This document shows positions 1 through 36,365 of a stretch of DNA of 36,365 bases, one piece after another; positions within the stretch are counted from its first letter, which is position 1; each line of letters opens with the position of its first letter. The position numbers were made by a program, and so were the translations under genes. Source of the stretch: Bacteroidota bacterium (GTDB taxonomy: Bacteria; Bacteroidota; Ignavibacteria; Kapaibacteriales; UBA2268). Under the pieces are notes generated by a model. It had not been told where the DNA came from and did no database searches. It was given only the letters and a program-made list of their open reading frames with translations. The stretch covers positions 1 to 36,365 of the forward strand of contig JAJRTW010000091.1 of the NCBI GenBank assembly GCA_024278075.1, read 5' to 3'.

Positions 1-360
1 AATACGCCAATCGTATGCTGCAGATGATAAATATATAGTCGTAGGGGCAGGTTCTAAACCTGCCTTCACAGTTCGTTGTTATTTTCAGGGACGGTTTGGA
101 ACCGTCCCCTACAAATACGCCAATTTGTAATTTGGCAAAGCCACAGTTCATTTCGAAGGAGCTTGCGACTGAGGAATCTATAATAGAATAAAATTTCCCG
201 AGATGCCTGTTGTTACAACTGGCGATTGAATGGAGCTGAAGCTATTGTCGGGTGTAACACCTGACAGAACAAGGGAACAGTAATAATCGAAATGAAATTA
301 AGATCGAAATATAATAAATCGAAATATAATAATAAATATTAATAAAATCAGAATAAATAT
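1..360. other. Repeat-rich spacer upstream of nuoN
   Basis: No credible gene is visible. The stretch holds a two-hairpin palindromic element (41-112). The 11-base word aatacgccaat occurs at both 1-11 and 114-124, flanking that element. Around 147-181 lies a further sequence of the 'ttcgaaggagcttgcgactgagg' style that resembles dispersed repeats of Bacteroidota-type genomes. The last 80 bases are very AT-rich and lead into nuoN without a clear Shine-Dalgarno sequence, which is common in this group. If nuoM lies to the left of the window, this spacer interrupts the nuo operon. Confidence 0.6.
41..112. repeat. Two-hairpin MITE-like element, copy 1
   Basis: The element is bounded by GTAGGGG (41-47) and its inverted copy CCCCTAC (106-112). 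Inside are two perfect hairpins: an 8-bp stem at 46-53/57-64 and a 9-bp stem at 88-96/100-108, each with a 3-base loop. A second member with the same ends and the same two stems is at 5137-5250. It has no coding capacity. Whether it moves or acts as an RNA structure is not known. Confidence 0.75.
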
Positions 361-1869
361 ATGTTTTCCGTTGAAGCAAATTTCCTGGATCAGTTAAAAG
401 ACAGCATCGGCCTATTTCTGCCGGAAACTGTTTTGATTGCCACATTTCTTCTTTCCCTGATTCTCGACCTGATATTCAGAAAGTCGAGGACGCTAACAGG
501 CATAGTCACTGCAATCGGGTTCGTCGTTGCCGGCATCTGTTTGATAGGCCAAACCGGAGAAACAGCCTTCATTTTCTCTCGTATGCTGGTTGTCGATCCG
601 TTTGCATTGTTCTTCAAGTTCGTGATTCTTCTGTCGGGCCTGATAGTTGTCCTGATGTCGTTTTTCTCAAAAGAACTTTATGAAACCACCGAAGGCGTGG
701 GCGAATATTTCACACTCATTACCGGCATGACAATCGGTATGTTCCTTTTGGCGTCGGCGTCAAATTTGATTATGATCTACCTTGCCATCGAAACGATGTC
801 GATCAGTTCCTATATTCTGGCCGGCTATACCAAGGAAATCCGCCGGGCAAGCGAGGCTTCGCTGAAATATGTCATTTTCGGTGCGGTTTCGTCCGGTATA
901 ATGATTTACGGAATGTCGATTCTCTTTGGGCTCACCGGCACTCTCAACCTGTTTGATATTAATACATTTTTGCTGTCGAACGAAGTCAACATGGTGCCGC
1001 TTATGCTTTCGGGCCTGATGATATTAGCCGGGTTTGCATATAAAATATCCGCCGTGCCGTTCCATTTCTGGACGCCGGATGTGTATGAAGGCGCCCCCGT
1101 CACCATATCCGCACTACTTTCAGTGGCATCAAAGGCCGCCGGGTTTGCTGTTTTAATCAGATTCCTGAAATCGGCATTCATCGACCCTACGTTATCTTCG
1201 GATGTGGCATGGAATACCATTTCCAGCATCGACTGGCAATATATAATCGCGATACTCGCAGTCGTGACAATGACCGTCGGCAACCTCGTGGCCGTGTGGC
1301 AGACCAATGTCAAGAGGCTGCTGGCCTACTCCAGCATTGCCCATGCGGGGTATTTGCTAATGGGCGTGGTGGTTATGAACGAAATCGGAATTGCGGCCAT
1401 ACTGCTGTACTTCTTTGCATACATGATAATGAACCTCGGGGCTTTCTATGTGGTGATGCTAATCGCAAACAAGACCGGCAGCGAGGAACTTGACGACTAT
1501 CAGGGGCTTGGCCACAGCGCCCCCGTGCTTGGCGTCTGCATGACAATTTTTCTAATATCACTAACCGGCCTGCCGCCAACATTCGGGTTCATCGGCAAAT
1601 TATACATATTCTCTGCCGTGCTTGATTCGGGCTTGATCTGGCTTGCCGTTGTCGGTGTACTGAACAGTGTTGTGTCGCTGTACTACTACGCCAAAGTATT
1701 CAGGAATATGTATTTCAGGGGCATGGACCCGCCGAAAGAGCCAATGACTTTTTCTTATGGAAGTATGATTTTGTTATTCCTTTTGGCAATACCAACGGTA
1801 TTATTCGGTGTGTATTTCACACCAATTTTAGCATGGGCAAAGTCATCGGTGGAGATATTTTTCGGGTAG
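361..1869 (+). CDS. nuoN: NADH-quinone oxidoreductase subunit N (NuoN)
   Basis: This is an antiporter-like membrane subunit of respiratory complex I, which takes part in proton pumping coupled to NADH:quinone electron transfer. The 502-residue protein is hydrophobic throughout, with about 13-14 predicted membrane segments, close to the usual 480-500 residues. Diagnostic motifs include YLAIETMSISSYILAGY with the conserved membrane Glu at about residue 144, the conserved Lys in ASLKY at about 169, and KISAVPFHFWTPDVYEGAP from about 228, holding the conserved Lys and His of the proton path. The stop is TAG. No other nuo gene is in the window. nuoN is normally the last gene of the operon after nuoM, so the rest probably lies to the left. 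Confidence 0.96.
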   Translation: MFSVEANFLDQLKDSIGLFLPETVLIATFLLSLILDLIFRKSRTLTGIVTAIGFVVAGICLIGQTGETAFIFSRMLVVDPFALFFKFVILLSGLIVVLMSFFSKELYETTEGVGEYFTLITGMTIGMFLLASASNLIMIYLAIETMSISSYILAGYTKEIRRASEASLKYVIFGAVSSGIMIYGMSILFGLTGTLNLFDINTFLLSNEVNMVPLMLSGLMILAGFAYKISAVPFHFWTPDVYEGAPVTISALLSVASKAAGFAVLIRFLKSAFIDPTLSSDVAWNTISSIDWQYIIAILAVVTMTVGNLVAVWQTNVKRLLAYSSIAHAGYLLMGVVVMNEIGIAAILLYFFAYMIMNLGAFYVVMLIANKTGSEELDDYQGLGHSAPVLGVCMTIFLISLTGLPPTFGFIGKLYIFSAVLDSGLIWLAVVGVLNSVVSLYYYAKVFRNMYFRGMDPPKEPMTFSYGSMILLFLLAIPTVLFGVYFTPILAWAKSSVEIFFG

Positions 1870-1896
1870 GAATAATAATAACAATTATTATTATTC
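1870..1896. repeat. AT-rich inverted repeat after nuoN
   Basis: Immediately after the nuoN stop there is a perfect 12-bp inverted repeat (1870-1881 and 1885-1896) with a 3-base loop. It is made almost wholly of A and T, so it would be a weak hairpin. It may help end or stabilise the nuoN transcript, but it lacks a GC-rich stem. Confidence 0.4.
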
Positions 1897-1968
1897 GTAT
1901 ATTTGACAATTACAATTCAGCCGTTCTTATATAGATATTTTATATCATTACTATCAGGAGAATGATGT

Positions 1969-2391
1969 ATGAAAATCCTCATCATAGCGATAACAATTCT
2001 TCTTTTAAGCACTTCATACTTAAGTTCACAGACAGCTGCTGAAATGCCAATGCAGGACAAAGACCCGGCACTTGCAATGGTTTATTCTGCTTTGATGCCC
2101 GGATTAGGCCAGATTTACAATTAGGACATTGGCAGTGGTTTCATGCTATTTGGACTCTCTACAGCAGGAGCTATCTTTTTTTTGATGGATAATGAAGGTA
2201 GTAGCGTCGGGGTCCCGGGTGCAGTTATTTATATCGTTTGTAGATTAATCTCCTTGATTGATGCCCCGATACGGTCAGCAAATATCAACGAGGAGAATAG
2301 AATAAAAAGAGCTGCTTTGATTAAGAATTACGGCGTGAAAGATCTGGGCTTTAACAGAGGTATAACAATTGGTTATTCTTTTTCATTGTAA
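1969..2391 (+). pseudogene. Small membrane protein (PGLGQIYN type) with in-frame TAG
   Basis: The frame opens at 1969 behind AGGAG (1956-1960) with a signal-like segment (MKILIIAITILLLSTSYLSS). It reaches the motif ALMPGLGQIYN and is cut at codon 52 by TAG (2122-2124). The same frame then continues without a break to TAA at 2389-2391 with clearly coding-like, membrane-rich protein. Without the TAG the product would be about 140 residues. The motif and layout match small DUF5683/TM2-like membrane proteins of Bacteroidota, whose function is unknown. The stop lies directly after the family motif, so it is a single-base nonsense change, a sequencing error or suppression; all three stop codons terminate other genes here. 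Family assignment is by recognition only. Confidence 0.7.
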
Positions 2392-2541
2392 TATTAAACG
2401 GTTCCGAATTCCGGTGTAGAGGCTGCATCCTCATTATGAACTTTATCATCTGCTATGTCGATATTCCATCTTGCCGACCTGGAAAAATTATAATCCGATT
2501 AAATCGTTGATATATTATATTCATAAACCTATAGATACGAT

Positions 2542-2733
2542 ATGGAAAAGATTAAGATCATTTATTGGCAGGATGAAGGATTCTGGCTCGGCTATAACGA
2601 GCAGTATCCCGAATATATCACACAGGGCATGAGCCTTGAAGAGTTAAAAGAAAACCTTATCGACTTACTCAACGATATAAAAACAGGTGATATCCCCGGT
2701 GTTCGAAAATCTATGGAAATAGTTGTACCGTGA
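2542..2733 (+). CDS. hicB: HicB-like antitoxin
   Basis: This 63-residue protein matches the partial RNase H-like fold of short HicB antitoxins: a first strand (IKIIYWQDEGFWLGYNEQYP), a hairpin ending in ITQGMSLEEL, and a following amphipathic helix ENLIDLLNDI. HicB binds and neutralises the HicA mRNA interferase encoded next to it. It has no C-terminal DNA-binding domain, so autoregulation would need another route. Its TGA stop (2731-2733) overlaps the GTG start of hicA by two bases, which indicates translational coupling. Antitoxin-first order is a recognised variant of the hicAB arrangement. Upstream ribosome binding is weak. Confidence 0.8.
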   Translation: MEKIKIIYWQDEGFWLGYNEQYPEYITQGMSLEELKENLIDLLNDIKTGDIPGVRKSMEIVVP

Positions 2734-2903
2734 AAAGAAAATATCTTCTCAAAAAATTAAACCAACTGGGGTGCGTTTTAATTCGCCACGGCGGCAAACA
2801 CGACTGGTACCAAAACTCTTCAACCGGTGCTTGCCAGCCTGTACCGAGGCATAATGAAATAAACGAACATCTTGCAAAGAGCATAATTAAACGACTAACA
2901 TAG
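2730..2903 (+). CDS. hicA: HicA-like mRNA interferase toxin
   Basis: This 57-residue ORF starts at GTG (2730), overlaps the hicB stop and ends with TAG at 2901-2903. The sequence MKRKYLLKKLNQLGCVL, then RHGGKHDWYQN and VPRHNEINEHLAKSIIKRL, is the double-stranded RNA-binding-like fold of HicA. The catalytic His sits in GGKH and the terminal helix carries the usual 'P.H.E....la..I.k.l' pattern. HicA toxins cleave mRNA and arrest growth until HicB is replenished. All family landmarks are present, so the toxin looks intact. ATG starts do not give a complete HicA fold, which is why GTG is chosen. Confidence 0.85.
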   Translation: MKRKYLLKKLNQLGCVLIRHGGKHDWYQNSSTGACQPVPRHNEINEHLAKSIIKRLT

Positions 2904-3061
2904 AATTAGCGAGAAATATCCGGATTTTGAGAATAAGCTATTGCAAATCACCAAAAATAGCTGCCAAACCGTGAGGCTTGACAGCAAGTGAAATGTCGAT
3001 TTGTAAGCAATGATATTATCTGCTATCTTCCCCAATATAAGAGAAAGAACAACCACAGGGA

Positions 3062-5065
3062 TCACTGCACAATCAGCCGTTGGACTACGTTGTCTCCTTT
3101 GTCAGTTGATAACGAAAGCAGATAAACCCCCGGAACTAATTTATCGGCGAATCCGGTTTTGATTTCTTGCATCCCCGACGGAAGGCTTAATGCCTTTAAG
3201 GTTTCCATGTACTGTCCGCTCATTTTATGGAGCCTGATTTCAACCCTGCATTTTTCAATAAGCTTGAATTTGAGGTTGATATAATTGCCGGGATTCGGAT
3301 TGGGATAAATAACAAAATCCTTAATGCCATTTGAAGACAGGCGGCACAAATCGAAGATTGATTGCTCATTGTCGAGAGCTGAGCACGCTTCTTCGGGTTT
3401 CATCTCGCCATTCTCAATACTTGCTATGATACTCAGTTCTTGTCTCAGGCGCTTTTGGTAACGCTCCGGCAGCTTCGATAGGAATTCCTCAGTCGGATAG
3501 AACCACAGGACTATTTCGGCATAATTGTAATCGAAACTCTTTTCTATTTTTTCATATTTAGCACTGTCCTTAGCAATTGTCACAGAGTGTTCTAATTCAG
3601 TTGGTGTTTCATAATCCGGGAATTGATCTCCCATTTTCACCAAAACCGGTATCAGTTTATCGATTTTCGTGCGGTTGATTAATTGGAAATTGCCATTTGA
3701 ATTGATTCCACGCCATTTTCTACTAATCTTTTGGCCGTCAACCGATGACGGACTATGAAATAGAGGGCTGTTCTTGGTGGGTGAATATATAACTTTGTGA
3801 ACTATATCGCCAACAAAAAATGAATAGTTCATTGCAACGGGAGCAATCGGATTGTAATCATTATAACTCCAGCCGTCATATTCAGTCAATGTAGATTTGG
3901 AGTGATAAACAAGTTTAGTATTCAGCGGTACTATCTCTGTGTAGCGTGCCAACACCGGCTTTGAGTTCATATCGTATCCTTTTTGCTCTAATTTCTGCTC
4001 TTTTTTTGTGCCGATATTTGACAGCAATTCTTCATAATCAAAGACGACGCCGACATCATATTTCAAGACCGTCTTTTGAAGCTCCGAGAGCCTTGTCCCG
4101 TCTGAAGTTCTGATACTCAACCTTTCAAGTTCTTCCGGCGTTAATTGCAATAATTCAGTGCCTTTGAATTCGTCTGCAATTTGTTTGGATATTATGGAAT
4201 ACATCCTGATTTGGGACATTGCGACTGTATCTTTAAGATCGACAGCTTTTTGCATTGTACGTCGGTAGCATATCTCAAATTCCTCCATCCGGTTTTCTCC
4301 GGCCAGCGATTGCAGCCGCAAAAGAGAATATCTAATGCCATCTTTGCGCTCTTTTAAATTGTCAGTGATTTGCTTCAATAAAGTATAAAGATGCACTGAG
4401 CTTTTTACTTCCGTACCCAATTTATCAGTTTTTGTGATCGTAATTGTTCTTTTCTTCATGTCATATTTAACACTCTTAACTACCAATGAATCATCAGAAG
4501 CTACAGAATCTAATTTTCTGGAAAAAGTATAAGTGGGTCCCGGAACGTCGTTTCGCAATCTATCGAAAGCATCACTGGCCTGCTTGCCCATCAGAACTGT
4601 TGTTGTTTCTGCTTTCTGCTGCGTGTTTGATGAATCCTTAGTTTCCTCTTTTTCCTCCACTTTATCGCTTCCATCGCCATTGTCATTATTTTGATATGCG
4701 ATGCTCTTACTCTTAGTGCTTGATTCTATGTTATTCTCTTGTATTTCAGTATTATTTGATTGATTATCTGATGTTATATTTTCTTCTGCAACGGAATTAT
4801 CACTGATTGTGAACAAAGTGATAACTGCTATTGTAAATGCTGATGCTAATATAGCCATAGTGACTCTGCCTCCGGTGGATGCCGCAAATTCTCGGGCATT
4901 CCTTGTTAAATGATTCAACATATTTGATTTAGGTTGATCTATATAACCGCCGCCTTTGCCCATCAACTGCCGGAGCTGGGTTTCATTGAAGAACGGCTGC
5001 GGGTTATTTGCCTTTTTCGCTTGTTCGAAATATTCGTTTTGTGTCTTTTTCATTATTCTTTTCAT
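3062..5065 (-). CDS. Single-pass membrane protein with T9SS sorting domain, putative sigma-factor partner
   Basis: No characterised family is recognised. Visible parts of this 667-residue protein are a charged N-terminal stretch of about 68 residues without a signal peptide, containing PFFNETQLRQLMGKGGG; one membrane segment at about 69-88 (MAILASAFTIAVITLFTI); an Asn/Ser/Glu-rich linker to about 150; a long soluble region with acidic and basic stretches; and a C-terminal module from about 590 (FVIYPNPNPGNYINLKF ... GVYLLSL) typical of T9SS type A sorting domains. It lies 259 bp behind the ECF sigma gene on the same strand. Cytoplasmic head plus one membrane segment is the layout of anti-sigma factors, so that role is inferred. 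A sorting domain on a membrane-anchored protein is odd. ATG at 5053 is an alternative start. Confidence 0.7.
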   Translation of the reverse strand: MKRIMKKTQNEYFEQAKKANNPQPFFNETQLRQLMGKGGGYIDQPKSNMLNHLTRNAREFAASTGGRVTMAILASAFTIAVITLFTISDNSVAEENITSDNQSNNTEIQENNIESSTKSKSIAYQNNDNGDGSDKVEEKEETKDSSNTQQKAETTTVLMGKQASDAFDRLRNDVPGPTYTFSRKLDSVASDDSLVVKSVKYDMKKRTITITKTDKLGTEVKSSVHLYTLLKQITDNLKERKDGIRYSLLRLQSLAGENRMEEFEICYRRTMQKAVDLKDTVAMSQIRMYSIISKQIADEFKGTELLQLTPEELERLSIRTSDGTRLSELQKTVLKYDVGVVFDYEELLSNIGTKKEQKLEQKGYDMNSKPVLARYTEIVPLNTKLVYHSKSTLTEYDGWSYNDYNPIAPVAMNYSFFVGDIVHKVIYSPTKNSPLFHSPSSVDGQKISRKWRGINSNGNFQLINRTKIDKLIPVLVKMGDQFPDYETPTELEHSVTIAKDSAKYEKIEKSFDYNYAEIVLWFYPTEEFLSKLPERYQKRLRQELSIIASIENGEMKPEEACSALDNEQSIFDLCRLSSNGIKDFVIYPNPNPGNYINLKFKLIEKCRVEIRLHKMSGQYMETLKALSLPSGMQEIKTGFADKLVPGVYLLSLSTDKGDNVVQRLIVQ

Positions 5066-5136
5066 ATTATATTAAACAATAACCACAAACGACAGGGACA
5101 TTGATTTTTGAATTAACCCGAACATTTAACACCTTT

Positions 5137-5250
5137 GTAGGGGCAGGTTCATAACCTGCCCGTTTGATCTGTAACCTGCCCGTCCAGTGAGTAACCTGCA
5201 TACCAATCGCTTGTATTATCACAACGGGATGGTTTGGAACCATCCCCTAC
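5137..5250. repeat. Two-hairpin MITE-like element, copy 2
   Basis: The ends are GTAGGGG (5137-5143) and CCCCTAC (5244-5250), as in the element at 41-112. It holds the same 'aggtt..aacct' hairpin and the same 'ggtttggaacc' hairpin, the latter with compensating changes in both arms (gggatgg/ccatccc instead of gggacgg/ccgtccc). Its middle is longer and repeats 'taacctgc' three times. It lies between the sigma factor gene and its putative partner. Confidence 0.75.
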
Positions 5251-5327
5251 GGCAGTGGATATTTCATTGTCTGGCAGATACTTTTTAAGTGACCTAACAA
5301 CCATCCCCTACGGCAGTGGATATTTCA
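5238..5327. repeat. 29-bp direct repeat pair at the sigma gene 3' end
   Basis: The same 29 bases occur at 5238-5266 and 5299-5327. The first copy overlaps the right end of the palindromic element. The last three bases of the second copy (tca) are the complement of the TGA stop codon of the sigma factor gene. The duplication therefore sets where that reading frame ends. Confidence 0.85.
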
Positions 5328-5894
5328 CAAAGAATTCAGTTCAGCAGCAGCTTTCGTTTTGCTGCCTGCTCCAAGAAGAACGGCCAATTTCTTCTTGCCC
5401 CTCAGGATACGCATCTTCACGCTCGAAAGCGAAGCGTCCTGGATTGTGCATATCTCTTTGTGCGGCATACCAAAAATATCAAAGAGAATTATCGCCTCTC
5501 GCTGCTTGCCGGGCAGTTTGTCCAATGCTGAATAGAGTATATGAATATCGGCGGCAACGTCCGGCGGGATTGAATTGCAGTACAGTTCGTCAACGTCCTG
5601 CTTGTCGTCGGCCCTGAAGCGTACAAACGCCCTTTGCCGTTTGCTATAGACCCTGCTGGCGATAGTAAAAAGAAAACTCAGGAATGCACCGTCCTCTTTC
5701 AGGCTGCCGAAACTTTCGAAGGCGATCATAATAGTTTCACCGGCAACGTCTTTAGCTTCCTCGCGGTTCCTTGTCATAGCAAGGGTATATCTTTCGAGGC
5801 TGCTTGCGACTGGTTTCAGAAGTTTCAGGAACTTATCCTGCTTTCTTTTTTTCAGCATCGGGTCTTTACCGTTTATGTTTTTTCCATTGTCCAT
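5325..5894 (-). CDS. ECF-type RNA polymerase sigma factor
   Basis: This 189-residue protein has the two-domain layout of extracytoplasmic-function sigma factors. Region 2 spans about 25-95 (core binding and -10 recognition, with AKDVAGETIMIAFESFGSL and FLFTIASRVYSKRQRA). Region 4 spans about 117-172 (ALDKLPGKQREAIILFDIFG followed by the helix-turn-helix EICTIQDASLSSVKMRILRG) and contacts the -35 element. It would direct transcription of a small regulon in response to an envelope cue. The downstream same-strand gene encodes a one-pass membrane protein and is the likely partner. The intervening 259 bp is filled with repeats. The last residues after about 172 are not conserved in the family. Confidence 0.9.
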   Translation of the reverse strand: MDNGKNINGKDPMLKKRKQDKFLKLLKPVASSLERYTLAMTRNREEAKDVAGETIMIAFESFGSLKEDGAFLSFLFTIASRVYSKRQRAFVRFRADDKQDVDELYCNSIPPDVAADIHILYSALDKLPGKQREAIILFDIFGMPHKEICTIQDASLSSVKMRILRGKKKLAVLLGAGSKTKAAAELNSL

Positions 5895-5987
5895 TCAGGC
5901 AGTAAGTGGAGTATTTGTTGAAAAAAGTCGCATTTATTTTAGAATTAAGGGATAGATATATACGAAATTAATAGCTGTTAGTTATCG

Positions 5988-6023
5988 TATCATCCCTTTG
6001 AAAAGGTAATTTATTTAACCATA
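5988..6023 (+). mobile_element. Solo insertion-sequence end (IS630-type remnant)
   Basis: The sequence begins TATCATCCCTTTGAAA and continues GGTAATTTATT. It closely matches the end of the IS630-like element at the right edge of the window (from 36232: TATCATCCCTTAGAAA, then GAGTAATTAATT). Both start at a TA dinucleotide, the usual IS630 target. No transposase fragment or matching second end follows here, so it looks like a leftover end or a small non-autonomous derivative. Confidence 0.55.
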
Positions 6024-6037
6024 CTTTTTAATAATTA

Positions 6038-6117
6038 TTCAATTGCCACGTGCTTTAGCTCGTGGAAATAAGAATTAGCAGAAAACGGTTCAATTGCCAT
6101 GTGCTTTAGCTCGTGGA
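6038..6117. repeat. Paired 29-bp 'ccacgtgctttagctcgtgg' hairpin repeats
   Basis: Two copies lie at 6038-6066 and 6089-6117, differing at one base. Each contains CCACG-tgctttagct-CGTGG, which can fold into a hairpin with one internal mismatch. Reverse-complement copies occur at 15817-15838 and (shorter) 18251-18267, so this is a dispersed family in the genome. Confidence 0.8.
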
Positions 6118-6395
6118 TGATGATTAGCTTTTTCTTTTCCCCGCAAGCCAAGCATTCTCATTTTTCTATTCGGAATCTACATAACCGGCAGCAACTACAA
6201 ATCAATTATTCCCACATTCGATTACCTCTCATCCTTTGAGATACTTGCATAGCTTGCCACGATCAACAAATTTGAAGAACTCACCGGCTGCGGCAATCAT
6301 TTCTTTGAATATAACATTATATTTCCTTAATTTTGAATCCTTATCATTGTCAATTTTATGATATTTAATAAATAGAAAACCATATTTAATTATAA

Positions 6396-7826
<1,431 letters not shown>

Positions 7827-7900
7827 ATGAATGAGGTTGCTGAAAATTTGGCCGTTACTGTAATTCAAGCGTAAGAAACTGTGTGAAAACTACCAAATAA

Positions 7901-7980
7901 TGTCATCCTGAATTTATTTCAGGATCTATATATCACATTATTACAGGCTTATAGATTCTGAAACGAGTTCAGAATGACAG
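7901..7980. repeat. 80-bp inverted-repeat element inside the atpD-atpC unit
   Basis: The 80 bases begin TGTCATCCTGAA and end TTCAGAATGACA(G), with imperfect 26-bp inverted arms. An 80-bp relative is at 18100-18179, where it sits inside longer inverted arms. The flank here (tgtgaaaac at 7882-7890) also matches that copy, so this is a shorter member of the same MITE-like family. It occupies the spacer between two co-functional genes. Confidence 0.8.
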
Positions 7981-8058
7981 TGATAACTGGCAAAATTCGT
8001 ATGCCGGCAAAAATATATATTAATTATAATTATAATAATATAATCCAAGAAGAAAACT

Positions 8059-8481
8059 ATGGCTCAGGACAGATTGCTGAATGTGGAAATCGTCACACCT
8101 CAGAAAGTGCTATTCAAAGGGAAGGCCGAATCGGTGACAGTGCCGGGCTCCCAATCTCCTTTCCAGATACTTTACAACCATGCACCGATTGTATCATCGC
8201 TGGATATTGGCATAGTAAGAATAATTGATGAAAACAGCAACAGCCGGATATTCGCCACCACCGAGGGCTTTGCCGAAGTCCGGCAGAATAGTATTGCTAT
8301 CCTCGTAGACAATGCCGACGTTGCTAACGATTTGCACGATGATGATATTATCAAAGAAATCGAAAGCATAAGAGAAAATCTTGAACATATTAAAGATAAA
8401 TTTGAAATTACGCAGCTGAAAAAACAGCTACATATTACCGAGAACAAGCAAAAAGCTCTTAATAAGCTCAAGGAAATGTAA
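8059..8481 (+). CDS. atpC: F1F0 ATP synthase subunit epsilon
   Basis: This 140-residue protein is the central-stalk subunit that with gamma couples rotation to catalysis and can inhibit ATP hydrolysis. The N-terminal beta-sandwich (LLNVEIVTPQKVLFKGKAESVTVPG, then FQILYNHAPIVSSLDIGIVRI) is clear. The helical C-terminal part (about 90-140, IKEIESIRENLEHIKDKF) is Lys/Glu-rich and charged, consistent with the two-helix domain. It pairs with atpD. A Rho-independent terminator follows ten bases after the TAA stop. The start at 8059 gives the family N-terminus. Confidence 0.95.
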   Translation: MAQDRLLNVEIVTPQKVLFKGKAESVTVPGSQSPFQILYNHAPIVSSLDIGIVRIIDENSNSRIFATTEGFAEVRQNSIAILVDNADVANDLHDDDIIKEIESIRENLEHIKDKFEITQLKKQLHITENKQKALNKLKEM

Positions 8482-8490
8482 TAAAAATTA

Positions 8491-8520
8491 AGCGGGATCA
8501 AGACTCGATTCCGCTTTTTT
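8491..8520 (+). terminator. Rho-independent terminator after atpC
   Basis: AGCGGGATC pairs with GATTCCGCT (9 bp including one G-T wobble, 7-base loop), followed directly by six T residues. It ends the atpD-atpC unit. Confidence 0.9.
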
Positions 8521-8551
8521 GATATAAAGCCCGGGCTTTGGGAATTATCGC

Positions 8552-8584
8552 ACTCATCCGATGACTCTAAGTCATCGGATGAGT
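8552..8584. repeat. 33-bp perfect palindrome, copy 1
   Basis: Two perfect 15-bp arms (8552-8566 and 8570-8584) surround the loop cta. The identical palindrome, differing only in its loop (tta), is at 15769-15801. Both lie downstream of a plus-strand gene. There is no run of T, so a REP-like dispersed element is more likely than a terminator. Confidence 0.85.
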
Positions 8585-8773
8585 AGAAATAAAATTTATT
8601 AGTTAGATGATATACTATCTATAGCGGAAGGCCTTTTGGCAGCTTTTTTTCAATTTTACAACCATGAAGAATAAGAATTGATCTTGTTCGTTAAGCTCTG
8701 ATAAATCCATACTATCCGAATTATTGCGGAGCGGGCGATAACATTATAACATAACTAAACAGCAAATAATACA

Positions 8774-10243
8774 ATGGCATACGATAAAATAGCATACGAT
8801 GGCATAACTTATGACGACGTTCTCCTTTTGCCCAGCTACTCCGAAGTGCTTCCCCGCCAGGCCAACCTCGAAACGAAATTAACCAAAGATATCGCCCTTA
8901 ATATCCCGTTAATCAGCGCCGCCATGGACACAGTTACCGAAGCCGAAATGGCCAGGGCCGTTGCCCGCGAAGGTGGATTGGGCGTTATACATAAAAATTT
9001 TACAATAGAAAAACAAGCCGACCAGGTCGACCTGGTCAAAAGATCCGAAAGCGGAATGATCCGCAATCCGATTACCCTAACCAAAGACAAAAAGATCGGC
9101 CAAGCCCAGGAGATGATGTCCAAGTTCCGCATATCCGGCATTCCGATTATCGACGATAACGGCCGCCTGACCGGGATACTCACCAATCGCGACCTTAGGT
9201 TCGAGCCAAACCCCTACGATTCCATCGAATCGGCTATGACTAAGGAAAATATTATTACAGCCCCGATGGGCACTACTCTGAAGGATGCGGAAGAAATACT
9301 GCAAAAGCACAGAATCGAAAAGCTGCCGGTGGTAAATGACGACTTCGTTTTGGAAGGCTTGATTACTTTTAAAGACATACAAAAGAAGAAGAAATATCCC
9401 AAAGCTTGCAAGGACACTCACGGAAGCCTTCGGGTGGGTGCGGCAGTAGGAATATCATCGGACACTTTCGACAGGCTTGATGCGATTGTAAGTGCCGGAG
9501 TCGATGTTGTTTTCGTCGATACCGCCCACGGCCATTCCAAAGGTGTAATAGAGACAATTAAGAAAATCAAATCGGCTTTTAAGAATATGCCAATTATTGG
9601 CGGCAATATCGCAACCGGCCAGGCAGCCGAAGCATTGATTGAAGCCGGAGTGGACGGGCTTAAAGTTGGGATTGGCCCCGGATCGATTTGCACCACACGC
9701 ATAATCGCAGGCGTTGGGGTGCCGCAATTGTCGGCTATTATGAGCGTGGCAAAAGTGGCGGGCAAGGCCGAAGTTCCCATCATCGCAGACGGCGGAATCA
9801 AGCAAACCGGCGATTTGCCCAAGGCTATTGCCGCCGGCGCCGATTCGATTATGATTGGCGGAATGCTGGCCGGACATGAGGAAAGCCCGGGCGAAAGAAT
9901 TATCTACGAAGGCCGCGCATATAAAATCTATCGCGGAATGGGTTCGCTTGGAGCAATGAGCCAGGGGTCGGCCGATAGGTATTTCCAGGATATGGAGGAC
10001 GGCATCGCTAAATTCGTACCCGAAGGAATTTAAGGCAGAGTGCCATATAAAGGCAATGTGGGCGAAACCATATATCAAATGGTCGGCGGATTAAGCTCGG
10101 CTATGGGCTATTGCGGCGCCAAAAACATTAGCAAAATGAAAGATGCTGCAAGGTTTGTCAGAATTTCGCAGGCCAGCCTTCGTGAATCGCACCCGCATAA
10201 TGTACAGATTACAAAAGAGTCACCAAATTACTTTGTTCAATAA
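8774..10243 (+). pseudogene. guaB: IMP dehydrogenase with in-frame TAA
   Basis: GuaB oxidises IMP to XMP with NAD, the committed step of GMP synthesis. Family features run in order: N-terminal MAYDKIAYDGITYDDVLLLP, a CBS pair at about 95-205, the catalytic loop GIGPGSICTTR with Cys at about 306, GGNIATGQAA, and RGMGSLGAM at about 387-395. At codon 420 the frame meets TAA (10031-10033), directly after the flap sequence KFVPEGI. It then resumes in the same frame as [20 protein letters not shown] and ends at 10243, giving 489 residues in total. Most homologues have Glu at this point (GAA to TAA is one base). The truncated form would lack the flap Arg and the C-terminal potassium-site region. A real nonsense change or a read/assembly error are the main options. 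Confidence 0.9.
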
Positions 10244-10261
10244 AATACACGAAAATAATCT

Positions 10262-11389
10262 ATGGCAAAGAAAACACTACCAACTGACACAATTAGCGAT
10301 TATCCGAAATTAGTTGATCGCAGATTAGAGCAAATTCGATTTACTATGGAAGACCTGAAGATTGATTCCATTGTGGTCACATACTTACCGAATATCAGGT
10401 ACTTAACAAATTTCTCAGGCTCTGCCGCCACTCTGTTCATAACAGAAAATGAACTTCACTTCGTAACCGACGACCGCTACGAAGAGCAGATCAAAACCGA
10501 ATTATACCCATTGCCGGGAATTAAGACTCATATTTCACGGGATGTATGGAGCTATATCAAAACGGCCAAAATTCTTAAAGAAAAATCATCGCTTGGCTTC
10601 GAAGCCGACAGGATGGCCTATTCCGATGCAGTTGATATTCGCAATAAGATACGCCCGATAAAATTCAAGCCCGCTCCCGGCGAGGTGGAGCCGTTCACCA
10701 TGCCAAAGGCTCCGGAGGAACTGGACAATATTAAGAAATCATGCGCCATAGCCGAAAAAATCTATGAAGAGATGCTCGATTTCATCAAACCCGGAATAAC
10801 CGAAAAAGAAATAGCAAACGAAATTTCTTTCCGCAGCCGTCAAATGGGTTCCGAATCCGAGCCTTTCGACATAATAGTTGTTAGCGGCGCCCGCGGCGGA
10901 TTGATTCACGGAATGCCCAGCGACAAGAAAATAAAGAAAAACGAGATAGTATTAATGGACTTCGGCTGCATTGTTAACGGCTTCTGCTCCGATATTACAC
11001 GTACGATTGCAGTGGGCAAAGCCACGAAAGAGCAAAAATCCATATACAAACTGCTTCGCCAGGCAGAAAAAGCGGCTATAGAGTATGTGCGGCCCGGCAT
11101 GAACGGCAAGAATCTTGACGCAGCGGCACGCAATCTAATCGAGAAAGCCGGCTATGGCGACTATTTCCAGCATTCTCTCGGCCACGGCCTTGGATTGGTG
11201 GTTCACGAAAGGCCGACTATCACTTTCCGCATGGATGACCAAATTGTGCCAAACGAGTGCGTACTGGCCATCGAGCCGGGGATCTATCTGCCCGGCAAAT
11301 TCGGCATGAGAGTGGAAGATAATATCTTTGTTACAACCAACGGCGGCGAGTATTTAACCAACGCACCGGACGAACTGGTAGTTATATAA
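10262..11389 (+). CDS. M24B Xaa-Pro aminopeptidase
   Basis: This cytoplasmic metallopeptidase removes an N-terminal residue preceding proline. The N-terminal creatinase-like domain (about 15-145) contains NIRYLTNFSGSAA and the C-terminal pita-bread domain follows. The two-metal ligands are all visible: D233 in MDFG, D244 in SDITRT, H308 in GHGLG, E338 in IEPGIY and E352 in RVEDN. H216 in IHGMPS fits the substrate-binding His. The 375 residues match the short (PepQ/YpdF-like) forms, so the exact specificity (aminopeptidase or prolidase) cannot be settled. It starts 18 bp after the guaB frame and is probably cotranscribed with it. Confidence 0.93.
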   Translation: MAKKTLPTDTISDYPKLVDRRLEQIRFTMEDLKIDSIVVTYLPNIRYLTNFSGSAATLFITENELHFVTDDRYEEQIKTELYPLPGIKTHISRDVWSYIKTAKILKEKSSLGFEADRMAYSDAVDIRNKIRPIKFKPAPGEVEPFTMPKAPEELDNIKKSCAIAEKIYEEMLDFIKPGITEKEIANEISFRSRQMGSESEPFDIIVVSGARGGLIHGMPSDKKIKKNEIVLMDFGCIVNGFCSDITRTIAVGKATKEQKSIYKLLRQAEKAAIEYVRPGMNGKNLDAAARNLIEKAGYGDYFQHSLGHGLGLVVHERPTITFRMDDQIVPNECVLAIEPGIYLPGKFGMRVEDNIFVTTNGGEYLTNAPDELVVI

Positions 11390-11410
11390 TTATCGGCGGG
11401 CGAACTTATT

Positions 11411-11460
11411 AGCCATCCCTAAAGGCAGCTTAGTTTATCTTTTTCGGGATGGCTTTTTTT
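11411..11460 (+). terminator. Rho-independent terminator after the aminopeptidase gene
   Basis: A perfect 9-bp stem (AGCCATCCC at 11411-11419 with GGGATGGCT at 11446-11454) has a 26-base loop and is followed by a run of T. Confidence 0.8.
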
Positions 11461-11461
11461 C

Positions 11462-12036
11462 GTTTATGGGATTATGAAAACTGTGCAAAAGTAAGTTTGA
11501 GAATCAACTTATTTTTAATTAATTTAACTCAGAATATTTATAGATTCCATTTGAAGAATTTCTTATAATTAAGGTTTCCTCAAAAAGTAGTCGGTGAAAT
11601 AGATTTTAGTGCTTATGCTTTAAGGAGAATAATATCAATTCCTAATTGAATTGAAACAAAAAATTTACATAGCTCTTTATTAACTATACCTTTAAGGGTA
11701 TAGTTTATTACGATTTCAAGTAAAAAATGATATAACAACCCCCTAAATCCCCCTTTTTTAAGGGGGAATTTGATAAACTATTCCCCCTTAAAAAAGGGGG
11801 AAGTGAGCCAGGCGAGCAGGGGGTTGTCCTACAATCTGCAAGGCATAAGAGCATAATAAATCAATTTCCTTGCACTTTCTAATTGAATATCTTTTGTAAC
11901 TACTATACCAATAAACAGCTAGTGCTTTTTGAAGGCAATCTAATTAACAACAGATTAGTGCAAAATTGACTGAACAATCCACCCTTCTGATAATTAATAT
12001 GGCAAAAAATAAAACCTATACGGGAGGCACGAGCTA
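11462..12036. other. Gene-free AT-rich spacer
   Basis: These 575 bases contain no credible ORF or RNA gene. There is a near-palindrome around 11683-11706 (ctatacctttaagggtatag) and the G/C-block inverted-repeat element at 11735-11827. GGGAGG at 12021-12026 is the ribosome binding site of the following glycosyltransferase gene. Confidence 0.6.
11735..11827. repeat. 93-bp C/G-block inverted-repeat element (MITE-like)
   Basis: Perfect 10-bp terminal inverted repeats ACAACCCCCT (11735-11744) and AGGGGGTTGT (11818-11827) enclose two further hairpins built from CCCCCTT/AAGGGGG blocks. Shorter relatives with the same C5TT core occur near 15911 and, looser, near 15048 and 17871. Confidence 0.8.
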
Positions 12037-13308
12037 ATGGCCGATAGAAATGTGCTGGTGATAGCCTATTACTTCCCTCCGATGGGATTGAGCGGAGTGC
12101 AGCGAACATTGAAATTTGTGAAATACCTGCCCGATTATGGCTGGAACCCCATCGTTCTCACCACCTCGCCCGGGGCATACTACGCCTTCGACGAAACATT
12201 AACCAAAGAGCTTCATCCCGATATTAAAATATACAGGACAGACAAGGATTTCACTAAATATGCCCGAAAGAACAAAAACGGAGTAGTAAAATATCCATCG
12301 AAATTTACGTCGAACCTTAAGAAAGTCCTGCTGCAATCATTCCTCCAGCCCGACAGCAGGATATTGTGGAAGAAACACGCCCTAAGGCTTGCCGGTGAGA
12401 TTTACCGGAAGCATAACATAAATGTAATTTATTCGACCGCCCCGCCTTTTACGGATTTTCTGGTCGCATCGGAATTAAACCAAAAATACGGCACTCCGTA
12501 TGTGCTTGATTATCGCGATCCGTGGGTTGACAACGCCTATTACTTCTATGCTACCCCTTTTCATAAGCTGTACGCCACAAAGCTTGAATCGAAAGTGCTG
12601 ACCACCGCAGGCAAGGCTTTTGTTATTACAAGGCACCTGAAGGAAATGCTAATCCGGCGGTATAAATTCCTGTCGCACGAAGATGTGACGATTCTCCCGC
12701 ATGGCTATGATGCCGAAGATTTCAAGCCCCACCAAAGCGTTCGTCCGGACAGCCGGAAATTCACTATTACGCATTCCGGCCTGTTCCATGACGATATGAC
12801 GCCGAAGTATTTCCTGCGGGCGCTTGCTGCGTTTCTCGAAAACAATCCATCGGCCGCAGAAGAAGTAGTAGCAAAATTCGTGGGTGTTATGTCGAAGTCC
12901 CACATCAGGTTAATTAAGAGATATAAGCTTGCTGGCAACGTGGAGATGACAGGCTATGTTTGCCATAGCGCAGCCGTAGAACATTTGATGAAATCCGACG
13001 TATTATGGTTAATGGTTCGCAATAATATCCTTACGCCCGGGAAATTATACGAATATATAGGCTCGGGCAGGCCAATGATAGTAAGCGCCCCCGACAGTAA
13101 TATCCGACAATTGGCACTTGAGACTAAATCGGCAATTGCAACCGGGCCGGAAGATATTGCAGCCATCCAGGCCGCCATAAAGACATATTACGATTTGTGG
13201 AAATTAAATACACTGCCGTCAACTGACATGGAATTTGCCCGGAGATTTGACAGGAAAAGCCTAACAGGCGATCTGGCGCGGGAACTTTCGCTGATAGCAG
13301 AAATATAA
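12037..13308 (+). CDS. Glycosyltransferase, GT4-like (GT-B fold)
   Basis: This 423-residue cytoplasmic protein starts with the acceptor-domain motif VLVIAYYFPPMGLSGVQRTLKFVKYL, typical of GT-B glycosyltransferases that act on cell-surface glycans. The mid part holds YVLDYRDPWVDN at about 160. The linker to the donor domain, THSGLFHDDMTPKYFLRAL, is at about 245, and the nucleotide-sugar site region KLYEYIGSGRPMIV at about 335. There are no membrane segments. The start follows GGGAGG with good spacing. It stands alone between two spacers. Two further glycosyltransferase genes lie 2.6 kb away on the other strand, so this region may serve polysaccharide or glycoprotein assembly. Donor and acceptor cannot be told from sequence. 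Confidence 0.85.
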   Translation: MADRNVLVIAYYFPPMGLSGVQRTLKFVKYLPDYGWNPIVLTTSPGAYYAFDETLTKELHPDIKIYRTDKDFTKYARKNKNGVVKYPSKFTSNLKKVLLQSFLQPDSRILWKKHALRLAGEIYRKHNINVIYSTAPPFTDFLVASELNQKYGTPYVLDYRDPWVDNAYYFYATPFHKLYATKLESKVLTTAGKAFVITRHLKEMLIRRYKFLSHEDVTILPHGYDAEDFKPHQSVRPDSRKFTITHSGLFHDDMTPKYFLRALAAFLENNPSAAEEVVAKFVGVMSKSHIRLIKRYKLAGNVEMTGYVCHSAAVEHLMKSDVLWLMVRNNILTPGKLYEYIGSGRPMIVSAPDSNIRQLALETKSAIATGPEDIAAIQAAIKTYYDLWKLNTLPSTDMEFARRFDRKSLTGDLARELSLIAEI

Positions 13309-13475
13309 TCCGAATTATTTGTGTTAACCCGCATCATTCATAAAATATTCAAAATACCTGACAGGCAATGGATAATAGATATTTATGATAACTCAATAAT
13401 AAGCCAAACATAATCACCGTGGAATCGGTCTAACTCGTATATTCCCTTAGAGATACGAAGCTCTTCAGTAAAAGT

Positions 13476-13503
13476 CCCGCAATATGCGGGTTAATTTATT
13501 TTC
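13476..13503 (+). terminator. Possible terminator after the GT4-like gene
   Basis: A perfect 6-bp stem (CCCGCA at 13476-13481 with TGCGGG at 13485-13490, 3-base loop) is followed by the T-rich tract ttaatttatttt. It lies 168 bp after the gene, so it may end a long 3' region or be unrelated. Confidence 0.5.
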
Positions 13504-13604
13504 ATTATTCAGATTCATTTTTATATATTGCAGGTTCCGAAATATTGATAATTCAATCCGTATTTATATTTTATTTTTTTTATTCTATTACAATAGGAGA
13601 TTTT

Positions 13605-14576
13605 ATGAAATTACTAAGAACTTTCAGCCTGTTTGCTTTCATTGCAATATTGGCATTGCCTTTTGCAAGTTGCAGCGAAGAATCGATTATCGATCCGCCG
13701 GCGGCCGACAAGCCGAACCCGCCAACCGAGCTAATGGCAACATCAATGAATGATTCGACGGTGATATTGAAATGGACGGTATCGACCTCCAGCCACGACT
13801 CGCTTAAATATATTCTGACAGTATCCGAAAACAGCACCGAAGTTGTTACCTTAACAATCGAAGATGCCGGCACAACTACTGCCACAGTGAATAACTTAAC
13901 CGAAGGAACAGAATATACCTTTGAATTAATTGCCGAATTCGACGGCGGCGAGCAAAGCGGGAAAGCTGTTGTCACATGGTCACCGGCTTCGAGATTCAAT
14001 TTATCAGACAATGACATTGAAATCAAGCTTTGGAGCTTCCAATCAAATTTCGGCAGCGGGCTTGACCTGTTTAATGGCGACCCCGACAATCCCGATCCTG
14101 ATTTTGACGGCCCGGAAGTATTGGTAATCGGAAGCAAGGACAGATGGGACATTGGTATGAGCGATAAGGGCCAGGGATTGTCCATTGGTTCTGCATCGAA
14201 GATTGATGTTGGCCCGCCAAACACTCCGACTCACGTAACAGAGGTCAGCTCTAAGTATTTCGAAGAGAACTCGCTCGATGATGTATTCGGGAGCGTAGCT
14301 CTGGACGATGCTGCCACTCATGCCTACTCTGAAAATACGTTTGATTTGCTCGACGCCTCTCTTGATAAAACTAAGAATTTCATTTTTATTGCAAGAACAC
14401 AAGTAGCCGGCCAAACCGGATTGAATTATGCGAAAATCATGGTGAAACGCGGAGCAGATGGCGAATTCCTTCAGACTGATGATGGAGATCAATACATCGA
14501 ACTCGTTATCTCTTACCAGAGAAAAGCAGGCGTGCCGTATGCCGGTGTGAAAAAGCCGACGAATAATGGCAAATAA
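13605..14576 (+). CDS. Lipoprotein with FN3 domain
   Basis: The start is placed at ATG 13605 because AGGAGA (13595-13600) precedes it by four bases and because MKLLRTFSLFAFIAILAL then gives a proper signal peptide. An upstream ATG at 13545 would add 20 hydrophobic residues. The lipobox LPFASC puts the lipidated Cys at about 23. Residues 35-126 form a fibronectin type III module (NPPTELMATSMNDSTVILKW ... LTEGTEYTFELIAE). The remaining about 200 residues are acidic, with an Asp/Pro/Asn-rich stretch (NGDPDNPDPDFDG at about 160), and match no family that I recognise. It is likely anchored in the outer or inner membrane facing away from the cytoplasm. The following small exported-protein gene begins 76 bp later, so cotranscription is plausible. 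Confidence 0.8.
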   Translation: MKLLRTFSLFAFIAILALPFASCSEESIIDPPAADKPNPPTELMATSMNDSTVILKWTVSTSSHDSLKYILTVSENSTEVVTLTIEDAGTTTATVNNLTEGTEYTFELIAEFDGGEQSGKAVVTWSPASRFNLSDNDIEIKLWSFQSNFGSGLDLFNGDPDNPDPDFDGPEVLVIGSKDRWDIGMSDKGQGLSIGSASKIDVGPPNTPTHVTEVSSKYFEENSLDDVFGSVALDDAATHAYSENTFDLLDASLDKTKNFIFIARTQVAGQTGLNYAKIMVKRGADGEFLQTDDGDQYIELVISYQRKAGVPYAGVKKPTNNGK

Positions 14577-14652
14577 TTTGCAGTATAAGCATGTAATATT
14601 TAGGAATATTTACAATTAAAGAATAATTTACAAATAAGGACAATAGTCAAAT

Positions 14653-15003
14653 ATGAAAAAATTCATTATTTCGATATTTGCCGCTGGATTATTTATAATA
14701 GCTGTTGCAATGGCGCAAAATCCCGTGCCGACTATTACCGGCAATACGGCCAGTATGAATGGATTAGTAACAGGCGGTGACGGCAAGGTTGGCAAAGCTC
14801 AGGCCGTTGCATTATTTAAAAAGGGACAGCCTCTTGTAATCGTTGCCAAGAACAAAATATATTTCGTTTATAACGCAGACGGCAGCTATGCATGCAAGAA
14901 ACTCGCCAAGCACGCCGGCGGCAACGTCGGTGTGGCCGGCAAGATAAAGAAAAAGAATGGCGTTAACTTTATTATCGCAGATAAAATATTTAACGTGCGA
15001 TAA
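14653..15003 (+). CDS. Small secreted protein, shared 85-residue domain (paralogue A)
   Basis: This 116-residue protein has a signal peptide (MKKFIISIFAAGLFIIAVAMA, cleavage near residue 21) and one small basic domain from about 35. The domain reads ...DGKVGKAQAVALFKKGQPLV, then KIYFVYNADGSYACKKLAKHA, then AGKIKKKNGVNFIIADKI. The same domain closes the next gene (15171-15713). I do not recognise the family. The strand pattern and the 'V.G.ikk..gv..Iiadki' ending could suit a small beta-barrel (OB- or SH3-like), but this is a guess. There is a single Cys at about 81. The function is unknown; it would act in the periplasm or outside. Confidence 0.8.
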   Translation: MKKFIISIFAAGLFIIAVAMAQNPVPTITGNTASMNGLVTGGDGKVGKAQAVALFKKGQPLVIVAKNKIYFVYNADGSYACKKLAKHAGGNVGVAGKIKKKNGVNFIIADKIFNVR

Positions 15004-15030
15004 GACGAGGTTATGTCAAGGTAACATATC

Positions 15031-15100
15031 TTTAGAGAGCCACCCATTGCCCCTCCTTATCAAGGAGGGGAATTAAATTGATGGGCGATTCGGCTCTAAA
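15031..15100. repeat. 70-bp inverted-repeat element between the paralogues
   Basis: Outer arms (tttagagagcc from 15031, ggctctaaa ending 15100) enclose cccat/atggg and a central perfect hairpin CCCCTCCTT-atc-AAGGAGGGG (15050-15070). It has a MITE-like layout, related in style to the C/G-block element at 11735. Confidence 0.7.
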
Positions 15101-15170
15101 TAAAGATAGATTATGCTTGATTTAGCAGTGGTATAATTATAATAAAAACTAAAAACGGAGTATTTATCCA

Positions 15171-15713
15171 ATGAAAAAGAATATAATATTTATATTAGCC
15201 TTCGCTTTGCTTTCTATAGCCGTAATTTCATGTGGCGATAACAAAGAACCGAAGGAAGAAGTTACGCCAATCGAAGAAATTCAAAAAGAAGAGGCTCAGG
15301 AAGTACCCCCGGCACCGGAGGTTGATGAAACAACAATCGAACCGGAAGCCCCGAAGGCCGAAGAAGCTGCCGAAGTTAAGCCTAAGGCTGAAAAGGCCAA
15401 GCCCGCCGCTAAAGACCCGAAGGCGCCTATGATGGGCAGGGTTGTAAGCCTTAATAAAATTCTTGCCTCGGCCGATGGTGCCGTAACCAAAGCCGAAGCG
15501 AAGCAATTGCTCAAAAGGAAACAGCTTGTAGTATTCCAGGAAGGCAGCTCTGCGAGCGGTAAGATATATTTCGTCTATAATGCCGACGGAAGCTTTGCCG
15601 GGAAGAAACTGGCGAAAAATGCCGATAATAAGATGATCGGGATTATTGGAAATATTAAGAAGATCAAAGGCGTTTCGATAATTATTGCCGATAAAATTAT
15701 GGCTGCACAGTAG
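15171..15713 (+). CDS. Lipoprotein with Glu/Ala/Pro/Lys linker and shared domain (paralogue B)
   Basis: This 180-residue protein has a lipoprotein signal (MKKNIIFILAFALLSIAVISC, lipidated Cys at about 21). A low-complexity linker of about 60 residues rich in Glu, Ala, Pro and Lys (about 25-86) follows. A C-terminal domain (about 87-180) is clearly paralogous to the whole mature part of the preceding gene product; both contain KIYFVYNADGS, KKLAK, IKK, GV and IIADKI in the same order. The linker would hold the domain away from the membrane. The pair looks like a soluble and a tethered version of one unknown module. The insertion GSSASG at about 125-130 is absent from paralogue A. Confidence 0.82.
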   Translation: MKKNIIFILAFALLSIAVISCGDNKEPKEEVTPIEEIQKEEAQEVPPAPEVDETTIEPEAPKAEEAAEVKPKAEKAKPAAKDPKAPMMGRVVSLNKILASADGAVTKAEAKQLLKRKQLVVFQEGSSASGKIYFVYNADGSFAGKKLAKNADNKMIGIIGNIKKIKGVSIIIADKIMAAQ

Positions 15714-15747
15714 CATTATAATATTAGTATTAAATAATTAATTTCGG

Positions 15748-15773
15748 GTATAGTTACTCAGTATAGTTACTCA
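15748..15773. repeat. 13-bp tandem duplication
   Basis: The 13 bases gtatagttactca occur twice head to tail (15748-15760 and 15761-15773), the second copy running into the 33-bp palindrome. This may mark a small duplication at insertion of the palindrome. Confidence 0.6.
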
Positions 15774-15801
15774 TCCGATGACTTTAAGTCATCGGATGAG
15801 T
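15769..15801. repeat. 33-bp perfect palindrome, copy 2
   Basis: Two 15-bp arms (15769-15783, 15787-15801) with loop tta are identical in both arms to the element at 8552-8584. It lies in the convergent spacer after paralogue B and could stall transcription from either side, but the lack of a T run makes a dispersed REP-like element the better reading. Confidence 0.85.
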
Positions 15802-15816
15802 GTTGTGGTACTTATT

Positions 15817-15838
15817 TCCACGAGCTAAAGCACGTGGC
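15817..15838 (-). repeat. 'ccacgagctaaagcacgtgg' hairpin repeat
   Basis: This is the reverse complement of the two repeats at 6038-6117. It lies 15 bp after the 33-bp palindrome, so members of different repeat families cluster here. Confidence 0.75.
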
Positions 15839-15910
15839 TACTTATCGGCCAGTGACTTGCGAGGGCATCCCAATGCCCAGAATCTAATCTTTAAGAGTCA
15901 TCCCCCTTTA

Positions 15911-15928
15911 TCCCCCTTCGAAGGGGGA
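15911..15928. repeat. 18-bp perfect palindrome TCCCCCTTC/GAAGGGGGA
   Basis: Perfect 9-bp half-sites touch at the centre, just outside the 3' end of the minus-strand glycosyltransferase gene. It shares the CCCCCTT core of the 11735-11827 element. On the minus strand it lies beyond the stop codon, but no clear T run follows. Confidence 0.6.
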
Positions 15929-15940
15929 ATGTTTTTTCCT

Positions 15941-16936
15941 TCACCTGCTCTTGAACAATCCGGCCAGAACACCTGCCCCATAGCCGAAATGAATGCAGGG
16001 GAATATTATTAACAATCTTAATAAAGACACCCTCTTTGTTATCGACAAGCCCACGGAAAATGATAGAATAGCACCGGCATACACCGCTAACACGAACAAT
16101 AGTGCATAGAATGCCGGCAGCGAAAACATGCTGAAAAAACAGAGGAAATCTACTATAACTAACAACAAAGCCGGCACAAATACTTTCAATCTGAAAATGT
16201 TTGAGATCATCATCGCTTTCACCCGCCAGAAGCCGTAGTGGAATTGCTGGCGGATTAATTCACCGGCGGTTTGCGGGCGGTAGTAATATGTTATTGCCCG
16301 CGGGTTCACAAAGAGTTTATACCCGAACCTGCTGGTTATTCTTTGGTTTAGCTCCATGTCCTCGCCTGCAATCAGGGCTTCATTGTAGAGTCCGGCTTCG
16401 TTTAATACATCTTTTTTATACAGGCAGCCGTAGGCATTATCCACTTCGGATATATGGCCGGCATTCAGGAAATGGCCGCCGCCCGCCCCGCTCAGGACGC
16501 TTTTGAGTGCCGCATCCGATGCCGTAGAGAAAGCGGTTTGCGAGGCATCGAAATAAACCGATCCCACGCCTGCCAGTTTTTCGATTCTCCCATCCAATTC
16601 GGCAAATGCAGTATATAGCTGCTCCAGCCAATCGCGATCGGCATAGCTGTGGGCGTCGATATATGCAATCAAATCCGCCGTGGATTCCTTAATTGCCAGG
16701 TTGCGGCCGGGGGCCTGATATTTTTTCGGGTTATCAATCAGCCTGATGTTCGGGTGCGCATTGCAATACTTGATAATTATCTCGGTGGTTTTGTCGGCCG
16801 ACCCGCCATCGGCTATGATGATTTCCAGCTCGCCGCCGTAAGTTTGCCCCAGTATCGAATCTAAGCATCTGCCGATATACTTTTCCTCGTTCAATGTTGG
16901 GATAATTACTGATATTATTGGGTATGAAACAGACAT
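15941..16936 (-). CDS. Family 2 glycosyltransferase, ExoA-like, membrane-associated
   Basis: This 331-residue protein is an inverting GT-A enzyme that uses a nucleotide sugar to extend an envelope polysaccharide or lipid-linked glycan. Landmarks are ISVIIPTLNEEKYIGRCLDS at the N-terminus, IIIADGGSADKT at about 38-49, the metal-binding region AYIDAHSYADRDW at about 92, GGHFLNAGH at about 153, the acceptor-side acidic motif GEDMELNQRI at about 192 and QQFHYGFWR at about 230. Two to three hydrophobic segments fill 245-325. The sequence order resembles ExoA-type succinoglycan transferases. It begins one base after the stop of the upstream glycosyltransferase gene, so the two form an operon. Confidence 0.88.
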   Translation of the reverse strand: MSVSYPIISVIIPTLNEEKYIGRCLDSILGQTYGGELEIIIADGGSADKTTEIIIKYCNAHPNIRLIDNPKKYQAPGRNLAIKESTADLIAYIDAHSYADRDWLEQLYTAFAELDGRIEKLAGVGSVYFDASQTAFSTASDAALKSVLSGAGGGHFLNAGHISEVDNAYGCLYKKDVLNEAGLYNEALIAGEDMELNQRITSRFGYKLFVNPRAITYYYRPQTAGELIRQQFHYGFWRVKAMMISNIFRLKVFVPALLLVIVDFLCFFSMFSLPAFYALLFVLAVYAGAILSFSVGLSITKRVSLLRLLIIFPCIHFGYGAGVLAGLFKSR

Positions 16937-16937
16937 T

Positions 16938-17753
16938 TCAATCTAAATTTTCCTCCATAAATGATTTTCTCAATTTACTTTTCATATAATAATAGGCGTA
17001 CCTGATTTTCTTTTTGAACAGCATTATTTTCTTTTTGAACAGCATTATATATAATCCGGTAAATTTACTGCGGAACGGAAATGAATCCGTAAAATGCTTC
17101 TTTCGGATCAATTCCCTCTCGGAATAATGCACCGACCCTTTGCTTTCATCCGAGCTGGCCCCGCCTTTTGCAAAAACCGAAACCGGCAGGCCTATATGCT
17201 TATACGTTGCATTGCCGGCCAATACCGACCGCAGGAAAAAATCATAATCTGCTGCGGTTTTGTATTGCCGGTCGTATCCGCCGGATTCTTCGAGTAATTC
17301 TCTTTTGATGAAAGTGCATGGATGCGGCAGGCTATCGGCCAGGAAAAATGAAGGTGTCAGCCGCGACGGAGTGTTCACCCTGTATGAAATCTTATCTGCT
17401 GCCCGGAAGATTATATCGCCGTAGACAATATCCTCATTGAACCCGATACTAAATATTCTCTGCAATATAGACGGAGAGCTAAGATAGTCGCCCGAATTCA
17501 GAAACAGCAGGTACTCCCCAACGCTTTGGCTCATGCCTTTGTTCTGAGCCTCGAAAATGCCGCCGTCCGGTTCGGAGATAAACTTTGTGACTATATCATT
17601 TCTATTGTTAATCAATTCTACAGATCCGTCACCGGAGCCGCCGTCGATGACAATCAACTCGTAATCCCCGAATGTCTGGTTGGCTACGGAGTTCAGTGTT
17701 CTATCAAGACCGGCCCGGTTGTTTAGATTTATCGTTATGATACTAAGTTTCAT
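16938..17753 (-). CDS. Family 2 glycosyltransferase, WcaA/WcaE-like
   Basis: This 271-residue GT-A glycosyltransferase is the first gene of the minus-strand pair. LSIITINLNNRAGLDRTLNS and LIVIDGGSGDGSVELI bind the nucleotide. EPDGGIFEAQNKGMSQSVGE and LLFLNSGDYL (the DXD-like site, at about 85-97) complete the donor pocket. CTFIKRELLEESGGYDRQYKTAADYDFFLR follows at about 146-175. It ends in a basic tail that contains a perfect 7-residue duplication (IMLFKKK twice) from a 21-bp tandem repeat at 17005-17046. There is no membrane segment. The motif order suggests surface polysaccharide (O-antigen or exopolysaccharide) synthesis; the sugar is not predictable. Confidence 0.88.
   Translation of the reverse strand: MKLSIITINLNNRAGLDRTLNSVANQTFGDYELIVIDGGSGDGSVELINNRNDIVTKFISEPDGGIFEAQNKGMSQSVGEYLLFLNSGDYLSSPSILQRIFSIGFNEDIVYGDIIFRAADKISYRVNTPSRLTPSFFLADSLPHPCTFIKRELLEESGGYDRQYKTAADYDFFLRSVLAGNATYKHIGLPVSVFAKGGASSDESKGSVHYSERELIRKKHFTDSFPFRSKFTGLYIMLFKKKIMLFKKKIRYAYYYMKSKLRKSFMEENLD
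17005..17046 (-). repeat. 21-bp in-frame tandem duplication in a glycosyltransferase gene
   Basis: Units 17005-17025 and 17026-17046 are identical. The duplication keeps the frame and doubles IMLFKKK in the C-terminal tail, which points to recent slippage. Confidence 0.9.
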
Positions 17754-18060
17754 TGTAGCTTTAGTTTGTTTCGGAGATGGTGATGCAGATGTAATAAATT
17801 ACATCTATACTGTCAGGGAAAATGATGAGTGCATTGCTGAATATACCCTTAACATCGTCATCCCTCTTAATCTCCCTTCAAAGGGAGAACTATTATTGCA
17901 GGGCTGTATGAGTTCTGAAATTGTTTTAGTGATTGCACAGCTCTATATTACAAAATAGAAGTTAAGGATTTATGCTGGAATTATTAAACAAAAATATTTA
18001 CTAATTGGGCTCCCGGAAGCAATGGAAGGAAGCAACTGTAAAAAAAGAGGGAGAATTGCA

Positions 18061-18217
18061 TTCCCAAATCGGAGAAGCTATGTGAAAACACAATTATTAT
18101 GTCATCCTGAACTTATTTCAGGATCCAAATACTGCATGAATACGGGCTTATAGATTCTGAAACAAGTTCAGAATGACAGCCTCCAGGCTCTTTTCACACA
18201 GTCTCGGAATTTGGGAA
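18061..18217. repeat. 157-bp MITE-like element with ~65-bp inverted arms
   Basis: The arms are 18061-18125 and 18153-18217. The outer 9 bp (TTCCCAAAT/ATTTGGGAA) pair perfectly, as does TGTGAAAA/TTTTCACA, and the inner 26 bp pair with three mismatches. The core 80 bp (18100-18179) matches 7901-7980 in sequence and length. It is non-coding. This is the most complete copy of the family in the window. Confidence 0.85.
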
Positions 18218-18250
18218 GGAGGTATGAAGGTGTGGTATCATTTTCTTAAT

Positions 18251-18267
18251 GAGCTAAAGCACGTGGC
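18251..18267 (-). repeat. Short member of the agctaaagcacgtgg family
   Basis: The sequence gagctaaagcacgtggc matches the core of the repeats at 6038-6117 and 15817-15838 but lacks the outer 'tccac' arm, so the hairpin is incomplete. Confidence 0.6.
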
Positions 18268-18273
18268 TATATA

Positions 18274-18307
18274 CAAAAAACCCCGCCTCTGCAAAGAAAC
18301 GGGGTTT
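18274..18307 (-). terminator. Rho-independent terminator of the large surface-protein operon
   Basis: A perfect 8-bp stem (AAACCCCG at 18278-18285 with CGGGGTTT at 18300-18307) has a 14-base loop. Read on the minus strand it ends in six T residues. It lies 64 bp past the stop of the 2087-residue protein. Confidence 0.9.
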
Positions 18308-18370
18308 GATTTATTTCTGAATGGGGATTCCATATTTAATTAATCTATGATTCCCACTTAATTATCAGAT

Positions 18371-21300
18371 TTATTTGGCCAAAATGACCTCGCGGATAGC
18401 AGTGTCAACACCAGCGTTTATTCTGATGTAGTAGACTCCGGTTGTTAGTCCCGATCCGCTCAGCGACAATGTGTGTACGCCGGATGAGAACATTTCACCG
18501 TTAGCAATAACCGCTACTCTGACGCCTGCCTGATTGAATACTTCAGCATAAATCTGAACATCTGACGGCAGTGTGAACTCTATGTTCGTCTCGTCATTGA
18601 ACGGATTCGGATACGGGTCGCCAACATAGAATGTGAATTCGCCGCCGGTTGTAACGCTGGTATTACCATCGATAGTGAATATCGGCGAACGGCTGTATTC
18701 CATGTCGGGGTCGTTATTCCAAAGCGCCCTTAGCTGTGCAATTTCAGTGTATGGGATGTTCGGCACTGTCCAGGAATATGATCCTTTAAGTGCATTCAGA
18801 CCATTGTCTATTGGCAGCCACAGGTTCCCGCCGTCGGGAGTAAACTCGAGGTCGAATAGCTTTACATTATTATCGGTTATCCAACGCACTGCTGCTTTTG
18901 CATTAATCATAAGCAATGAGTTCTCACGAGGAGTGGTTAATGTTAACGCCCCGGCAAGGATTCTGAACGGTTCGGAAACGGCCAGGTATTCGCCGGTGTT
19001 AATGTCAATCATTGCAATAACTGCATTCTTCGTATTGATGAATTGCGGAACTGTCCATTGAACCTGCCCGCTTTGTGAATTAACATCGGCAGTTACTTTC
19101 ACCCACCCGTCTTCGCCGTTTGGCGAGAATTCGAATCGAACTGTTGCCGGGTCGTCGGCGCTCCATTGGATTACATCAACAGTGCCGCCGGTATAAATCG
19201 GATCCGAAGAAGACGGGCGAATTATATAGTTGTTCGCCGGCAGTATTGAGAACAGGTTGTCGGTACGGTCGATTTCAGTGCCGGTTACGGCATCAACCAA
19301 ACGCACCAGGCATTCCGCAGAACTAATCATAGGAGCATAGAGGTTGAATTCGGTTTCGAATACACTAACCGGGCCTTCGCTTAGAACTTCCCATGTGGTT
19401 CCGCCGTCTGCCGATAGCTCAATATTAACAGGAATATCTTCAGTCGGCCTTGTCCATGATACCGTATAGTATCTGCCGGCCCGCCAGATTTCTCCGCCAT
19501 TCGGAGATAATATCATAGCAGTTTCGACAGTATTGAGTGATTTAATTACGTCGAAGATTCCGTCTTTGGTAACATTCAGGCCGTTTGTCCTTAATATGGC
19601 AGTTGCCTGGTTCCATTCGAATGCGATTTCCTGGTTGCTGTCGCGGACTTTAAACCTTAGAGTCCCCAGCAGAGTTTTTTCGTAAGGAACATTATTGCCA
19701 AGTTTGCGTGTATAGCCATCATAATCAATCTCAATCGACCTAACGTTTGGCAACGGATTATTAGTCTGTGATTGAGGCGCTGAGTATACCTTGCCGATAT
19801 AGCCCAATGACGGCAGGTTGCTCCACGGATTATCCTCGATTCTATACAGAGTCTCATAAATCAATACATTCGGGTCATAAGTTACGGCAAATGTACAGTT
19901 GCCCGGGGCAAACTCCTGGCCTTCGTTTTGGATGTACATTGTAAGCTCAACGAATTGATCATCTTCGACTAATGCTGTTTCAGCTGTAACCCTGTAGACG
20001 ATTCCACCGCTTTGAATAACATTGCCTTTATTATTTGACGGATTCAGAGCTTCGCTGATTTTTCCGTTTTCGTCGAAGGCTTTGGCTTCTTGGTTCATTA
20101 TTTCAGAAAGGGCTATATCCTGCCTTGAAACAACTTCATACGGATTGTAAGGCGCTTCGATTGATAATGCAGGGAATATAGCAGCAATTGAAGAAGTTCT
20201 GTTATTGTTTTTATCAACTATGTCGCGGTCGATACTATTAATAATACCGTCGCCGGTTACATCTGACGAAAGTGTGGTTCCACCATTATCAATACGAACC
20301 TGCACTCTGTCGGCGGCGTTGATCTTGCTGTCTTTAACCACATCGCCCGCCACCATCGCCGGAAGTGCCACACCAGCCGTAGCCGAAGTTGAAGTCTGGC
20401 CGTCATTATATGCAAGCCCTGTTGCACCATAATTAGTTAAGCCGGCATCAGTTTCGGAATATCCATAGGCCGTATATGATGTTCCGAAAGTCGGCGGGTC
20501 GGTCAGGGAATTGGCTTCGGTAATTACATCAGTTGTTGTACCGGTCCAGTTCTGGAAGTCCCATCCCGAAGATATTGCCCAAGTGCTTATATCATCGCCG
20601 TCAAATTTGAACGGTGCCGCATATCTTGACATAATTGGCAAATGGTTTTGGTGTTCAACCACAACGAAATAGCTGCCGTCATCAATTGCCGTAAATACGA
20701 ATGGTGCATTTGCAAATTCAGAGCCATTGGTTCCGCGCGGGATTGGGTTCAGCGGATCGGTTCCGCTATAGCCCTGGCTCGATTCTGCTTGTGCCTGCTG
20801 AGTGCTTGGGGCGCCATTGATGTCGTCATATAGTGTTACACGCAGGCCGTTGGCTGTATAAGTTGTGCCAAGCGTTCCGGAAATACCGGTGACTGCTCCC
20901 TGATGATAACCTTCGAGCAGGACGCGAACGGTGAAGTTCGACGGAGGTGTTATTGTGAATAACGGGCCTTCCGAGCGAAGGTTGGAATATGAGCCAAAGC
21001 TGACGGGTGCGGCCGAATTAATCGTTGCCCTGCCGCTTAATCTCAGTTTGCCATTCCTTAGCGTTGCGCTAATGGAGCTGCGAGGAGGAGTTCCGTCGTT
21101 GCCGTTTGCAAGGCTGACATCAAGGTCGCCGCCAAATTGTGACAACGGCGGTACGGTCCCCTGGAATTTATATGTGCTTGTAAGAGCTGGGACAAATGAA
21201 TTCGGATCGTATGTGGGATCTTCCTCTTCACTCGATGTAAAGTTAAATGGGGTAAATACCACATCGCCGCCACCCTTAGTTGAGTACTCAAGGTCCGAAT

Positions 21301-24300
21301 TCTGGTTGGTCGCATCATTGCCGCCGGTGAAGCCGTCACGGTCATAATCGAATCCCACCCAGCGGACGAGCAAGTCCGTCGTAGTATTCGGAACCTGCTG
21401 GTCGAATATCGGTTCAACTAATTTTACATAAGGTTCAACGCCCTGATAGCTTAGGCCATTATTTGCAATAATCTGTGCCTGCACGCTATCGGTCGATGAG
21501 AATGTGGAGAACGTACTGTTGTACGCTTTGTCGTAGGCGACGAACGAACCACCGTTCATATCAAAAGATGCCACCAGGTTTGTTTGGTATGCCGTGGTAA
21601 GATCTTCGGCGCGTACGGTCAATGCACCTCTGATGAAGTTAGTCAAATCCGTTGGTTCGGTTCCTGTGATTGACTGCCCTGCGGGGGCTCCGTTCCAGAA
21701 CCTGACGCCTTTGATTTCACCGATGAATGACAAAGCGCTGTCGGCTCCCTTCTCATAGGCAATATAAGTCGGGAATATATTTGTGCTGTTGACTGCCACA
21801 TCAGACCCTAATTGGTCTGTCAGGCTGCCCTCGTAATGGGGCGTGCCGTCTATATAGAATTTAACAGAGGAGCTGCCGGAGCCATTTGCAAGGTTTACAA
21901 ATACGCCCACATGAGTCCAGGTTGAATCCATTTCATCAACATTCGGCCCTATAATCGGGCGGGTAGTATCGCTTTTGGCCGATAGCACCGTGCCGGTTGA
22001 AGTTGTAATTTCAAATTCCAATTGGCCGGTTGACAATAATCGCAAAGCGTAATGCCCCGTGCCGGTTGTTGTATCTTTCTTGTTAATAATCGGGAAATAT
22101 CCTTCGTCAGATGTCGGGAAACGGTAAGGGCGAATCCATGCTTCCACAAATGCAGCGCCACCCGTCAGGTTCATTGTCGTGCCGCTCGGTACTACAATAA
22201 TCGACTCGCCTGTATTCTTTATTGAGAAATAAGGAGCCACTTTGAAAGTGCCGGTTGTAAAGGATATGTCCTGCTGAGAATTAGCATTCGTGCCGCGTAT
22301 TCTCATTTGTACATCTTTATTATAGACAGCCCCGGTCGCAGGGTCGACCGACTGCAATTCATTATAGTTGCCAATTGTTCCGGAATGCTTGTATGCTTCC
22401 CATAATACCTCTCCGTTGCCGCTTTCAACTTCTATATCGTCAAGAAGATCGCCTGGAGTGGTTTGGTCTATACAAACCGCCCATTGAGTCCCGCCATCAC
22501 GGCTGAATTCAACGACTAAGTCATCAGAAGTAGCGCTTGAGTTGTCGCCAACTCCATAGGCAGCCCATCTGATTGGGAAATAGCTGTCTTCCAAATTCGA
22601 CACACCGGAACCCGTTGCAGGGGATGTAAGCTTCACATGGCCCTGGTCCGGGCGATAGTTTAGCGATGTAACAGCCGTGGCTGTCAGGCTTGGTGAATCA
22701 TAAAGATAAATTGGGTTAGTTCCGTTCTGAACCGTTGCATTGGCAAGGTCTGTTGATGTACCTACCAGATCGTAGTAAATCTCGAGGGCAGACCTTATAT
22801 CGCTTGGCGGTGAAGTGGCAGGGTTGACAACGCCGGGAATATTTGTTCTGATTTGACGCTGAGTAAGAGCTTTTCTCCATACCCTTACTTCTTTTATGCC
22901 TGCATGCAGATAATCCGTTGCTGCAATACCGCCATTGGGATTAACACCAACCCATGCAGGATGTGATTTGGTATCCATTCTGATATTATTGGCATTAGTA
23001 TTCGTTTTGGTTGCCATTAATTCACCGTTTACATACAGCGAAACAACGTTGTTTGCAACTGTGGCGGCAATATGCACCCAGTTGCCCGGATGCGCCGAGT
23101 TTGCATTAATCGGCACGGCATCGCTGGTTGTTACAAGCGAATCCGGCGAAACAACGGTTGCCAGATATGGGGTGCTATTATCACCACGGCCTTCGATTTC
23201 GAGGCAGCGGAAGGCGGGGTATTTGCCTTGAGACAAATAAAGTATCCATGCGCCCTCTTCATTGGTGTCTGCCGGGCCGGGGCCAGTGGCAACCACACCT
23301 GGCTCTGCCGTAGTGTCCGATGGAATGCTGTTTAAGTTAACCCATGCTTCAACTGTTAATTGAGTAGCATTGCTGTATTCGTCCCTGGTTCTCATGTATG
23401 TCGTTGATCCGTCCAATTGAAGGAAGAATAATCTTGACAATACGAAAGAATTTTCGCTTTGCCCGCAAGGATTGCCAGTGGCTTGGGTTCTGTTGTCGAT
23501 GTCGGCTGTCCGGCCATCGGTATCTAACTGGCAGATCTGCAATAATGCCTGCTCGGAGCGCGGCGCAAAATACGGGTCGTCGTTCCAGATGAACCTAAGC
23601 ACGCCGCCATAATATGCAGCTACTACCGGCAATTGCGAACCGTCGCCCTGGGTGATAATATAACCACTGGTTTCTGATGAAGAGAATATAACTTCACCCG
23701 AATAATTATATGTCCACTGTGTGGTAGTTAAATCCGCATACTCTTCTCTTGCCTCGGCAATGCGAGCAACTTCAGCCGACCAGTTTGAGCCGTTGTCGGT
23801 TGAATAATTTACCGTATATGCCAAAACATTTGATCCGTATTCACTCCCGGCAGTTGGGTTGATTAAGCCACTACGTTCGAAATAAACCGGATATCCCGCT
23901 ACATTTAACGATGGATAAGATTTATTTCTGTTCACCGCTTCATTGGGGCCATTTGGGTTTAATATCGAAATCCCCCTAACGGTGAAGTCTGCCGTTGTAA
24001 CCAGGTTTGTTACGCTTTCCTTGTCGTTACCCGAGGCATCAAATACCCTGAGATCACCGATAAGAGTGGAAGTATTAATACCAATACCAGTATTGGTGGT
24101 GCCGGTAATCGAAGCATGATTGCGGATTGCAAATTTCAGCCTGCCAATCAGGCTTCCTCGCCCGGATGTGGAAGGCTGCACTCCCAGAGTTGAAGGAACA
24201 AGCGTCATAACAACATCGAGCTGATAAACGTAAATACCGGCGATATTGGCAGCCTGGGCCTTCATTGCACCATATCCGTTTGCATTATTAAATTCAGAGG

Positions 24301-24634
24301 CCAGTGCAACGTAAGGTGATGCAACATTCACATCATAATTAACTGAGTCTGAGACGGTAAAATCATAAGTGCTGGGATCGACCGGTGACAAATATGTTGT
24401 GTCGTATGTCACGGCAACAGAGGCGTTGCCAAGATTAGCAGCACTGGAATTTAATGATTTCATCCAAATTTCGACGCCTATTTCATCGCCCATACGGCGC
24501 TGGGTCAGCGATATTTCATAATCATCCTGCCCGAAAACGTCAGGGGCAAGCATGAAAAGAACCGCTACAAGAACCAGGAGCAGGCGCCCCCCCTGGCTTT
24601 CCCGTAATGCCTTCTTTGCTTTTTCGAAATTCAT
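18371..24634 (-). CDS. Giant secreted multi-domain T9SS cargo protein with LamG domains
   Basis: This 2087-residue protein starts at ATG 24634, seven bases after AAGGA; a TTG two codons earlier is less likely. A signal peptide (about 5-36, ends in DVFGQ) precedes a cohesin-like beta-sandwich (about 38-190). Two LamG/concanavalin-like domains follow, at about 400-620 (LTVEAWVNL ... WVHIAATV ... GIKEVRVWRKAL) and about 800-1010 (FVEAWIRPYRF ... WTHVGVFV ... GEIKGVRFWNG). Next come a dockerin-like pair (KDSKINAADRVQV, SDVTGDGIINSIDRDIV) at about 1420-1460, a second cohesin-like region (about 1520-1690), and three Ig-like modules starting SPNGGEIW. A T9SS type A sorting domain (DPYPNPFNDETNIEFTLP ... 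GVYYIRI) closes the protein. It is probably exported to the cell surface to bind glycans or proteins. It lies 96 bp behind the other giant gene and is likely cotranscribed. Confidence 0.9.
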   Translation of the reverse strand: MNFEKAKKALRESQGGRLLLVLVAVLFMLAPDVFGQDDYEISLTQRRMGDEIGVEIWMKSLNSSAANLGNASVAVTYDTTYLSPVDPSTYDFTVSDSVNYDVNVASPYVALASEFNNANGYGAMKAQAANIAGIYVYQLDVVMTLVPSTLGVQPSTSGRGSLIGRLKFAIRNHASITGTTNTGIGINTSTLIGDLRVFDASGNDKESVTNLVTTADFTVRGISILNPNGPNEAVNRNKSYPSLNVAGYPVYFERSGLINPTAGSEYGSNVLAYTVNYSTDNGSNWSAEVARIAEAREEYADLTTTQWTYNYSGEVIFSSSETSGYIITQGDGSQLPVVAAYYGGVLRFIWNDDPYFAPRSEQALLQICQLDTDGRTADIDNRTQATGNPCGQSENSFVLSRLFFLQLDGSTTYMRTRDEYSNATQLTVEAWVNLNSIPSDTTAEPGVVATGPGPADTNEEGAWILYLSQGKYPAFRCLEIEGRGDNSTPYLATVVSPDSLVTTSDAVPINANSAHPGNWVHIAATVANNVVSLYVNGELMATKTNTNANNIRMDTKSHPAWVGVNPNGGIAATDYLHAGIKEVRVWRKALTQRQIRTNIPGVVNPATSPPSDIRSALEIYYDLVGTSTDLANATVQNGTNPIYLYDSPSLTATAVTSLNYRPDQGHVKLTSPATGSGVSNLEDSYFPIRWAAYGVGDNSSATSDDLVVEFSRDGGTQWAVCIDQTTPGDLLDDIEVESGNGEVLWEAYKHSGTIGNYNELQSVDPATGAVYNKDVQMRIRGTNANSQQDISFTTGTFKVAPYFSIKNTGESIIVVPSGTTMNLTGGAAFVEAWIRPYRFPTSDEGYFPIINKKDTTTGTGHYALRLLSTGQLEFEITTSTGTVLSAKSDTTRPIIGPNVDEMDSTWTHVGVFVNLANGSGSSSVKFYIDGTPHYEGSLTDQLGSDVAVNSTNIFPTYIAYEKGADSALSFIGEIKGVRFWNGAPAGQSITGTEPTDLTNFIRGALTVRAEDLTTAYQTNLVASFDMNGGSFVAYDKAYNSTFSTFSSTDSVQAQIIANNGLSYQGVEPYVKLVEPIFDQQVPNTTTDLLVRWVGFDYDRDGFTGGNDATNQNSDLEYSTKGGGDVVFTPFNFTSSEEEDPTYDPNSFVPALTSTYKFQGTVPPLSQFGGDLDVSLANGNDGTPPRSSISATLRNGKLRLSGRATINSAAPVSFGSYSNLRSEGPLFTITPPSNFTVRVLLEGYHQGAVTGISGTLGTTYTANGLRVTLYDDINGAPSTQQAQAESSQGYSGTDPLNPIPRGTNGSEFANAPFVFTAIDDGSYFVVVEHQNHLPIMSRYAAPFKFDGDDISTWAISSGWDFQNWTGTTTDVITEANSLTDPPTFGTSYTAYGYSETDAGLTNYGATGLAYNDGQTSTSATAGVALPAMVAGDVVKDSKINAADRVQVRIDNGGTTLSSDVTGDGIINSIDRDIVDKNNNRTSSIAAIFPALSIEAPYNPYEVVSRQDIALSEIMNQEAKAFDENGKISEALNPSNNKGNVIQSGGIVYRVTAETALVEDDQFVELTMYIQNEGQEFAPGNCTFAVTYDPNVLIYETLYRIEDNPWSNLPSLGYIGKVYSAPQSQTNNPLPNVRSIEIDYDGYTRKLGNNVPYEKTLLGTLRFKVRDSNQEIAFEWNQATAILRTNGLNVTKDGIFDVIKSLNTVETAMILSPNGGEIWRAGRYYTVSWTRPTEDIPVNIELSADGGTTWEVLSEGPVSVFETEFNLYAPMISSAECLVRLVDAVTGTEIDRTDNLFSILPANNYIIRPSSSDPIYTGGTVDVIQWSADDPATVRFEFSPNGEDGWVKVTADVNSQSGQVQWTVPQFINTKNAVIAMIDINTGEYLAVSEPFRILAGALTLTTPRENSLLMINAKAAVRWITDNNVKLFDLEFTPDGGNLWLPIDNGLNALKGSYSWTVPNIPYTEIAQLRALWNNDPDMEYSRSPIFTIDGNTSVTTGGEFTFYVGDPYPNPFNDETNIEFTLPSDVQIYAEVFNQAGVRVAVIANGEMFSSGVHTLSLSGSGLTTGVYYIRINAGVDTAIREVILAK

Positions 24635-24696
24635 AATCAAATCCTTGATAGTGTTTATAATTTATTAGTTACTTTTTAAAATTTTAATTGGCTGCC

Positions 24697-24717
24697 GGCA
24701 GCCCGCCAGGGGCTGCC
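24697..24717 (-). terminator. Intergenic GC hairpin between the two giant genes
   Basis: GGCAGCCC (24697-24704) pairs perfectly with GGGCTGCC (24710-24717). On the minus strand the hairpin is followed by aattaaaattttaaaaa, which is T-containing but not a clean T run. It may attenuate readthrough from the first giant gene into the second, or stabilise the processed mRNA. Confidence 0.45.
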
Positions 24718-24730
24718 GATTGCGCCTGAT

Positions 24731-27700
24731 TTAGTTTGCTGACAAAAATGGCGTCGCACTCGTGTTCACCTTAACGTTATAGGCCGTTGCACTGTATGCG
24801 TCGCTGTCTGTGCCATATATTCTAAGGATATACGGGCCGGACACTGTGGCATCATTGAATATTATCGTTTCGCTTGTTGTGCCTGTTGAAGCCGATGCCC
24901 GCATCAGTACCATTGTGGTTGAAGTTGTTCCGAGTGTCGCGTCATAAAGCTCCAACTCGTAATTGGCCGGAAGGCTGCTAAGATCAATCTTCAGGTGGTT
25001 CTTGCCCGTTGGCACACTGAATACGAAGTAATCCGATTCATCTGCCGCAGCAATTGCTCCGGATACATCAACATCAGTCAGAATGCTTGCTGCCGTAGCG
25101 GCTGTTTGGTGCGATCCGTAGGGATCCGCGCTGCCGGCGGAAGTAGTTATTGACATTGGATTGATGGTGGTTGCTGTCGTTACATAATTTATCAGCGTGC
25201 CGGTTCCGTCGTAATTAAATACCATTACATAGTATTTCTGTCCGGCTACCAAGCCCTGGACTGTTGTGGACGACACAACTCCGCTGCCATCGTAAACAAC
25301 GAATGATCCCGCCGCTGTCTGTCCTGTCCCCACATCGCCCGCATTTTCTATATTCGAAGCGGCTGTGTAGGCCACTCCGTCAACCGGTGAATCGGGAGGC
25401 AAGTCCGCACGCACAACGATTATTCTTCTCGAACCGTTGCCATTTACAACTGCGCTAATAACAAAGCTCGTTGAAGTAGCCGAGCCTAATGTTACCGTTT
25501 CGGCACCTACAGCCGGGGCCGCAGGGCGTACAATTATGTTGTTGGAAGCCGAGGATGAAGTTAATAATGCAGCACCGTCGGTGGCGGTAATGGTTTCAGT
25601 CAATGTGCCGGCCGCCAAAGTTAATGTGGGCGAAACAGTAACGAAATTCGTTCCGCTTGTAATCGTTCCGGTTCCTGTTGTCAGTACTGAAGTTCCACTG
25701 TTTGTCAGCACAACCGAAATATTACTTGTAGCATTGACAGGAATATTGTTGGCATCCTGCACCTGGATAGCCATGTCTACCGTACCGCCGGTTGTAATGG
25801 CAGAACTGTATGATCCGACAATCGCAAGGTGGTCGGGCGAGCCAACTGCCTTTACTGTCATCGTATTTCCGGTGAACGGAGCGTTTGTAGTATTTACGCT
25901 GGCAGGGCTTGTTAATGTAACATAGTTCTGGTCGTAAATCTGCATACTTATCGTTCCGTCGGTTGTGGCCGAATTCGATACATTGGCAGTTATCAAATAA
26001 TTTCTCGCACTGCTGAATGATTGTGCCGAAGAGAATGTGCTGAATGTAAGGTTGCCCTTTGCAGTTGAAGCAGTATAAGTACCGGTTGCAATACTTTCAG
26101 CGGCGTCCGGATAGTCATTCTCATTGGCGTCGTACCATAATTTATAGTTGGTGAAATCAGATGCCGAAGCGCCACCGCCAAATGTTACATGGGCTGTAAC
26201 GCCTGTGAATGCAACAGTATTGCTGTTGTCAGGCGTTATAGCAAACCCGTAGATTGGCTGATTCCTTACGTTTTTGCCCAGGTTGCCCGCCGCCACATTG
26301 GAAGAAGACACAGTGGCCGTCGAAGTTTCGAAGCTATATGTAAAGCCGGTAATTGTGGTAGCTGCGGTAGTGCCGTCAGTCTCCATATACCTTGGGCCGG
26401 CATTTGAGCCTACCACGGTAGAATGACTTATTGTTGCGGTCATAGCTGTATTCGCACCATTTACGCTTCCGTCTACGTCAACAACTATATAGTAGTATTT
26501 GTAAGAACCTGCATTCAAGCCCTGAGCGTCAGCGGTAAAATCAAATGATACGGTAGTGCCCGAAACCGTCGGTGTCATTGTAATAGCAGTTTCGCTTCCG
26601 GCAGTATATAAGTTATCATTTGATCTGAATAATCTATAGTTCGAATAAACCCCAGATGGTGACGAACTGAATATTACGTCAAAGTTTGTCATCAAGCTTG
26701 CATTTGCCGTAGCGCTTGCCCTGAAGCCAAGAATTGCAATATCTTCTGCTCCGGCCACCAACGGACTTGTTGAAATTCCGTTTGGATTCTCATCGAACAT
26801 CATGCCGGCCCGGAAGCTGAAAGGCGTTCCTGTTTCCGAGGATGTTCCCATAACACCGTTGTTGATGGCCAGGTCGCCGTGAACAAATGATGGCGTTATT
26901 GCTCCGGTTGTTGATATTACAGTTGAAGCCACATTCACCGTCAGGAATATATTGAGCGGAACCCCGGGCGTTACCGTTAAAGCATTGGATGCTATATCGA
27001 ATGCAACATAGTTGTCGGCAGCCGCACCACCGGTTTCCGTATCTATTGTTATCTCGGTATTGTCCGAAGTTGTGCTGAAATCATTATCAGTAGAGCTCCA
27101 GAGTCTGTAGCCTGAGAATTGAGTTGGCGTAGCCAATGCTGTCAGGTCGATCTGGAGATCTGTTACATCCACAGTCCCGGCGGATGAAGTGAATTGCAAA
27201 CCATAGATTGCCATATCATCTCTGCCAGCAGTTAACGGGCTGGTTTCTACACCTTTGGTAAGCTGGGTAGTAGTAATTATCGAAGGCACTCCGGCTGTCC
27301 ACCATTCTTGCTCGCCGGTATACTCATCAATGCCTGTCTTGCGGAACAGATTGTTTGTGGCGTCTTTTGAGAAGCCCGACTCATATATCCACGGCCCGGC
27401 GGCAGCGTCTGCATAGAGCAACTGCAAGTCCGCTTCTGTTAATAATCCGATTTCCGTATCATCATAAAGCATTGTTAAAGTGGAATTCAAGCTTCCATTT
27501 GCCGTAGTGATTGAATAATACCTTGTAATCCCTGTTGAGCTGCCCGGTTCGCGAGCTATATGGTAACGCTGAACTGTTGTCGCTCCGGGATCGAGGGCTG
27601 TGGTCAGTTTAGCTCCCAACCCGCCAATGTTATAATTAGTCAGTGTGGCCCCGGGGGTGTAGGCAACAATTGTTACATTACCGGTGCTTGTTGATGGGCC

Positions 27701-30700
27701 TGAATTCAACACTGTATTGCCAGGAGTTTCGCTAAGCTTTGCTGTTGCTGAATTATTTATTGTTAATATATTATTGCCATTTAGGTCAATGTCTCCATTC
27801 TGGAGCCTTAATGTACCAAAGATTTTAACTTCGTCTATTGCTGCATCTCCGGCCAAAAGCAATCCGTTCGTATTGTTCAATGTTGCATTGAAGAAGTGGA
27901 TGTGGCCTGTCGAGCTATTGGTAATAGTTTGCTGGTTCGACCCTACAAACCATACTTTAGTTGTTGTGCCGGTAAGGCCAAATTCAAATGTACCGGTTCC
28001 CGTTGAGCTTATATCGCCAAATATCTGGAAATCTCTGTCATCTGTACTTGTTATTGTAGCAGTCGAAATAGCCATGCTATTGAATATAACCGCCGAAGCA
28101 GTTGTAGTTGCAAGCGAAATGTCCGGGTTCGTTCCAACGGCATCGGTGAATGTGACAGTGCCGCCGCCGGAAGCATCAAACTGGCCGAGGGCGCCTACAA
28201 TAAGCTGGTCTGAAATCGTGAAATTAGAGGAGGTACTCAATATATTGCTTGCCGTACTGGCAACACTTAATTTACTGAATGTTAATGTGCCGGTGTTGGT
28301 CAATGTTTTAGAAGTACCATCAATAAAGTTAATTGTTCCTAAATCATTTGCATCAAAACTGCCGCTAACATCCATATCGCCGGATATATCAACCACGAAA
28401 TCGCCCACCTGGGTAATCGTGCCGGTAATCGTCAAATTATCAAATGTTTGATTATTATCGGCCAATGTAGTCAGGTTGGCAGTACCGCTAAGAGTGATAG
28501 TATTGCTTGTGGCAGTAAATACCGAAGCTGCATTGCCCATAGTGAAATCACCGGCAACTGTAAAGTCCGAACTTGAAGTAGCTCCGGTAGCGCCTGCATT
28601 AAATGTAAGATTATTCAATGTCAGAACGCCTGAATTGACAATAGATGCAGTGGCACCATTGAAGGCTATCGTACCGGTTCCGGATATGAACGATCCGGCG
28701 CTGGTAACGGTTAATGCATCTTCAACCCTAACTATTTGATTGCCCGTCTGAGTAACGGTACCTGTGATTGTCAAATCGTCGAACAGAATTCTGTTGTCTG
28801 CCGCACCTACGGTTATCGATCCGGCCGCACCGTCGAATGTTATCGTCGATCCTGCCGAGGCATCGAACAATGCCAAAGCATCAACATCCAGCGTTCCGCC
28901 GATTGTCATAAGGCCTAAAACGTCGGTTGCAACTGCTGTGGCAGCCAGCGTTAGATTATTCAAATCCAAAGTGCCGGTTGCGGTAACGGTAATGTCCGCA
29001 TCTGCACCGTTCAAAGTAACCGTTCCGGTGGTTTGAGTTAAAGAACCCAGGGCGGCAACTGCTATTGCATCTCCGCCGGTTCCGTCCAATGTGAGGTCTG
29101 TAGTAAGCTGTGCCGCTGTGGCAGTGGCGGCGATGGCAAGATTATACAACCTTAATATGCCAGCCCCTGCACCACTCGATATGGTGCTGGCCGCACCACT
29201 TAATGTTACCGTGCCGGACGTAGCGGCAGCAGTCACAAGAGCGCCGTTTTTCGTCAGATCGCCCGTCATTGCGAATGTTTCCGCAAAAGCAAAAGTTGCA
29301 GCGGGATTGTCAAGTGTCAGGTTTGCGATGGCATTAATATTGCCGCCGCCATCTTCTCCTGTTCCCGTTGTTGCACCACCGGTGAATCCTAAAGCAGCAG
29401 CCGCTCCGGTGAAGATATAGTTAGTTTCGGCATCGACTGAAATTGTAGTACTATTGACTGAGCCTGCAACACCTCCAGCATCCGTTGTGCTAAAAGTAGC
29501 TCCGGAAGCAAGCGTTAAAGTGCCCGTGCCGGTTACGGAATTTGTAGCGGCAATATTAAGTTGGCCGCCCGAGGTTACTGTTGCCGAACCGCCGCCGGTT
29601 ACCGTAAAGCCATTGGTCAATGTAACGATAGCGCCACTTGATATGGACATAGCACCGGTATTAAAATCTAAACTTGCAGCTGCATCAGTTGTTATCGTAG
29701 CCGCAGTGCCAGTCATGGTCATTGTTCCGGCACTTTGCGTCCACACGCCGCCGGAGCGGGTTAAATCATTTGCTATAGTCAAATCAACACCACATGCAAT
29801 ATTGCCTGCATAAGTAACATCATAGAATGTCTTCGTACCGCCGCCGGCCAATGTGGCTGTGCCAGCAAAATCAAATGATGTACCTGTATTTCCGGTGAAT
29901 GTACCTACTATTGTTACAGTGGCTGCGGTTGCTATGTTAATATCAGCGGCCAATGATGTATTAAGGTCAATTCCGTTCACCGTTGTGGTCAATCCGGCTG
30001 CGGAAGCTGTTAACGAATTGCCTGTGGATACATTCATATCATAGAACGTTACGGCTCCGCCATCATCTGTTCTATATAATGTTGATGTTCCGCCGAACGT
30101 AACTGTGTTAGTAGCCGCAGCAAAATTAAATGTACCGGCATCGTCCACAATCAAATCGCCGGTTATCGTCATCGTCGCACCTGTGGTCGGTGCTAAATTA
30201 TTTGCGCCTGTTTTATTCAAATTATTAAATGTAAAACCTGTGCCGTCCGGCGAATCCATAGAGGCACCGGGAGTATAGGTAACAATGTTATTCGTATTTA
30301 CGAACGTACCGGCAGTCCTGGTTAGAAAGCCGGCTATTGTATAATCTGATGAAGTAGTCACTGTTCCGTTAATATCGAGGCCATTTAATTGCACTGATGA
30401 AGTAGATGCGAATGTCATCGAATTCGTCGTAGCGCCCGACCCCATTTGCAATAGGTTATTCACAGCATGGTAAGGCAAGGTAACAACGCTTGCTCCGGTT
30501 ACACTAAAATCACTAATAACCTGCATCGTGCCGGCATAGGTAGCGCCCAATGAAACAATCGCAGGGCTTAATGCCGCAGTGGCGCCGCCTGTGATAGTCA
30601 AATCCGTTACCGCATTAACAAGATTGGCAGTGGTAGACCCGGTTCCGACAATTGCCGCTCCAAGGTCAAGGCCAAGAGTTGTTTGTGTATTAACTCCATA

Positions 30701-32380
30701 GAATTCCCAGTTTATAGCACTTGTAGCCGTTAATTCGTTTAATAAATAACCCGTTAGAGTTCCGGCCAAACCGCCAGTATTGGAAATCCTAACCGTTCCG
30801 GCTGTTAATGTCAATTTAGGTGTTGCCGTACCTGTAATTGTGTAAGTCACACAGTCCAGAGTACCGGTGGTTAATGTTATGTTACCGCCGGCACCCAAAG
30901 CAATATTACTGCCAAGGGCAATGCTTGCGGCAGCATCATTGATTGTCAAATTTGATCCGGCCGGGACTGTTAAAGTACCGGCTGAATTGGTAATCGTACC
31001 CGTACCGGTAAATATAATATCATTTCCACTCATGGTAAATGTGCCACCTGTGCCACTTTGAGTGAACGACCCGGTCAGGGTAATATCACCACCGAGAGTA
31101 ATTGTTAATGCCGTATTTGCAATTACCAGGTTATTCAACGTCATTGTCCCGCCGCTGGCATTCAATCCAACTGCCGTCGTACCGTCCATTGTAACAGTAC
31201 CGGATGTTTGAATCAAACTGCCACCGGTAACATCCAACGCACCGGTCATAGACCATGATTCGGTAGATGTCGTTGCAGCGGTAACGGTCATATTGGATAA
31301 GGATGTAACTCCGGCATCTGCAAACCCGGTAGTACCGCCTTCGAAAACGTAACTTGCGCCTGTGCTAAATACTCTCGTGCCGGTTAGGTCAATGGCACCG
31401 TCAACACCATTGGCATTATTTAATGTTAATACCTGGCCGGTTGAAAGGTTAAAATCACCAGTGCCCGAGATGGAAAATGCGCCAACATCAAGATCATTAT
31501 TTACTGTAAACGTCCCGTCGAAGCCCGTCATGCTTGATAACAATGTAGTGGTTCCGCCAACTATAAGCTCGGTTCCCGAACCAAATGTTAGCGTACCGGT
31601 AGCCGTTATCTGGCCGGCTCCGCTGCCGTCACTAATAGTAACAATACCGGCAGCAGTAGTAATTGCCATCGCACCGGTTGATTCAATAATAAGATCGTCG
31701 GTGACGGTGAATTCCGAACTTACAGCAATGCTTGCTCCGTCGACTACCGTCAGGTTCTCGAACTCACAAGCCGAAGAGTTCGAAAGCGTTTTCTGAGCAG
31801 TATTATCAAAATAGATAATCGTACCGGTACCGGAGTTCCAGTCGCCAAGTCCGTTAACAGTAAAATTGCCATAAACGTAGAAGTTGTCTGCGTTGCCGTC
31901 CGGAGTAACCATCGTTCCGGCAATAACAACATCATACATAGCTAACATTACATCGAAGGCCTTTGCTCCGGTACCATTATCATTAATTATAGTATTATTA
32001 CCATCAATACCATAGAAAGTCCAGTTCAGCCTGCCCGTGCCATTGCTATAATTCACAAGGCCTCCGGCATCAACCCCGAAGCTTCCGTCCACCCCGATAT
32101 ATCTTGTACCAACATCGGGCTGTAAAATCCCACCGCTATTCACCGTAAGGTCGTAACAACGGGCAGGAGTGCTCGAAGTATTCGTTACGGTAACGGTGTG
32201 TCCACTTGCTATAACGGCATCATCAGTGGCAGTCGGGGCAACGCCCCCGACCCATGTGGTACCATCGCTCCAGTTACCGCTCTGGGTTGAGGTAACTTGC
32301 GCCGTTGCATCCAAATTCGAAAGCACAAGCAAAAAGGCAAGTACTATTCCGAAAAAGGTTAATCGGTTTTTAGCTTTCAT
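24731..32380 (-). CDS. Giant secreted beta-repeat surface protein (2549 aa)
   Basis: A signal peptide (MKAKNRLTFFGIVLAFLLVLSNLDATAQ) is followed by a G8-like opener (SGNWSDGTTWVGGVAPTATDDAVI). About 1500 residues of repeats of roughly 70 residues come next, with the pattern F.NLT / T...FTV.GDLT / GTVTFSG, very rich in Thr, Gly, Ala and Ser. This is the composition of a right-handed beta-helix adhesin. Then come a module at about 1555-1670, three tandem beta-sandwich modules at about 1710, 1870 and 2027 (TSPLTAG, TSPLVAG, SSNVAAG openers), an invasin-like Ig domain (about 2180-2275), an FN3-like domain (about 2285-2410) and a PPC-type domain (about 2427-2548). No T9SS sorting domain is seen at the end. 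AGGA lies six bases before the ATG. It is the first gene of the pair; an adhesive role is inferred. Confidence 0.88.
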   Translation of the reverse strand: MKAKNRLTFFGIVLAFLLVLSNLDATAQVTSTQSGNWSDGTTWVGGVAPTATDDAVIASGHTVTVTNTSSTPARCYDLTVNSGGILQPDVGTRYIGVDGSFGVDAGGLVNYSNGTGRLNWTFYGIDGNNTIINDNGTGAKAFDVMLAMYDVVIAGTMVTPDGNADNFYVYGNFTVNGLGDWNSGTGTIIYFDNTAQKTLSNSSACEFENLTVVDGASIAVSSEFTVTDDLIIESTGAMAITTAAGIVTISDGSGAGQITATGTLTFGSGTELIVGGTTTLLSSMTGFDGTFTVNNDLDVGAFSISGTGDFNLSTGQVLTLNNANGVDGAIDLTGTRVFSTGASYVFEGGTTGFADAGVTSLSNMTVTAATTSTESWSMTGALDVTGGSLIQTSGTVTMDGTTAVGLNASGGTMTLNNLVIANTALTITLGGDITLTGSFTQSGTGGTFTMSGNDIIFTGTGTITNSAGTLTVPAGSNLTINDAAASIALGSNIALGAGGNITLTTGTLDCVTYTITGTATPKLTLTAGTVRISNTGGLAGTLTGYLLNELTATSAINWEFYGVNTQTTLGLDLGAAIVGTGSTTANLVNAVTDLTITGGATAALSPAIVSLGATYAGTMQVISDFSVTGASVVTLPYHAVNNLLQMGSGATTNSMTFASTSSVQLNGLDINGTVTTSSDYTIAGFLTRTAGTFVNTNNIVTYTPGASMDSPDGTGFTFNNLNKTGANNLAPTTGATMTITGDLIVDDAGTFNFAAATNTVTFGGTSTLYRTDDGGAVTFYDMNVSTGNSLTASAAGLTTTVNGIDLNTSLAADINIATAATVTIVGTFTGNTGTSFDFAGTATLAGGGTKTFYDVTYAGNIACGVDLTIANDLTRSGGVWTQSAGTMTMTGTAATITTDAAASLDFNTGAMSISSGAIVTLTNGFTVTGGGSATVTSGGQLNIAATNSVTGTGTLTLASGATFSTTDAGGVAGSVNSTTISVDAETNYIFTGAAAALGFTGGATTGTGEDGGGNINAIANLTLDNPAATFAFAETFAMTGDLTKNGALVTAAATSGTVTLSGAASTISSGAGAGILRLYNLAIAATATAAQLTTDLTLDGTGGDAIAVAALGSLTQTTGTVTLNGADADITVTATGTLDLNNLTLAATAVATDVLGLMTIGGTLDVDALALFDASAGSTITFDGAAGSITVGAADNRILFDDLTITGTVTQTGNQIVRVEDALTVTSAGSFISGTGTIAFNGATASIVNSGVLTLNNLTFNAGATGATSSSDFTVAGDFTMGNAASVFTATSNTITLSGTANLTTLADNNQTFDNLTITGTITQVGDFVVDISGDMDVSGSFDANDLGTINFIDGTSKTLTNTGTLTFSKLSVASTASNILSTSSNFTISDQLIVGALGQFDASGGGTVTFTDAVGTNPDISLATTTASAVIFNSMAISTATITSTDDRDFQIFGDISSTGTGTFEFGLTGTTTKVWFVGSNQQTITNSSTGHIHFFNATLNNTNGLLLAGDAAIDEVKIFGTLRLQNGDIDLNGNNILTINNSATAKLSETPGNTVLNSGPSTSTGNVTIVAYTPGATLTNYNIGGLGAKLTTALDPGATTVQRYHIAREPGSSTGITRYYSITTANGSLNSTLTMLYDDTEIGLLTEADLQLLYADAAAGPWIYESGFSKDATNNLFRKTGIDEYTGEQEWWTAGVPSIITTTQLTKGVETSPLTAGRDDMAIYGLQFTSSAGTVDVTDLQIDLTALATPTQFSGYRLWSSTDNDFSTTSDNTEITIDTETGGAAADNYVAFDIASNALTVTPGVPLNIFLTVNVASTVISTTGAITPSFVHGDLAINNGVMGTSSETGTPFSFRAGMMFDENPNGISTSPLVAGAEDIAILGFRASATANASLMTNFDVIFSSSPSGVYSNYRLFRSNDNLYTAGSETAITMTPTVSGTTVSFDFTADAQGLNAGSYKYYYIVVDVDGSVNGANTAMTATISHSTVVGSNAGPRYMETDGTTAATTITGFTYSFETSTATVSSSNVAAGNLGKNVRNQPIYGFAITPDNSNTVAFTGVTAHVTFGGGASASDFTNYKLWYDANENDYPDAAESIATGTYTASTAKGNLTFSTFSSAQSFSSARNYLITANVSNSATTDGTISMQIYDQNYVTLTSPASVNTTNAPFTGNTMTVKAVGSPDHLAIVGSYSSAITTGGTVDMAIQVQDANNIPVNATSNISVVLTNSGTSVLTTGTGTITSGTNFVTVSPTLTLAAGTLTETITATDGAALLTSSSASNNIIVRPAAPAVGAETVTLGSATSTSFVISAVVNGNGSRRIIVVRADLPPDSPVDGVAYTAASNIENAGDVGTGQTAAGSFVVYDGSGVVSSTTVQGLVAGQKYYVMVFNYDGTGTLINYVTTATTINPMSITTSAGSADPYGSHQTAATAASILTDVDVSGAIAAADESDYFVFSVPTGKNHLKIDLSSLPANYELELYDATLGTTSTTMVLMRASASTGTTSETIIFNDATVSGPYILRIYGTDSDAYSATAYNVKVNTSATPFLSAN

Positions 32381-32456
32381 AATAAATCCTGCTTTATTAT
32401 TGTTAATAAGAATATTAGTTATTTATTTTAAATAGTCGTCTTAATTTCTTTCTTGC

Positions 32457-32643
32457 TTAATTCTATATTAAATTTAATTCTATATTAAATTCAATTCTAT
32501 ATTAAATTCAATTCTAAATTAAATTTAATTCTATATTAAATTCAATTCTATATTAAATTTAATTCTATATTAAATTCAATTCTATATTAAATTCAATTCT
32601 ATATTAAATTCAATTCTATATTAAATTCAATTCTATATTAAAT
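32457..32643 (-). repeat. Eleven 17-bp tandem repeats upstream of the giant-protein operon
   Basis: The unit is T(T/C)AATTCTATATTAAAT on the plus strand. Eleven contiguous copies run without spacers. They differ only at the second base (T or C) and by one A-for-T change in unit 4 (32508-32524). A degenerate twelfth begins at 32644. The array is 77-263 bp upstream of the start codon of the 2549-residue protein, in its promoter or leader zone. Copy number of such arrays can change by slippage, so it may tune expression; this is inferred. Confidence 0.95.
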
Positions 32644-33515
32644 TTAATTATTAATATTATATTTGAATTATTTCAATTCTAAATTTTATAATCTGGCCAA
32701 CAAGTGATTAGTCGTGGCTATAAACCAAAAAAACATGGGTTAATCCCGGCGAGCGTATATCAGGTAATTTAAAGTTTGCCATAGAATCCTCCATAATTTG
32801 TTTATAACCACACTTCCTGTGTCTGCTGTATTTATAACTAAGTCGAATTATCAATTACTATTTTTCCCTAATCTGCTATCGATAGATAACACATTTAGCT
32901 TCAATTATCGGAAGTTTTTCAAATAACTTTAGCTTGGATATACAAAAACAATCATTAATAATTAATAATTTCAATTTCCCAAACCAATTCCGGAAAAACA
33001 TATCCTTTTGTTCATTATTAGCCAACATAATTATCAAATGCCGCACCGTCACGCTGTATCGAAAATAAATTTTATTCAGAAATTTTCTCTCCGCAATCAG
33101 AATATTACTCATAATAATAATAATTTATTTTATTTTTGTTGCGGCTTAATCAATACACCAAATTTCCCGAAACGCCACCATCTCCCATGAACACTACTGC
33201 CCAAAGGCATCAGATTACCCCAAGCCAAAGAGTTTAACGCTCACTTAAATAATAATGAAAAGCCAACAACAGCTAAGCCCTCAAATTCATTAATCGAATA
33301 TTTTCTTCAATTCTTTAATAAATCTTACTTTTATTTTTGAGTTTGACAATTACTATGCCATTAGACAATGATATTGGCGAGGCATTATTTATCATATTGA
33401 AATACAATGCCTTATGGGTTTGGTTGGAAAATTTCGCAGTTGCAGAATATTAATAGAGGCTTCTGAAAAATTCGAGTTTTGCTTTTATTGCTACGAAATA
33501 GTTCGAGTGAAAATC

Positions 33516-33655
33516 GTCATTCAGATCGCAACGCAGCCACTCGTGGCGCAGTGGAGCGAAGAATCCAGAAGCCGCATGAATACTGGATTCTTCATGGAGT
33601 TTATCCTGAGTCCTTCGACTTCGCTCAGGATAGACTGCCGAAGGGCAGGAATGAC
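33516..33655. repeat. 140-bp inverted-repeat element
   Basis: Terminal GTCATTC (33516-33522) and GAATGAC (33649-33655) enclose a perfect 11-bp hairpin GAAGAATCCAG/CTGGATTCTTC (33558-33568, 33583-33593) and an imperfect CCTGAG...CTCAGG hairpin (33605-33629). The ends resemble those of the TGTCATCCTGAA family at 7901 and 18100, and the layout is MITE-like. Confidence 0.75.
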
Positions 33656-33759
33656 ACGTGACAGTTTTTAAGGGTATATTAAGCAAGGCTCTCATTTTTT
33701 ACCGGACAGTAATACTGATTTATACTATTGTGATCGTTTGTAAGAAAGAATTCTACTTC

Positions 33760-34887
33760 CTACCTCACCTTAAACGTAGTCATAGCAATAATGGCAAGCA
33801 TAACGGCAATGATATAAAACCTCATCACAATCTTGGATTCGTGCAGCCCTTTTTTCTCGAAATGGTGGTGCAGCGGAGCCATCCTGAAAATACGTTTCCC
33901 TTCGCCATATTTCCTTTTCGTGTACTTGAAATATACCACCTGGACAATCACCGATACCATCTCGGCAAAGAACACGCCGCCAAGAATTGGCAGAAGGAAT
34001 TCCTTTTTAATTAATACTGCCAGCCCGCCAAGCGCCCCGCCAAGCGCCAGCGAACCGGTATCGCCCATAAATATTTGCGCCGGATGGGAATTGAACCACA
34101 AAAAACCAAGTGCGGCTCCAACCAGTGCAGCCAAAAATATCGTCAATTCGCCCGACCCCGGCAGATGCATTATATTCAGATAATCCGAATACCTCACATT
34201 TCCGGATACATAGGCTATCAATGCAAATGCAAGAGCGGTAATCCCAACGGTGCCAATTGCAAGCCCGTCAAGCCCGTCGGTCAGGTTCACGGCGTTCGAT
34301 GTGGCCGTAATAATGAATATCACAACCGGAATATACATCAATCCAAAATCGAAATGAACTTTCTTGGCAAATGGAATAGTAGTTTGAGTGCAATACGCCG
34401 AAAATCCATCGGGGAATGTTTCAGGAAAAAAAAATATTGTGCCGGCAAGCACCAACCCTATCATTACCTGCCCGATTAATTTATATTTAGCTATCAAGCC
34501 ATGCGGCAGCTTCTTAACCACTTTCAGATAATCGTCCAAAAAGCCAACCCCGCCCAACCATGCCGTTGTTATAACTATCAATATAATATACATATTGAAA
34601 TCCGCCCACAGAATAGTAGGCACAAGCAGCGACAGCAAAACGATAAGCCCGCCCATCGTCGGTGTGCCGGCCTTGACCGCATGACGGCCTACATCACGAA
34701 GTTCCGTCTTTGCCTGCTCGCCGATTTGCTTTTTCCTCAGATAGCGGATAATCTTCGGGCCAAAAATGAAGCTGATTAACAGGGCAGTTATCGCAGCAAT
34801 GGCAGCACGAAAAGAGAGGTATTGGAATACCCCAAATCCCGGCGGATCGAAATTTTCATTTATCCATTTCGTGAGATAATAAATCAT
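33760..34887 (-). CDS. mraY: Phospho-N-acetylmuramoyl-pentapeptide transferase
   Basis: MraY moves phospho-MurNAc-pentapeptide from UDP to undecaprenyl phosphate, making lipid I in the inner membrane for peptidoglycan synthesis. The 375-residue protein has about ten membrane segments and all family motifs: KAGTPTMGG at about 72-80, GFLDDYLK with the Asp pair at 118-119, NLTDGLDGLA at 201-210, FMGDTGSLALGG at 273-284 and the histidine motif PLHHHFE at 338-344. It would be the target of tunicamycin-class inhibitors. mraY usually lies between murF and murD in the division and cell-wall cluster; here neither neighbour is present and both flanks are long spacers. Confidence 0.97.
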   Translation of the reverse strand: MIYYLTKWINENFDPPGFGVFQYLSFRAAIAAITALLISFIFGPKIIRYLRKKQIGEQAKTELRDVGRHAVKAGTPTMGGLIVLLSLLVPTILWADFNMYIILIVITTAWLGGVGFLDDYLKVVKKLPHGLIAKYKLIGQVMIGLVLAGTIFFFPETFPDGFSAYCTQTTIPFAKKVHFDFGLMYIPVVIFIITATSNAVNLTDGLDGLAIGTVGITALAFALIAYVSGNVRYSDYLNIMHLPGSGELTIFLAALVGAALGFLWFNSHPAQIFMGDTGSLALGGALGGLAVLIKKEFLLPILGGVFFAEMVSVIVQVVYFKYTKRKYGEGKRIFRMAPLHHHFEKKGLHESKIVMRFYIIAVMLAIIAMTTFKVR

Positions 34888-35208
34888 AAGAGGCCGATTG
34901 CTTATAATATAGCTTATTACATAATTGCTATTATATTAAGGATAAGATAATATTTGCTGCTTGCGATACTGCAATATAATAAATTAACCCGAATTTTTCG
35001 GGCATTTTGGACAATGGCTTCGTATCAATCCGGAAATATTTAATCCAGCACTAATAAGTTAGCCTTGCCAAACTTTTCGTAATTGCTTTACAATATCTTA
35101 ACGGTTAGAGTGTTCATTAGATAGCATTATTCGTAATTATTATTTGCCTTGCGGGCAAGCCCGATGATGTTTTCCCGTTCTTCTAGGCATTGGAGCAAAG
35201 TAACTGCA
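34888..35208. other. Divergent spacer between mraY and merTP
   Basis: About 320 bp must hold the mraY promoter (minus) and the merTP promoter (plus). There is a 6-bp hairpin CCCGAA/TTCGGG at 34988-35002. No merR-type operator dyad is evident by eye. A TTG at 35149 and ATGs at 35164 and 35167 are in frame with merTP but add residues unlike the family N-terminus. Confidence 0.5.
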
Positions 35209-35865
35209 ATGGTAACAAACAAAAAACCTACATCTAACAAATTCATCGGTGCTGGCATTATAGCTTCAATCGCCGCATCGCTGTGCTGTATTGAACCGGT
35301 ATTTGCCATAATATCGGGTGCGTCCGGGATTGCCGGAACCTTTTCATGGCTCGACCCGCTGCGGCCATATCTGATTGCACTGACCGTTTTGTCTTTAGGC
35401 CTGGCATGGTATGTGCAGCTAAAACCAAAGCGGGAAATCGACTGCGATTGCGAAACCGATGGCAAGCCGTCGCTGCTTCAATCTAAGAAATTCCTGGGGA
35501 TAATCACTGTTTTTGCTATCGTAATGCTTGCTTTCCCTGCTTATTCGCACATCTTTTATGGTGATATTGACAAACCCAAAGATGCGGAAACGGCTTATTC
35601 AAAGCAAGTGACCTTAAATATCGAAGGGATGACCTGCACAAGCTGCGAAGAGCATATCACTCATGAAATTAATCAACTTGATGGAATAGCCAAAGTCAAT
35701 TCGTCTTATGAAAAGGGAATTTCCGAGGTTGCTTTCGATGAATCTAAAGTATCATTAGATGCGATAATCGAAGCGGTGAACGCAACAGGATATTCGGTTA
35801 TCGGCATTCAGGAACCTGGCATTCAGGAACCTGGCACTCAGGAACCAATCAGTCTGGCAAATTAG
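35209..35865 (+). CDS. merTP: Mercuric ion transport protein, MerT-MerP fusion
   Basis: The protein carries Hg(II) across the membrane to the cytosol for reduction or binding. Starting at 35209 gives 218 residues beginning MVTNKKPTSN. The MerT part has three membrane segments: the first contains the Cys pair in ASLCCIEP (26-27), and a cytosolic Cys pair DCDCE (79, 81) precedes KKFLGIITVFAIVMLAFP. The MerP-like heavy-metal domain (about 132-198) has GMTCTSC (Cys 143 and 146). All transport cysteines are intact. The C-terminal tail repeats GIQEP three times through 15-bp DNA repeats. The fusion form is known from Bacteroidota. A thioredoxin-fold protein gene follows 10 bp on. No merA or merR is in the window. 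Confidence 0.9.
   Translation: MVTNKKPTSNKFIGAGIIASIAASLCCIEPVFAIISGASGIAGTFSWLDPLRPYLIALTVLSLGLAWYVQLKPKREIDCDCETDGKPSLLQSKKFLGIITVFAIVMLAFPAYSHIFYGDIDKPKDAETAYSKQVTLNIEGMTCTSCEEHITHEINQLDGIAKVNSSYEKGISEVAFDESKVSLDAIIEAVNATGYSVIGIQEPGIQEPGTQEPISLAN
35803..35847 (+). repeat. Three 15-bp repeats in the merTP 3' end
   Basis: Units 35803-35817 and 35818-35832 are identical (ggcattcaggaacct); 35833-35847 differs at two bases. They encode GIQEP, GIQEP and GTQEP just past the heavy-metal domain and keep the frame. Confidence 0.9.
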
Positions 35866-35875
35866 TGAGGTCTAT

Positions 35876-36184
35876 ATGTCAAATAGTAAAATAAAGATTG
35901 AAGTACAGCATTTCCACGGCTGCCCGAACGGCCCGGCAATGATAGCGAATGTAAAGGAAGCAATCGCTGAATTCGACGGCGGTGTGGTATATTCGGAATT
36001 ACTTGTTGATAGCAATGAAATAGCCGGCCGGATAGGCTTCCGCGGCTCCCCCACTCTGATCATTAACGGAGAGGATTTCGAGGGCAGTCCGGCACCGGAG
36101 CGGCCAGCTCTCAACTGCCGGATTTATCCCAACGGCGTACCCTCGCCTGACGATATCAGAAGCAAAATCGCAGAGCTAATGTAA
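35876..36184 (+). CDS. Thioredoxin-fold DF-family-like protein (mer-linked)
   Basis: This 102-residue cytoplasmic protein has a first strand KIKIEVQHFHGCPNGPAM with Cys 16, a cis-Pro-type motif GSPTLIINGEDFEG (Pro 59), and a distal Cys 81 in LNCRIYPNG. This pattern is that of the small thioredoxin-like proteins often labelled DF-family (seleno)protein or alkylmercury lyase-like; some relatives carry selenocysteine where this one has Cys 16. GAGG lies eight bases before the ATG, and it starts 10 bp after merTP, so the two are cotranscribed. It probably handles thiol-bound metal or redox chemistry next to the Hg transporter. True MerB activity is unlikely, since the protein is only half the length of MerB. 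Confidence 0.8.
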   Translation: MSNSKIKIEVQHFHGCPNGPAMIANVKEAIAEFDGGVVYSELLVDSNEIAGRIGFRGSPTLIINGEDFEGSPAPERPALNCRIYPNGVPSPDDIRSKIAELM

Positions 36185-36231
36185 TTTATCGGCGATCTAC
36201 TCATTTATCCGCTTCAGGATTCTCGCTAGTG

Positions 36232-36365
36232 TATCATCCCTTAGAAAGAGTAATTAATTATATGGTTAATGGTTTTCCAGTATAAGTCCACTGAAATGGC
36301 TTTGCCCTCGTCTTATTATATGTTTTTATATATTCCATTAATTGATCAGATAACTGCTTGGAAGA
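36232..36365. mobile_element. IS630-family insertion sequence, left end (partial)
   Basis: The end TATCATCCCTTAGAAA at 36232, starting at a TA target-type dinucleotide, lies 26 bp outside the stop codon of a minus-strand transposase frame. The element runs beyond the window. A similar end sits alone at 5988. Confidence 0.65.
36258..36365 (-). CDS. IS630-family transposase, C-terminal fragment
   Basis: Thirty-five residues and a TAA stop (36258-36260) are visible on the minus strand. The rest lies off the right edge of the window. The ending NKTRAKPFQWTYTGKPL is characteristic of IS630-family DDE transposases. This fragment contains no catalytic residues, so activity cannot be judged. It sits just downstream of the mercury genes, convergent with them, which suits mobilisation of that module or simple later insertion. 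Confidence 0.75.
   Translation of the reverse strand, partial: SSKQLSDQLMEYIKTYNKTRAKPFQWTYTGKPLTI

Follow-up and report, generated by a model that had tools for sequence, protein, structure and literature searches.

In FecR/FecA-type signalling, the anti-sigma factor is contacted by a separate TonB-dependent receptor. The dual membrane-spanning anti-sigma factors (Dma) consist of a head, an anchor, a disordered tether, and an outer-membrane beta-barrel, and one of them, Dma3, carries its own sigma domain (PMC13088901). The sigma factors of the Dma family are of group ECF21. In Porphyromonas gingivalis, PorA, a protein with a T9SS sorting domain (CTD), influences the ECF sigma factor SigP (PMC7712824). 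Made with a signal peptide, PorA is a free surface protein and has been proposed to act via the two-component system PorXY (PMC7712824). The present locus bears on how Bacteroidota signal to the genome from the outer membrane or beyond, and on whether they sense T9SS output.

The window analysed here is a whole stretch of 36,365 nt, contig JAJRTW010000091.1 of assembly GCA_024278075.1, from a Bacteroidota bacterium (Ignavibacteria; Kapaibacteriales; UBA2268). It contains an ECF sigma factor gene and, downstream on the same strand, the gene of a putative trans-envelope anti-sigma factor. The features of the locus are listed below.

5902-5931, minus strand: promoter-like motif GCGACTTTTT-N13-CACTTAC; two-block model score 16.7 (99th percentile of shuffles, 5.9)
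5325-5894, minus strand: ECF sigma factor, 189 aa, identified by Pfam/NCBIfam and the family sigma profile
5066-5324, minus strand: intergenic stretch, largely multicopy repeats, absent or short in relatives
3062-5065, minus strand: 667-aa partner of the sigma factor, putatively a trans-envelope anti-sigma factor; translation probably begins at residue 5 (nt 5053)
4862-5053, minus strand: predicted cytoplasmic head, residues 5-68, with the motif LxxYFxxAR...E (alignment) and two short helices predicted by AlphaFold2
4805-4861, minus strand: predicted transmembrane segment, residues 69-87, hydropathy 2.15, with positive-inside bias family-wide
4493-4804, minus strand: predicted disordered linker, residues 88-191, AlphaFold2 pLDDT <50 over 89-191
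3551-4492, minus strand: variable extracytoplasmic middle part, with a conserved LxLxxxELxxLGI-like motif near residues 306-318 (alignment, AlphaFold2)
3311-3538, minus strand: pre-CTD block LWYxPTxEFIxxLPERY...C...C, residues 510-585, conserved in the alignment, pLDDT ~90-96 over most of its length
3065-3310, minus strand: T9SS type A sorting domain (CTD), residues 586-667 (TIGR04183), with 7 beta strands predicted at high confidence by AlphaFold2

The partner resembles the Dma proteins in its putative sigma-binding head at the N-terminus, one predicted inner-membrane helix, a long disordered tether, a C-terminal module that would engage the outer membrane, and a neighbouring ECF sigma gene. 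Unlike them, it ends in a T9SS CTD with a conserved block before it and not in a beta-barrel. Its family is found in Ignavibacteria/Kapabacteria, and its sister loci do bear barrel-like ends. One member (locus L087) has the sigma factor fused to the partner, as in Dma3. The initial annotation knew of no characterised system of this form. This statement needs amending, since the plan itself is shared by Dma, with a beta-barrel at its end (PMC13088901). Searches of open-access literature found no account of a membrane anti-sigma factor that carries a sorting domain. As in the PorA-PorXY-SigP route, a CTD protein would affect an ECF sigma factor, but PorA is not a membrane partner encoded with its sigma factor. 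The likeness to FecR/FecA is that a membrane anti-sigma factor would receive an outer-membrane signal; the difference is that the outer-membrane module of the window family would be part of the anti-sigma factor itself. No FecR domain was reported in family members by a Pfam scan. The canonical C-terminal sorting domain is that of T9SS type A cargo (TIGR04183), whereas the window partner has a cytoplasmic head and an internal membrane segment and no N-terminal signal peptide.

The adjacency of an ECF sigma gene to a partner with a T9SS sorting domain, which the initial annotation had read from the letters, is confirmed by profile searches. Pfam identifies both sigma regions (Sigma70_r4_2, E=5.5e-15; r2, E=1.9e-5), and the family sigma profile, one row of which is the window copy itself, matches at E=4.8e-68. 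NCBIfam TIGR04183 matches residues 586-667 of the partner at E=6.7e-7 and 29.2 bits (curated cut-off 23); the Pfam model PF18962 did not report the window copy of the CTD. The last 150 residues, made up of the pre-CTD block and the seven-stranded CTD, have AlphaFold2 block pLDDT values of mostly 84-98. Outside the CTD, the pre-CTD block is the best-conserved extracytoplasmic stretch in the family alignment. A Foldseek search of the partner against the PDB returned no specific relative, with PorU at rank 41.

The anti-sigma topology proposed at the outset is likewise borne out as a prediction. Hydropathy identifies a single hydrophobic segment in the partner (residues 69-87), and the head is conserved. 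Among 60 family members, the mean number of K+R per 15 residues is 3.0 before the hydrophobic segment and 1.1 after it, so that hydropathy and the positive-inside bias together predict an N-in, single-pass protein with a cytoplasmic head. The head had been given as ~68 residues. Its presence holds, but the family-invariant M5 makes residue 5 (nt 5053) the probable start and the head ~64 residues long. Across the 60 members, the head measures 38-119 residues, with a median of ~50.

Homologues were searched in 100 relatives with the partner only, chiefly its C-terminal part, and the matches align mainly over the last 160 residues. In the first batch, 60 loci were fetched, giving 61 distinct homologues with the window copy. 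An ECF sigma gene lies directly upstream on the same strand in all 61, one of them being the fusion. The genes mostly overlap by 4 nt or are separated by up to ~60 nt, and hydropathy gives nearly all of the partners just one hydrophobic segment, at about residues 40-100. The overlap of the L070 partner with its sigma gene is due to the choice of start. In the window, the gap is 259 nt, an unusual length for this family, and its sequence corresponds to short multicopy repeats, with 66 repeat matches within the genome. The gap repeats include GAAATATCCACTGCCGTAGGGGATGGTT (two copies), and parts of them match >60 places genome-wide. In L087, sigma factor and partner share one 840-aa frame, a natural fusion for which an assembly frameshift is possible.

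A second batch held more distant homologues; of the 18 anchored ones, 17 adjoin a sigma gene, and the sigma gene of the 18th (L162) lies ~1 kb upstream. With these two counts, 61/61 and 17/18, the head does co-occur with ECF sigma genes, as the initial annotation had asked to be checked. It had also named sigma-unlinked homologues as a possible refutation. Two clear ones were found (L157 and L165); both are homologues of the exported part without head or anchor, their N-terminus is a signal peptide or resembles one, and neither has a sigma gene in its vicinity. Linkage to the sigma gene therefore tracks the head and not the exported part, as the idea predicts.

The genome of the window contains 133 TIGR04183 matches and 16 sigma region-4 matches, and the window pair is the sole adjacent pair. 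None of the other 132 sorting-domain matches lies beside a sigma gene, and the other ECF genes of the genome have partners without a CTD. Chance neighbourhood was rejected on these counts. Sigma factor and partner also co-diverge when compared with paralogues re-paired within genomes. The value is 0.302 for the sigma factor and the head (null 0.152 +/- 0.044; 0/500) and 0.566 for the sigma factor and the C-terminal part (null 0.294 +/- 0.046; 0/500), and linkage alone may account for part or all of this co-divergence.

The most conserved parts of the family alignment are the CTD and the block preceding it. Sorting-domain models match most of the 60 members (PF18962 in 58, TIGR04183 in 57), a PNP motif lies 76-82 residues from the C-terminus in all 60, and the CTD is always terminal. 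The extracytoplasmic part between linker and block is variable. Six members have TonB_C domains there, and L087 has a parvulin (PPIC) domain at residues 530-620; these domains suggest periplasmic work. At E<=1e-20, the C-terminal profile gives ~108 matches among the order's 123 genomes; they fall in 52 of these, with a maximum of six per genome. Among 396 genomes of the phylum, one family of the same class was the only group outside the order to give full-length matches. A contig scan with a subset of the alignment gave 17 loci with organism names, which are those of Ignavibacteria, Kapaibacterium, and Chlorobiota MAGs apart from a few records with other labels. All 100 relatives tested have the T9SS translocon SprA.

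The sigma genes of the family share a promoter consensus, G(T/C/A)AACYTTTTT-N10/11-CACTTAC, and a genome search finds that the motif at 5902-5931 fits this pattern perfectly. The simpler pattern TTTT-N14-ACTT occurs in 20 of 67 upstream regions, against ~1 expected. A two-block model, fitted to the same upstream regions that it scored, exceeds the shuffled 99th percentile upstream of 57 of 65 non-redundant sigma genes, and the window copy is among the best. Pattern searches place the motif before further sigma genes outside the training set as well. Since the motif is shared across the family, window included, the sigma factor is likely to autoregulate from the 5902-5931 motif. The other genome-wide matches precede sigma genes and some secreted proteins or lipoproteins; they number ~25, against 10 for reversed-pattern controls, which is too few to define a regulon. 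As for sprA as a target of the sigma factor, no upstream motif above the range of random windows was found. At 6040-6130, upstream of the sigma gene, the window contains two near-identical copies of TCCACGAGCTAAAGCAC(A/G)TGGCAATTGA.

A search of the 123 genomes with the sigma profile listed 150 matches in 61 genomes, and 96 of these 150 have a CTD partner within 4 kb. Forty-four of the remaining sigma loci were fetched for inspection of their partners. Nearly all of them have a head-plus-anchor partner, and their C-terminal ends include 11 weaker CTDs, four degenerate CTD-like ends (L335, L338-L340), and 17 ends that look like outer-membrane beta-barrels and sit after a long low-complexity tether. 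The barrel assignment is based on the C-terminal signature (F in 14 and L in 2 of the 16 examined) and weak Pfam matches (E=0.03 in two partners); a profile search of these ends against the PDB and a search of NCBIfam returned nothing. When the heads of the barrel-like partners were compared with the head profile of the CTD partners, 15 of 16 scored above the 95th percentile of shuffles.

On the sigma tree, built with a quick method and containing many weak branches, the distribution of CTD and barrel-like ends needs 6 changes by parsimony, and at least two changes of the barrel label are forced by well supported branches. The majority state is CTD, with the barrels nested within it. As far as the sequences tell, the same sigma clade appears to alternate between CTD and barrel partners. 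Both types also occur in neighbouring families of the class, and sigma factors related more remotely are paired with ordinary small anti-sigma proteins. Head-plus-anchor partners with other ends were also observed. A transglycosylase (SLT) is found at L319:3193-4536 and a WD40 propeller at L325:760-2235, while the partners at L329:1875-4631 and L333:704-4129 have a repeat-rich part that is TPR-like by eye. The transglycosylase, WD40, and repeat-rich partners are possibly other sensor types. Since some partners of the clade have neither a CTD nor a barrel-like end, not every partner needs to reach the outer membrane.

On balance, we lean towards the window pair being an ECF sigma factor and an envelope-spanning anti-sigma factor, with the T9SS domain and the barrel as alternative means of outer-membrane engagement. 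The head would hold the sigma factor at the inner membrane, and the flexible linker would carry the remainder of the partner across the periplasm. The T9SS would then take the C-terminal CTD to the outer membrane or the surface, creating a tether from the cytoplasm to the outer membrane. Failed or lost engagement with the T9SS, proteolysis, or a ligand bound by the variable outer part could change the head and free the sigma factor, which would then boost expression of its operon from the conserved promoter. A barrel-like outer-membrane end, following the Dma plan, would take the place of the CTD in sister loci. Given these barrel-like ends, such a sensor could be anchored in two interchangeable ways, the T9SS providing one of them, and outer-membrane engagement is the simplest function common to both, which is why we prefer the reading of a trans-envelope anti-sigma factor that relies on the T9SS for its delivery. 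The pairing, topology, CTD, promoter motif, and exchange of C-terminal modules can be read from the sequences; we infer the binding of sigma by the head, the engagement of the T9SS by a still anchored protein, and what the signal is. An AlphaFold2 model of the L087 fusion gave a pTM of 0.35 and did not place the head confidently on the sigma factor; its alignment was thin because MAFFT misplaced the heads once many sigma rows were included.

A stricter proposal makes the anti-sigma factor a T9SS client while it is held in the inner membrane, with engagement or stalling of the CTD directly setting sigma activity, so that secretion status, which the initial annotation had suggested as a signal, would be read by a single envelope-spanning protein. 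We find this possible but doubtful. A point against the trans-envelope reading as a whole is that SprA might be blocked by a client still held in the inner membrane, and we know of no T9SS client that is so held. Were the reading correct, the partner would be, to our knowledge, the first T9SS client to stay anchored there. The family provides ~100 candidate proteins that would unite a sensor and a T9SS address tag in one molecule, and because tag and barrel-like end have been exchanged repeatedly within a single sigma clade, the trans-envelope anti-sigma idea can be tested.

The main rivals to a T9SS-delivered trans-envelope anti-sigma factor are cleavage before export and a CTD kept solely for periplasmic binding. 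Regulated proteolysis is common in ECF systems, and an ordinary membrane anti-sigma factor might be cut in the periplasm and its released outer part exported as T9SS cargo. The T9SS would then dispose of the fragment or deploy it and would stand outside the sensor. The signal-peptide versions of the exported part in L157 and L165 have a good CTD, so the exported module is viable as free cargo. By itself, however, such a route leaves the exchange between CTD and barrel-like ends in the same sigma clade unexplained, and we take it to be unlikely. A CTD that is never exported and acts as a plain periplasmic Ig-like domain would bind envelope or T9SS components and sense T9SS parts or cargo load. 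This agrees with the anchored topology, with the degenerate CTD-like ends in the clade, and with the periplasmic work suggested by TonB_C in six members and parvulin in L087. The match of the CTD to sorting-domain models in 57-58 of 60 members and its invariably terminal position argue against it and make it rather improbable.

Two further alternatives question the role of the partner itself. That the head matches no anti-sigma domain family in Pfam or NCBIfam would suit an activator or a co-transcribed surface protein, but fusion, co-divergence, a likely autoregulated operon, and a conserved short head are typical of sigma/anti-sigma pairs, and such a role for the partner seems very improbable. 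We give practically no credence to ordinary T9SS cargo with a misplaced start codon, in which the hydrophobic segment would be a signal peptide. A methionine does lie just inside the segment, at residue 70, but paralogues with a true signal peptide differ in appearance and lack a sigma gene. A misplaced start was rejected because the upstream head is conserved in 60/60 members, with an invariant start and the LxxYFxxAR motif.

Two minor observations concern neighbouring genes. The paralogues at L157:2896-6875 and L165:2811-6857 are each followed by a gene for a VIT-domain and DUF2135 protein, and about nine anchored partners (L085, L091, L094, L095, L149-L152, L164) also have a homologue of this protein encoded immediately downstream. 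This protein is a possible conserved surface partner of the ectodomain. Elsewhere in the window, two very large open frames lie on the minus strand at 18371-24640 (2089 aa) and 24731-32380 (2549 aa), the former of which ends in a T9SS CTD (TIGR04183 at 18386-18613).
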